The translations under genes and the position numbers were made by a program. Of a stretch of 64,000 nt of DNA, positions 1 through 64,000 are shown piece after piece (the first letter of the stretch is position 1; the number at the start of each line of letters is the position of its first letter). Below the pieces are notes generated by a model. The model was given only the letters and a program-made list of their open reading frames with translations. It had not been told where the DNA came from and did no database searches. The DNA lies in NCBI RefSeq assembly GCF_000203815.1, contig NW_004457735.1, positions 1,550,001 to 1,614,000 of the forward strand, written 5' to 3'. This DNA comes from Cavenderia fasciculata. Lineage: Eukaryota > Evosea > Eumycetozoa > Acytosteliales > Cavenderiaceae.

Positions 1-946
1 ATATTCATTTCAGGCTCAAAATTTAAATATTCAGATAGATTTTTACAAGTTGAATAAAGTAATTTATAATTATAGTTATTCTAAAAGAGTAAATAAAGTA
101 TTGGTTAGGACGCATCCAAAAAAAAAAAAGAAGAAGAGACTGGATTGTTGGGTTATACATACAAAATTAGTCCATTTTGGTTGATGATTTGATAGTTTGA
201 TAGGGATTTGACCAGTATGAACCAATCTTAGTAAATCACAAATCATAATGGGTTCTTTTATCCATGTCAATGATAGAAAACATATACCAAGTGTTAGCAA
301 TGGTGATGGTCTAGATTTCATTCTTCTAACTTCTTTTATATTATTTACACCGTCCTCGTCTTCGTCTTCGTCACTATCACTATCGCTATCACCTTGTTTT
401 TCCTTTTCCTTTTCCTTTTCTTTGTCTTTGTCTGTAGCACCAACAGACGACGACGACGACGATGATGCTGCTGATGGTTTTGATTTAAGTTGTTTCGCAT
501 TCTCGCCAGCCTTGAGTGACAAAAGATAAGAATGCCATAATTCACCAACTACTTGATACAACTGTTTGTTGAATTGCATTTGTTTGATGAGTGAAGTTGC
601 TTGTAGTTGTAAGAGTGTTTGTAGTATATGATATCTATTGTCTTTTTGTATAGTTTTGAATGGTTGTGTATCTGTATCACCAGGCTTTTTAACTCTTGTC
701 GTTCTTACTGCTGCTCCTCCAATTTCAGCTTCTACTTCTTGTGAAATGAATGACTAGAGAATATACGTATAAGTATAAGTATAATATATCTTTATATTTC
801 AATGTTGTTGTAGTAGTAAGTAGTACCTCTAATCGCATATGACAATTATTACAATTCAAGAAACCAACATCATCCTTTGAGAATGTGATAGAACCACAAT
901 GTCTACATATTGGCTTCTTGCTCTTTACTGGTGTATGTGAATCCAT
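1..946 (-). CDS. taf1b: TAF1B/Rrn7-like Pol I initiation factor (5' part)
   Basis: Likely the TFIIB-related subunit of the RNA polymerase I core promoter factor (SL1/core factor), acting at rDNA promoters in the nucleolus. Three exons are visible: 827-946, 163-753 and 80 down to 1; both introns are GT-AG and all joins are in phase. The N-terminus has a zinc ribbon with Cys14, Cys17, Cys32 and Cys35, as in Rrn7/TAF1B and TFIIB. Next comes a helical stretch (QLYQVVGELWHSYL) and a Ser/Lys/Asp low-complexity insert, then DLLRLVHTGQIP, which resembles the family's conserved core after the B-reader/linker. The first intron (754-826) carries GTACTA and a weak pyrimidine tract. The gene leaves the window at the left edge, so the cyclin-fold part is missing. 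Identity rests on the ribbon plus domain order. Confidence 0.75.
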
Positions 947-1374
947 AGTTTGTTGTGTTCGATCTACATTTAGTTAACTTGTATATAAAATATATGTATC
1001 TCGTCAAATATAGTGAATATGTTTATCTGTGCAAAAGATGCATCCGACCGAAAGTTTTCGCGCCTTTGCACATGTACTCACCAATGAAAATAAAAATACT
1101 CAGTTCTTGTTTCCCGGAATTGTCAAGTCCATTAATAGTATAACTCCACACATACAATATATATATATACAAGAGAATAACTATTATTCTTTATCTTTTA
1201 TCTATCTACATATATACACTCCACACATATATTTAATTTCCACAGCAATTATACATTTAAAAATTGTATGTTATGTGATGAAGTTCTGACTTGTAGACTT
1301 GTACTTACTTTCTTACTGTACAAATATTGCAGAGTGTAGATATAGATATAGATATAGATATATAGAGTATAAGA
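947..1374. promoter_or_regulatory. Divergent intergenic region between taf1b and the DUF3638 gene
   Basis: The gap of 428 bases separates two genes transcribed away from each other, so it should hold both promoters. It is AT-rich except for 1029-1125. There GTGCAAA (1029-1035) and TTTGCAC (1065-1071) form an inverted repeat around TTTTCGCGCC (1055-1064), which fits the E2F/DP consensus. A GATATA repeat lies just before the start codon at 1375. I see no coding sequence. Confidence 0.5.
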
Positions 1375-4300
1375 ATGAGTGACTATCGTAGTCATGAAAT
1401 ATTCATAACACATGGAGATGATATAATGGATGAGGCTTCAAGTGATGATGAAGCTGGTGGCGATATGATGGAACAAGATAAACCTCCAAAACCACCTACC
1501 GCACCAAAGACAAAACAATTAGCAAAGGTTAAACCAGAACCAATAGAGACTGAAGCAGCACCACCAAAATATGACTTGAATGATGTGTTGATGGACGATG
1601 ACTCGAGTGACAGTGGAAGCAGCGAGTTGGACTTTACATCGTCATCGTCGGAAGAGGAAGAAAATAGTGGTGACGACTACGTACCAGATCGTGGTGAATT
1701 ATCAAGTGACGATGAAGAATTCCAAATGCATTATACAGAAGAGAGTACATTGAATCATGTATTCATGCCATCGTCATTGCCAACTTCATGGAGCGAACAA
1801 GATAGACATGGTGAAAAGCAAGCTGTTTCTTGGTTAGCCGATTATCTGTCTGATCAAGATGACCTTGCATTCGAGTCTCCATTACCATTGGACAAGGTTA
1901 TTTCAAGATATATTAGAGATATTGAAGCACCACCAGCTCCAGAAGTGCTCGTAACTCGTTTGCAAGCACATAATGCCAACACTCCTATGGCTGTCTACAT
2001 CAAACATTCAAATTGTATCATCGTGTTTAGAAGTATCGGTGAAGAGGAAATAGAGATTGACACGATCCAAATCATGCCAGTCAACGATTTTAATTGCATG
2101 TCTATGAAGATGCGATTACTCGTTCCTCATTCTACCACAAAGGTGGCGGCTGCAAAGACATACGAGAGAACGTTTATCGACTATCTCGTTGCACTTCGTG
2201 ATACTGCTGCTCCGATGGCCATGTCTCTCCCCGAGATCAACGGAAAGCGCGAGGAAAGGGGTATCATGTCTCCTTGTCTTGTCACTGATTGGTTGTTACC
2301 ATCTTTGTGTGGTACGGCAGTAGACCCTAAAGACTATGCACTTTGGAAGAGTGTGCGTACCGAAATGATCGTAGACACCAAGGTTGATAGTGCTCCATGG
2401 AGACGTTCACCTATTTATCAAGGTGCAAAGAGTTTGATGCATCTCTTGATCAACATCTATTCGCCATATCATCCAGAAGAGACTTACAAGTGTCTAATGA
2501 TTGGGTACAAGGGTTTCCTCATCGAGAAGAGCAAGCCATATATCGTACTTCGAGAGGTCATCAAAAAGTTTACATTGCAATGTGAAAAGTTAATCAAAAA
2601 GTATCAAAGAATCGATTATGATGTTGTCATGGGATCGGTCAAGAATGCGTCTGATATTGTAGAGGAGGCATCAAAGGCGTTGGACAAACAATGGCAAGGT
2701 TTCTTGACCTACGAAAATGGAACTGGAAATATCGAACTTCAAGTCAGAGGAACATGTGTCAAACTTTCAGAAGAAGCCAGTACACAGTTCAACTTGCGTG
2801 AAGCCAAGGAAAAGATAAAGAGACAGGCTGAATTTAGATCAGCACAAAACACACATCACGTACAAATCAGTCCTGCATCGATGGGTATCAAGGAACCAAT
2901 CATCTTGCCCGGAAACCTCATTTCAAACGATGTCAATGCCATTGCCAAAAAATTACACAGTATCTTGACCGACAACAAAGACTCTATCGAAATCGTATTG
3001 CTTGCTCAGATTGAAGAGATTCTTCCTCACATTTGGAATCAACGAAAACGTGTCACAGACTCACAATCCATTCTCGATCTATTCAAGTCGTACGTTGAAA
3101 TTGCCCAAGAATTCTATAAAACCAATCCCATGTTGTTTAGTCGTATGATTCTCACCAGTTATGCGTTTGTAGCAGTGTTGGATCACACTGCAGCCAACTT
3201 TAGCAACGATCCACAGAAAACAGCATTGTATAACAGCAAAGCTGCCTATGTCAATCTTAGAATTCTCGGCAATCTCTTGCTTTGTTATGGATGGCAATAC
3301 GATTTGGCAGAGTCAATCGAAGACTACTTTAAAGATCGAAATTGTCATCAAGCCACTTTGGAAAACTCTATTTTCGGAATCAAAGATAACAGTTTGGCAC
3401 ATCAATGGGGTTTGAAATACCTAAACAACATTAGAAAAGAACTGGTTGCCGAAGGTGATAGAAATATGAAGGCAATGAAAGAAACATACAGAGCAACAAG
3501 AAGAAAATTGGATGCAGATTTAAAGGAAGCAAAGTCTGCCTATGCCAGAGCACGTGACCAACGATCAACAAGAGCCGCCCAAAAAGAGATTGATGCGGCC
3601 AACAAATTCAAGCTCAAAGTCTATGAATTCCCTCTGCCAAAGCTCGAGGTGGAGCAACATGTTGTCATTTTTGAAAACAACATTCCACCTGCCATTTCAC
3701 ATGCTCGTGATGCCTATGGTCTGTTGGCATCCATATGCGGAACCAAAGGATCGTTTTCAATGCAAGACTTTTGGTGTGATGACCATACCAAACGTCTCAT
3801 TTCATTGACGAGTGACACTAAAGCTCTATCGAAACAAAAAACACTTGTAAATATTACCGTTATCGATAACACTGAAGACTCGTTTGCCATCCAATCAAGA
3901 CGTCATGTATCGGGTATCGGTTACACTCTCAAACACACTCTGTCTCCCTTGGAGAAATGGGCCATCGTCATTAAAAAAATGACCCTTCAAATCCCACCAG
4001 CCATTCCAGAACACAGCTTGCAATGGATTGTCGAGCAACACGAAGGTGCCAGCGAGAATGAAATTCTTGCCAAGCAACTATGTACACCTGCATCCATGTC
4101 GCAATTGGATTATCTCAAGTTTGGATTTTTGCGTTGTGGTGGATCTTTGCAACTACTCAACATACTTAGATTCTTTGAAGAGAATAGTAATCTTAATAAT
4201 ATCCCAACTTATGTATTGATGCATCAAATACTTTATCAGTGTGGTCCAGCACTCGACGAAAAGATCGTTGAAGAAGACGCACCCATTCTCACTAGACCTT

Positions 4301-7300
4301 GGAAGAACGTGTTGAATGACGACCAGTACATCTTGATTCTGTGTCAAAACATTCAAAGACTACTCGAAGAGAGTGAAAAGAATTGGGAGTCTCACTATCA
4401 ACTCACCTTTTTCATTCAGTTGATTACAACCATCTCAAATATTGCCGATCTCGCAGACAATCAAATGCTCTTGGACACGTTGGCCATGTGTCGTGGTGTT
4501 GCTCAAAAGTGGACCGAAAAACTCGAAGGTTTGCGTAGCAAGGCCCTTTTAGAGAAAAACAATGAAGAGTCTCAATACTATCAAAGCAAATTGGTGCATG
4601 CCAGCATTTGCACAGTCTTGACATTTGACTGTCTTCCCGAAATCGATGATATCAAAGGATTAGAATATCTCAAAGCCATCTCAACCATTAAAAGACACAC
4701 CTTTAATGAAGCATTGACCATCACTACCGTCGACCCTGAACTTTTCAGTCATCTAATGGTCAAAGTCAATTGTATTTCATATCAAATGGCAATGCAATTA
4801 AATGTTCATTTAGAAACTCAAGATGCAGTTTTAACAAACTTTGTTTCTCGTCAAATGGGTAATCATAGAAGAGAACAAACCGTACTTCAAAATCAAAATC
4901 AAAATAATAATAATAATAATAACAATAATAATAATAATAATGAAGATCATTATGCACATCAAGATCAATATACCTATACTAGATGGAAAAAGATTAATGA
5001 AAGTGGAGTACTTTGGACAAGTAGTAGAAGTGATGGTGTTTCAGTACAAGTTGGTATTTTCGATGGCTCCTTTTTCATTAATGGTGTATCATTGTTTAGA
5101 CTTCCACCAGATGTTGAAAATAATACACTTTTCCGTAACACATTTGGTGGTTGTATTTTAGATGTTGAAGTTATTGGTGATAGAAGATGGTAAATATTTA
5201 AAAACAAAAACACACAAAAATTTTAATATATTAATATTAATTTTTTTTTATATTTATTTTAGGAAAACAAGTAGAAATTATAATGGTAGATATTATGAAT
5301 TTGCGTTAATAGATGTTGAAGATGCACAACCAGATGTTATTATTCTTGAAAAGAATGAAACAAGTGGAAATGATACATGGTATTTATTGGATCCAAAGTA
5401 CTTGAAGGATAATGATGTCCCACCTTCAATGGCCAGAGAATACTCTCATTGGGTAAATCCTCACTCTTGGGCTATTCAGTTCCGTCCCATCAGTTTTACA
5501 AAGTTTGCCAAATTCTTTGCCAGTGAACCAAAGTACTCTGGAAACATTCACAATGGTGAAATATTAAACGACAAGAAACAAGCACTCGTCAACTATAACA
5601 ATTTTAATCTTCAGGTTAAAAAGTCGATTGAAAAGGTTTTCAATATGGCAAGTCCTGAACACATTCACATTTTCCTTGCCGGTGAAAACACCTATCTCAT
5701 TCACCTTTACCAATATGGTCTCGATTTCCTCACCTCGGTAGATCGAACGAATTCTGCCAAACCAATTGGAACCATCACATCACTCCAATACTATGGATAT
5801 CAGATTGCCAATCAACAATTCCTTGGTACTTTAATTGGTCTTAAAACTATTCTAGTTTTGGAACCAAGTATTGCTGGTATTTCTGATAAAAAGGTTATTC
5901 TTCCTCATGCTTCATTTAGAGCTGCTCATAAAGGTAAAAAAAAAGAAAAGAAAAGAAAAGAAAATATAAATATTATTTATTCTAATTTCTTTTTTTTTTT
6001 CTATTTTTTTTAGAACCAACTAGTACAAGATATAAAACAAAGTTTCATCATACAACAGCAGATACTTCAAATCTTCAACATCCAGCCTACTTTATTTACA
6101 ATGTAGATGAAGAATTGGGTTTGTTAAAGGCAACCAATACCGAAGCAAACCTTCAGTTGGCTTTTGCTCATGTCATGACTAGTCAATGTTTCCCTGATCC
6201 ATTTACTGGTATTAGTGGTGTTGAATCTGCTATTGAAAAGTTACAGAGATTCCAAATCAATGTTCCACTTTCCGATCAATCAATGTCGATTCTCCAAAAC
6301 ATTGGACATATCTCACCTATTCGTAATCCATTCCCACCATCACAAAAAAAGAAAGACCGTGCTCCCATATTCCAAACCGTCGAGTACACTTACCCCAAGT
6401 TACCAGCCACCTATGACTTTTTGGTTATTTATGCACTCGATCTGATTGCAAAGTCCAACGGTCTGTCATTCCTTCATCCACATCATCAACAACAACAAAA
6501 AGAAAAGGAAGAGAAGGAAAAGGACGAAAAAGACAGAAAACAATTGCCCAAGGTCGCCATGTTGAATGAAATTGCATGCATTCGAAACCAACACATGATT
6601 CCAATTCAATCTGTGCCAATTAGTTCTAGTACACTCAGCAAATACAAGAAAAAGGAATACTTGGCTGGACATTCCCCAACCGATGTAGTAGGATACATTG
6701 CACGTACTGCCTACCTCTTTGAAACACCACAAGTCGGTATGCCAATTATCAACTTTGACCCAGTCGAATTTATCAAGCAATCGGTTATTTGCAAGGGTAT
6801 GCGTGGTCCAGTCTATTACAACAGTTTCGCAGACTTGTTTAATCTTGCGTTCCCACTCGTCAAGGATGAGAGACAAATCGTTTCAGAGTATTGGATTTCA
6901 TTGTACACCTATCTTTTCAAGGTGGGAAGAGGAGACTCTGAAAAATTCAAATATGTTTTGACCTATCTCCAACTGTACTGGGGTTACCAGAAACAAACGT
7001 TTGACCATCTCGTATTCCTCTGTCGTACGGCTACTCCCATTCCCGACCCTGAACTGTACATCAAGTTGACAACCTACCCCAACCCAGCAGAGACATTCTC
7101 AGAGGGACCAATCAAATCGGCCATTGAGAAATTCTATCTCCAAGACAATGATATGTCGAGCTATGGTGTTGTCAGAGGTATATTAAAACAAGCTCTCATT
7201 GCCAACGTATGGGAAAAGACAGCAGGTGAGATTATTGCACCCAAGTACATTTGGAATATCAAGCCTGGATCACCACACACTCAACACGTCGATGTTGATT

Positions 7301-10300
7301 CCCTCAATGTAGCATTGACCAGAATCTTCCAGACATGGATTGATAATCGTAAACTTCAACAGTTTGGTGAAAAGGTGTACCATATTATTAGAGAAGCAGA
7401 CTATAACACGATCGATGTGCCAAAGAGCAGACTTGTGCTGATTCAAGCAAACATTGCACAAGACATGGAAGAGGATGAGTTTTATATGGGCATCCACGCA
7501 CAAGGACAGCAAGCTATCGAGTCACCAATCGACCAAAGATGGTTAGACTTGTGGGAGAATGGTTATGACGTTGAATTTGAACAGGCACTCAACAATTTGA
7601 ACCAACAACAAGTACCTACCAACCAAATGATTAGAACACCTGCTTTGGACTCGTTTTTGGAGGTTGCCAACATTGACACTACAATGAAGAGCATTTTCTA
7701 TCAAGATTTGAAAGAGAGCAAAATTTCACTCGTTCAACACATCAAAGATACCAACGATACACGTGGTGTATTGGCAGGTGATGACAAGATCAAAGCCGAG
7801 CTCACCAACCTACTCGAACAAATCAACGAATGTTCAGCTGACATTTGGAAGATTGTATCTACCTATTATCATGCATCAAATGATGATCTCCAGAAAATGT
7901 ATCAAATTGTAGGTCTTAAAAAGAAACCAGTTTGGATTACAGCCTATGCCGATTTTGACAAACAACAACTCTACAAGAACCAAGAAAATTACAACGAGAA
8001 TACACTTCCAGAAAAGGTGTATCAATTGATTGGTGCTCACATCCTACTTCGTACCTACTCTCAAAAGGTCAAGAGATGTATGACCAAAAAGAATGGAGAC
8101 TTGCAGTCTGAACTTAAACATACTAGATTCACTCGTAAATGGGTACCATCTCAATACCCATCTTGGATTCTTTTTGAATTGGAACAGAATCTATGGATTC
8201 GTGACGATCAGGCTGAAATTGCAATGATGCTGCTTAGTAGTGAAAAGAATGTCTGTACGCAGATGCAAATGGGTGAAGGTAAAACATCGGTTATTCTACC
8301 CATTATGTGTTTGGCCATGTCCAACTCTGCCAAGGGAGTACCTAGAATCTCTGTTTTACTCTCACTGTTCAAGACCACTATCCAGGATCTTCAAAAACGT
8401 CTTGCCTCTGCCATCATCAACCATCCCATCTTTGTATTCCCATTCAAGCGTGATATGGGCAGCGTACTCAAGAATGAAGAGATTGAAAAGGTCAAACAAA
8501 ATCTCGAGAGTTGCAAGAGAGAACGTGGTATCATTTTATGTCACCCTGAACACTTTTTGTCATTCATGTTGTACTGGAAACTTCACTTTGAAAAGCTTGG
8601 CTCGATGCGTCATATTCTAGAATGGTACAATGACAATGTATTTGATATTATGGATGAATGTGATGAATTGCTTTCATTTAAATACCAATTACTCTATCCA
8701 TGTGGTACAAAGTCTAGCTTGGATGGTGGATCTGGTAGATGGTCTCTTATCCAAGAGGTACTATTAGAGTTGAAAAAACTCCCTCATCAAGGTTTAAATG
8801 ACCACGTTGTTGAATGGATAGACAGAGGATCGGCAAGATTCCCAATGATCACTGTTTATGACCCTAAAGAAGGTTTGGTTCTCTGCAAGAAACTCTTGGA
8901 TACCATGTTAAGTAATCTTCCATTCCACTCTACCACCGAGCAAAGTCAATGTATTCAAAAGTTTTGTTGGAAGGATATTGACACTTCGCTACAAGATCAC
9001 CAAGAAAACTATAAAAAGATCCAATCGTTTAGCAAGAATCAAGATATTATCAATAGATTGTTGGTTTATAGAGGTTTGTTTAGTTATGATATCCTCTTGC
9101 ACTCTTTGCAAAAGATTTGGTCCAAGGATTATGGCACACGTGACTTGGAACGCAAGACTGGCAACCATTCAACACTGATGGCTGTTCCATACCGTGCCAA
9201 AGACACACCATCTGAACGTGCAGAGTATGGACACCCAGAGTTTTCAATTCTCCTCACTCACTATACCTACTATAGTCAAGGTTTGAACTTGAAACAATGT
9301 AAAGAGGCGTTGGACCGATTGTTAAACAGATACAAACACACAGCTGCTGACATTTACAAGTCATGGGTCGAATTTGATGGAACCATCAGTGCAGAGTACT
9401 TGGACATTAAGTGTGTCTTGTTGTCTGACAGTTCGTTGGTCAAAGAACTTCACACACTCTTTAAATACAACATGAAGACAATCAACTTTTGGTTAAACGA
9501 ATTTGTATTCCCACAAGAACTCAAGACCTACTCTGACAAGTTGTCTGCCAATCCATGGCATATAGTATCGGAAAAGAAACTTAGATCATCTGGTTTCTCT
9601 GGTACCAATGATACTAGATGGCTCTATCCCATCTACATCTCTCAACAGGATCTTGGAAAGTTGAAATACACCAACATCCAAGTCATCCATTATATTCTCG
9701 GTCAACAAGCTGCCTACAATGAAGTACATGTACTCAAGCGATCCGACGACATTATCCAAAGATTGGTAGATATGAAAGTCAACAAGAATGTATTCCCCAA
9801 TGTGTTTATTGATGCTGGTGCACTCATGGTAGATCGTACCAATCTCAAAGTTGCCAAGACATGGTTGGAAATGACACCAAGAGAACGTGTTGATGGTGTT
9901 GTCTTTTTCCATGAAGATAAGCTTACAACACTTGATCGTGAAGGCAAACTCCATCTCTATGACCAGAGTACTTTTACCGATCGTATGGATCGTGTGTTGG
10001 TGTATTTGGACGACTACCATACACGTGGTGTCGACATTAAACTGCCAGTTGGTTCTCATGCCATCGTCACGGTCGGTGTCAACATGACCAAAGAAAAGCT
10101 CCTTCAAGCATGTATGAGAATGAGAAAACTGGGTAATGGTCACACCATTTCCATGATGATTAGAGAGCAGATGGATGTAGGACACAGTGTAAACGAGATT
10201 ATCCATTGGACCATTTCAAACTCGATCAACCATATTATCTCTGGTTTCCCACTTTGGTCATTCCAAGGTATGGAGTTTTCTCGAAGCAATGTTGGTTTGG

Positions 10301-11469
10301 GACTTGCCGATACCAACTCCAAGGTCTTTCAAAAGATCTCATCGTTCCCTTCTCGGGTCACACTCGACATTATGTATGCAGGTCACTTTACCGAGCGAAA
10401 GATTGTCGATGTCGTACAGGAACATAGCAAGATTGTAAAGGCGATTTTCAAAGTCAATACAAAGGGACTTGACGAAGAACTCCAACAAGATCTACTCGAC
10501 AAGCAAAAAGAGATCTTGTTTAACATTAACAAACACACCAATACGCTCATCCCCGATGCAACCGTATCTTCAGTGTCATTGGAAATGGAAGAGGAACGTG
10601 AATTTGAAATAGAACAGGAAAACGAAGAAGAACGTCAGCTTCCCGGCAATGCCAACCCTGTCGCTCTCAATGCCATCGATCGCAGTTTGTTGGATCTCGT
10701 TATTGGACGAAAGACCATCAAAGACAAGATTGAATGTATCAAGCCAATTGCCAAGATCTTTTCACAAACCTCTCTCGACGGTCTCATCCAACAAGGTTTG
10801 TTTAGCACCAAGCTACACGTAACCTCTGCCTTTTTAAATTCCGTGTCTGATGATATCAAGCGTGACGACTATTTCAAGCAACTCAACTATTGTCTGTGTA
10901 TTTGGAATGCAGATGGTAACCCAGACATCATCCTCGTATCAATGCATGAAGCATCCCAACTTCTTCCTTTTATCACAAAGCATTTAAAGAATCCAACCAT
11001 CCTCAAGGGTTCTTTGCATCAAACCCTCAGTCACTGGAATGCCAACCAAGAAGAATACTTTTTGAAACAGTATACGCCCGTCCCCGCCCACGTCACTCCA
11101 GACCACCTCCAATCTACATTCCTTCAAAACCTTTTGCTCCATTTGAATGTACTCAATGGAAGCAAATACTTTGACAATCGTCTCGAAGAATTACATGAAT
11201 TCCTCGGAATCTATATATCAAAGGACAGAGACGTAATGTGCCAACTCATCGACAAGGGCTTTGTTGACAGTTTGGGATATGTCGTTAAACTCCCCGCCAA
11301 GAAACCTGCCGACCTCGAGGATGACGCCGTCTGGGAGAAACTCAAATCTACCAAAACCTCTTGCAAATTTAAATCAAATCCTTTACTCTTTATTCGTAGA
11401 AACTTTGAATTAAATAGAATTCATTCACTAAACTTTAGTGATTTCCAAAATCTTTTAATTAATAAATAA
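1375..11469 (+). CDS. Giant DUF3638/DUF3645 protein with SecA-like ATPase motifs
   Basis: Three exons, 1375-5189, 5263-5933 and 6014-11469, joined in phase (TG|G and G|AA), give about 3313 residues. The N-terminal 120 residues are acidic and Ser-rich, probably disordered. Around residues 1205-1265 lies the INGVSLFRLPP block typical of the family. The C-terminal third holds DUF3638: MGEGKTSVILP near residue 2249 looks like a Walker A of SecA type, MDECDE near 2376 looks like a DEAD-type Walker B, TRGVDIKLP near 2833 matches helicase motif V, and QACMRMRKLG near 2860 matches motif VI. This motif order suggests an SF2/SecA-like ATPase. Family members in fungi and protists are described only as DUF3638/DUF3645 proteins, sometimes as ubiquitin-hydrolase-like; the true role is unknown. 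Asn-rich runs near 4900-4940 are ordinary for dictyostelids. Confidence 0.9.
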
Positions 11470-11554
11470 ATCAAATCAAATAATAATAATATTATATTGA
11501 ACAAACATCTCAAATAATATATTATATATTTCTTTTAAATTAAATTAAGGGGGT

Positions 11555-11780
11555 GTGGAGTCTACCATTGTATTACCATGATAATAGTGCGATTCATGGT
11601 CGATAGAAGACTATTTACAATTGAACAACATAGTTGTCATTGATATAATAGTCTTGAATGCTCCGTAAATAAATTAGATTAATCATTAAAGCCATCGCAA
11701 CGTGTGGAGGCAGAAAGAGATTAAGCTTTCTAGAACAGATACTACACATAATCAGAGCATAAACTCTGAGAGAAGGTGTT
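11555..11780 (-). ncRNA. Divergent U2 spliceosomal snRNA
   Basis: The minus strand carries GTGTAGTATCTGTTCT (11732-11747), identical to the branch-site recognition region of U2 snRNA. Around it, in U2 order, are: a pyrimidine-rich 5' end (ACACCTTCTC, 11770-11779) like the U2/U6 helix II strand; a stem-loop I (TCAGAG/CTCTGA); GCT and GATT at the spacing used for U2/U6 helices Ib and Ia; stem-loop IIa (AGAAAG/CTTTCT with a TTAAT-type loop); a likely Sm site AATTTATTTAC (near 11665-11676); a stem III (AAGACTATT/AATAGTCTT, 11607-11655); and stem IV (ACCATGA/TCATGGT, 11575-11600). Stem sequences differ from textbook U2 but keep pairing. Ends are estimated within about 10 bases. Several U2 variants are known in D. 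discoideum; this may be one such variant or the species' main U2. Confidence 0.85.
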
Positions 11781-11834
11781 TGGCCACAAGGCTATTAAAC
11801 CAAGTGACAATTCTTTTCGATCACTCTACCAGTG

Positions 11835-11852
11835 TATTTATAGTTGTTGGGT
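11835..11852 (-). promoter_or_regulatory. DUSE-like element and TATA box upstream of the U2 gene
   Basis: On the minus strand, CACCCAACAA (complement of 11844-11853) lies about 66-70 bases before the inferred U2 5' end. It resembles the dictyostelid ncRNA upstream sequence element (A/T)CCCA(T/A)AA, which sits at about -60. It is followed at once by TATAAATA (complement of 11835-11842). The match is imperfect, but its position supports a real snRNA gene. Confidence 0.5.
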
Positions 11853-11984
11853 GATCTATTTGTGAATATTGAATAATAAAGATTATTTTGAGTATTCAAG
11901 AAAATTATTGAATCTATTTTTCATTGTTGCAAAAAAAAGTATATTTTACTAGTGTAAATAATACAAAACTATATTTCTTTCAAG

Positions 11985-12316
11985 ATGAAAGTTACTATTC
12001 GAAAATGGCAGACCGTATCTTCGTGGCATTGGGATGTTAGTGAAGAATGTTGTGGTATATGTCGTATGCAATTCGACGCTTGTTGTGTTGACTGCAAAAT
12101 GCCAGGTGACGATTGTCCTCCAGGTATGTTTTAAATGATCATCAACCGATCACTTTATTGGTCAATCACACTAAACCCCGATTATCTTTACTGTATATAG
12201 TTTGGGGTGCTTGTAAACACGCCTTTCATATGCATTGTATCTTAAAATGGTTAAATTCTAATCAACAACAATGCCCAATGTGTCGATCTAATTGGGAATT
12301 TGTTACTACCGATTAG
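11985..12316 (+). CDS. anapc11: Anaphase-promoting complex subunit 11 (RING-H2)
   Basis: Two exons, 11985-12123 and 12201-12316, joined as G|TT, give 84 residues, the usual APC11 length. APC11 is the catalytic RING subunit of the APC/C ubiquitin ligase, which recruits E2 enzymes to mark cyclins and securin for the proteasome in mitosis. The family signature runs almost unbroken: MKVTIRKWQTVSSWHWD, then CCGICRMQFDACCVDCKMPG, DDCP, VWGACKHAFHMHCILKW and CPMCRSNWEF. The Cys and His ligands of the RING and the extra APC11 zinc site are all present. The intron falls just before the conserved V/IWG. The start ATG is fixed by the conserved MKV N-terminus. Confidence 0.96.
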
Positions 12317-12645
12317 TTGATCATTTGATATGATAAAGACATTATTATCATCATCATCAATCATAGACCACTGCATTATCTCTCTACCTTGGTTATATAT
12401 ATATAACATCTGACTATTTGATGGTCATACAATTTTTGAAAGGTCTATCATTTAACAACATATGCTGGTTCACTGTTGTGATCGACCAACACAAAGCATT
12501 GATACACAACACTGTACAACACATTCGTTCAATAAGATAATAATAAACATGTAACGGATACATATTAATTCAAAGAAGTTTCTTGTTGAAGAGCTACAAA
12601 TATGTCTTTATTTACTTTTCAAACCATTGGGTCCTTAATTATCTG
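12317..12645. other. Convergent 3' intergenic gap
   Basis: This stretch lies between the ends of anapc11 and med25, which converge. It is AT-rich with a (CAT)n/(TATA) patch at 12345-12410. I see no gene, tRNA or strong hairpin in it. Confidence 0.5.
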
Positions 12646-12945
12646 TTATCTAAATTTTGTTGTTGCAAATTGTTGTAAATTTAAATTGGCTACGTTCATA
12701 TTATTATTGAGGTTTAAATTATTACTCATTCCATTTAAATTGGTATTCATCGTATTCAAATTATTCAAGTTTGCAGTGTTTACGAGATTATTATTATTGG
12801 TGCTTAAATTATTCTGGAATTGATTGGCGTTGTTTAGAGCAAAGAATTGATTGTTGATAACATTATTTTGTTGACCGAGGGCATTTAAGTTTGAGGTTAT
12901 TGGTTGTTGTTGTTGTTGGTTTAAAGTTGGTTGTGGGTTTTGTCT

Positions 12946-12991
<46 letters not shown>

Positions 12992-15900
12992 ATTTGTGAA
13001 AATTGATTGATTTGTGCTTGAGTGAGATTAGATACAAATTGTTGTTGTTGTTGCGGTGTTAGGTTTTGTTGTTGTTTGACCAAGGCTTGGATATTTACAT
13101 TCGAACCTACTAATTGTTGAGGTTGTTGTGCTAAATTTGGTTGTGTTTGTTGTTGAGGTATAAAAGTGTTGCCGTTATTGTTTGGTTGTAAAGGTCGTTG
13201 TTGATTTAAATTATTTTGTTGTTGTTGTTGTTGAACTGGTAAATTGGTTCCTTGCTGTACATTGGTTGGTGTTTGAATTTTTGGTTGGTTTATATTTACA
13301 TTTTGTGCGTTGATTGGTGCAAATATATTAGATGTTGAATTTTGTTTGATAAGGTTTTGTTGTTGTTGTGTTATATTTAAATTATTATTATTTGGTATTA
13401 TATTTGCATTTACATTATTATTATTTACTATGCCATTTGAATTTTGTCTTTGAACAAGATTTGATGGATTAGTTTGATTTTGGGCAGCTAAAGGTGAATT
13501 GGTATTGCTCATCTGTTGTTGTTGTTGTTGTTGATCATTTCGTTTGAGGTTAAACTCAATATTGTTGAGCAATCCACAAAGCTTTTTATCCTTGACAATC
13601 AATCCAAGTGTACGTCCTGGAAGCTCAATGAGAGCGACTGATCGTGGATCGCTTTCCAGCTGATTCGAGAGTCCACTAAATTCATTGAATCCATTGATAA
13701 TATTGAAAAACATGACTGTACCACCATTTTTGAGATTATTAATGATACTCTCGTCACTAAACAAACCAGTGATAAAGAGTGTATCGGGGAGGGGCAGCTG
13801 AAGTGTACCAATGGCTGAGGCACTGCCAGTGGCAATGATAGAGGTGTGTGTTGGGTCCCTTATTCCGATCGATCCATTCCATATTTGACTCAGGTGAACG
13901 ATTGGACGAACAGGTGGTGCTACTGCAGACACTGGTGTTGGCAGGTTTTGTGCAGGTGATGGAACGCCGTTGGCCATATTTCCATTCATACCACTATTTG
14001 GTGATTTTACTGCTGGCTTGCTAGGAAGTGGTGGCTGGGAGGGAGTCTTGTTGACCATTGTCTGAGGACTGTTTATTGAAACGTACGGAGACGATGGCTG
14101 AGGTTGATGAGGAGAATGGTGATTCTGCATCGGAGAATGCTCTACCATCATTGGTTGATGAGGACTGTTGGATGGCAAGTTAACAATTGGATTTTGTGGC
14201 GAAGGAAACGTTGATTGAGGAATGGGAGTTTGTGCCAAATCTATTGGTTGTGTAGTGGTGATGGTTGGTATCTCTACTACTGGCTGTTGAATCATATTGA
14301 CATTGTTGTTGTAATTTTGTGGTGAAGTTATTTGCATTGTTGTTGGTGGCGATTGAATCATGGTCGGTGTAGGTTGATTGGATGGCAGTGGTTGTTGTAT
14401 GGTTGGTGGTGATTGTATTGGTATGGTGGTGGTGTTGGTGATGGGTTGATGAATAGTTTGTTGTAGATTTGATCCCTGCTGCTGCCCGATCATTCCAATA
14501 GACGGTTGTGTAGTAGTAATTGGAGTATTGACTGTGCCATTATTGTACTTGATATTTGGTGAACCCAAAGATGGAGAATTGATATTATTGTTGTTGTTGT
14601 TATTGGTAGTGGCAATACTTGGGCTATTAACTCCATTTGTGATTATGGTTGTGGTATTGGTTGGTGTTGATATTAGTGAAGTTGGTTGTTGAGGGATTAA
14701 TGGTGTAGTTGATGATGTTTGATGGTTTGGTGGTATAAATGGTGATTGTTGTATATTTGTTGCATTGGTAGTAGCAATAGTATTGGTGTTGTTGGTGTTG
14801 CCGTTTGTTATCGTTGATGTTATCGGTCTATTAGTAGTAGTATTTATGATCATATTGTTGTTGGTGTTTTCAAAAATATTAGGAACACCTCGAAGTCTGA
14901 CAAAGTATCCATGATCAATGGTAGCATTAAATTCTGTAATATCACTATATTTTGTTTTCTCACAAAACTCTTCCAAAAATGTATTTGACTTTGGACAAAT
15001 AAATGATAATAATATTTTTTTCTAAAGAAAAATGTAATGTAAATAATGAGGATATTGATCTGTTTAATAAATATTATTTTTTTCTACATACTTGAATACA
15101 TTCATTTATATGATCAAAACAATCACCTAAATTACAAAGCTTACAAGGAGACATTCTTGGAATGCTATTTGAAATTAATATAAAACATTTTTCATCTGCC
15201 GTTTGTCTCTGTGCAATCTTTAGAGCAGAACATAAACCTTCGACCACTGCATTACCCGATGCATATCCACCACCAAGAAATCTAGTTTGAGTCATACATT
15301 GTAGTATACTTTGTAAATCATTTGTCAATGACGACGAATGAACAATATAATCGGAATAGGGTGGATAATCTCTAAAAAATATTAATCCATATTCTGTATT
15401 TGATTTATACTAAAAAAAAAATAATAAATTAATACACACACACATACGAATCCATTTTTATATTTCATTCATACCTCTGGAGAATTTGATAGAGATTGAA
15501 CCAATGGTTCCAAATAATGAGATTTTATAGTTGCAAAATAGGGAGACATTAGAGCGGTAGTGTCCATGATAAAAATGATTTGTCTTGATTTTCGAAATCC
15601 ATCCTTGGACGATGCAAAATCAGAGAGTGCGGCATCGTCAGTTACCATTGCAGCATTATTATTAGAGTTTCCATTCATTGGGTGATCAAAACTACCCTGT
15701 TGCTGCTGTTGCAATAGGCCGCTAGTAGTTGATTCGGAAAGTGGATTTAAAGAAGAAAATGAGCCATTTAACATTGCCCAATTCATATCCAATGTTGATG
15801 ATGTATTATTTGCGTACATTTTCATATCAATGTTCATATTGTTGTCGACGACCCCAGTCGCAGTAGTCATCATCGTCGTTGTCGCGACACTAGTGCCATT

Positions 15901-16017
15901 GCCGCTTATAGAATTATTATTATCCATAGAGTAAAATGAAGGGTTTGTTGATGTTGCTGTTGTTGTTGAGGAAGGTGGTGGTGGTTGTGCTAAAGTATTG
16001 AAAACTGAACTTGACAT
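12646..16017 (-). CDS. med25: Mediator complex subunit 25
   Basis: Three exons, 15475-16017, 15092-15409 and 12646-15021, all phase 0, give about 1078 residues. MED25 links activators to the Mediator-Pol II machinery. A low-complexity N-terminus of about 140 residues precedes a von Willebrand A domain (FIMDTTALMSPYF, GLIFFRDYPPYSDYI, TRFLGGGYASGNAVVEGL, SFICPK), which in MED25 docks onto Mediator. A long Thr/Asn/Pro/Gln linker follows. The ACID/PTOV-type activator-binding domain lies at roughly residues 658-782 (IWNGSIGIRDP, TLQLPLPDTLFITGL, VALIELPGRTLGLIV). The tail is Gln/Asn-rich, with about 15 consecutive Gln near residues 964-980. The start at 16017 begins the open frame and is followed by a typical Ser/Pro/Thr leader. 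The large low-complexity share is normal for dictyostelids. Confidence 0.9.
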
Positions 16018-17253
16018 TGTAGTTGTAGTAATAGTAGTAGTAGTAGGAAGTAGTAGTAAAAAGAGTGATACACTAGTACTTTACAGCTACCCTATAGGGA
16101 CTTCCTCTTATTGTGTTTTTTTTTAATCTAAGAATGCAAAGAAGAAGAAAAGTCAGTAATCTCTTCCTCTGCTTTCTACAACTTGTGTTTTACTGTGAAA
16201 CACAATACAACAAACAAACAAACAAACAATAATAATAATAATAAAAGAGATTATTATTATTATTATTATTATCACAACAAACACAACAGCAGATGATGAT
16301 GATGATGGATGATAAAGAAAAGGAAAGAAAAATTAAACAAGATAGGATTAGAAACCAACCCAATAGCAAAAACAAACAACAAACAATAACAACACAACTA
16401 TAATAATAAAAAAAATAAATTAAAATGTGGTAGTGGTGGTGTTCGGTGGGGGGCAAAGAAAGAATGTGGGGGGTTTTTGTTATATCTATCATACACACAA
16501 CACCTTGAACTATTAATATTTTGATGGTGGTTAACAATCGGAGCAGCGCACTAACATCATCAAAAATGAATATTGACAGGAGGAGGAGGAGGAGGAGGAG
16601 GGGATAAATCAGTTGAGATGTTGACAATATCGTTGATGATGATGAAGATATATGAGAGTACGACTGATTTGTTTTGATTGATTGATTGATTGATGTATCT
16701 ATATGTGTGTGTTTGAGAGAATGTCTGTTGTTGCAACAATGCGAACCTAGGAGTGGTAATGGATGGTAAATCAATCAATCAATCAACCATAACGCTATCA
16801 TATGGGATGGACAACCAAGATTTTTTCATAAAGTAGTTACTTTTGAGAAATATCTTTCACTTATGTCCTCTTGTATCTTTTTTTTAAAAAATGTGGATAA
16901 TTATCAAATCTTCATCAAGATTGTGTGATCATGTCCTAACCAAAATCTATAAATAATAGTAGTAGTAACTCTTTGTATCGATGCAAGAAGAGGTGATGGT
17001 GACGTAGCTTCTCTATAGAAACATACTTACAATATAAATCTCTAAAAGTATATTCTCTTTCTTTCAAGTAGGTGTTTGTTTGTTATGAGGAGGAGGAAGA
17101 GGAGGTTGAAAAGCTTGTTTGGATGATTAAAGTTTCAATAACATTCTATCTTTGTGTCTATGTATCAAATGCAGTTCTATGTAATCTATATAATACTAAT
17201 AATAAATAATGTTGTTGTTCAATGTATCTAGTTAGATATATATCTATATCTAT
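16018..17253. other. Long upstream gap of med25 with simple repeats
   Basis: Holds the probable med25 promoter. Repeats include (TTA)n near 16230-16272, (GAT)n near 16293, (GGA)n at 16578-16601 and (TTGA)n at 16676-16693. Long open frames on the minus strand here (16190-16774) are made of these repeats and I do not regard them as genes. Confidence 0.5.
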
Positions 17254-17484
17254 CTAACTAAAAAGTAAATATAAAAAGAGTAGGATGGGCAGTAAAACTA
17301 AATTAATGTGTGGAGGTGGCTCATTGCTGGTGCTAAAAAACTCACTGGGCAAATTATCAACACTTGACGTTGGGACAACATCGCAAAACGAATCATGCTC
17401 TTTGTCAAAGGCATGGTTCGTTGCCAATCTTTTTAAATAGAACACCTTTAAAACATGTAACAAATCGGTGGTAGAAGTGGTCAT
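17254..17484 (-). CDS. Possible small tail-anchored protein
   Basis: An isolated 76-codon frame, MTTSTTDLLHVLKVF to LLPILLFLYLLFS, sits in an otherwise gene-free gap. Its base composition is clearly less AT-rich than the flanks, as in exons nearby, and codon use looks normal. The N-terminal half is polar with a charged helix (VFYLKRLATNHAFDKEHDSF). The last 17 residues are hydrophobic and end at the stop, as in tail-anchored membrane proteins. I recognise no family. The stretch just before the stop (CTTTTTAG) could instead be a splice acceptor, so the hydrophobic end might be intron. Confidence is moderate to low. Confidence 0.35.
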   Translation of the reverse strand: MTTSTTDLLHVLKVFYLKRLATNHAFDKEHDSFCDVVPTSSVDNLPSEFFSTSNEPPPHINLVLLPILLFLYLLFS

Positions 17485-17586
17485 AGCTACGGCACGGCAA
17501 TATCAATTGTATAATTATCAATACTCGAGTAGTAGTAGTAAAACAAAAAATCCCTCTACAAACATCTATGGCACAGTTGAATTAAA

Positions 17587-17626
<40 letters not shown>

Positions 17627-17871
17627 TGAACATTGGAGACCAATGTTTAGACACTCCATTTTCTACTTTTTTAGAAATATTGATTGTTGTTGGGCTCAAG
17701 ATGGGATAAGGTTAAAATTTTAATTTAGTGGCCACGTTGGTTGGGGGTTGTCAACTTTGCATTGTAGTTAGTTTTTGTTGCACGTCACTCAGAATAGAAG
17801 AGAGTAAAGAGAACTGTATTATAGTTGTAAATATATAAATATATATATATAGATAGATAGATAGACATAGA
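17485..17871. promoter_or_regulatory. Upstream region of the HAP40 gene
   Basis: A 387-base gap that should contain the HAP40 promoter. A (GA)n tract occupies 17590-17628 and a (TA)n/(GATA)n tract 17830-17865. I see no coding sequence or strong hairpin. Confidence 0.4.
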
Positions 17872-17954
17872 ATGAGTCATTTAATAGATTCCTACAAGTT
17901 GATATCAAATAAATTAAAGAAAAAGTAATTACTAGTATTAAATGTGATTGGAGG

Positions 17955-18012
<58 letters not shown>

Positions 18013-19175
18013 AGATTGATCAATGATTAAACTTATATTAACACCTATATTGATTATAAAAAAGAAAGTTCCCATTAAGGAAACCAAACTATGGAGAAGC
18101 AGTAGAACAATATACACAAATTATGAATTCATTCAAGAGAGAGGGCAACAATATGTATGCAGCATTTTGTTGTCTTGCTATTGCACGATGTGAACAAGCA
18201 ATCAAGAATTCATCATCGGCAGAAGCATCTTGTTATATAGACTCTGGTTATCTACTTTGGGTAGATGAAACCATCTCTCAAGATAATAATATAATCACTT
18301 TTGAAGAAAATGTAACTGAAGCGATCAATTGTTATTTAATGGCTATAAAAGTATGAAATAGATATATATAGGGATAGGAAATAGAGAGTAGAATATAGAT
18401 CTAACCCTATTATCTACTTACTTCTTTTAGATATATCAAAATTATAAAAGATTTACAATCATGGGAACATTGTATTATGAGATGGCAATGATACTAAAGA
18501 AATTGAACAAGTTTGAGGAATCATCGGAATACTTTCAAAAGGCATCAGAGATTATGAGAACAGAGAGTCCAATAGCTGCCATCAATGCACTACGAGAAGC
18601 AACAGGTGGAAAGATTCAAGAGTGTGATTACAAGGGTGCTTGTGATTTTTTAGATATGATGATTACCATTGCAACGGAATCAATGCCAGATAAACCATCT
18701 TCATCATCATCATCATCATCCAATCTAAATACAATGGCACCAATATCATCACTTAATATTAGTTTATCTTTGTATCCATATGCTCTTATCGAATCAAGAG
18801 TTACACTCATTCTTTTGTACATACTTCAAGACAATTTCCTTAAATCACAATCTCATCTTGGCAAACTTGTAAATGATATTAATGATCAACATGATGGTCA
18901 AGCATCTGATCTAACAGAAGAATCTGTTGCTTTATTAAATAATTTATTGGTAATCTATCAATCTAAACCTAAACACAATATCTATATTCCTGAAATATAT
19001 TATATATAATTATTCTAATCCATTATTTATTTGTCTATTTATTTTTTAGATGGCATGTGAAAGAAAAGAAGTTGGTGGATTACAAGCAATTCAAAGAGAA
19101 TTATGGAGTTCATTAAATGATGTTCAAAATGATATATTACAAAGAATAGCATGTTCAAACAAAATATTACTTTAA
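17872..19175 (+). CDS. f8a: Huntingtin-associated protein HAP40 / F8A homolog
   Basis: Four exons, 17872-17924, 18065-18350, 18431-18949 and 19050-19175, all in phase, give 327 residues. In animals HAP40 is a TPR-like protein that binds and stabilises huntingtin and links it to Rab5 endosomes. Family landmarks line up from end to end: a start like SHLIDSYKLISNKLKKK, then RKPNYGEAVEQYTQI, MYAAFCCLAIARCEQA, GTLYYEMAMILKKLNKFEESSEYFQKASEI and, at the C-terminus, MACERKEVGGLQAIQRELWSSL. A Ser run sits in the loop where human HAP40 has Pro. The first coding exon is only 53 bases. Intron 1 contains a long (GATT)n array, and its acceptor (TATAAAAAAG, ending at 18064) has a poor pyrimidine tract; it was chosen because it alone restores KKFPLRKPN. 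Dictyostelids have a huntingtin gene, so the partnership is plausible. Confidence 0.85.
17955..18012. repeat. (GATT)n microsatellite in HAP40 intron 1
   Basis: About 14 perfect copies of GATT/TTGA in tandem inside the first intron of the HAP40 gene. Arrays of this type recur in the window, for example (AATG)n at 30485-30530. Confidence 0.9.
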
Positions 19176-19327
19176 CAATTTTATATAAATATACATATAT
19201 ATAAAAACAATACAACTTAATTTGTTTGTTATAATAATAATAATAATTATGTATGACCTTTTTCTTTTCTTCTTTTCTTCTTTGTTTTGGTTTGATCTAA
19301 TAGACTATTTAGTATTTTTTATTTAAT

Positions 19328-21123
19328 TTATTTGCTTGCCTTGAATTCCTTGACTAAAGATTCAGTGGTAATTGATTTTGGTCTTTCAATTGGCAAGGTG
19401 AGGATTCTATCCCAAACAAGAGAGGACAAAACACCGATAGCTCTAGAGACACCAAAGAGAACAGTGTAGTAGTTGTGTTCCTTGAGACCATAGTATTGGA
19501 GGAGGACACCAGAGTGGGCGTCAACGTTGGGCCATGGATTCTTGGTCTTGCCTTGCTTGGTGAGGACTGGTGGGACAACGTCGTAGATTTGGCTGACCAA
19601 CTTGAAGAGTGGGTCGTTTGGAAGATGCTTCAAGGCAAATTCACGTTGACAGGTGTAACGTGGATCAGTCTTTCTGAGGACGGCATGACCGAAACCTGGA
19701 ACGACACGTCCAGCATTGAGACCTTCCCAGACGAGATCGGCCAATTGGTCGTTGGTGATTTCCTTGTTGCCAATCTTTTGTTGCAAGTCCAAGGTCCATG
19801 AAAGGACTTCTTGGTTGGCCAAACCGTGGAGTGGACCGGCGAGACCGCACATACCGGCGGCGTATGAGTAGTATGGGTCAGAGAGGGCAGAACCGACGAG
19901 ATGGGTGGCATGGGCAGAGACGTTGCCTCCTTCGTGATCGGTGTGGATGGTGAGGTAGAGACGCATCAATTCATCAAACTCGTGAGAGTTGAAACCGAGC
20001 ATTCTGTTAAAGTTGGCGGCCCAATCGAGGTTGGCGTCGACGGCTGGTACCTTGCCATCTTTGTAGACGGTACGGTAGATGAGAGCAGCAATCTCGGGCA
20101 ACTTGGCGACAATGTCGAGGGTATCTTCGAGGGTGGATTCCCAGTATTGGGTCTTCTTGACACCTTCTTGGTAGGCGGCGGCAAACTTGGAGTTGGTTTG
20201 GAGGGCGAGGACGGCAGCGGACAATTGTGACATTGGGTGCATCTCCTTTGGGAAGTTCTTGATCATGCTGACGACAAAGTCTGGGAGACCGGCTCTCTTG
20301 ACCAAATCCTTGGACAATTGTTGGACTTGAGCTTCCGATGGAATCTCACCAGTCAACAACAACCACAAAATACCTTCTGGCAATGGTTCTTGTCCTCCCT
20401 TGGCCTTTGGAAGCTTGTCTTGACATTCTGGAATGGTAAATCCACGGAATCTAATACCCTAAAAAAAAATAACAAACACAAAAAGGTTAGAAACTTTACA
20501 AAAAAAAGAATATTCTTGTCTTGGTATTTACTTCTTCTGGGTCCAACAAAGAGGTTTCAGTGATCAAAGACTTGACGGATCTCATACCACCATAGGCTTG
20601 TGAGACGGTGCAAGTACCAATGATCTTGTCACCATGTTCAGCCTTTAATTGCTTGACTTCTTCAATCTTGGCTGGAATGATTTGGGCTAATCTTTCCTTC
20701 AAGGTTGGTTCAGCAGTAGTAAAGTATCTAACAAAAGACTATAAAAAAAAGGAAATATTTGATTAGAAAGGACATTCAAGATGCAATGAATGGAACCAGA
20801 TGTGGATTGGGTTTGGTTGAGTTGGTTGAATTGAATTGACTTGATGATCATGAGTTTGATTGATGACTGTGATCGCATCTTTTTCCATTGTTAATATGCA
20901 ATCTATTCGCTTTTGCATAAGAGGAGGAGAAGAAGAAGAAGAAGAAGAAGAAGAAGAAGAAGAAGGAGACATGTTGTCATCACCATCATCATCATCATCA
21001 TCATCAGTGCACCAAATACCATCAACAATCCAAACCAATCCAATACATCTGATCCAATTGTTGTTGTATTATAATACTACTACATACTCTGTTAAGAGCA
21101 ACACGGTTAATTTGTGAGAACAT
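19328..21123 (-). CDS. gltA: Citrate synthase, mitochondrial
   Basis: Three exons, 21088-21123 (12 codons), 20532-20738 and 19328-20458, all phase 0, give 457 residues. The enzyme condenses acetyl-CoA and oxaloacetate to citrate in the TCA cycle. The N-terminus [12 protein letters not shown] plus SFVRYFTT is a basic, mitochondrial-type presequence. Family blocks include [108 protein letters not shown] and [14 protein letters not shown]. These contain the catalytic His of HGLANQ, the His of GFGHAVLR and the Asp of NVDAHSG. Exon codon use is strongly biased toward GC-ending codons, as expected for a highly expressed gene. Intron 1 is unusually long (349 bases) and holds GAA and CAT triplet repeats. 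Confidence 0.97.
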
Positions 21124-22180
21124 GTCTATATATATTTATGATCCTGTTGTTTATATTAAAGTAATTAGAATATAGATAAGAAAGAGTTGAAATGAATGTT
21201 AGTCAAAGGAACAAAACAACAATTTCAGCAGTGGGGGGAGGGGGGATGAGTGGACAAATAGTATATGTATGTAAGTAGTAGGTAGGAGATAAACAAGATA
21301 TGAATGGTTATATTATATAACTAGTTCGAGTAGTATATTGCAAAAATGGAGATGTGGGTGGTGGTGCACTTCATTCGAATGAACAGCCTTCTCTTTTTTT
21401 TTTTTTTTTTTTTTAGTCACCGAATTCACAGGTGTATCATGATATCGGTGACCATCTATCCAACCACAACCAATTCTTTGTAGTACACATTTTTTTTAAA
21501 CAACTAAACTTTGATTTTATAATTATAAAGTGGTTGTTATATTATATATCATTAATCTATCTTTTTCTTTCTTTCTTTCTTTGTCTTTCTCTTTTATAAA
21601 ATCCAGAGAGAAATTGTATTGTTGTTGGGTTTTTGTTGTTGAAGGTATGTTATGTTTTGTTATACATAGTAACACAAGAAGTAAAAGCAATATATAGAGG
21701 AGAGAAAGAGATGATGATATTACAAAAAAGTAATAACTATTTAGTTATAAAGAGAGGAGACACTAACTGTTTCAAAAAAAACAAACTTTGTTGTATTGAA
21801 GAGGTGAGTTCATCAGTTTTGTTGCTGTCAGAAGGAAGGGATCTGTCAAAAAAGGGATTTCTTTTTAATTTTTTATTATTTTTTTTCGATGTAGAGAGCA
21901 AGAGTGATGACAGAAGACACTCCAAAACAAGCATCGATGGCCCCAGGAATTCCCAATGACGAACGAATGAAGGTAGTTTTTTTTTTTTTTTTCCCGTCAC
22001 TTGCTTTAAATTGCTTCGGTTCACATCACCCTTTCCCTTGTATTGCTAATTCAAGAGATTTTTTGATAGATCTAAAACAAAAACACTTCAATACAAATTG
22101 ATCAGTTGTAGTAGTTTAGAAGTTTAGTAGTAATTAATTAACGGTTACATACCTACATACATACATATATAGAAAGAAGA
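21124..22180. other. Divergent gap between citrate synthase and epimerase genes
   Basis: About 1 kb with both promoters. A pure T run of about 21 bases ends at 21414 and is followed immediately by an inverted repeat, GTCACCGA (21416-21423) and TCGGTGAC (21445-21452). A CTTT repeat lies near 21567-21590. Open frames at 21633-22101 are A/T-run driven and I do not call them genes. Confidence 0.45.
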
Positions 22181-22743
22181 ATGTTTAGATCTACTTTAAG
22201 ACTTTTCTCTGCTACCTCTTCCTCGTCTGGTGTTGGATCAAGTATTGCCAATACTGTCGGATTAGGTAGATTGAATCATGTAGCTATTGCTGTACCAAAC
22301 ATGAAAGAAGCTACTTCTATGTATAGAGATATCATGGGTGCTAAAGTCAGTGAACCTGAAGTTTGTATCATCATATACACAAACCTTGATCTTATTGTTA
22401 CTCTTATTTATTCATTCGATATATAATATTGATATATATTTAGGATCAAAAGGAACATGGCGTAACCACTGTGTTTGTTTCATTGGACAATACAAAGATC
22501 GAATTATTACATCCATTGGGCGAAAACAGTCCAATTGCCAACTTTTTAAAGAAGAACCCAGCCGGTGGTGTTCATCACGTTTGTATCGAAGTCGATGACA
22601 TCAATTCTGCTGTCAAGACTTTATTGGATAAACAAGTTAGAATCATTGATCCAAATCCAAAGATTGGTGCTCATGGTAAACCAGTCGTATTCCTTCATCC
22701 AAAATCTTGTAATGGTGTATTGGTTGAACTTGAACAAAAATAA
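22181..22743 (+). CDS. mcee: Methylmalonyl-CoA epimerase, mitochondrial
   Basis: Two exons, 22181-22360 and 22444-22743, phase 0, give 159 residues. The enzyme converts (S)- to (R)-methylmalonyl-CoA in propionyl-CoA breakdown. The first 30 residues (MFRSTLRLFSATSSSS) form an Arg/Ser-rich mitochondrial targeting peptide. The VOC/glyoxalase fold shows metal ligands in GRLNHVAIAVPNM (His), GGVHHVCIEVDD (His) and GVLVELEQ (Glu). KIELLHPLGENSPIANFLKKNP and GKPVVFLHPK are family blocks. Length and order match single-domain epimerases. Confidence 0.93.
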
Positions 22744-22883
22744 ATCAATCAAAACAAAACAAAACAAACAAATATTGTACAATCAAGACAAGACAACAAA
22801 CAAATAATTTAATTATGGTTATGGTTATGGTTAATATGGCTATAGTTATTTTAATGGACATCCATTTACATTTACATTTAATT

Positions 22884-24815
22884 TTAATGTAAAATGATGG
22901 ATGAATTTATTTCTGTATTTTTATCTTGTTGGTTAATTTCATTTGGTAAGTCTGTTGAACAGGTATCATGTTCATCTTGTTGAATGATCATTGATTGAGT
23001 TTCAATCATTTCAATACGACCTTTGTTTTTTTTTTCGTTGATTTTGTTTTGTTGGATCATGTTTTCATCCTCTTCTTTGACCTTGTCATGTTCGATCAGT
23101 TGGTCAATGTCCTCTTGGAAGAGACCGGCTGTCGAGTTGGGATCGTCGAGTGATTGGGAGAGGGGAACTTTCATGTCCATGTACTTGAGCAAACCCAGCA
23201 GTCCGATGGCAGCAAGACTGACAAAGGTCATAAAGGCGAGTGGGATGGTATAGGTCCCTGTGCGATGCTTGATGGCATCGATGATGGGCGGGAAGAGTAC
23301 AATGTTAAAGTTGTACGATGTCGTGATGAACCCATAGGCAGTTCCGACAATATTGATATCGACCAACAGAGGTACACACGAAAACAGGGTAGTGTTGAGG
23401 ATAGAGAATCCAAGTCCACAAAGAACGACCCATGGCAATGGAAACACAGTGGTTGCATTGAGTAGCAGTGTTCCAAGTGCCATCAAGAAGCACCCGAGCA
23501 TCATCAAACGGATCTTGTAACCTCTGACACGTTGAATCATGAATCCAGTGATGATTGGACATATACCATTGGTAACGGCCTCTGCTGCCATGACCAAGCC
23601 AGCTTTTTTCTCACCGTATCCAAATTTGACAACCAAGACATCGGTACCAATGATTGTCAAACCAAACATAGCATAGTAGGCGACAAAGCAGATAAGACAT
23701 AGCAAATGGAATCGTCTGGGTAAATGTTTGGCCATTTCCTTTACCTCTTTCAATTTGATCAATAGTTCACGTAGTTTGCTTTCTTGTTTGATTGGTACTG
23801 GTGGTTCAATACCAATATCCTCCAAATCATCACTCTCTGATTTCTCTGGTGTATGAAGGTCAGAATCAATTTCATGTTCTTCTGATACAAATGAATCATT
23901 ACTACGTAATTGATCTAATTGCATTCTTGAATTACATCTACTTAGTGCTAAGAGTAGAAAAAAAAAAAAAGAAATAAATTAATATTTTTTTTTGGAAATA
24001 ATAATAATATTTGTTTTTTTTTTAATTACATACCATCATCATCCCATTTTAACTTTTGTCTGTTTTTAAGTAAGAATAGGTTGAGACCATAGTTTACCAT
24101 AAAAACAATAGCGGCTAGCCAAAGGGCCACTGAAAAACCCCATGAGGCATTGACAGATGGAAGGACAGCCAAAGCTGTCAAATTGCCCCAGTAAAACCAA
24201 CTAGAAAGGAATCCCATACATAATGGTACATCTTTTGATGAATACCATAATGGCTAAAGAGAAAAATGGAATAAAAAAGGAACAAATTAGTAAATATTCT
24301 TAATATTTTGTAGGGGAATAATAATAATAATATTAGACTTACAATCATAGTAGTGGTTGTTGCCAAAACAGTTTCACCACCCATACCCAATAGGAATCTA
24401 GACATCATCATGATATTAAAGTGAGGTTGAGCGACGGCATTCAAGATGGAAGAAAATACGGCAACACCGCCAAATAACATACTGACCAATCCTGGTCCAT
24501 AGATATCAATCAGAATACCACCTACGATGACCATGAATAAATTGGGTAATGAATAAAATGAAAACAAAAATCCAAATGTTTCTTCTGAAATTTGTAATTT
24601 AGAAACTAATCAAAAAAAAGAAGAAGAAGAGAGGGAAAGAAATAAACAAGTCAATAAAATTATTTAAATTTGATTTCCATGTTTTTTTTAATTTACTTAC
24701 AATAAGTTGATGATAAAGCAACTGGAGTTGAATAGGATAATTGTAATCCAAATCCTAATTGAGCAATTAGAAACATAACAAAACATTTTTTAAGTGTATT
24801 TTTTGTTATCTTCAT
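22884..24815 (-). CDS. mfsd1: MFSD1-like major facilitator transporter
   Basis: Four exons, 24701-24815, 24343-24605, 24034-24253 and 22884-23947, joined in phase, give about 553 residues. The protein is a 12-span major facilitator. FSFYSLPNLFMVIVGGILID (loop 2-3), MSRFLLGMGGETVLATTTTMI and MGFLSSWFYWGNLTA match the MFSD1 group; mammalian MFSD1 is a lysosomal dipeptide exporter. A charged central loop (DSDLHTPEKSESDDLEDIG) separates the two six-helix halves, and the C-terminal tail is Gln/Asp/Glu-rich and cytosolic. The first helix starts close to the N-terminus, so no signal peptide is expected. The lysosomal dipeptide role is inferred from family only. Confidence 0.82.
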
Positions 24816-25479
24816 TTTATGTAAGGATTTAGTTTTGGAATATTAAAAAATATTATTAAAAGGGAAAGGTGTATAAGGGAAGTACTCTTTTGGGGGGGTT
24901 TTTCAATACCAAGAGTGTATGTGACCCTTAAAAATAAAATTGTAAAAAATCTTTGGTTGTGATCCGATGATGAAGGTCCTTTTTTCGATTTCTTTATAAG
25001 GGAACCAATGGTGGTGATGATGTTTATATGTGTGTGTGAGTGAGTGGGTGTTTGAAGGGGGTGCCTCTGTCGGCAATACTATATTTGATTATTATTAAGT
25101 TCTTCTATAACTTCTCGGTCTATATAGTTCTTAATAATGATCAAGATGATGAGGGCAATGAATGTGATGATTGAGACAATAACGTTGTTGTAGAGGCTGA
25201 TTGTCGTATGCACCCATTAAATTGGTCTTTTGTTAAAAGTGGGGGATTGTAGTAGGATAACTTGATAATAAGTGTTGTGGTGTTGGTTATTATTATTATT
25301 ATGGACTATTAAATGTACGAGTACGAAGAAATAGTCATATAGTATCTTTTGGGTTGCTGTGTAGTTTTAATAAACAGTAGTATTATTATTTGTAAGTATT
25401 ATGTGCTGTGTATGTGAACTTGTAATATATTATATATTATTTGTTTGTTTGTTGCAGTTATACTTGAACGTAAATTAAA
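24816..25479. promoter_or_regulatory. Upstream region of the MFSD1-like gene
   Basis: AT-rich gap of 664 bases with a GT-repeat patch (25026-25056) and TTA repeats near 25290. I see no coding sequence. The likely promoter of the transporter lies close to 24816-24960. Confidence 0.4.
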
Positions 25480-25690
25480 ATGACTCAATGCTGTTGTCTG
25501 TCTGACCTCTTGCCCAAGGCCAGGCGCCTCGCAACACATCTTCATCAGAGGTCAGCTGAAACTCATCATGGCGTGCCAAAGTTGGGTTTTTACAAAAAGT
25601 TTACGCAACCAGCTCGTCATGACCCAGGTACTTCACCACAGTCTAGCCCCCACTGCGAGGGGGTATTGGGGGGGTAGTTATAAAGCCTTA
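25480..25690. ncRNA. GC-rich structured island, possible noncoding RNA of unknown type
   Basis: About 210 bases of high GC content stand out sharply from the AT-rich flanks. They contain strong local pairings: GACCTCT (25502-25508) with AGAGGTC (near 25547), GTTGGGTTTTTAC with GTTTACGCAAC (near 25581-25612), and GCCCCC with GGGGG around ACTGCGA (near 25650-25667). A TATAAAG motif at 25679 could start transcription on the minus strand. Short open frames exist on the plus strand (65 and 66 codons, starting at 25480 and 25568), but they overlap each other in different frames and match no family I know. I could not fit it to SRP RNA, RNase P/MRP RNA, U3 or a tRNA. Confidence 0.4.
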
Positions 25691-25926
25691 AGATCAATCT
25701 TTGAGAAAAGATGTTTGAAGATTGAAGTTTTGTTTGTAGACTCGCGAGTGGTATTCAAGTTGAATTGAATTGTATGCCTGGAATCTTCTTCTTGATCAGA
25801 TGATGAACAGATTTCTCTCTCTTTCTTTTTTTGAATTAAATATATAAAGTTATTTATTATTATTATTCATCGCATATGTGCAATTACTATTATTATTATT
25901 ATATTACTACTGGGGTTGATGATGAT

Positions 25927-26461
25927 TTAGTTCTTCAAGTGAGCCAAGGTCTTGCTCTTGGTCTTCATGTATGGGTATACGACATCTTGGTGGTCGTGGT
26001 GTTCGTTGATCAAACAGTTCAAACCATATCCAGTAACAAAGATACCAGCAATGTTGATAAACTTGGCAGTGATATCACCAGTGATTGGGTTAATAAAGTC
26101 TAATAATAATAAGATAATCGTAACGATTAGTATATAGGGTTGACATTGAAATGATATATCATTCATCATTCTGACAGAAAGCAATATTGATATTGATCAT
26201 CTAAATAATCGTTTCCATCCAATTCAACTATGATTTGTTGTCAAGATGTGTGTTTGTATCCAACCAAAATTTATATATCGATGCATATGAATCGTCTTTA
26301 GATGATCAATATATTGCATAATTATAGCTGCTTGATATGTCGATAGATAGTGATAGATGATGGTGTCATATTGAATCAAATATATATTGCTTACCGAGTG
26401 CTCTTGAAGCGAGTGAAGTACGGGCGACTGGTGTAATCTTGACTAAGTGTGAGAGATTCAT
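25927..26461 (-). CDS. Small mitochondrial inner-membrane protein, possibly a cytochrome c oxidase subunit
   Basis: Two exons, 26395-26461 and 25927-26099, joined as G|AC, give 79 residues. The N-terminus (NLSHLVKITPVARTSLASRAL) is basic and Ser-rich like a mitochondrial presequence. A single hydrophobic span follows (AKFINIAGIFVTGYGLNCLI), then a His-rich EHHDHQDVVYPYMKTKSKTLAH tail. That tail loosely resembles the PY-x-x-x-R/K-x-K end of COX6A, with one membrane span in the right place, but the match is too weak for a firm name. Another respiratory-chain or ATP synthase accessory subunit is possible. GC-ending codon use suggests high expression. The intron is 295 bases, long for this window. 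Confidence 0.6.
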
Positions 26462-27506
26462 CTACGTAGAGATAAAGAATAATGTTAGTATACTTATAGT
26501 ATTCGTTTTCCAATGATAAGGTAGAGTGTAATGACAGCATGATATATTGATGCACACAGTCACAGTCACAGTCAGACGATCAAACACATATAGTGCAAAT
26601 ATATATAGTTGTTGATTCGTTCCTTCAACATCTGTAGTAAGTGATGTCTGCTTCTGCTGCTGCTGCTGCTGCTGCTTGTACCAATATCATTCATGTCTTC
26701 TCCTTGTTCCTCTTCTTCTCAATGCTAGTTTAATATAGATATATACTTTCGGTGTGTGTAATAATAATACAGTATTAATAATGAATGCACACAAAAAAGA
26801 AAGAAGAAAAAAAGATCACAACAAAAGAAAAATGACAAAAAAATTGGTTTTATTTTGTTTTTCCAACTCATCGCAATGAAGAGAGATCCAAGAGATAATA
26901 CTGTGAATAGAATATTCTTGAACCGACCGATAGAAATAGATAGATAAGGGAGAAGATAGATAAAAATACTATCTATTTACTCCGAGAGGAGGGGGTTAAA
27001 GGAGATACGATAAAATATTAAATTTAATTTGAACGTTTCTACAAAAGTATCGACGACCCAAACAACAACAAACAATCCTTATAAAGACAGGTCTTGGTTT
27101 TTATTCCAAAAGGGAACTATGCCAAATTAAAACTAAAATTCAATTATTTTTATTAATATTTTATTTATTTAAAAAGGGGCTCTTGTTTCTTTCTAGACCT
27201 CATGAATGTCCATCCCCAAGCTATAGTTATTACTTTTAAAAAATATAGTATATTATTATCATTTAGAATAGATACAAGGTATGTATGATGATTTATCTGT
27301 CTAACTATTTGTTTTTAATGAACATGCACGTTTTGAAATTTCATTAAACAATATTTATTAATTATTTAATTTGCATATCTTTGTCGGTCATTTTCATTCA
27401 TTGATTTATATCAGTATACATACAAATACAGATTAAAACTACGATAATAGTAATAATAATAATAATAACAGATAACAATCAATCAATCAAACAATTTATA
27501 GCATAG
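26462..27506. other. Divergent gap with simple repeats
   Basis: About 1 kb between two divergent genes. It contains a (CTG)n tract at 26652-26676, (TATAG)-rich patches and A/T runs. I see no coding sequence or convincing RNA gene. The PNP oxidase promoter should lie in its last 200 bases. Confidence 0.4.
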
Positions 27507-28432
27507 ATGGCATCACCACTTGTAACCAAAACAAGCATGATTTCAAGTCCTTTACTATCTACCATGAGAGAAGACTATCGATTAGGTACACTCGAAGAGG
27601 ACAGTGTATCTCAGAACCCATACAAACAATTTGATAAATGGTTTCAAGATGAACTTTCATGGAAAACTGTTAAAGAACCAAATGCAATGCATTTAGCTAC
27701 TTGTACAAAGGATGGTAAACCATCAGGAAGAATTGTATGTTTTATATCAACAGAGATCTCTCTCTCTCTCTCTCTGTCAATTACTTACACTATTCATCTA
27801 TTTAGGTATTATTAAAATACTTTGATCAAAATGGATTCGTTTTCTTTACAAATTATAATAGTCGAAAGAGTCACGAGATGATTGAGAATCCATACGCATC
27901 GATTACATTCTTTTGGAATCAAAGACAGATTAGAATTGAAGGAACCGTTGAAAAGGTGACAAGAGAAGAGAGCGAAAACTATTTCAAGACACGACCCAAG
28001 GCAAGTCAACTTGGCGCGTGGGTATCAAAGTATCAGAGCGCAGAGGTTTCACGAGAGGAATTGGTCGAATCACAACGTAGACTAGAAAAACAATACGAAT
28101 CTACAGAAGTTCCAACACCAGAGTTTTGGGGTGGTTGGAGAATTAAACCAACATGTTTTGAATTCTGGCAAGGAAAAGGTGGAAGAATTCATGATCGTAT
28201 TAAATACAAAACAATTACAAACAACACTATCAATGGTAATTCAAACAATATCATTTCCACTTCTGCGACAGTTGAAATTACAGAAGATTTAGATAAATTG
28301 AAAATCATTTCAAAGGCAAACGAACATCATCAACAAGAAGAAAAAGAAAATGGAAAAGATCAACAAGTAAAAAAAGATAGTGATGACAATGATGAATATG
28401 GAAAATGGTCAATTAAAAGATTATATCCATAA
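27507..28432 (+). CDS. pnpo: Pyridoxine/pyridoxamine 5'-phosphate oxidase
   Basis: Two exons, 27507-27734 and 27806-28432, phase 0, give 284 residues. The FMN enzyme makes pyridoxal 5'-phosphate in vitamin B6 metabolism. Family blocks: MREDYRLGTLEED, NPYKQFDKWFQDEL, AMHLATCTKDGKPSGRIV, GFVFFTNYNSRKSHEMIENPYASITFFW, RQIRIEGTVEKV, RPKASQLGAWVSKYQSAEVS, and PTPEFWGGWRIKP. The FMN/substrate-binding end is present as GGRIHDRI and the closing KRLYP. Between these last two a charged, Asn/Gln-rich insert of about 60 residues (ITNNTINGNSNN to KDSDDNDEYG) is absent from most homologs. The intron contains a (CT)n run. Confidence 0.94.
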
Positions 28433-28600
28433 TCACAATGATTGATATATCTTTTTTTAAAAATAATATTAATAAATTGTATTACAAAACAATAAATCAT
28501 AATCATGGTTTGATAGAATTTATTTACATTTTTATTTAGAATTATCTCAATTTCAAACTCTCTCTTGTGTGTATAGTATTATTATTATTGTATACTCGAG

Positions 28601-30061
28601 TTAAGTAAGAGATATTTCTTGGGGAATGACATTGATTTCATCAACCTGTTCATTGTCTCCTTGTTCTAGTCCAATGACACCATGAGCATCGATAAAAAAG
28701 TACATGCTTTGATTTGGTAGATTGGAAGAGAGAATGACTGACATTTTTCTAACTGGAGTTGAACTGTTTGGTGCTGGAAGATGGAGTGGTGTCTTTGATA
28801 ACATGATTCTAGTATTTACAAAATTGGTCCATGATAGACCAAGTGCTGGAACCATTGCTTTGTTTTGATTAAAAAGATTGTTATTGCTAGTACCGCCAGT
28901 ACTTTGCAATAAGAATGGAGAATATTGTTGGTTAGAGTGTTGATATGAAGGTACACTAACCTTCCTTCTTCTTTTAATTGGTCTAATTGTCACTATAGAT
29001 GTTGATGTAGTAGTAGGTACAGTAATAATAGTATTACCTATATTATTATTATTATTATTATTATTGGTTGTTGATTGTTTGTCATCTTGCCCATCCAAAT
29101 TATGATTGTTACTATTATTATAATTATAATTATTAAAAGTTGGTTCAAAATAATCAGTTACTTGATTAATGACCAAAATAGTGATACCATATTGTTCAGA
29201 GATGATACGAAGTTGATTGGATAGTTCCCAAAGTTTGTTTGTCTTTTCTAGAATGTTTTCGTTTCCAAATTCGGAACGAATCAGTGCTGCAATTGAATCG
29301 ATAATCAATAGTTTGGTGACATGATTCTTGATGAGTTCGTGGAAATTCTTGGTCAACATGTCGAGTAGATTGTTAATGTCGTTGGCACGACGTGTCATGA
29401 CCATGTCGGGTGGAACGTCGATTGGCGGCAACCCATTCTCTTGTCGTGCCTGGTTGATGACGGCCAAACGGTTCTGTGAGATTTTGAGGAACCGATTCAT
29501 AGGAAACGGTGTCTCTGTGCCAATGTAGATTGCTCCACCATTCAATCCACCCAATTCATAGGGCAATTGCACGTGAAAACATAGTTGCATGCATAGTTGA
29601 GTCTTTCCAGAACCTGCTTCGCCCGATATCTCTGTAATGCCATTGGGTGTGAACCCGCCACCTAGAAACTGATCCATCTGTCGTGATCCAGATCGCAAAC
29701 GAAGAGTGGATGCCGGCTGTACAGCCAACTGCTTGGCAGTCATCAGAGATATTGCTCGAGGTAGTGTCTGACCCTCGACATAGGTGTCGGTGGCGTACAA
29801 ACGATAGAGCAGTGCATTTGAAATGAATGCTAGCAACAGATTGACATCTTGAAACGACAGTTGTGTCATTCTCTGTATCTCTGTCTTGGGCAGTAGCACA
29901 AGTGCCTCACACGTGTTGACATAGGGTCTCATCAACGTGATATCCAACAGTGATTTGTAGAGAAATGGTGGTGCATCCAACATATGTTGGTCATCGTGGT
30001 TCTGTAGATCTATAAACTGCTTTAAAGAGAATGTTGGTGATGTCAATGCACTCTTTTGCAT
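28601..30061 (-). CDS. xrcc3: XRCC3-like RAD51 paralog
   Basis: Single exon of 486 codons from the ATG at 30059-30061. XRCC3 pairs with RAD51C in homologous recombination repair. Walker A is GEAGSGKTQ near residue 150 in the family context GFTPNGITEISGEAGSGKTQ, followed by PYELGGLNGGAIYIGTE. Walker B is KLLIIDSIAALIRSEF near residue 250, and ITILVINQVTDYF follows. A roughly 80-residue insert rich in Asn/Ser/Thr with a basic RRRRKVS patch then interrupts the loop L2 region before PALGLSWTNFVNTRIML. The N-terminal helical domain (SLLDITLMRPYVNTCEALVLLPKTEIQRMTQLSFQDVNLLLAF) is intact. The frame stays open upstream to about 30243 with coding-like composition but no ATG, so a longer spliced N-terminus is possible. 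Confidence 0.88.
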   Translation of the reverse strand: MQKSALTSPTFSLKQFIDLQNHDDQHMLDAPPFLYKSLLDITLMRPYVNTCEALVLLPKTEIQRMTQLSFQDVNLLLAFISNALLYRLYATDTYVEGQTLPRAISLMTAKQLAVQPASTLRLRSGSRQMDQFLGGGFTPNGITEISGEAGSGKTQLCMQLCFHVQLPYELGGLNGGAIYIGTETPFPMNRFLKISQNRLAVINQARQENGLPPIDVPPDMVMTRRANDINNLLDMLTKNFHELIKNHVTKLLIIDSIAALIRSEFGNENILEKTNKLWELSNQLRIISEQYGITILVINQVTDYFEPTFNNYNYNNSNNHNLDGQDDKQSTTNNNNNNNNIGNTIITVPTTTSTSIVTIRPIKRRRKVSVPSYQHSNQQYSPFLLQSTGGTSNNNLFNQNKAMVPALGLSWTNFVNTRIMLSKTPLHLPAPNSSTPVRKMSVILSSNLPNQSMYFFIDAHGVIGLEQGDNEQVDEINVIPQEISLT

Positions 30062-31040
30062 CAATATACTTTCAATACAAAATTGTACATTTGGATCTTC
30101 ATCTGCCCCATTATTATTTGTACTAGTAGTAGTATTGCTGCGGGAGTTGATACCACCTCCACCACCAACTACACCACCGCTACTGTGTCTCTGCCCAAAG
30201 GCTGTGGGGATAGTAGTTGAAGACGTCGTTGTGTTGTAGTATATCTAGACTCTTTTATCAAAAAGTCTGCCCTCTCTCCTTCCTTCTTTCTTTCTATTCT
30301 GTATTTGTTGTACCACCCAAACAAGACTCTAGAGGACTAAATTAAATTAATCGGGTTGTGGGTGTGTTTCAAAAAAGGCAAATTATTAGAAATTAAAAAC
30401 AAACAAATCAGAACTTGTTGCTTGCGCAAGAAGGTTTTTTTTTGTATACTCTAATCTTATCTCTTCTTATTTTCTCAGTATAGTATGAATGAATGAATGA
30501 ATGAATGAATGAATGAATGAATGAATGAATGGACTTTAGTAAAGTGAGGGGGAGGTCTGTAATATATCATGTGATGATGCAGTTGGTTGATAAATAAATA
30601 ATTCGACATATTCAGGTATACCCATGTATGTCTAACCCTTATGGGTAGCGTCAATGTGAATGGATTGGACAATCATCTCTATTGGGCACCCAAACAAGAG
30701 GGGTATGAGAGGAAGTAGGATAGTGATGGTTTGCGTGCAATATTGCACATGTCTATCTATAGTATCGATATTCCACTCTACTCATTATGCGCTACGTGCT
30801 TATTCGTCTTCCAGTCCTTTCACCTCCCCACAATCTTCGATTTTTTTTGTTTTTTTTTTTGGGTTGATCAGCCAAAATTCACATGATAATAAAGTATTTT
30901 GTGTTTCTAGCCGTTATTATTATTATTGTCTTTTGGTGTACATTAAAAATATAAAGAAAAGAACAAGACAATATATAAAGAAGACGCAAAAAGACAGACA
31001 TATACATACAGACCGACGATAGTTAGAGGAGGAGAACAAA
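30062..31040. other. Divergent gap between xrcc3 and mob1
   Basis: The part nearest xrcc3 (30062-30243) is open in the xrcc3 frame and encodes Thr/Ser/Gly-rich sequence, so it may be 5' coding or UTR. The rest is AT-rich promoter sequence with an (AATG)n array at 30485-30530. GGGTAGCG/TACCCAT repeats near 30615-30650 include CTACCCATAA on the minus strand, which resembles the ncRNA upstream element, but I found no RNA-like sequence after it. Confidence 0.4.
30485..30530. repeat. (AATG)n microsatellite
   Basis: Eleven or so perfect tandem copies of ATGA in the gap upstream of xrcc3. It creates a spurious minus-strand open frame rich in Ser-Phe-Ile-His. Confidence 0.9.
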
Positions 31041-31789
31041 ATGTTTAGCAAAAAGAGTCAAACATTCAAGCCCAAAAAGAATATTCAAGAGGGTTCGAAG
31101 CAATATCAACTCAAACAATATGCAGAGGCCACCCTTGGTAGTGGTAATCTAAGACTTGCAGTCTCACTACCTGCAGGTGAAGATTTAAATGAATGGTTAG
31201 CTGTCAATAGTATGTAGAAGATGAGATAAATAAGAGAGTATCACATCTCTCTCTCTCTCTCTCTCAAAAAAAACTGTTTACTTACTCTCACTCACTCTTC
31301 TATCTATCTATCTATATCACTTTAGCTGTCGACTTTTTCAATCAAATCAATATGTTGTATGGAACCATTACAGAGTTTTGTACGACAAGCGAATGTCCTG
31401 TCATGTCAGCAGGACCGAAATATGAATATCATTGGGCTGACGGCACCACTGTCAAGAAGGCTATCAAAGTGTCGGCACCAGAGTATGTTGACTATTTGAT
31501 GACATGGGTGCAGTCGCAATTGGACGATGAAAGCATCTTCCCATCAAAGATTGGCGTCCTCTTCCCAAAAAATTTCCAAAGCATCGTAAAGACTATCTTT
31601 AAGAGATTGTTCCGTGTCTATGCTCACATCTATCACTCACATTTCCAAAAAATAGTTAATCTTGGTGAAGAGGCTCATCTCAACACCTCTCTCAAACACT
31701 TTATCTTTTTCATTCAAGAGTTTAATTTGGTAGATAAAAAGGAACTTGGTCCATTATCTGAATTGATAGAAACTTTAATCAAAAATTAA
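31041..31789 (+). CDS. mob1: MOB1 kinase activator
   Basis: Two exons, 31041-31209 and 31326-31789, joined A|CT, give 210 residues, typical for MOB1. MOB1 binds and activates NDR/LATS kinases in Hippo and mitotic-exit-type signalling. Conserved blocks: [83 protein letters not shown], then [31 protein letters not shown] and [18 protein letters not shown]. The zinc ligands Cys and Cys of the TSECPVMS region and the two His of HIYHSH are present. A (CT)n run ending in TATC repeats forms the intron's pyrimidine tract. Confidence 0.96.
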
Positions 31790-31829
31790 TTTAATTATAA
31801 TATAATAATAATAATAATAATAGTCAGGA

Positions 31830-31882
<53 letters not shown>

Positions 31883-32430
31883 GATTTGTAGAATAATATT
31901 ATATATTTTGAAATAATAATAATAGAAAAAATAGAAAAAAGAAAAACAAAAAGAAAAACAAAACAATATTATTGTAAAACTAATCATAATCCAACAAATA
32001 ATAACGAATAATAACGAATAATAATCAAAAAGAGAGATATGGAAAGTAAATCATATATCTATCCAATCAAATTAACTTTCCAATAATAATAATAATAATA
32101 ATGACAAAAAAGAAAAAAAAAGAAAAGATTCTCCAAAATAATATTGAAAAGATAGAGAGTGGAGAATGAATCAAGCCTAGCCTGGATAGACAACAACGTG
32201 TAAAATTAATTAAATTAAAAAATCCTATAATAATTTTAAAAAATAATCATCGATCGATTAATTGGTTGAACGAGTATTGTATTGATCAATAATATTATTG
32301 TTATTGATACAATTACTCTTTTTAATTGTTTATTCAATTTTTGTATGTAGAGTAGGTAGGTAGAGTATACTTGATGAAAGGATATTTGGATTTGGATTTG
32401 GATTGGATTGGGAAAAAAAAAAATGGAGAA
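31790..32430. repeat. Convergent gap rich in (ATA)n
   Basis: Between two converging genes. (AAT)n/(ATA)n arrays fill 31798-31885 and 32083-32103, and short direct repeats of AATAACGAATAATAACG lie near 31997-32023. I see no gene. Confidence 0.6.
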
Positions 32431-33390
32431 TTAATTAGTTTCTAATTTAATTCTTTTTTTGGTTGATGAAATGAGTGGAGAATTTGAATCCCTTGGTACT
32501 ACTTGTTCATCTTCAAGTGTAATTGCTTTTTGTGCACTGTTGGATACTGCCAGTCTTCTTAGGACATTGATCGAGGTTGGAGATTGTGTATTTTGTGGTG
32601 GTGACGCTGCTGTATTGGGTGTTGTAGTGGTAGTTGTTGATGCAGATGTTGGAGTATTACTCCCTAAAAATAATGTTGCATTATTGTTATTATTGATATT
32701 ATTATTATTATTTGGTAATGTTGTCATTTGATTTGGATTAGTCGATAAAACTAATGGAGTTGAAGGTACGCTAAACGTAAATGGAGTTTGTGAAGGTGAA
32801 GTATTAGAGTGAATATATACATTATTATTATTATTATTATTGTTATTGGGATTATTATTATTGGTATTGTTATTTACAGAAAGAAGATTATTATTGTTAT
32901 TATTATTAATATTATTAGTATTTAGAAATTCATTATTATTATTATTATTATTGTTATTTGCCTGTACATTTAATAAAGGAAGAGAAGTTATATTATTATT
33001 GTTATTATTATTATTGTTATTATTATTATTATTAATATTATTAATATTATTAATATTATTATTTTGATTGTTATTATTTAAATCTATGATTTGATTAATT
33101 GGAGGTGGAGGGGGATGATTATGTTGATGAATTAAAAGTTGTGGGTGATTATGTTGATGATGAACAATGGGAGGAGGTGGAACTTGGTTGGTTGGAATGG
33201 CAGTGGCATTGAGATTTGGAGTTAGGAAAAAAACGGGTGGCAGTGGAGGATTGGTCGGTGTCAGAATGGCAGGTGACGATAGTGGCGATGGAGATGTCAG
33301 GTCATTGACCGACATAAAAGGAGGAACAGTTTGTTGTTGTTGAATTCTCATCGGACGAATCGTAGGAGAATACGTCGGTGTAAGATCCAT
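32431..33390 (-). CDS. Asn/Pro-rich protein of unknown function
   Basis: Single exon of 319 residues from the ATG at 33388-33390. No domain is recognised. The N-terminus (MDLTPTYSPTIRPMRIQQQQ) and a Pro/His-rich stretch (PPPIVHHQHNHPQLLIHQHNHPPPPP) precede three long Asn runs. The only stretch that looks ordered is near the C-terminus: SINVLRRLAVSNSAQKAITLEDEQVVP, followed by a basic STKKRIKLE that could be a nuclear localisation signal. SP/TP dipeptides are frequent, suggesting phosphorylation by proline-directed kinases. A nuclear regulatory role is a guess. The 3-kb upstream gap, one of the longest here, fits a regulated gene. Confidence 0.65.
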   Translation of the reverse strand: MDLTPTYSPTIRPMRIQQQQTVPPFMSVNDLTSPSPLSSPAILTPTNPPLPPVFFLTPNLNATAIPTNQVPPPPIVHHQHNHPQLLIHQHNHPPPPPINQIIDLNNNNQNNNINNINNINNNNNNNNNNNNNNITSLPLLNVQANNNNNNNNNEFLNTNNINNNNNNNLLSVNNNTNNNNPNNNNNNNNNVYIHSNTSPSQTPFTFSVPSTPLVLSTNPNQMTTLPNNNNNINNNNNATLFLGSNTPTSASTTTTTTPNTAASPPQNTQSPTSINVLRRLAVSNSAQKAITLEDEQVVPRDSNSPLISSTKKRIKLETN

Positions 33391-34897
33391 TTCCCCAATT
33401 TAATATTTAATAGACCTAGGAAGGAGTTGTTCTTTTTTTAAAATAAATAATCTCTATATAGAAACAACAATAATAATACAATGAATTGAACCATTCATTC
33501 AGTCAGTCATTAGAATACCATATTCATTTTAACATTCTAACATGAACTTCATCATGTACATACATTTTACATGAATTAAAAGTCATTATATATTTATATA
33601 TATATACATATATATCTCCAATGACGATGGTTGATTTGATGATGAGTTGTCTGTATGTCTGTCTGTCTGTCTGTCTATCTATCCTATTTAACGATCTATC
33701 AAATCCCAATGATTGATCAATCAATCGATTTAAATATCTTCGAGTTACTTTTTTTAATATATATAGTCTTAATACTACTATGTTGTTGGGCTAGCGTGTA
33801 TTTATCGTATAAAGTAAGTACTGATAGTTCTAAAAAAGATAATAGTATATACAAGTACTGTGGTTCAAAATTTAATTAAAAAAAAAATCAAAAATATTAC
33901 TACTGCTATCCTACTTGTGGTTGGTTGTTAGTTGATAGTATTAGTTTGTAAACAATTTAAATTCAAAACATCAGATTTTAAATAATTATATTGTTATTTA
34001 TTTATTTATGAGGAATAGATATTTTCCATTCATGCAGAAGAATGTCAAAAAAATAAATTGTGTCAATCAAAATTGATTGGATTGGTGCATCATCATCTGG
34101 TATACTACCACCCCTCCATCAATCAAAAAGTATGACCAACAAACAACAAACAAAGTTGAATGGGGGGAGAGGCTAGATGGATGATAGGAGATTAATTAAA
34201 AGTGAATTCCATTCTTTCAGATCGAGTAACAACTCAGAGTGAGGAGCTACAATCCAAAGCTTTCATCAATCAATCAATCACACCGAACCCATTCTTTTTT
34301 GATCGAGTTATCCTTTGGCTAATCTTTCAACTCTCTTGCTGCTGTGTGTGTGTCAAAAAAATACTCTCTATTGAAAATATTTTGATGACGGCGATTGTTG
34401 GGGTTGTACCCTTCATTCACACTTATTCGATCATTTTGTATTGAATGAATTTTGATTTAATTTATTTAAAAAACCTCAGAGCACTGAAGCTCAGTTTCTT
34501 TTTTTATTTTCTTTTTAATTATCTTTTTTTTTCAAACCAATTTTATTTATATACTTTGTATAAAGGTAAGAAGAACCAAGTACTATTTAAACAATATGAC
34601 GATGATGATGATTGAGACTATCACGTAGTCGTGTAGTAGTAGGTCATTGTCATTCTCAGATGTTTATATTATTGTATATTATATTATACACAATCATTTA
34701 TAGATTATGATGATTTGATTGTTAGAGGAATATTCATACAATCAGAGAGAGAGAGAGAGAGAGAGAGAGATGTGGTATGGTAGCAGGTAGAATCTTTTAG
34801 ACAATCAAGGAGGATTATATATACATAGATAGATCATCACTATATACATTTTGATGGAACAACAACAATCTTTATCAAATGATTGCATAATTCTGTT

Positions 34898-34944
<47 letters not shown>

Positions 34945-35016
34945 GACAGTATTACCATGTCTATCCCTTTTTAAAGGTTACAATTACCAAGGGGATGGAC
35001 ATGAAAATCATATTCA

Positions 35017-35047
<31 letters not shown>

Positions 35048-36371
35048 CCTATTTGAGGAAGATAGGATTGGGATCCAATCTTATCTTGGATGTGGAGGAG
35101 GAGGAGAAAGTGGTGGTGTGCCTATAGTATTACTGCTGCTTCGCTGATTCTGCTGCTACAACACAATTAAAGGTAGCAATAATAATATTATTGGGAACAT
35201 TTTTATATTACACGTCATACTCTCCTAACCACCACCCTTTCACCATCACCACCAACCTCTCACATTATCAAAGGAATTTTTTTTTTTCACCCCCACTCTC
35301 ACAACATTGATAATCCAAGTTGGAGTGTGATTCAATCCAATCCAATCACATCCCAAATATTTTTTTTTTTTTTTTTTTGTCATTGATAAAAAACTATCTA
35401 TCATCATCTATCTCAACATTCCTCCCATCGTCACCGACGTTTATCACCTATATTATTGATGATGATGATGAATGGTTGGTGGATGAGATTGCAGCTGGCT
35501 GCATGGATGGGTTGACACTGCCGGCGTCGCTTTGCCTGTGATGATGAATATCGATTTCATTAGATTGGTTGATAGGATAAACAAAAAATTTTGTTTGGTG
35601 TAGCGTAGGAGGGGGGGTGTCTACCGCTAGAACAATATTAAATTAATTCACTTATATATGATATTCCAATTTGGACGGGTTGGTTCACACATTATTATGT
35701 TTTTAAAGATCCATCTGTTCCATCTCTCTCACACCAAATGTACACGAGAAAGAACAATAAATAATAACAAAAACAAAAACCAACAATAATTAAAGAGAAC
35801 AACACCAACAGAAATTGTTGTTGTTTTGAAGAGCATTAATTACAACTCGTTTATAAACCTCACAATCAGTTGCACTTTATTTATTTAATTTTATTTATTT
35901 CATTTATTCTTTTATTCATTCATTCATTCATTCGTTCTATCGCCGCTACTTACCTACCTACCAACCAACCAACCAACCAACCATACATATTTATCACAAC
36001 AACAACAATAGGATCATTATTAAATATCTTTAATTGTTTGTTCCGTTAAACATCATTAACTAACTCTTTTTTTTTTTCTTAATTTATTTATTTCATTATT
36101 AAAACAAACAGCATCATCCATTCCTCTTCTTTTTCTTCTTCTTCTTATTCAACCACCCAAACAACAAGTGTCAATAATAATCAAAGGTCGGAATTTATTA
36201 GTTTAATTTTCCCAAAAAGTACACTTTCTTCTTCTTCCTCTTCTATAATTTTTGTATTTATTGTATATATCATATATCACAAATTAATTTCCTATCCAAC
36301 CAAATATTTTTAATCAATCAACCCTATTCCCTTTTTTTTTTTTTTTAATTTTTTTAACATATATATATATA
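33391..36371. other. Three-kilobase intergenic region with microsatellites
   Basis: The longest gene-free stretch. It holds upstream regions of two divergent genes and many simple repeats: CTGT/GTCT near 33652-33680, (GA)n at 34744-34770, (TTG)n at 34897-34945, (ATT)n at 35019-35046, poly-T runs near 35279-35288 and 35360-35378, and (CCAA)n at 35961-35983. Open frames at 34202-34444 and 35320-35541 are short and repeat-rich. I found no tRNA or snRNA signature. Confidence 0.5.
34897..34945. repeat. (TTG)n trinucleotide repeat
   Basis: About 16 copies of TTG in tandem outside any gene. The same triplet encodes Gln on the opposite strand within med25. Confidence 0.9.
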
Positions 36372-37504
36372 ATGGAAGAATGTTCAGCAATGTTGACAAC
36401 AAATGGAGGTGATCCAGATGTTGAAAGTTCACCACAACCAAAACCAGTTGATTCATCTGTCAGTTTTGTTTACAGTTGGATGTTTTCTTTTATTGCATCA
36501 GTAAGTAGAGAGTTTTTTAAATCCTGGAAAACAATATTTTCTTTTCTTTTATTTTTATTTACCAAATCCAATCTAATTAGGTATTTAATAGTATATCTAT
36601 AAATGAACAAACTGAACAAAGTCCAAAGTTTGAGTTTATCGAAGACAAGGAAAATACTTTTATCAAAAATATTTCAACTATCCACAATAACCAAAATAAT
36701 AATAGTCAAGATAATATAGTTTATAAACAACCAAGAAAAACCAACTTTTTCTCACCAGCAACCAAGAGAAAGAATGATGAAAACAATAACTTGGACAATA
36801 ATGGTCAACAATCCACTCTAGCGACAAATCCAATGGATTTTTTTTCAATTTACAATCAAAGTTTAGTTTTACCAGCATGTAAAAAGACATTGATCCTCGA
36901 TCTCGATGAAACACTTGTTCATTCAACCCTTACGCCAGTCAACCACCATCACCTCACTGTCAATGTTACAGTCGAGGACGTTGCTTGCACATTTTATGTT
37001 ATTAAGCGACCACATGTCGATTATTTTCTCGAAAGAGTCGCCGAATGGTATGACATTGTTGTCTTTACAGCCAGCATGAAGGAATATGCTGATCCATTAC
37101 TAGATAAACTCGATACAAACAGATTAATAAAACATAGATTATTTAGAGAGGTATGTATAAACAAACAAATCAATCAATCATGCGATCGGATCCAAACAAC
37201 AAATATATTTACCACATATTTATTATCTATCTACTATTTATAGTCATGCTTGGAAAAAGAAGGAAATTTTGTAAAAGATCTTTCATTAATTCACCAAGAT
37301 TTAGCAACAACAATTATTGTAGATAATTCGCCACACGCATATTCAAACAATGTCGAAAATGCGTTACCAATAGATAATTTTATGGGTGATAACCCCCTCG
37401 ATGAATCTCTCCTCACTTTATTACCATTTTTAGAAGTTCTTCGATATGTCAACGATGTTAGATCAATTCTTGGTCTTAGATTAGCAAATCACCAAAAACA
37501 ATGA
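36372..37504 (+). CDS. SCP/Dullard-type (FCP1-like) protein phosphatase
   Basis: Three exons, 36372-36500, 36581-37150 and 37244-37504, phase 0, give 319 residues. The catalytic HAD-type domain begins with KKTLILDLDETLVHST: the DxDxT motif has the nucleophile Asp and the acid/base Asp. YFLERVAEWYDIVVFTASMKEYADPLLDKLD and LSLIHQDLATTIIVDNSPHAYSNNVENALPI are typical of small CTD phosphatases and of CTDNEP1/Dullard. An N-terminal hydrophobic segment (VSFVYSWMFSFIASVFNSI) could anchor it to the ER or nuclear envelope, as in Dullard, which controls lipin. An Asn/Lys-rich linker of about 80 residues separates it from the catalytic domain. Choice between Dullard and CTDSP-like subgroups is uncertain. 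Confidence 0.88.
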
Positions 37505-37665
37505 TGATAAAGTAAAGAGGTCAACCCTTTAAAAACAAATCATTACAACAAAACCAAAAATATAGAGTCCCAAAAATTATAAAGAAAACAAAATAAAACC
37601 TTCTAAATATTTATATCCTTTAAAAAAGATATATGATATAAAAGTGGTGGGGAGGAGCCGACTCA

Positions 37666-39814
37666 TCAAGCCAAATACATTAATTTATTTGTTTTTGGAT
37701 TAAGAGTCAATATAGGGTAAAATAGTTTTGGGTTGGACCGGGTCCAATAAAGACCAATCTCTAATTCCTTTGATAAAACTGATGACATGGAGGGTGATAT
37801 TTTTTCATTTGGTAACATTTCAGTTCCAAGATTAACTATTTGTACATATAGTTGAGGCAGGAGATATGACTTGACTCGGTTAAAGAATTGGTCGATAGGA
37901 GTATTTTTTGAGAATTTGTATGGCACCAAAAGACATCGCATAAACTTTGGTGGTTCACTTTGGAATGGATTCCTCAAAAACACTGAAACAGTATCTTCTT
38001 CATTGAGCAACATCTTTTCCAAAAGACTATCCAACCACTGTTCTCCTCTAAAACTAGGAGCTACTTGAAATTGGCAAAACCATAATCTCCATTCCAACCT
38101 TGGTAAATGTCCAATAATAAACCTTGGTTTTCTATCAAGATCACCCGGTTTCCATTTAAATTCATATTGCCTCCATTCTTTTCCATCGATTGATCCTTCA
38201 AAAATAATTTCTTTTCTAGTTGTTGTCATTGTTCCAAATAATCCATAATAGTTCATTAATCCAAATTTAGATACAACACTATATATTTTAATTAATAAAT
38301 TATTATAATTCATTCTGTTTCTTGATAACTAAAAAAAAGAGGAAAATGAATTAGAAATAAAATAATAACAATATTAATATAGATTTTGATTTATATTTAC
38401 TTGAGATAGTGGAATATAGGACAAGGAAAGATAAAATAGTAAAATGCCAAGCGCGATTGAATCCCATGCAAGTTCCCAAATCAAACCTGAACTTTTGGCA
38501 GTTGAATTGATATAAATTTTATCATTTAAATATTCTTTAATTGAATTTGGTACACAATCATCTTGTAAAAGTGATAATGAGATTTGAATTGCTAGTAAAT
38601 TAAATATTCCATAATTTCCACTAACTAGAATCATTATTTGTAATAAAACTAATGCTCCAACATCTAAAATTTATAAATAAATATTATATTAATATTATCT
38701 TTTTTGATGCGTTTCTGTGTTTTTTTACATACTAAAATAAGCAACATAATGATTATAACTTTCAAATAATAATAGCGGTGAACCAATTTCGATGATAAAA
38801 TGTAGGTAACAAGATAATTTGTTGATAAAATTTGGAAGAGAGTTGAAAAGGTAACTTGTCCACATTGGCATTGGTTGAGACCAATAATGATATGAAAGTG
38901 CTGTTCCATTTCTCCAATTAGGGTCATGACTAGTCAACTTGCACAATCCACTTGCAGTAAATAATCTGACAGTCAACCAAAAATATAATGCCCACATTGT
39001 TATTTGATAGAATCTAGGCGTATATATTGGAAAAAAGGGGATAATTCTAAATGGAGGTGTCAATAATGACAATACATAAACCTCACAAAGTAAATTATCA
39101 AATTGTAATTGAAAAAATTCTCTTCCAACATTCTATATAGAAAATAAACATAATTAGTAGCTAAAAAGATAATGTATATATATATATACATATATTACTA
39201 CATACTTTGAATGATAAAAATATAATGTACAATAATAAAATATTTAGGGTTGGTAAAATATCCATAAAATAAAATATAGATAGAATCATTCCAATTGAAC
39301 ATAAACTATTTAAATGCCAATCTTGAAGTGAATCTGGAGAAAAGAAGTAAAATAGTGATGGCTTTGACCAAAAACCTTTCTTTTTAATCTCTGATTGTTC
39401 TTTGATAAAAGAGTATATGGGGAGAATACCATTTCTACCGAGTAGTGTGATGACTTGAACCTTGAGAGAATAAAATGATATAAATGAAATCACTGCAAAT
39501 GATCTCTGTAGTATCCATTGTGTATAGTCATTGACAAGTAAATACTCTTTGTAGTCAAAGTATGGATAAATGAATGCATATTGTATTGTACATTTCAATG
39601 CAAATGCATAGGCAATCCAAATTAATAATTTAACATGGTCAATAGATTTGATATAATCTATAGATTGACGATAATAATTTGATAGATTATTTGATTGGTG
39701 ATGATCGATCTCTTTTTCAAATGTTTTTGTTGTTGATGTTGTTGATGATGTTGTTGTATATTCTTTCTTTGTTGTTGAAGAAGATATTGGTTCTTCTTCT
39801 TTATCCACCATCAT
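37666..39814 (-). CDS. Lipase maturation factor family membrane protein
   Basis: Four exons, 39206-39814, 38733-39132, 38401-38663 and 37666-38328, give about 644 residues. LMF proteins sit in the ER membrane and help fold secreted lipases and other disulfide-bonded proteins. After a charged N-terminus come several membrane spans. Family blocks include YSFIKEQ, LLGRNGILPIYSF, DWHLNSLCSIGMIL, LLCEVYVLSLLTPPFRIIPF, TASGLCKLTSHDPNWRNGTALSYHYWSQPMP, KLSCYLHFIIEIGSPLL and SGNYGIFNLLAI. The lumenal C-terminal domain has GLFGTMTTTRKEIIFEGSIDGKEWRQYEFKWKPGDLDRKPRFIIGHLPRLEWRLWF. All are typical of LMF1/LMF2. The tail after about residue 500 is less conserved. Three introns are 70-90 bases with strong T-rich acceptors. 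Confidence 0.9.
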
Positions 39815-40372
39815 ATATCTCTATCTCTCTATTCTTTTATCGAAAATGGAATGTTAAATTTGGTATTATTATTATTATTATTGTTGTTAAAGGTATTATT
39901 ACCCTTAAGTTTTGACATAGAAGGAAGTAGTGGAGTGGATGAAGAATTAAGTTGGTCAAAGTAATAGTCTATTGAAGCACAGCTTTCTGATATCATAAAC
40001 ATATATACTTCTTTTGTTAACTATGAACCATTTTTTTGATATAAAAAGGTGTGTGGTAAAGAGTGGAAAAGAAAACGAACTTTTACTTTTGGAAAAGGAA
40101 AAGCCAAAATTGAATGAAAAGAGAGATGTCCAAAACTAGGAATTTCACTAAAAAGGTAATAAATATTTACAAAAAATGGAGGAGGAGGTTTTAAATTTAT
40201 TTAATTTTTTTTATATTATATTTTACAGAAACCTTTTTTTTTTTAATTAATTTAATTTTTCAAAAAGATATTAATTAATTAATACAATATTCTATTATAT
40301 TAATAATGTTTGTTCGTTTTGTAGCGACATATATGTGTTTGTAGTTATGTTTTTGGTGTGGTTGTGAGATCT
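39815..40372. other. Intergenic gap between LMF and IPMK genes
   Basis: AT-rich, with (ATT)n near 39865-39885 and T runs near 40208-40258. The LMF promoter should lie at its left end. I see no gene. Confidence 0.45.
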
Positions 40373-41440
40373 TTACAATTGCTTTAAATGGTCAATGAGA
40401 TTACCGAGACCTGTAATGTAGCCTTGATCTAATTCATTGGATTTGTCGACATGTGCAAAATCAATCATCTTTAGACTAACGCCAATTGTGTCACTGACCA
40501 TAAAGACATTGTGGTGTTTGCGCATCTCGGCATTGACAGGTCCAAATACAAACAATAAAGATGAACTATAGAAATTGTAGGCAGTGTTGCTCTTGAACCA
40601 TTGCAACAATTCATCGAGGAGATTAAGAAACTCTGTGACCACCTTTTTCTTGGTGTCTTGCTCCAAATGACCGTCCAACGTAAAGTAGGGACGGATACCA
40701 GCTTCCAACATATTCTCCTTTTTCAACTTCTTTCCCCAGTCCTTGTCCATCTTTTTGGCCAAACCAGTTGTTGGATTATGGATTTTAGCGCCACAGAACC
40801 GGAAACCCAACGATGATGTAGTGGTCTTTGCTGATTTTGCTTGTTCTAATCTTATCTTCTCTTCAGTTGCATTACTACCATACGTTCTAGTTCCCATCTT
40901 TATATCTGCTACATTTACAAATGATTTATCGTATGGGAATGTAAGATCTTCAATACCAATGTATCCTAAAGGTAAAAACAAAAGTAAAAATTAAAAAGAA
41001 ACAAACATGTCTTTGTTAATAAATGTTTCATTATATATATATGTATCATCATCTTATTCTTCATCTCTCTTCTTTGAGAATGAATATCACACATACTAAC
41101 TGAATGAACATCACGTTCACCTTTAAAGGCAGATACGAATTTAGTTAGTGATGGTTTGATGGTACCAACAATATCACGATAGAATTCTAATTCTCTTTCA
41201 CCTCTTGCACCTGGAACAGGCTTATAAACATAACCTAAAGGATCGATCAAGAATCTAGGTAAATTCTCTGATCCTGGTGTTTCTTCTGTATGTCCTGCAA
41301 TTTGTGATTCTAATGGTTTAAGTTCACTCTATATATACAATATATTTACATTAGTTGTTTGTTGTTGATTCATACATGATGTTAACATCATAAATAAAGA
41401 ATCAAAACTCTAAAAGAGAAAGAGTAACCATACATACCAT
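40373..41440 (-). CDS. ipmk: Inositol polyphosphate multikinase
   Basis: Three exons, 41438-41440, 41097-41328 and 40373-40965, give 275 residues. The family phosphorylates inositol phosphates (IP3 to IP5) and feeds inositol pyrophosphate synthesis. Landmarks: SQIAGHTE near the N-terminus, FLIDPLGYVYKPV, ELEFYRDI, the PxxxDxKxG-type motif as FVNVADIKMGTRTYG, the SSLGFRFCGAKI motif that follows it, and the catalytic/metal-binding KMIDFAH near the end. The first coding exon is the ATG alone: exon 2 is preceded in frame by the TAG of its acceptor and has no ATG before the conserved region, while ATG|GTATGT lies upstream. A second candidate acceptor (TTTTAG at about 41412) lies within this intron. 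Confidence 0.9.
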
Positions 41441-41873
41441 TTATTATTATTATTATTTTTGAATTTGTGAAATGAGATTTTTTTTTTTTAATCAATGGAT
41501 GTTCACAACAACAATCTATTTTCGAACCACTGGCTCGCCCCATTACTAATTCAATTAAAATAGATTAATTAATTAATTTAAATTGTTTTTTATTTATTTA
41601 TATTTCATTAAAAATTGATTTACTATTATTATTATATTATTAGTTTACTTTAACAATTCTCGTGATGATCAATAATTATTATTATGTTGTTGTTGTTGTT
41701 TTGGTTTATATAAATTTTGTTTGTTTTTTAATTATTATTATGATATTTTAAATATTTTTCATATTCTACCAATATTAAATAGTAGTTGGAAAAAAAAGGT
41801 GTAGTGATTTGATTTTGATTTTAATTTTGATTTGTCCTCTTTCTTTTTTTTTTTTTTGTTTTGCTTATTATTA
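41441..41873. other. Intergenic gap upstream of ipmk
   Basis: AT-rich with (TTA)n at 41445-41458 and a TTAATTAATT patch. The ipmk promoter and the 3' end of the Sec14-RhoGAP gene fall here. A CGAACCACTGGCTCGCCCC patch near 41523 is the only GC-rich spot. I see no gene. Confidence 0.4.
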
Positions 41874-44208
41874 TTACACTATTATTTGATTTACATTTTC
41901 AATGATAAGTTGAACTACATGATTTACATATTGAGCATCGGCAACAACATTCATAACATTATTATCTTTATCTTTGAGAAGGTTTGGCGCAAACACAATG
42001 GAAAGATTGACAGCATTCATTTTGTTGACTCCAGCATTGGCATACACCTTTTCCAAGAATCGGAAAAGATGTCTGAAAAGAGCTCTATTGGGTGCTGGTA
42101 ATAAAGATACCAACAACTTTACACTATCTATTTTTTGTTGTTTTGGTACATCTCCCTCTAAATTAAATTAAATAAATAAATATTAATATTACATTCATTT
42201 CCATTTCCATTTCCATTTCCATTTCCATTTCTTTGTTTTTTTTTTTTTTTTAAAACATACTTGAAATTTCAATAAAACTAGAATAAGTTTCAAATGGGAA
42301 TAATGGTTCAGGTAATTCACGCAAGTATAATTTAAGTAGACCTGCAACGGTGTGAACATCTTCACAGTCGTTGAGATCGACCTCCTCGCCAGCGTCGAAA
42401 CAATTTTTGAGTGATTTGATTTGAGAGTTGGCACCGCTTAGACGAAAGATACCTTCGACGAGGAGGGCACGCTTCTCGAGGTAGGCCAATCCCTTTTCAA
42501 AGAGCTGTGGAATCTCGCCGGGGTTGTCGGGACGACTGACGACGTCCTCGAGTGGTGCACCAAATATAGGCTGAGCCTTTCGGCCTGCAGGCTTGTGCAT
42601 CATGATATGTTGCGGGAGATTGAGTTGCTCCTTGGAAAAGAACTTAAAGAGCTCGCTCAAATCGTCAATGTAAACGAGTTTACGCCAAAACTTGGAGCTG
42701 AGGAATGGCTTGAATAGACGTAACGTGAACTTGATCCAAGTGGTTGGATGCACAATGTAGAGACCCTTGAGATTCTTTTTGTACTTTCTGTTGAAAATGG
42801 TGTATACTTTTTTGAGCCATGCAAACGATGGCTTGTTCTCGTTGTTCATGTTGGTGTGTGCGTACACGAGTACATAGTCGCCTTCTACGACCGGGTCCAT
42901 GATCGTGATGGTGTACAACAGTACACGCTCCATATCCACTTGTTTGGCGGGCAGATGCGAGGCCACGATGACAATGACCGTGCGACCCAAGTTGTCTTTG
43001 CCGGCTTGGTAGATAAAGTTGAGTGCTGCAATCTCGGAAAACGTGCTTTGACGCGCCTTGTCCAGATACTCGTTGTACTCGAGCTCGGCCTTGCTCTTGG
43101 TTGCGTGGCCGGGCTGGCCAGACGTCTGCTTGGCCGGCGACGACTTTAGCAGCGACGCAAACGAGCTCGTCATGTTGGCAAATGTGCCGCCGTTGGTACC
43201 CGAGGTCGTCGTCGAAGTCGTTGTTGGCTGCTGCTGTGGAGCATCCTTTTTCCAGTTGGGAATGGATGCCGGGTCGATCGTGTGATATTGTTGCTTGGGA
43301 CGCTGGACCGTTGCCAAATCCAGCGACGAAATGCTCTGTGTGCCGTGTTGATCGTCGTCGTTCAACAGGTTCTCGTGCGATCCAATGACGATCGCCTTTC
43401 TAAAGGTGCCGCGACGGCTGGTCGGCTCGAGGTTCTCCTCCTCGCCCGTCTGCTCGTTGGTGACCGTTCCGTTGACCTGTGTCTGCGATCCAATCACAAA
43501 TCTTCCGGATCCACGTCCAGCAGTATTACCCTGACTCTTTGTCTTTGACATGACCGATGAGAATGATATATTTGATCGTGGGACATAATCATCGTCATCG
43601 TCATCATCATCACCACCATTGTTGTCTTCTTTCTTGGTTGTAGTTGGAGTTGGAGGGAGTGGTTTACTGTTACTAAACAAATCAACCTTTTTAAATTGAT
43701 CTTCATCTCCTGTTGAAACGTCTACAAGTGGTTGGGATAGGTCGACTGCTCCTCCACCACCTCGTCCACCAATAAACAATCCACGCTGACCTCCAACATT
43801 CATATTGTTTCCTCTTAGCGATCCCATAGGCTTGCCCATAAACACTGGTCCTGTGAGAGTCTTGGCACGTGTAGTACGTGGTCTAGAGACTGGCTCGTCA
43901 TCGATCAAGTCAGCAACGCTCACAACCTCTGTAGAGATGTGTGAACTGGTGGTTGGTGACGATCCACTACCAGCAGTCTGTAATCTACTTCCTCCAAATG
44001 ATATCCTTTTTGGTGGTAATGGAGGAGGTGTAACGGTATTTGTATTTGTTGTTGTTGTTGTTGGTACTGTATTTGTGTTGTTGGTCGACGACGACGAAGA
44101 TGACGACGTGTTCAAGTCATCAACATCTACCAAAGTGTCGACATTAAACTGTGCAGGTAACTTCACCGATGCTCTTTTAAAAGCATTTGGTTTAGGTGGT
44201 TCGCTCAT
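41874..44208 (-). CDS. CRAL-TRIO/Sec14 plus RhoGAP protein (ARHGAP1-like)
   Basis: Two exons, 42261-44208 and 41874-42157, joined A|AG, give 743 residues. The first 380 residues are low-complexity with Gly-rich (GGRGGGGAVD), Asp-rich and Ser/Thr-rich parts. Next is a CRAL-TRIO-like domain (GKDNLGRTVIVIVASHLPAKQVDMERVLLY, NLKGLYIVHPTTWIKFTLRLFKPFLSSKFWRKLVYIDDLSEL), the lipid-binding module of p50RhoGAP/BNIP2. The C-terminal RhoGAP domain (FGAPLEDVV, LLVEGIFRLSGAN with the arginine finger, LLKLYLRELPEPLFP, NRALFRHLFRFLEKV, MNAVNLSIVFAPNLL) should turn off a Rac/Rho GTPase. Domain order equals that of ARHGAP1. Probable role: actin control at membranes. GC content is markedly high in the middle of the coding region (43000-43500). 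Confidence 0.92.
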
Positions 44209-44861
44209 ATTATATATATCTCTCTCTCTCTCTGTACTTCTTGCTTTCTACTATACTATATATATATGTGTGAATATGGAACTAGACTATGATACAACAA
44301 CAATAAAGTAGATGTGAAATAAATAAATAAATAAATAAATAAAAAGAGTGTGAATTTGAGAAAGATAGATAGATTGATTCACAAAGACAACAAACCTCAA
44401 AAGACATTCAAAGGTGTTTGAAAAAAAAAAAAGATTTTTTTTTCTCATAAAAGGTTTGTTTCAGGAAGATAAGGATGACAAACTTGGATATATATCGATG
44501 ATCGTCTCTGACGTTAAATCGGTAAAGTAGTATTATTATTTATTGTCGTCCTAAAGTTCTCAAATATGTTTGTCATAAATAAGATATATACATCTTATCC
44601 TATCTATCTATCTTGTTTGTAGTTCATTTATCTCTTTTCATGGATATTCAACAAGCATCACAATGAACTCAAGAGTTGGGTGGGAGAGGATTTGAGTTTT
44701 TTTTCTTTTTTTTTTTTTTTTTTTATGATCATTGAAGTGACTATGAAGGGTGGATGCCTTTGATGATCAGTAAGAGAGAGAGAAAGAGGAGATAACGACT
44801 ACTATCATTTCATCCTATCTTTTCATCATCGTTCCACATACCTATATACATTATATAAGAA
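44209..44861. other. Divergent gap between RhoGAP and CCT3 genes
   Basis: Contains (CT)n at 44218-44232, an AAAT repeat at 44319-44342 and a T run at 44697-44724. Both promoters should lie here. No gene seen. Confidence 0.45.
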
Positions 44862-46797
44862 ATGAATACACCAGTTTTTGTATTAAGTAGGTTCAACTAT
44901 ATAGATAGATAACAACAAGAAGATCATTCATCAATATCGATATCAATATCATCAATATCTTTCGTTTGAAACGAAAGTTAATAGTTATGAATGATTGAAT
45001 GAAAGAAGATAATAGGATTAAAGAGATTGTTTTCAGATATATATATACTAACTATATTGTTACCAAACTTCTTAATCTATCCAACTCTATCTATCTATTT
45101 TAGATACAAATGCAAAGAGAGAAAATCATAAAGAAGCTCAAAAGGGCATTTTTATGGCAGTGAAAGCAGTAGCAAGTATAATCAAGACATGTATGGGCCC
45201 AAAGGCAATGTTAAAGATGATTTTGGATCCAATGGGAACGACGGTTGTTACCAACGACGGTAATGCCATTCTCAGAGAGATGGACGTGACACATCCCGCT
45301 GCAAAGAGTATTATTGAATTGTCGAGAGCACAAGACGAGAATGTTGGCGACGGCACAACATCGGTCGTTATATTGAGTGCAGAGGTGTTGTCGGCTGCCG
45401 AACCCTTGATCGAGAAGCTTATACACCCAACACAGATCATCAAGGCCTACAAGATGGCTTTGGACGACGCACTCCAATTTATGGATCAATACAGCGTGCA
45501 AGTCGACACCAAGAACAGACAAGAGCTGCTCAAGGTGATCCAATCGGCGATTGGCACCAAGTTTATCGCCCGTTGGAGCAATTTGATGTGCGGTTTGGCT
45601 TTGGACGCCGTGCAAACAGTGCACATCCGCGAGGATGACCGTGAGGAGATTGATATCAAGCGTTATGTGCGTATCGAGAAGATTCCCGGTGGCGATATTG
45701 CCGACTGTCGTGTGCTCAAGGGTGTCTTGTTGAACAAGGACGTCACACACGCCAAGATGCGTCGTATGATCAAGAACCCCCGTATCATCCTTTTGGACTG
45801 TGCCCTCGAATACAAAAAGGGTGAGTCGGACACCATGGTCGACATCACCAACGAAGACGACTTTGCCCGTCTCCTCCAGATCGAGGAAGAGTACGTCGAG
45901 CGTATCTGCAACGACATTATCAAGTTGAAGCCAGACCTCGTCTTTACCGAAAAGGGTGTGTCGGATCTCGCCCAACACCACTTTGTCAAGAAGGGCATCA
46001 CCTGTCTTCGTCGTCTCAAAAAGTCAGAGAACAACCGTATCGCCCGTATCTCGGGTGCCACGATTGTCTCGCGTACCGACGAGCTCCAAGAAGCCGACGT
46101 CGGTACCGAGTGCGGTCTCTTTGAGATCCGTAAGATTGGTGACGAATACTTTACCTTTTTGGAGGAATGCAAGAATCCAAAGGCTTGCACTGTCATTCTC
46201 CGTGGTGCTTCCAAGGATCTCTTGCACGAAGTCGATCGTAACCTCCAAGACGCCATGAGCGTTGCCCGTAACATCCTCCTCGATCCACGTCTTGTCCCAG
46301 GTGGTGGTGCCATTGAAATGGCCATCTCCCAAGCTCTCTCTAACCGTTCCAAGTCGATCGAGGGTATCCACCAATTCCCATACAAGGCCGTTGCCAACGC
46401 CCTCGAGGTCATCCCACGTGTACTCAGCAACAACTGTGGTGCCAACACTATCAAGTTGCTCACTGAACTCCGTGCCAAACATGCCACCAACCCCACCGCC
46501 AACTACACTTGGGGTGTCGACGGTGACAAGGGTGTCATGGTTGACATGACTCAACTCGGTATCTGGGATACTCACTCTGTCAAAGTCCAAACTTTAAAGA
46601 CTGCCATTGAATCTGCTTGCACTATGCTTCGTGTTGATCACATTGCATCCGCTGTTTTCCAAACAAGGTGGAGGTCATGGTCACTAAAAGAATTAAATAA
46701 AAAAAAAATAGATCCTATAAATAAACAAAAAAAAAAAAAGAGAAAAAAAAACAAACAAAACAAAACAAAAAATTATTACTCTAAATCACATCTATGA
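44862..46797 (+). CDS. cct3: Chaperonin TRiC/CCT subunit gamma, with a C-terminal frame break
   Basis: Two exons: 44862-44886 (MNTPVFVL) and 45104 onward, joined A|AT. CCT3 is one of eight subunits of the cytosolic chaperonin that folds actin and tubulin. Conserved: TCMGPKAMLKMILDPMG, TNDGNAILRE, VGDGTTSVVILSAEVL, IEKIPGGDIADCRVLKGVLLNKDVTHAKMRRMI, ISDLAQH-like GVSDLAQHHF, RISGATIVSRTDEL, GDEYFTFLEECKNPKACTVILRGASKD, LLDPRLVPGGGAIEMA, and WGVDGDKGVMVDM. The frame is normal to about residue 525 (HIASAV), then runs into Lys-rich 3' sequence and stops at 46797. Removing one T from the run at 46655-46658 would instead give AVSKQGGGHGH and a stop at 46687, a more CCT-like tail. I think 46687 is the true end. 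Confidence 0.94.
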
Positions 46798-46882
46798 ATG
46801 TCTTTTTGATTTCTTTTATATATTTATATTTTATTTATATTCTTAAGTTCTATCATTATATATTATACATTTTTATAGGGGG

Positions 46883-47425
46883 TTATCTGATATATTTGTT
46901 ATGAGTTCCCTTTGCGATACAAACACCAGAGGTATTTGATATGGTGGTTTCAGTAAAGACTAGTTTTTTACCAATTTTATATACATTGGAAACAATTGTA
47001 ATTGGTTGGCCCAATGGTGCAGCAGTTGCATAGTTTATAGAAAGATCTATACTAAAACTTTGTTTGGTATCATTGGTAAATAAAACAACTGCATTTGAAC
47101 TTACAACATCTAAATTGAAAATAAAAGTAGTGTTAAAGAATTGATTGATTGTTTGTTTTCTATTATGTTAAAACATACCACAAAGAGATGCAATGATTCC
47201 ACCATGAAGAGTATTTAGCAAGTTACAAAATTCCTTTGGAACTACCATTACATAGGTTAATTGATTCTTTTTAAAGTCGATTGTTTCTAGGGACAATTGA
47301 TCACAAATGGTTCTTTCATAGCACACATTGGATTCCATTGATTCCATAAATTTGACAAGTGATGATTCGTATCTTTCCATGTCTCCGTCATTTTGGAGAA
47401 TGATATTGGCTTCCATTGATGGCAT
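46883..47425 (-). CDS. Hotdog-fold acyl-CoA thioesterase, ACOT13-like
   Basis: Two exons, 47179-47425 and 46883-47109, joined G|AT, give 157 residues. ACOT13-type enzymes hydrolyse acyl-CoA to free fatty acid and CoA. The core motif NTLHGGIIASLCDVVSS contains the HGG oxyanion segment and the catalytic Asp, encoded across the intron. FSIDLSINYATAAPLGQPITIVSNVYKIGKKLVFTETTI and CIAKGTHNKYI match the rest of the fold. There is no clear mitochondrial presequence. The N-terminal 45 residues (MEANIILQNDGDMERYESSLVKFMESM) replace the usual short helix. Confidence 0.9.
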
Positions 47426-49188
47426 TTTTTAAAAAGGATGAGAAGGAGGTTTTTTTTTGGAAAAACAAAAAAAGTGTATCGAGTTGGTTATTGTTGTTGG
47501 GTTTAATAAATTAATTATTTGGTTGAACTTGTCGAATAAAAAAAATAATGGCTGGTATTTAAATGTTTTGGATGGGTTTCCAATCATCGTATTTTCCCTT
47601 GACGACCATCCCTTCAAGGGTTGAAATCGGATTTGATCTTGTTTTAATTGAAGAAAGTAGAATCTGACTAAAAAAATTAAAATTGTTGGGATATTTAAGT
47701 AATAATTAACTGGTCAATGGTCCAATAGGTGGAAAGTGATTTACACTTTCTGATAGACAATCCAATAGTCCATAAATAAAAAGGAATAATAAAAGAGAGT
47801 GGTTCGGCAATCGTCAATCTACAGCTGTTTAAAATTGTCCGAACCAATGTATTGTCGAAAGTCGGCAACAACAAAGGTGTGTTTTATGTGCAAGAGATAA
47901 AAAAAACAAGTATTATTCAATGTGAATTCGAGTAGTCGATTCCAAGAGGAGTATATTTAACAATTATATCAGACCCTCTCTTGTTTTTCATCTACTAGTT
48001 AAAGAGAATAGAGAGAAAAGAGAAAGAGTGAGTTACTATTGACAATATTGGTCAGACTGACTAGAGATCTTGTTTTAGTTCAAATAGTTGAATTTTAAAA
48101 AAAGATTCAAAAAGAAGAAGAAGATTAAAATAAACGGTGTAGAGAGAGAGAGAAAGGTAGAAGATGAAGTGCTACTTGTCTGTATCTAGAATAAGAATAA
48201 TAATAATCCTATGTACGGTATTGAAAATGGATTGACAATAATATAATCCCAATTCCAATTCTTCGCCGGCAAGTACAAACTATAATAAACAATGAAGATG
48301 TGTATGACCACCCATCCGTAGAGTAGAATAAAATCTAAAGAAGAATAAGAAGAAGAGATGAAGCATCTACCATTCACATTGCCAAGTTTGACCTGTTCTT
48401 CACCTAGTTGTACAAAATATAATGTATTCAGTCTTCTTTTTATCTTAATCTTATTCCTCCTCTCTTCACTTTGATCTTATCCACTATAATAATAGTTATT
48501 ATAATGTCAATGTTTTTTTCTTTCACATTTGTAGTATTTCCTCTCTTCTCTGCTCTCCTCTCCCTGAGAAGAATCATGTAATATTACTATTTATCGTTGA
48601 GAGAGTAACTATTAATTAAAAAGAACATTGATGAAAATAAAGTACTGACAGTGAGCAAGAGAACATGAGGAGTTGGTTTTTTTTTTTATTTTTTTGAACT
48701 TTTTTTCATCATCCAATTGAGCTTCCCTCTCTCACTTTGTGTCATGTTTGTGTTTCTACTGTATGTTTAAATCTTATTCTTACTTATTCATTCTACATGT
48801 ATATATTTATCGAGGACTAGTCGATTCATCTGCTACCCATTATAACAACTACTGACATCACACTCACAACAACCGAGAGAGTAGCAGCATATCACACTGA
48901 CATCACATCACATCAACCAAACCATCACCACATTACACAGTTTGTAGTAAGCTAGCTTATAGTATTATTGCATTTTTTACTTTAATAGACAACTACGACG
49001 AATCATACATACATACATACATACATAGATAAGATAGATAGATAGATAGATATATACATACATCACACACACATGATCGAATCTTGTTTCTTCTATACAC
49101 CACCATATAAATAGAATAGCATAGCATAGCACAGAACATATTATATTATATTATATATTTGTATATATAAATATACCATTTAATCAAT
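47426..49188. other. Long divergent gap upstream of the PHD-SET gene
   Basis: About 1.76 kb. Contains ACAT/GATA tetranucleotide repeats at 49005-49065, CACA/ACATC-rich stretches at 48850-48930 and A/T runs. A minus-strand frame at 48186-48377 encodes a hydrophobic peptide after a good acceptor-like tract but has no convincing first exon. I call no gene here. Confidence 0.45.
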
Positions 49189-52100
49189 ATGAGTAACGAA
49201 GAGAGTAAGAGAGTCGGACGTAAGGGTATTGCGCGAAAGGCGCTGCCCAAGCAGATGCTCTTGACAGAGAAATCTCCTACCATCTCATCGACAGATGTGG
49301 CTGCTGACCCTTTTGGCGCCTACCTGTTTACCAGCGCACCTCCTCCTCCGACGCCGGGCGGCACAGCTACTGCGCCCAAGGCAGCAACTCCGAGCATCAC
49401 ATCCTCATCATCATCCTCGACAACTACTACTTCGTCTCCGCAACCATCGTCTTCATCGTCGGCAACAGTAGCCGTCCAGAATGACAGCAATCACACAGAG
49501 AGTAATAGTAGTAGTAGTAGCAATACTACTAGTACTAGTAATAGTAGGACAGCAACAGTATCAAACAATAATAATAATAATAATATCATTTCCACCACCA
49601 CCACAACAAAGTCATCAGCCATATCAAACACTCTTTCACCAAGAGGAGCACCTATCAATACGATCCCACAATCGCCCTCCTCGTCTTCTATTTCCTCTGC
49701 TTCATCGAGCTCGATGTTGTCGTCTCGCTCCTCTCCACTAGCGTCTCCACCCATGCTTTTGTCGTCGCCTAATGCCGCCGGCGGTGCAGGCAGTCATCAT
49801 CACACCTCTCATCCACCTCCTCACCACTCTCAGTTACCAAAACTATTGCTCGACTCTGAGATACTATCGAAACCGAGCAACAGCACCACCTCCACTAGTT
49901 TATCATCGACGACATCGACCATCCCAATCACCCCAAAAGAAGAACCAACGACCACTACAACGACAACTACTAGCAATAGCAGTACCACAACCACTACAAC
50001 CACAACCAAAACAGAAAAGAGTCATCATCATCATCATCACCATCGCAAAGGTGATGATCGTAAAGGTGGTAGTGATGACCACCACAACAACAATAGTAGT
50101 AGCAGCAGCAGCAGTAATAGTCATCGTTCAAAAGGTGGTGATGATCACCATCATCATAAAGAAGAACCCACACCAACACCAACTCCAGGCAAGGTAAGAA
50201 ACAACAGTAATAATTCAACTTTTCATACACTTGTACGATATCCTAACATTTCTTTTCTTTCTTTTATTATTACTATCTTTTTATTTATTTAGAGAAAAAC
50301 AGGAAAGAATTCAAGAAAACATGCAGCAAAAACAACTACAGTTGAAGTTGAGGAAGAAGAAGATACATCTACCATTAGATGTATATGTACGAATAACATT
50401 GATCAAGGTTTGATGATTCAATGTGAAAAGTGTGACGTTTGGCAACATGCTATCTGTTTTGGCATCCAAAAGGAAAACTCTGTGCCCAAACACTACTATT
50501 GCGAACTGTGTGTGCCACGTCTGATCAATTGTTCGTGCGGTAAAAAGGATTCAGTGGGTAAGATTGCCGAGTGTGTCATGTGCAAGACTTGGCAACACCA
50601 TACCTGCTTTAATTCCAAGTTGTCAGAGCCCCACATTTGCACGAGTTGTGAAAAACTAGATAAACTTGAAAATAATTTGGACTTGGAACTCGCCTCTAAC
50701 AGTAGCAACAAGGACTCTCCGAAAACCACTACCAGTTCACCCACTCTTTTGTCGCCCGTTGCCTCGGCTGTTGTTCATCAACAACACCATCATCACCAGG
50801 ACTCTAAAAAGCATGATAAAAAGGAAAAGAAACAAACAAAGGCTACTGCTGCTGCCGCTGCATCTGCCATAGCCACACCTACGCCTAAAAAAGAAGAAAA
50901 AGAAGAGCAAGACCAACCAATGGCAGAGGACGATGAAAAAGAAGAGGAATCTCCATCACTGACCAATGCATCCACTGCAACACCAACCACCAAGCCAAAG
51001 AAAAGAAAGTCGACTTCGTATGGTTCGAGAAGAAAGAAACCCGCCAAGAAAACAACAACAACAACCAAGGACAAGGAGGAGAAATCAACAACTGCCGTCG
51101 GAGACGAAGATGCCAATGAAAGCGATCACAGTGGCAACAATACACCAATGCTAGTCGATTCAGACACCAACTCACCCATTCCAAAGCTATTGGATATCGA
51201 AGCAATCAAAGAGACCTTTGTCTTTATCGAAGATGTCCGTCCAATCCAAGCAATCAAGGATACTCTTGGTCGTATAGAGTATCCCAAAGAATCTGTAGAA
51301 TTTTTAAATTCTTTTGAATTATTTTCTTATATTGAATCATTAGTTATTAGAGAAATGATTTCTGTAAGTAAAAGAAAAAAGAAAAAAGATAAATGATGGT
51401 TCGAAATGATTAATTTCTTTTTCTCTCTCTTTTTTTTTCTTTTTTTTTTAGGATGATTATTGTAAAAGAAAATTAAGAATAGAAAAAAAACAATATCAAC
51501 AACCACATCAAGAACAATGTATACATAAATTAAATATCGATGATAACTTGTTGTTTCAAAAGTATAGTTGGGTATACGTAGATACATTGGATGAATCACA
51601 AAGAAACAATATTAAAAAGGCAATGTCAAGCCTGTTGGATCTGTCAGAGGACACGATCACTGGCTACATGATAGAATACGCACACGAGATTATAAAACAA
51701 ACAAACCAAAACGAAAAGGACCAACAACAAGAACCATTATTTAATCATTACAATTGGAAACAAATCACTGACAACCAAATCATTGGCAACAACATTGCTA
51801 ATAGAATCGGAAAACTAAAGGAAAAGGAACAGCTACAGTATTGTAATGGTAATTTCTCCTTGTTGCAAAACAAATACAAAGATTTCAAGCAACAACATCA
51901 TCAAAAACAAGAATCACCAAATACCTCCTCCTCGACAACTACCTCTACCACCACAACTACAACCTCTACCACCACAACAACAACCTCTACCACTACTGCT
52001 GCCGTTGCTGGTTCACCATCATCTTTAATTTATTTAACACCATCACTCAAAACAATCCAATCCGACCGTGTTAGATCACCGACCAAAGAGATTGTTATAC

Positions 52101-54281
52101 CTAAACTTTTGACCGCCACCGAAGTAGATCGTGGCGTATTGTTGGAAGAGTTTGTCGGTTTGATATCATGTCCACAAACCGAAAAGGCAGACATTCGATC
52201 ATCCTGGTCTGACGGATCATCGTTTTTGTTTTCACCAGTCGATCCCTATGTCCTCTACCTTGGTGGAAATGGCCTGACAACCACCGAGTGGCAAACTGGA
52301 TGGAGAGGATGTGATTCTCTTGTCTGTATCGACACTCGTCAACAAGGTAGTAGCTCCCGGTTTGTCCATCGTTCATGTACACCAAATAGTAGGATCGTAT
52401 GTCTGTTTGGTGATTATAACAAGGTTGATGGAGATATCAACAATAGCAACAACAACAACAACAACAACAAGCAAGAAGTCAAATTACATGCAATGATCCA
52501 AACCAGAGTTTGTTTACCAAAAGACACCGAGGTTACCATTGCCTATGACTACCCGTATCGCGCACTAAAGACACCCGTACAGTGTCCATGTGGAACGTCA
52601 ACTTGCTCCGTACAGATTTGGTTCAATGAAAGAGCTTCACTAGCCATAAAGATGTTGGAGTATTTGGGCGTGCCAGTTGACTCTGCCACTGCCAAGCGAG
52701 AGCGCGAAAGAAAGGAACAAAAGGAAAGAGAATGGATGAATCAATCGTGCGGTTCAATCATGTCGGGAATCAACAAGCGACGCTCTCAACAGTCGCAACA
52801 ACTCATCAAAAAAACAAAAAATCGACGATGACATTGTCAGTAACAGCAGCACAACTTCCACCTCGCCTTCGAATAGTCCAAACAGTGAATCGAAATTGGC
52901 CGGTAAAAAAGCATGGTTACAAGGATTTAAGCAACAAACGACCCCTACCAAATCCGAAGCATCGCCTGTCGGTGGCAGTGGCGGTAAAATCTTTGATACA
53001 ACTCCCATTAAAATGGATATTATCAAGGAGGAAAAAGAAAGTACATCGACCACTACTACAACCACTACCACCACCACTTCATCGACTCCATCCAAACCAC
53101 TACAACATCAACATCATCATCATCAACAACATGAAGAAGAAGAAGGTTCGATTCCATCATTAGATTATCACCGTGAATCGCATCATCAACCTTCACGTCC
53201 TCCACTTAGAAGAAACAATATCGGTGGAGAACGTAATAGTTTAGAGAGAGGAGGAGGAGGAGAGTATAATAACCGTGGTGGTGATGGAAGAGACTATCGT
53301 GATAGAAGAAATAATAGCGATCCAAACATGGTCGATAGAGACTATGCACGCGAAAATGGTCAACCACCACCACCACTATCAAGATCCATGAGTGGTTACA
53401 CCCCTTCATCACCTGTTCAGTCACCACTATTGCGTGGAGGATTGGCCAATTCAATGGGAGGGGCAGGTACCTACACTGCAAGAGAAGCTCAAGACTCTTA
53501 TCGTTTGAATAGAGACAGTCGCGAAAGAGAACCAGAACGCGATCGCGATGGCCGAGGTGAATGGGACAACCGACGCGAACACCCACCTGTCGGAGGCAAG
53601 CCAGACTACCGCGACAACCGTGACTTTAGAGATAGAAGCTGGGGAGGTGCTCCATACCCCGATAGAGACGGCGGAGGTGGAGGTGGCTATGGAGACACTC
53701 CAAACCGAAGAGGGTATCCACACAGAGGCAATTTCAATCGCGACCGTAGTCCACCACACGGTGATTGGGAAGCACCCTCTGGCCAGAGCTCCACACCAAC
53801 CTCATCCAATGCACCACCACCACCAGTCCCCACCACACCCAATACTCCTTACCGAGGTGAAAAGCCATGGCAACGAGGAGGAGGTGGCGGCGGGTACAGA
53901 GGCGAACATCCCTACGAACGACCACCCTATCGTGGAGGATATGAAAATCGTGGTGGCGGTGGAGACCGAGGCTGGGAAAGACGCGGCGGCTACCAACAAC
54001 AACAACAACCACAACAACCACAACATCCAAGAAACGGATTTTCACCACCATTACACTCACAACCATTCAACAACGACGAAAAAGAAGGCAACAAATCACC
54101 ACCATACGAAACACCTACAAAATCCAATTTTTATAACCGAGGAGGAGGAGGAGGAGGAAGAGGAGGACATCATCCATCACATCCAGCTTCACCACCAAAT
54201 AACGATACTAATTTTAACCAAGATAACCAAGACGATTATAACAGAAGACAACAGAATAATAATTATATAAAAAGAAGATAA
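49189..54281 (+). CDS. PHD-finger and SET-domain protein (MLL5/Set3-like), frame broken before its C-terminal tail
   Basis: Exons 49189-50193, 50293-51363 and 51452 onward, all phase 0. After a 330-residue Ser/Thr/Asn/His-rich leader comes a PHD finger (CICTNNIDQGLMIQCEKCDVWQHAICFGI, YYCELC), then a second zinc module (CSCGKKDSVGKIAECVMCKTWQHHTCF). Further on is a SET domain of the Set3/MLL5/SETD5 type: RFVHRSCTPNSRI replaces the usual NHSCxPN, with EVTIAYDYPYR and a post-SET-like CPCGTSTCSV. The group acts in chromatin complexes and often lacks methyltransferase activity. The reading frame stops at 52831 (1151 residues). A coding-like frame one base off continues to 54281, and dropping one A from the run at 52808-52814 joins them into about 1634 residues. 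See the next entry. Confidence 0.85.
52815..54281 (+). other. Out-of-frame Arg/Gly/Pro-rich continuation of the PHD-SET gene
   Basis: This 488-codon frame has no start of its own near the left end; it is already coding-like before its first ATG at 52896 (KQKIDDDIVSNSSTTSTSP). It encodes KKAWLQGFKQQ, a Thr run, then a long RGG/DRD/PPP tail (RGGDGRDYRDRRNNSD, repeated RGGGGG and HPYERPPYRGGYENRGG). Such tails bind RNA or drive condensation in many proteins. It most likely belongs to the PHD-SET protein. It could instead be a separate gene starting at 52896, but there is no room for a promoter. Confidence 0.65.
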
Positions 54282-54372
54282 ACCCCCAAAAAACACACAA
54301 TTATAATAAACTTGTAAAATTTTTATTATTTATAAACCAAATATTAGAAAAGAATCCACCATTTTATTTATT

Positions 54373-56082
54373 TCAATTATTTGCTGTTTGATGTTTTTGG
54401 ATAATAGTTGTAATTAAACTTGTTTTCTTTGGTATTTGATTCAATAGTTGGATGTATTCAATGTTGTGAGGAGAGGATGATGTAAATGATACAAGTGATA
54501 ATTGACCAATCTTATCAATGGCGTCGTCATCATTGATATTTAATTGTACAAAATGGTTGATTAATTGTTTAAATTCGTTTACTGTAATAGAGGCTGATTT
54601 CTTTTGAATGGTTTCCAATATATTTGAATGTAATCTTGCTACCAATAAATGTTTTGATGATTTATCGCTAAGATTACTTTTATCGTTGTTTAGATGTATG
54701 GTTTCTAAAATTGATAATTTAGCCAATTGACTTGTACTATCTCTAATGAGGGCAATGCCACTGGATGGTATCCAATATTCTATCAAAATGACCAATAATT
54801 TGTTTACAACCAATGAAGAATCGATACCGTCCACTTGAATCATCTCGTCTGCTGGAATTGGATGAATTAAATAATAAACCATGATATCCAATAGTAAGAG
54901 TGACAATGGATAACAATGTCTTGGTAACTCTTCAAATACAATTGAATCATTTAAATATAAATGATCGACCAATATGAAATTAGATAACCAATATTTTAAT
55001 TTTCTAGCATTTGGAGACCATTGTAACTTTTCTTTTTTTAAATCAACCATTTTATCCAATTCTTGAACCGATGTTGTTAAAGGGTTGAAATCATTTAAAA
55101 ATAATATTTGATATAATGATGATATTTCTACCTTTTCATCCGTACGTTGATCTTCCGAAATCAATATATTTGGTTTATCTTGCTTCTATAAATTAATAAA
55201 TTTGATTAATAAAACCATTGATAAGAAGAAAATGGTAGGGGATTGAATTTACTTTAAAAGAATTTATCCAATTTGAAGTGATAAATAATATATTGTCAAG
55301 TTGTAAACTTAGTGAAAGTGATAATAATGATCCTAAAAATCCAATTCCATTCTATAAAGATAAGTTTGAATAAGTAAGTTATTTGAATTTAGATATCCAA
55401 ACATTTGTAGCATACATTAATAATAAAAGGATTATCTTCAAACATTAAAAATGAGAAAAAGAATTGGAACAATCTTGATGAATAAGGTGTCTCTGGTACA
55501 TTTAATAAAGATGATAATGATGTTATAATTGATAATCTTTCAGGTGATTCTTGATCTCTACTAATTAAACTATAAACCAATTTAATAAATTCTAAAAAGT
55601 TGTAAGAGGGAGAGTAAGTTTTCTCTTTAAACTTGTAATGTATTTATGTTGTCCTTATTCTTCTTCTTCTTCTTCTTACTCCATATTTTACTATCTTTTG
55701 ATAGTATATTAAATATATCATTTGTATTTGTAGAGTTTGAATCCAAGACAACTCCAAAAATGATCATCAAAAGATCGATTGATTCCTCAACCGATGAATG
55801 TTTCTCGAGTAATGAAACGATTTGATCGAATATATCGTCGTTGAGTATATCTTGACTTTCTCCATTACCATCATTACTACCAATAGTTAATCCTGATTTC
55901 GATATCTTTTCAATGATATGTGCTTTGAGATCATCTTTCTTTTTAGAGCCATTAGTATTATTATTATTATTATTGTTATCATCTCCATCAAGATATGACT
56001 CTAGTAATCTAACCAATGCTGAACCACTAACATTTGAAGAATGTTCTACTTCTTCATGTTCTCCTTCTTCTAAATCGCTCAT
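54373..56082 (-). CDS. Helical protein of unknown function
   Basis: Four exons, 55680-56082, 55416-55591, 55253-55351 and 54373-55185, all joins in phase, give about 496 residues. The start at 56082 is the first ATG (MSDLEEGEHEEVEH). After an acidic leader with an Asn run, the sequence is mostly amphipathic helices (FDQIVSLLEKHSSVEESIDLLMIIFGVV, FIKLVYSLISRDQESPERLSIITSLSSLLN, LSLLLLDIMVYYLIHPIPADEMI), compatible with an ARM/HEAT-type solenoid. I recognise no family. The donor of intron 1 (A|GTAAGA at 55679) was chosen because it alone keeps frame with exon 2. It is tail-to-tail with the PHD-SET gene, only 91 bases apart. Confidence 0.75.
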
Positions 56083-56399
56083 CTTCTTATTTGCATGTAC
56101 AACAAATATTAATCTATACAAGACAATCAAAACTTTGGTGTGTTTAATTTAGTTCAAAAGATGAAGTTCATTCAACATTTTTGTAACATAAATACTATGT
56201 GTGTTGTGGGTGATGTGAAAAATTAACTATTGTTCCAAACATTGTAGAAAAAATATACTACTCAACATCAATGATAGAATATTATTATTTCTACTATTAC
56301 TATTTCCATCTATTATCTGTTCATAAATATTTCATTCTATTGATTTATTAATTCAAGTATTATTATTTTAAAACTATATTAGAGAGATTAGAAAAAAAA
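56083..56399. promoter_or_regulatory. Divergent promoter region
   Basis: A 317-base AT-rich gap between the unknown helical protein and the TPR gene, serving both. No coding sequence, and no motif I can name. Confidence 0.4.
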
Positions 56400-58500
56400 A
56401 TGATGATGGAACCAGTGGCAGTACTACCAAATCCAGGAATTGGAATTCCAGCAATCGATAAATTAGAAACAGGTGAATTGGATTTAAATATGCCACAAGA
56501 AGAACAACAAGATAAAAAGAATGAATCTTCCTCATCATCACCAACAAGTACAGATATTTCAAACGATGAACCATCCTCATCATCATCATCAAATGTTTCA
56601 TCCACCTCTAAAAAATCAACCAACAAAAAAGAGCGTAAAACAAAAAAGGAGAATGTTGTAAAAGAAAAAAAAGAAAAAGTAAAACCAGAAAAAGTTGTAA
56701 AAGAAAAGAAAGTAAAACCAGAAAAGGTTGTTAAAGAAAAGAAAGAAAAGGTTGTAAAAGAAAAGAGTAAAGGAAAGGAAAAGGAAAAAGCAAAGGGTAA
56801 AGGAAAGGAAAAGGATGTTCCAGTTGAAGAGAAAGAGGAAATACCACATGAAGAAGATGGTGAACCAAATGTAGAAGAGGAACAAGAAGATACAAGAGGC
56901 AATCCAAAAGAAAAGAATAAAAAGAAAAAACAATCAAAAGAACCAGAAGAAAAACCAATGACTCCAGAAGAACAATCAAAAGACCTATGTGACCAGGCAA
57001 ATATTCTTCTCTGGAAAAAAAACTATGCCCAAGCTTTGGAATTTTTTACACAAGCTCAACATTTAAATCCATCAAGTTATGAAATTCCATTATCAAAAGC
57101 TGGTATGTTTGTTAGCTACTTGTAAATATTATATTGTTTGTATTTATACTTATATTTTTTGTTTTATTTTGTTTTTTTTATAGCTGCATTAAATAGTTCT
57201 GGTAGATATGAAGATGCAATCGCTGAATGTCAAAAATCATTAGATTTGGCACAGGAAATGAAAGGAATGGTGAACCAAAAGGGATATCTTCCAGACAACC
57301 AAGATGAAGTAAAAGAGGAGATCATACTTCGTATTGAACAAATGATGTCACGTTCATGTGCTAGAATGGCAACATCTTTTATGGGAAATGGTGATTACAA
57401 ACAAGCTCGTCAATACATTGTCCAGGCAATTGAAACATTCAACAGTGCAGAGTTTGAAGAGATGCTAAAGATGGTCAATGAACTCATCGGACTCTCTTCA
57501 ACCGAAGTAACAGCACTCTACAAAAGTGCCAAGGATATGTATCGTGCCCAAGACTACCAAGAAGCCATTAGACTGTACACTGAAGTATTGCAAATCGATC
57601 CAAACAACAACATTATCCTCGCCAATCGTGCCATGTGTTACAACAAGTTGAAACAGTATCCAATGGCCATCAAAGACTGTGACCTATCCATTAAAATCCA
57701 AAACAAGGACAAGGAACACCACTACCTACCATACTATGCCAAAGCCAATGCTCTATACGCCTCGAAACAATATGCAGAAGCTCTTGCTCTCTACCAAGAA
57801 GCTACCAAATATTGTCAACAAGAAGGACTAATGGCTAAAAAGATTGAAAAATGTTTATCTTTACTTGTATGTTTTTAAAATTAAAATGTATTAAACTAAC
57901 TCTAATATTAACACTATCTATCCATCCAATCAATTTAAATAGGATACATCCACACAACAAAAACAACAACCAAAGAAACAAGTTGCCAACAAGAAGGTAC
58001 CACCACCAACAAAAAAGGTAGCTCCAAAAAAGAATAGATCATCTATTCGTCCAAGTGCAACACCATCATCTACACTTCAAGAAAGAGGACAATCACCAAA
58101 ACCAGAGATTGGAGAAGAAAGTCCAAATTTGAAAGTATCAAATACTTTGAGTAACACTCTTAGTATGAATGATGATATCGATTTTGATGTTGATGACTCT
58201 TCTTATCTACCATCCACAAGTACAACTACCACTACTACCAACACCAATTTCAATGGTATGCAAGATGAAGAGGAAGTAGATAAAGATGATGAAGTTGAAG
58301 AGGAAGAAGAACTTGAACTCAATGTACAAGGAGAGGAATATGAAGAACTAAGAATCAGTCATAACAATATCGTCCAAGATGATCAAGATGAAGAAGAGTT
58401 GGAATCGGAACCAGAAGAGGAAGAAGAATATATCGTTGATAAGTTGGAGGAAGATACCGTTGATGATCGTATTGAAGAACTTCCAGTACCTTCAATGTAA
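56400..58500 (+). CDS. TPR-repeat protein with charged tails
   Basis: Three exons, 56400-57102, 57184-57866 and 57943-58500, in phase (G|CT, then phase 0), give 647 residues. The N-terminal 190 residues are Lys/Glu-rich with imperfect repeats of VVKEKK and KPEK, probably disordered or a long charged helix. Two blocks of tetratricopeptide repeats follow: AKDLCDQANILLWKKNYAQALEFFTQAQHLNP-type and then LYKSAKDMYRAQDYQEAIRLYTEVLQIDPNNNIILANRAMCYNKLKQYPMAIKDCDLSI with YYAKANALYASKQYAEALALYQEA. The latter three-repeat block looks like the Hsp70/Hsp90-binding TPR clamps of STI1 and DNAJC7. A basic Pro-rich linker and a strongly acidic C-terminus (EEVDKDDEVEEEEELEL) complete it. No J-domain or STI1 motif is seen, so a co-chaperone role is an inference. 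Confidence 0.85.
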
Positions 58501-58789
58501 TCTAATTCCTCAATATTGCCTACTATTATCACCACATTATCATTATAGTTGTACTCTAAACAAATATATTTATAAATAAAATATATCTATCCATATCATA
58601 TATATTTCTATGCTGTTCGTTTTGACCGTGCAAAAATTTCAATGGGTCATTTCATGATTTTCACTTTTTTTTATGTTTATTTTTTTTTGCACCCGACGAA
58701 CCGAATGAGGTGATGACCTATATCTCAACAACCAATACAACTTTTTTTGTGTCGTTTTTAACAGGATCATATAAATAATCTAGTCAATC

Positions 58790-59317
58790 ATGGGTCGTAT
58801 GCATAGCAATGGAAAGGGTATCAGTGCCTCTGCCTTACCTTACAGCCGTAAGCCACAATCATGGGTTAAGACTTCTCCATCTGAAGTCTGCGAACACGTT
58901 TGCAGATTAGCCAAGAGAGGTAAGAAAGAAAGAAAGAAAGAGTTAATACATCACAACTCGAGATAGTTACATATACTTTGTTTATTTATAGGTTACACTC
59001 CATCCCAAATCGGTGTCATGTTGCGTGATGCCCACGGTATTGCTCAAGTCAAGAACATCACCGGTTCCAAGATTCTCCGTATCCTCAAGGTCAACGGTCT
59101 TGCCCCAAAGATCCCAGAAGATCTCTTCCACATGATCAAGAAGGCTGTCACCATCAACAAGCATTTGCTCCGTGCCAAGAAGGACAAGGATGGTAAGTTC
59201 CATCTCCGTCTCGTTGAATCCCGTATTCATCGTTTGACTCGTCCATACAAGAAGAGAGGAGTCCTCCCACCAAACTGGAAGTACGAATCTGCCACCGCCT
59301 CTACCCTCATTGCCTAA
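58790..59317 (+). CDS. rps13: 40S ribosomal protein S13 (uS15)
   Basis: Two exons, 58790-58919 and 58992-59317, joined G|GT, give 151 residues, the standard length. The protein is part of the small ribosomal subunit. It begins [25 protein letters not shown] and continues with [46 protein letters not shown]-type, and [28 protein letters not shown], matching eukaryotic S13 throughout. Codon use is strongly biased toward C-ending codons, fitting high expression. The intron contains a GAAA repeat. Confidence 0.98.
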
Positions 59318-60443
59318 AGCGTTTGGTAATCATCGAAGCCGTGCATCAGTGTCGCCTAGTAGTCGTCTGTCTACTACCAAAAATAAAAATAGAAGGTTAC
59401 GGGGTGATATTAAAACAAAAAAAACACAATAACAGCATCTATCCTATGGACGCTCGTTTAAAGGTTTTATTTTTTTAATTCACTTGTTAAAACTGTACCT
59501 TGCTATTGGATCGGTCAGTAGACAAATCTAAACATCCATCATTGGTTATGTTTGGTTGGTTTGTTTGTCTACGACCCACGACCGATCCAAGAGATTTATA
59601 ATTGATGAATCAATTGTAATTGGCCACATGTAATGTTTCTAAAATACCCACCGATGAAAAGGTGTTACTATCCACGTAGTTGCTTTGCACCGTGTGAGTA
59701 AATTGGTTTATTAAACATTCTTGTCGGTAAACAAACAATTACATTGATATCATATTTTAAATCTCAACTCTATCTATGGGTACACCCATTTGGGTATCCC
59801 TTTTTGAAAGGTACATTTATATATCCTCACTCCATTTCCATCCATACATACATTTATTTATATTTTAATGGTTTACATATCATATATCTTATATTTAAAT
59901 GTGGCGGTTGATTATTTAGTGTTGGAGTATCTTTTCAAATAGAGTTTAAATAGCAAGGAATAGGATTTTAACAAGTGTAAGTATTGTTGATATTGTTTTT
60001 GTATTTGTATTTGTTTTGGGTTGTTTCTTTTTTCTTTTAGCTTTCTTGGATGAGTAATTTACCTTTTAAATAAATCATTACTATTATTACAATAATATTT
60101 TATCTTCTTATCTTATTATTTTCTTCATTTTATGTGTTTATATAATGATATCCATTATGGATAGGAACATATTTATACAGTTTAAAAAAAGGGTAATTTT
60201 ATTATTCATACTTTTCTTACAATGTGTCGATGAAAGAAAAGAGGGTAGTTGGGGAAATATTTGATTGATACATTAAAATATGGATGGATGGGAGTTAGGG
60301 TTTATGTCTTATTGGTTATTTGTGTTGTTTAAAGGGGTTGGTGATGTATTCTCTCTTTTAAAAGAGGTACATCGTTGTTATAAAATATGTCAATGTGTTG
60401 ATGATGTTGTATATCTATTTATCTATATCTATCTAGAGGTTAT
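59318..60443. other. Convergent gap with a long imperfect hairpin
   Basis: About 1.1 kb between two converging genes. A notable inverted repeat spans 59506-59590: TTGGATCGGTC pairs with GACCGATCCAA, and inside it GTAGACAAA pairs with TTTGTCTAC. The segment around it (59490-59700) is less AT-rich than the rest. The remaining sequence is AT-rich, and the short frame at 60280-60465 does not look coding. Confidence 0.5.
59506..59590. repeat. Imperfect inverted repeat (11 bp plus 9 bp arms)
   Basis: Outer arms TTGGATCGGTC (59506-59516) and GACCGATCCAA (59580-59590) are perfect complements. Inner arms GTAGACAAA (59518-59526) and TTTGTCTAC (59564-59572) are also perfect, offset by an unpaired A on the left and ACGACCCAC-side bases on the right. 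The loop is about 37 bases. This could be an RNA hairpin (small RNA or H/ACA-type) or a remnant of a small inverted-repeat element. Confidence 0.8.
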
Positions 60444-61463
60444 TTATTGGTCATCAGATTCTTGACCAAGATCGGTGGCCTTGATGAAATCATCCAATTC
60501 CTTGGCATCGAAAAGGTGGTATACCAACTTTCCATCTTTACGAGTGATATAAGAGAATTCTAATTTTTCAGAGTTGATATTTGAACGATCCATAGTCTTG
60601 GTGAGTACCTTTAATGCCAACTCTAAAGCTTCTTTTAATTGCATATCTGGTTTATAACTTGATCTCAATACTGATTGTGCAACCTAAATTAAATAAATTA
60701 ATAAATATTAATAAATTAATATAAATATATATAAAATTAACAAAACAACCAACTAACAAGTCATTATTATTAATTAGTTTCTTCTTGTTTACTACTCACT
60801 TGACTATTTTCACCACCGATAGAGGTAGCCTTCCAACCAGCAAAATTACCAGATGGATCGGATTGGTAGAGTTGGAAACCAAATTGAGAGTCCCAACCGG
60901 CATAGAGGAATGAGACACCAAATGGACGAAGACCACCATATTGAGTGTAACCTTGTTTGGTGTCACATATTTGAGATACGAGTTGTTCGACTGGCATTGG
61001 TTCTTGATAGGTGTAGAAATAACGCTGTGATGACAATCTAGCGTGATTGATAAGTATATTTGCGTCGGATGTGATACCTGCAACAGCACAGACTACGTGA
61101 TCGTCAATCTTGAACATCTTTTCAGCTTGTGTCTTTGAAGAGTCGAGCAACTTGGCAATAGTCTTTTTCTCTGCTGCCAATACAATACCATCTGAAGCTA
61201 AAATACCAACAGTTGCACCAGCATGACGAATAGCTGCCATAGCATACTCTACTTGATAAATTCTACCTTCTGGTGAGAAAATAGTTGTTCTTTGATCGTA
61301 TCTTCTTGCCTAAATTAATAGATAGTAGGTAGGTAGGTAGGAGCAGTGGTTGATTGATTAGTGAGTACAAATGATCATTTGTGTTTGTTGTGTTTGATAT
61401 TAATATCAAACACATAGTATAGCAGAGCAGTATGTTGTTGATATCCGATTAATCACATACCAT
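60444..61463 (-). CDS. psmA4: Proteasome subunit alpha type-4
   Basis: Three exons, 61461-61463, 60800-61309 and 60444-60683, give 250 residues. Alpha-4 (Rpn-free 20S core outer ring, yeast Pre9-type family) forms part of the gate of the 20S proteasome. Conserved: [36 protein letters not shown] (the alpha-subunit N-terminal signature), [87 protein letters not shown]. The first coding exon is the start codon alone: exon 2 opens with GCA for Ala2 immediately after ATTTAG, and ATG|GTATGT lies 151 bases upstream. This reproduces the known MARRYD start of the family. Confidence 0.96.
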
Positions 61464-61992
61464 CTTTTATTTCTATATATCTTTCTTTCTTTCTTTAATT
61501 CTTATTATGTACAACAAATAATATTAAAAAAATTTAATTAATCAATTTGCTGAAGATCATCACAACCCACCCTTTTTGAAATGAACAAAAAAAATAGAAA
61601 AAAAAAGTTGTTGAAGTTCACACAAATCCCTGCGCTTTGTATTCTTTCTGTCTAGTAAAGAAAGTTAATAATAAAAGGTAGTTTCAAAGTTTGTATCAAT
61701 CAATTTTAATATACATTTGAAATTGATCACTATTTTTTGAAGAAAATTACCTCACCTCAAAGATAACAGGATAAGAGAACCGATCATTTTAAAAACCGTT
61801 TTATTGTTATAATATAACAATTCATATTATTATATTGTAAAATCATTTTGCAAGAGAATGTCTACAAGTTAGCAAAATAGAACCTATTAATTAGTCTCTA
61901 CATAATCAAATAGGTTCAAACTCTGACAAAAGTATTATATTGGGTACCAAGCAGTCACTATTATTGATACCATCCCAAATTCCTTGTTATCG

Positions 61993-62069
61993 GACTGGGT
62001 CGTTTCAAATTTATGAATGTTGTGTTTTAAATGTACGGACATCATTTAAAAATCTGAAACGACCCAGTC
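61993..62069. repeat. 77-bp hairpin with 15-bp perfect arms
   Basis: GACTGGGTCGTTTCA (61993-62007) is the exact complement of TGAAACGACCCAGTC (62055-62069). The interior holds a second pairing, TTTTAAATG with CATTTAAAA, so the whole segment can fold into one long stem. No flanking target-site duplication is obvious. It may be a miniature inverted-repeat element, a small-RNA hairpin or a structured UTR. Confidence 0.85.
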
Positions 62070-62127
62070 TTTGGTTCTCTCTATATATCTGACTAAATAA
62101 ACTGTCCACTCAAAATATCCTTAAAAA

Positions 62128-62283
62128 ATGAGACAACTACTTGTTTCACTTTCATTCAATATCAATACTCGATGCATCTCTACAGTCAGTCAGTCGGCTA
62201 CATTATTATTAGCCAATCAAAGAAGAATTTCTTCGGATAATTGTAACCTGATCAATAATGTATTGCAAGGTTATCATAAGTAA
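62128..62283 (+). CDS. Possible 51-residue mitochondrial-type peptide or first exon
   Basis: Frame of 51 codons beginning MRQLLVSLSFNINTRCIST and ending LINNVLQGYHK. The N-terminus is rich in Arg, Ser and Leu with no acidic residue for about 40 positions, as in mitochondrial presequences. The stop codon overlaps a strong donor-like sequence, AA|GTAAGTC (62280), so it could be the first exon of a longer gene; I could not find a convincing second exon. No family recognised. Confidence 0.3.
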   Translation: MRQLLVSLSFNINTRCISTVSQSATLLLANQRRISSDNCNLINNVLQGYHK

Positions 62284-62421
62284 GTCTTACCAGACAATAA
62301 AGTTGTTGTTTTTGTTGTTTTTGTTGTTTTTGGATCACTGATCACTGATTCTTCGGAAGAGACGTTCTATACGCTTGTGACCATAGTTTTTATTTTTCAA
62401 GAATCAGATGAGGGGGTGGGC

Positions 62422-62429
62422 TGACGTCA
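62422..62429. promoter_or_regulatory. CRE-type palindrome TGACGTCA
   Basis: A perfect 8-bp CRE/bZIP palindrome in a GC-rich patch about 580 bases upstream of the receptor start. bZIP factors are common in dictyostelid development. Binding is inferred from sequence only. Confidence 0.35.
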
Positions 62430-62478
62430 GACTCATAGGCGATGCATCCATCCCAACCATACCATGAGCTCGCGAGGG

Positions 62479-62503
62479 ATTTTGTTTTTTCAAAAAACAA
62501 AAT
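62479..62503. repeat. Perfect 12-bp palindrome with 1-base centre
   Basis: ATTTTGTTTTTT, then C, then AAAAAACAAAAT. It would form a tight hairpin or cruciform at the end of the GC-rich patch, or act as a T-rich terminator for a transcript on the minus strand. Confidence 0.7.
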
Positions 62504-63006
62504 ATAAAATTGCAAATATCTTCTTGTTGATTGTTGTCACAACAAGACCTCCCTGCTGATCTAAGAGCTTTTCTACTCCTACTGTCCAACTATAGTTATC
62601 TCAAGAGGTTAGGATTCAGTGATCGTACGACAACAACAACGACAACTACAACGACCCCCAGCACACCATCAGTAGTATAAGAACAAAGAGTGAGAGGAAA
62701 ATAGGAATAATCAGAATTAAGAAGAACCGGTTTTCTTATTCTTATACCAACACACCCATCACCCCCAACCAACAGTCATTGTTGAAATCATTCATTGATT
62801 AATCTTCTATATAGTAGTTATACAACACTATATTTATATTTATATTTAAATTTAAGAATTAATTAATCGAGCGACGAATAGAATAGATAGTATAATCATC
62901 AACATAAAAGAGATCAACATATATATAATAGAATCACTTTTATAAATATAGAATAATATAAATAATATATACATACTATATATTTATATATTATACATTT
63001 TAAAAG

Positions 63007-64000
63007 ATGGCTGTAAGTATACTTGTAGTAATAGATCATTTGATCGTCGGACAGGGGGTGGTTGGGTACTCCTCAGTACTTGACTTGATGATCAACTAAC
63101 TAATAGATATGTATGTTTAACTCACACACACACTCTCTCTCTACATTTCATTTACTTTATAGTTATTATATAGAATCTCAGGATCATTCGCATTCATGTC
63201 GTTTATAGGAGCGTTGTTTGTTATTGTAACGTTTCTTACGATCAAGGCATTGCGAAAGCATCCACTGACGATGGTGTTTTTCTTGTCAGTGTGTGACTTT
63301 ATATTTAGCCTCAAGTTCTTGGTGACGTCGGTGTTGCCAGACTCTGAGTCGTTCCAAACCGGCTTCCCATGCTACTTGCAAGCCGGTATACAGCAGTTCT
63401 TTGGGTTGGCGTCGATCAGTTGGAGTGGTATGATCTCGTTGGACTTGATCATTACGGCACATCGTCCGTTTGGACAGACGTCCTACTACTCCAAGTTCTA
63501 CCACATGTGGGTTTGGGGACTGTCTTTTGTGACCAGTGTGCTCATGTACGCATTCGGTCGTATCGGACCATCGGGTGACGGTACGTGTTGGGTCGAGCGT
63601 CAAAAAGATCCCATTCGTCTACTCTTTTTCGTTCCACTCTTGATCTACTTTTCATTGTCGATCGGGTCGCTCATCACAGCTGCCATCTACTCGGGTGCCA
63701 CCAGCACTCTGTCTCTGCAGGATCGTCGTGGCATGTTACTACGTATGTGCAGCTACACACTCGTTTTCATTCTCTGTTGGATCGGGCCACTCGCCCATCG
63801 TATCGCGCAATGGTCCGGCGAGCAGGACAACCAAAACAGCCCCAACGCCTTTATGTACTGGGACGCCATCTCTGTGTCGATCCAGGGTTTCATGAATGCA
63901 ATGGTTTGGCTCACCAATCCATCGTTCTTTAAGGGTTTCACCGCCAACATTCGTCGTTACCTTCCATGCAAGGGTTTGAGAAACGAAGAAAACATCCCTC
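63007..64000 (+). CDS. cAMP receptor-like GPCR (Crl/cAR family), 5' part
   Basis: Exon 1 is only 63007-63012 (Met-Ala); exon 2 starts at 63163 and runs past the right edge, so about 281 residues are visible. Seven membrane spans can be followed: SFIGALFVIVTFLTI, PLTMVFFLSVCDFIFSLKFLV, CYLQAGIQQFFGLASISWSGMISLDLII, WVWGLSFVTSVLMYAFGRIG, LLFFVPLLIYFSLSIGSLITAAIY, MCSYTLVFILCWIGPLAHRIAQW, and ISVSIQGFMNAMVWLTNPSFFKGF. FPCYLQA with CWVER supplies the disulfide pair seen in cAR1 (GFPCYL and NWCWI). The NPxxxxxF end of helix 7 also fits. It is closer in overall style to the cAR/Crl group than to frizzled or GABA-B receptors. Ligand is unknown. Confidence 0.85.

Follow-up and report, generated by a model that had tools for sequence, protein, structure and literature searches.

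Variant U2 snRNAs of Dictyostelium discoideum are said, in the abstract of a 2006 study by Hinas and colleagues, to have an additional predicted 5′ stem-loop, to be enriched in the cytoplasm and to be regulated in development, and all the verified genes of that work are reportedly preceded by a DUSE-type promoter. We looked into a U2 gene of another dictyostelid, Cavenderia fasciculata, and into its relatives in the same genome, which fall into an ordinary class (n = 2) and a divergent class (n = 5); we refer to these as U2A and U2B, labels coined in this analysis. Like the D. discoideum variants, with which it was compared by description only, U2B consists of divergent U2 genes in a dictyostelid. 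The 5′ stem-loop reported for those variants would fit a hairpin that lies upstream of the U2B body and that we infer to be transcribed. In contrast, the DUSE that reportedly stands about 60 bases upstream of the variants is not found in U2B (0/5 exact), which has TATAAATA. With ordinary U2 as modelled by RF00004, U2B shares the branch-site segment, the U6-pairing region, stem-loops I and IIa and the loop of stem-loop IV, but it differs in having GATT for GATC and a stem-loop III without GCUUGC. It also differs from the U2A of its own genome in the sequence that follows the Sm site (56 to 58% identity), in its promoter word and in its upstream hairpin.

The accessible text of PMC4291461 states that, as D. 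discoideum develops, one group of its U2 isoforms drops strongly in comparison with the other, so that variation of this kind is already known. Stage-specific snRNA isoforms are described there for sea urchin, silk moth, Xenopus, mouse and Drosophila as well; these and U2B are alike in being paralogous snRNA genes, and use of U2B by stage is a possibility. A promoter change together with an added 5′ hairpin, as proposed here for U2B, is not described for those stage-specific isoforms in the accessible text of PMC4291461. Beyond the D. discoideum work, titles and abstract openings yielded no publication on U2 variants or TATA-type snRNA promoters in dictyostelids, and we make no claim that these are unpublished. 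The new points are the U2B promoter, a parallel in U1 and the match to U6.

The window gene and the two U2 classes

We searched the window, by which we mean the whole 64,000-nucleotide stretch of DNA that was analysed (G+C, 35%; genome, 31.0 Mb), against Rfam. The U2 covariance model RF00004 matched on the minus strand with 58.8 bits (gathering cut-off, 46; E = 4.5e-9), and the match spans model positions 1 to 192 of 192, the full length of the model. U2 was the window's only Rfam match at gathering thresholds and the only one in 11400-12000 even with E values up to 1. The preliminary description had called for this comparison with Infernal and had placed a U2 gene in the gap between a DUF3638 gene and APC11; the score is above the cut-off, and the neighbors were found as stated (DUF3638 gene, 6175-11469, plus strand; APC11 exon 1, from 11985, plus strand). 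The coordinates of the features are collected in Table 1.

Table 1. Features of the window U2 gene and its flanks, with the U1 loci that have the same promoter word
Feature	Position	Strand	Basis
TTAATTTAATTTAA, candidate 3′-end element	11535..11548	-	TTAATTTAA match (at most 1 mismatch)
U2 snRNA body	11555..11777	-	Rfam RF00004, 58.8 bits
Stem-loop IV, loop ATCGCAC	11562..11606	-	drawn fold
Stem-loop III, without consensus GCUUGC	11607..11655	-	comparison with Rfam consensus
AATTTAT, putative Sm site, common to 7/7 U2 loci	11669..11675	-	sequence comparison
Stem-loop IIb (contig-3 copies: one bulged base)	11691..11711	-	drawn fold
Stem-loop IIa	11712..11731	-	drawn fold
Branch-site recognition segment, 16/16 bases	11732..11747	-	exact-pattern search
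GATT, U6-pairing element (contig-12 copies: GATC)	11750..11753	-	sequence comparison
Stem-loop I	11752..11769	-	drawn fold
Conserved leader block, putative first 35 bases of the RNA; hairpin 11783-11808	11778..11812	-	conservation and fold
TATAAATA, -65 from U2 body, likely core promoter element	11835..11842	-	5/5 U2B, 3/5 U1, 0/11 others
ACCCAACA, one mismatch from DUSE	11845..11852	-	absent from other four U2B copies
A+T-rich upstream block (about -156 to -109), contig-1/contig-3 U2B	11886..11933	-	85% over 48 bases, E 3e-9
U1 loci with TATAAATA (L027, L026, L025)	contig 1: 302285-302437, 320170-320337, 323477-323644		promoter word

By the sequence criteria that can be tested, the window gene is a U2. 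The branch-site recognition segment GTGTAGTATCTGTTCT, for which 16 of 16 bases had been claimed, is exact (11747-11732), and across the genome this exact pattern occurs at seven places, all of them inside U2 loci (7/7), while the reversed control pattern occurs at none. Two places with one mismatch, on contigs 17 and 21, had no surrounding U2 by eye and were set aside. The spacing GCT-2-GATT-2-GTGTAGTA is present as described, with the U6-pairing elements GCT and GATT in place and a U2 5′ end that is complementary to the 3′ part of U6. Stem-loops I, IIa, IIb, III and IV can all be drawn, in agreement with the claim that pairing is retained. The claim that variation is confined to the stems does not hold: the helix-I element reads GATT and not GATC, and GCUUGC has been lost from stem-loop III. 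The putative Sm site AATTTAT is present in all seven U2 loci, but the bases after it depart from the Rfam consensus AAUUUUUGG. All seven also share the loop ATCGCAC of stem-loop IV; in the divergent class the stem is kept, with changes on both sides relative to the ordinary class. Taken together, the U2 gene of the preliminary description is real, the details given there were confirmed in part, and the interpretation as a whole is partly supported.

Scoring of 46 of 1831 candidates gave seven U2 loci in the genome, the same seven that the branch-segment search had found. The two U2A genes are on contig 12 (84014-84219 and 98020-98225; 95.5 and 95.3 bits), and the five U2B genes are on contig 1, contig 5 and contig 3 (n = 3, window copy included), with scores of 58.5 to 64.7 bits. 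A clearly better U2 set elsewhere, which the preliminary description had counted as one part of the case against its own reading, exists in these two higher-scoring genes of contig 12. The U2A pair is near-identical, in opposite orientation and 14 kb apart; likewise, the contig-3 U2B copies at 1480452-1480674 and 1488863-1489085 are near-identical, in opposite orientation and 8 kb apart, an arrangement that could favor gene conversion. The contig-3 copies are 99% identical to the window copy over the RNA.

We compared the copies on contigs 1 and 5 and the window copy with U2A. Over the first 67 bases, 64 or 65 of the 67 match; from base 67 to the Sm site, identity is 73 to 78%, and past the Sm site it falls to 56 to 58% (shuffled mean, 49%). 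The U6-pairing site is GATT in 5/5 U2B and GATC in 2/2 U2A, and the GCUUGC of the Rfam consensus stem-loop III is kept in U2A and lost in U2B. Between the classes, both partners differ in two pairs of stem IIb and in three pairs of stem IV, and this holds for each of the U2B lineages (3/3), as counted on stems entered by hand. One further pair of stem IV is changed in the window copy, and contigs 1 and 5 have G-A there.

Constraint on the divergent class

Identity among the U2B copies of contigs 1, 5 and 3 is 94 to 98% over the first 109 bases and 79 to 87% over the remainder. Over the 100 bases that begin about 25 bases downstream of the gene, two of the three comparisons do not rise above background (182 and 239 of 300 shuffles do as well), and the remaining one, contig 5 versus the window, gives 60% identity (3 of 300 shuffles do as well). 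The 65 bases directly before the TATA word TATAAATA are 49 to 56% identical (128, 76 and 19 of 300 shuffles as good). Farther upstream, the U2B genes of contigs 1 and 3 resemble each other in a block at about -160 to -109 (85 to 88% over 43 to 51 bases), and contig 5 shows a weaker likeness; the block is a possible distal promoter element. Because the body is conserved and most flanks have drifted, either the RNA body is held by selection or gene conversion is mostly limited to the body.

The latter branch leads to an alternative that we consider improbable, namely, that U2B consists of nonfunctional copies kept alike by gene conversion. The absence of an exact DUSE, the existence of two better-scoring U2 genes, the 99% likeness of the contig-3 copies over the RNA and the inverted near-identical copies 8 kb apart would all suit it. 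So would the pattern inside the class, where none of 54 pairs is changed on both sides (95.6% of 270 cells are paired) and shuffles equal or exceed the covariation score in 500/500 cases, so that covariation inside U2B gives no support. However, the identities given above are kept in three lineages, with other stretches close to background; U2B agrees with the ordinary class over its first 67 bases although the 3′ domain differs by half; and pairs have changed on both sides between the classes. U2B is thus very probably a genuine divergent U2 gene family under constraint, as judged from sequence conservation, and the preliminary description's view of a constrained divergent U2, rather than a decayed copy, is borne out by five copies in three lineages that keep the splicing elements while most flanks have drifted.

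Promoter, leader and 3′ end

We searched the region from -160 to -1 of the snRNA loci for the DUSE pattern [AT]CCCA[AT]AA, taken from the accessible text of PMC3188802, where DUSE is placed at about -63 of many D. discoideum noncoding RNAs; a DUSE with CCC is given for dictyostelid Groups 1 and 4 in the available part of PMC7919456. An exact DUSE was found at -61 in 2/2 U2A, at -63 in 2/2 ordinary U1, at -92 in 2/2 U5 and at -66 in the one complete U6, and in none of the five U2B loci (0/5) over the same region. One-mismatch DUSE words occur in 4/5 U2B (window, -75 and -116; one contig-3 copy, -116; contig 5, -129; contig 1, -70, -124 and -125). The DUSE-like motif that had been reported 66 to 70 bases upstream of the window gene is in fact ACCCAACA at -75 to -68, with one mismatch, and none of the other four U2B copies shares it (0/4). 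DUSE as the promoter of the U2B class is not supported. According to the available part of PMC7919456, high-scoring dictyostelid Class I RNA candidates without a DUSE at the right place were not expressed, which speaks against the model of U2B proposed below.

The TATA word TATAAATA occurs exactly once in the region from -160 to -1 of each of the five U2B genes, at -61, -62 and -65 (the last in three copies). It also occurs in three of the five U1 loci, at -33 or -34, and in 0/11 other snRNA loci, against a background of 18 occurrences in 50,160 bases of flank; the resulting contrast of 8/8 with 0/11 is partly circular for U1, since these loci were grouped by promoter and not by RNA similarity. 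The usual distance from a TATA element to the start of transcription is about thirty bases. About 30 bases after TATAAATA, U2B has a conserved leader block, and this distance makes the beginning of the RNA the most plausible reading of the block. Measured from TATA+30, an edge chosen by eye (realignment put the beginning of the conservation at about TATA+25), the block is 31, 32 and 35 bases long in the three lineages, which are 82%, 74% and 70% identical to each other; in none of these comparisons did any of 300 shuffles do as well. Identity in the 22 bases that precede the block is 48%, 59% and 45% (109, 1 and 64 of 300 shuffles as good), the value of 59% being that of contig 1 versus the window. 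The leader folds into a hairpin with z scores, relative to dinucleotide shuffles, of -2.92 in the window, -2.79 in contig 1 and -4.37 in contig 5; the 35 bases before one U2A gene give a weaker and different fold (z, -2.10), and at the other U2A gene (C12b) a hairpin that overlaps the start of the body can also be drawn. Used as a DNA query on the genome, the leader found only the three contig-3 copies and missed the leaders of contigs 1 and 5; the query is thus insensitive, and other genes may have the leader.

One alternative is that U2B works but that its RNA starts at the U2 body, with TATAAATA an altered DUSE and the conserved block promoter DNA. The distance from TATAAATA to the body in U2B (-61 to -65) coincides with that of the DUSE in U2A (-61), so that the word could be a decayed DUSE; both words contain ATAAAT, a DUSE word with one mismatch stands at -70 in the contig-1 copy as well, and all five U2B bodies retain the U6-pairing U2 5′ end. 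Yet TATAAATA stands 61, 62 or 65 bases from the body, depending on the copy, whereas its distance to the TGTCA of the leader is 33 in every copy but that of contig 5, where it is 35. Moreover, the leader block folds as a hairpin in each lineage, and the same word stands at a TATA-like distance, -33 or -34, in three U1 genes. On balance, we regard a start at the body as unlikely and prefer a U2B transcribed from a TATA-type promoter with the hairpin as its leader, to which we give a probability of roughly 60%.

The polymerase is probably RNA polymerase II, for two reasons. First, a run of five T lies inside the contig-1 and contig-5 U2B copies, and such a run would presumably stop RNA polymerase III. 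Second, TTAATTTAA (with at most one mismatch) is present within 60 bases downstream of 15/19 snRNA loci, starting 4 to 25 bases past the Rfam end, and under the same settings it is absent from both U6 loci (0/2); it is also missing at 2/3 U4 loci. By chance it occurs in 40/1066 60-base pieces of the window and in 29/298 of those with less than 30% G+C. We regard TTAATTTAA as a candidate 3′-end signal of polymerase II snRNA genes in this genome.

According to the model with a transcribed leader, RNA polymerase II would start about 30 bases after TATAAATA and about 35 bases before the U2 body, giving a transcript from about 11812 to 11555 (about 258 bases) that would consist of a small 5′ hairpin followed by the U2 body and whose 3′ end would be set by the TTAATTTAA element. 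The RNA would be bound by Sm proteins and assembled into a U2 particle. The branch-site code and the U6 partner of this particle would be those of ordinary U2, with slightly better pairing to that U6, and the altered 3′ half and extra 5′ hairpin of the RNA would change its protein partners or its location. The proposed difference in promoter and the extra hairpin at the front raise the possibility that a core component of the splicing machinery exists here in a second form, U2B, under separate control. With a promoter of its own, U2B could be tuned independently by the cell, most likely in step with growth or with the stage of development, as is reported for U2 isoforms of D. discoideum; U2B is perhaps used in a stage-dependent manner.

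If this is right, the two U2 forms differ in their promoter, their 5′ end and their 3′ half, and also in a single base of the U2/U6 pairing region. Since they nevertheless share the branch-site code and U6, the effects of these differences could be separated, which would make this a tractable system for the old question of whether variant snRNAs alter splicing or are spare copies. Furthermore, searches for dictyostelid small RNAs that require a DUSE would miss such genes.

U6 pairing and the other snRNA loci

Scoring of 48 of 3176 candidates yielded one complete U6, on contig 12 (1211512-1211619); the assembly may lack others. In its U2-pairing region, this U6 has AAAATTAGC where the Rfam consensus has AGATTAGC, so that it reads AGAAAAUUAGC where the consensus reads AGAAGAUUAGC. 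Opposite the changed base, U2A has the C of its GAUC (A-C, unpaired) and U2B has the U of its GAUU (A-U). With the U6 found, the duplex energy is -2.1 kcal/mol for U2A and -3.3 kcal/mol for U2B, as compared with -5.8 and -3.7 kcal/mol, respectively, with the consensus U6; the gain for U2B is small, and its best duplex is in a register shifted from that of the textbook helix. A second U6 copy on contig 12 (1214667-1214764; 32.7 bits, under the cut-off) has no DUSE and shares its 3′ half and downstream flank with the complete U6, its 5′ half being unrelated; it is probably a truncated copy. U6-like matches on contigs 1, 5 and 19 were rejected as not U6 by eye.

Five U1 loci were found, all scoring below the Rfam cut-off of 69.5 bits: two of DUSE type on contig 7 and three, all on contig 1, that lack a DUSE even with one mismatch allowed and have TATAAATA at -33 or -34. 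Ordinary U1 has GATAAATA at -34, one base from the TATA word. Over the RNA, locus e is 64% identical to locus c, and ordinary U1 is 73% identical to locus c; over the upstream 70 bases, c and e are 62% identical (2 of 200 shuffles as good), and ordinary U1 and c are 54% identical (46 of 200 shuffles as good).

The parallel between U1 and U2 might mean that there are two promoter-defined snRNA sets, one with DUSE (U1, U2, U4, U5 and U6) and one of TATA-driven alternative U1 and U2, in which the alternative U2 would have a 5′ hairpin and a better match to U6. We offer this only tentatively, as a doubtful extension of the promoter comparison. A parallel change in the U1 promoter would suggest that the composition of the spliceosome is jointly controlled, and if the two sets existed, raising or lowering the TATA set by life stage would change that composition as a unit. 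Another proposal, that U2B belongs to a second, U12-like spliceosome, could draw on the divergence of U2B and on its having its own promoter, as the three U1 genes do. It is very improbable, however, given that the branch segment is the exact U2 segment and that U12-type splicing is reported missing in Dictyostelium in the accessible text of PMC2846911; a search of the genome with Rfam U12 was empty, as was its control, and is thus uninformative.

Of the three U4 loci, two carry the one-mismatch DUSE word TCCCATGA, at -60 and -65. The third, a divergent U4 on contig 3 (L030, 1843854-1843982; 42.9 bits, cut-off 46) has the one-mismatch DUSE ATCCATAA at -76 and lacks TTAATTTAA downstream. Judged by eye, the matches to the U5 loop on contigs 1, 8 and 14 resemble coding sequence, and they were discarded. 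At the two U5 loci (L031 and L032; C7:336205 and C7:351942), the DUSE stands about 30 bases further upstream than elsewhere, at -92, and the self-complementary AGTGATTCTTCACT (by eye) lies between it and the U5 body, suggesting that U5 may also have a 5′ extension.
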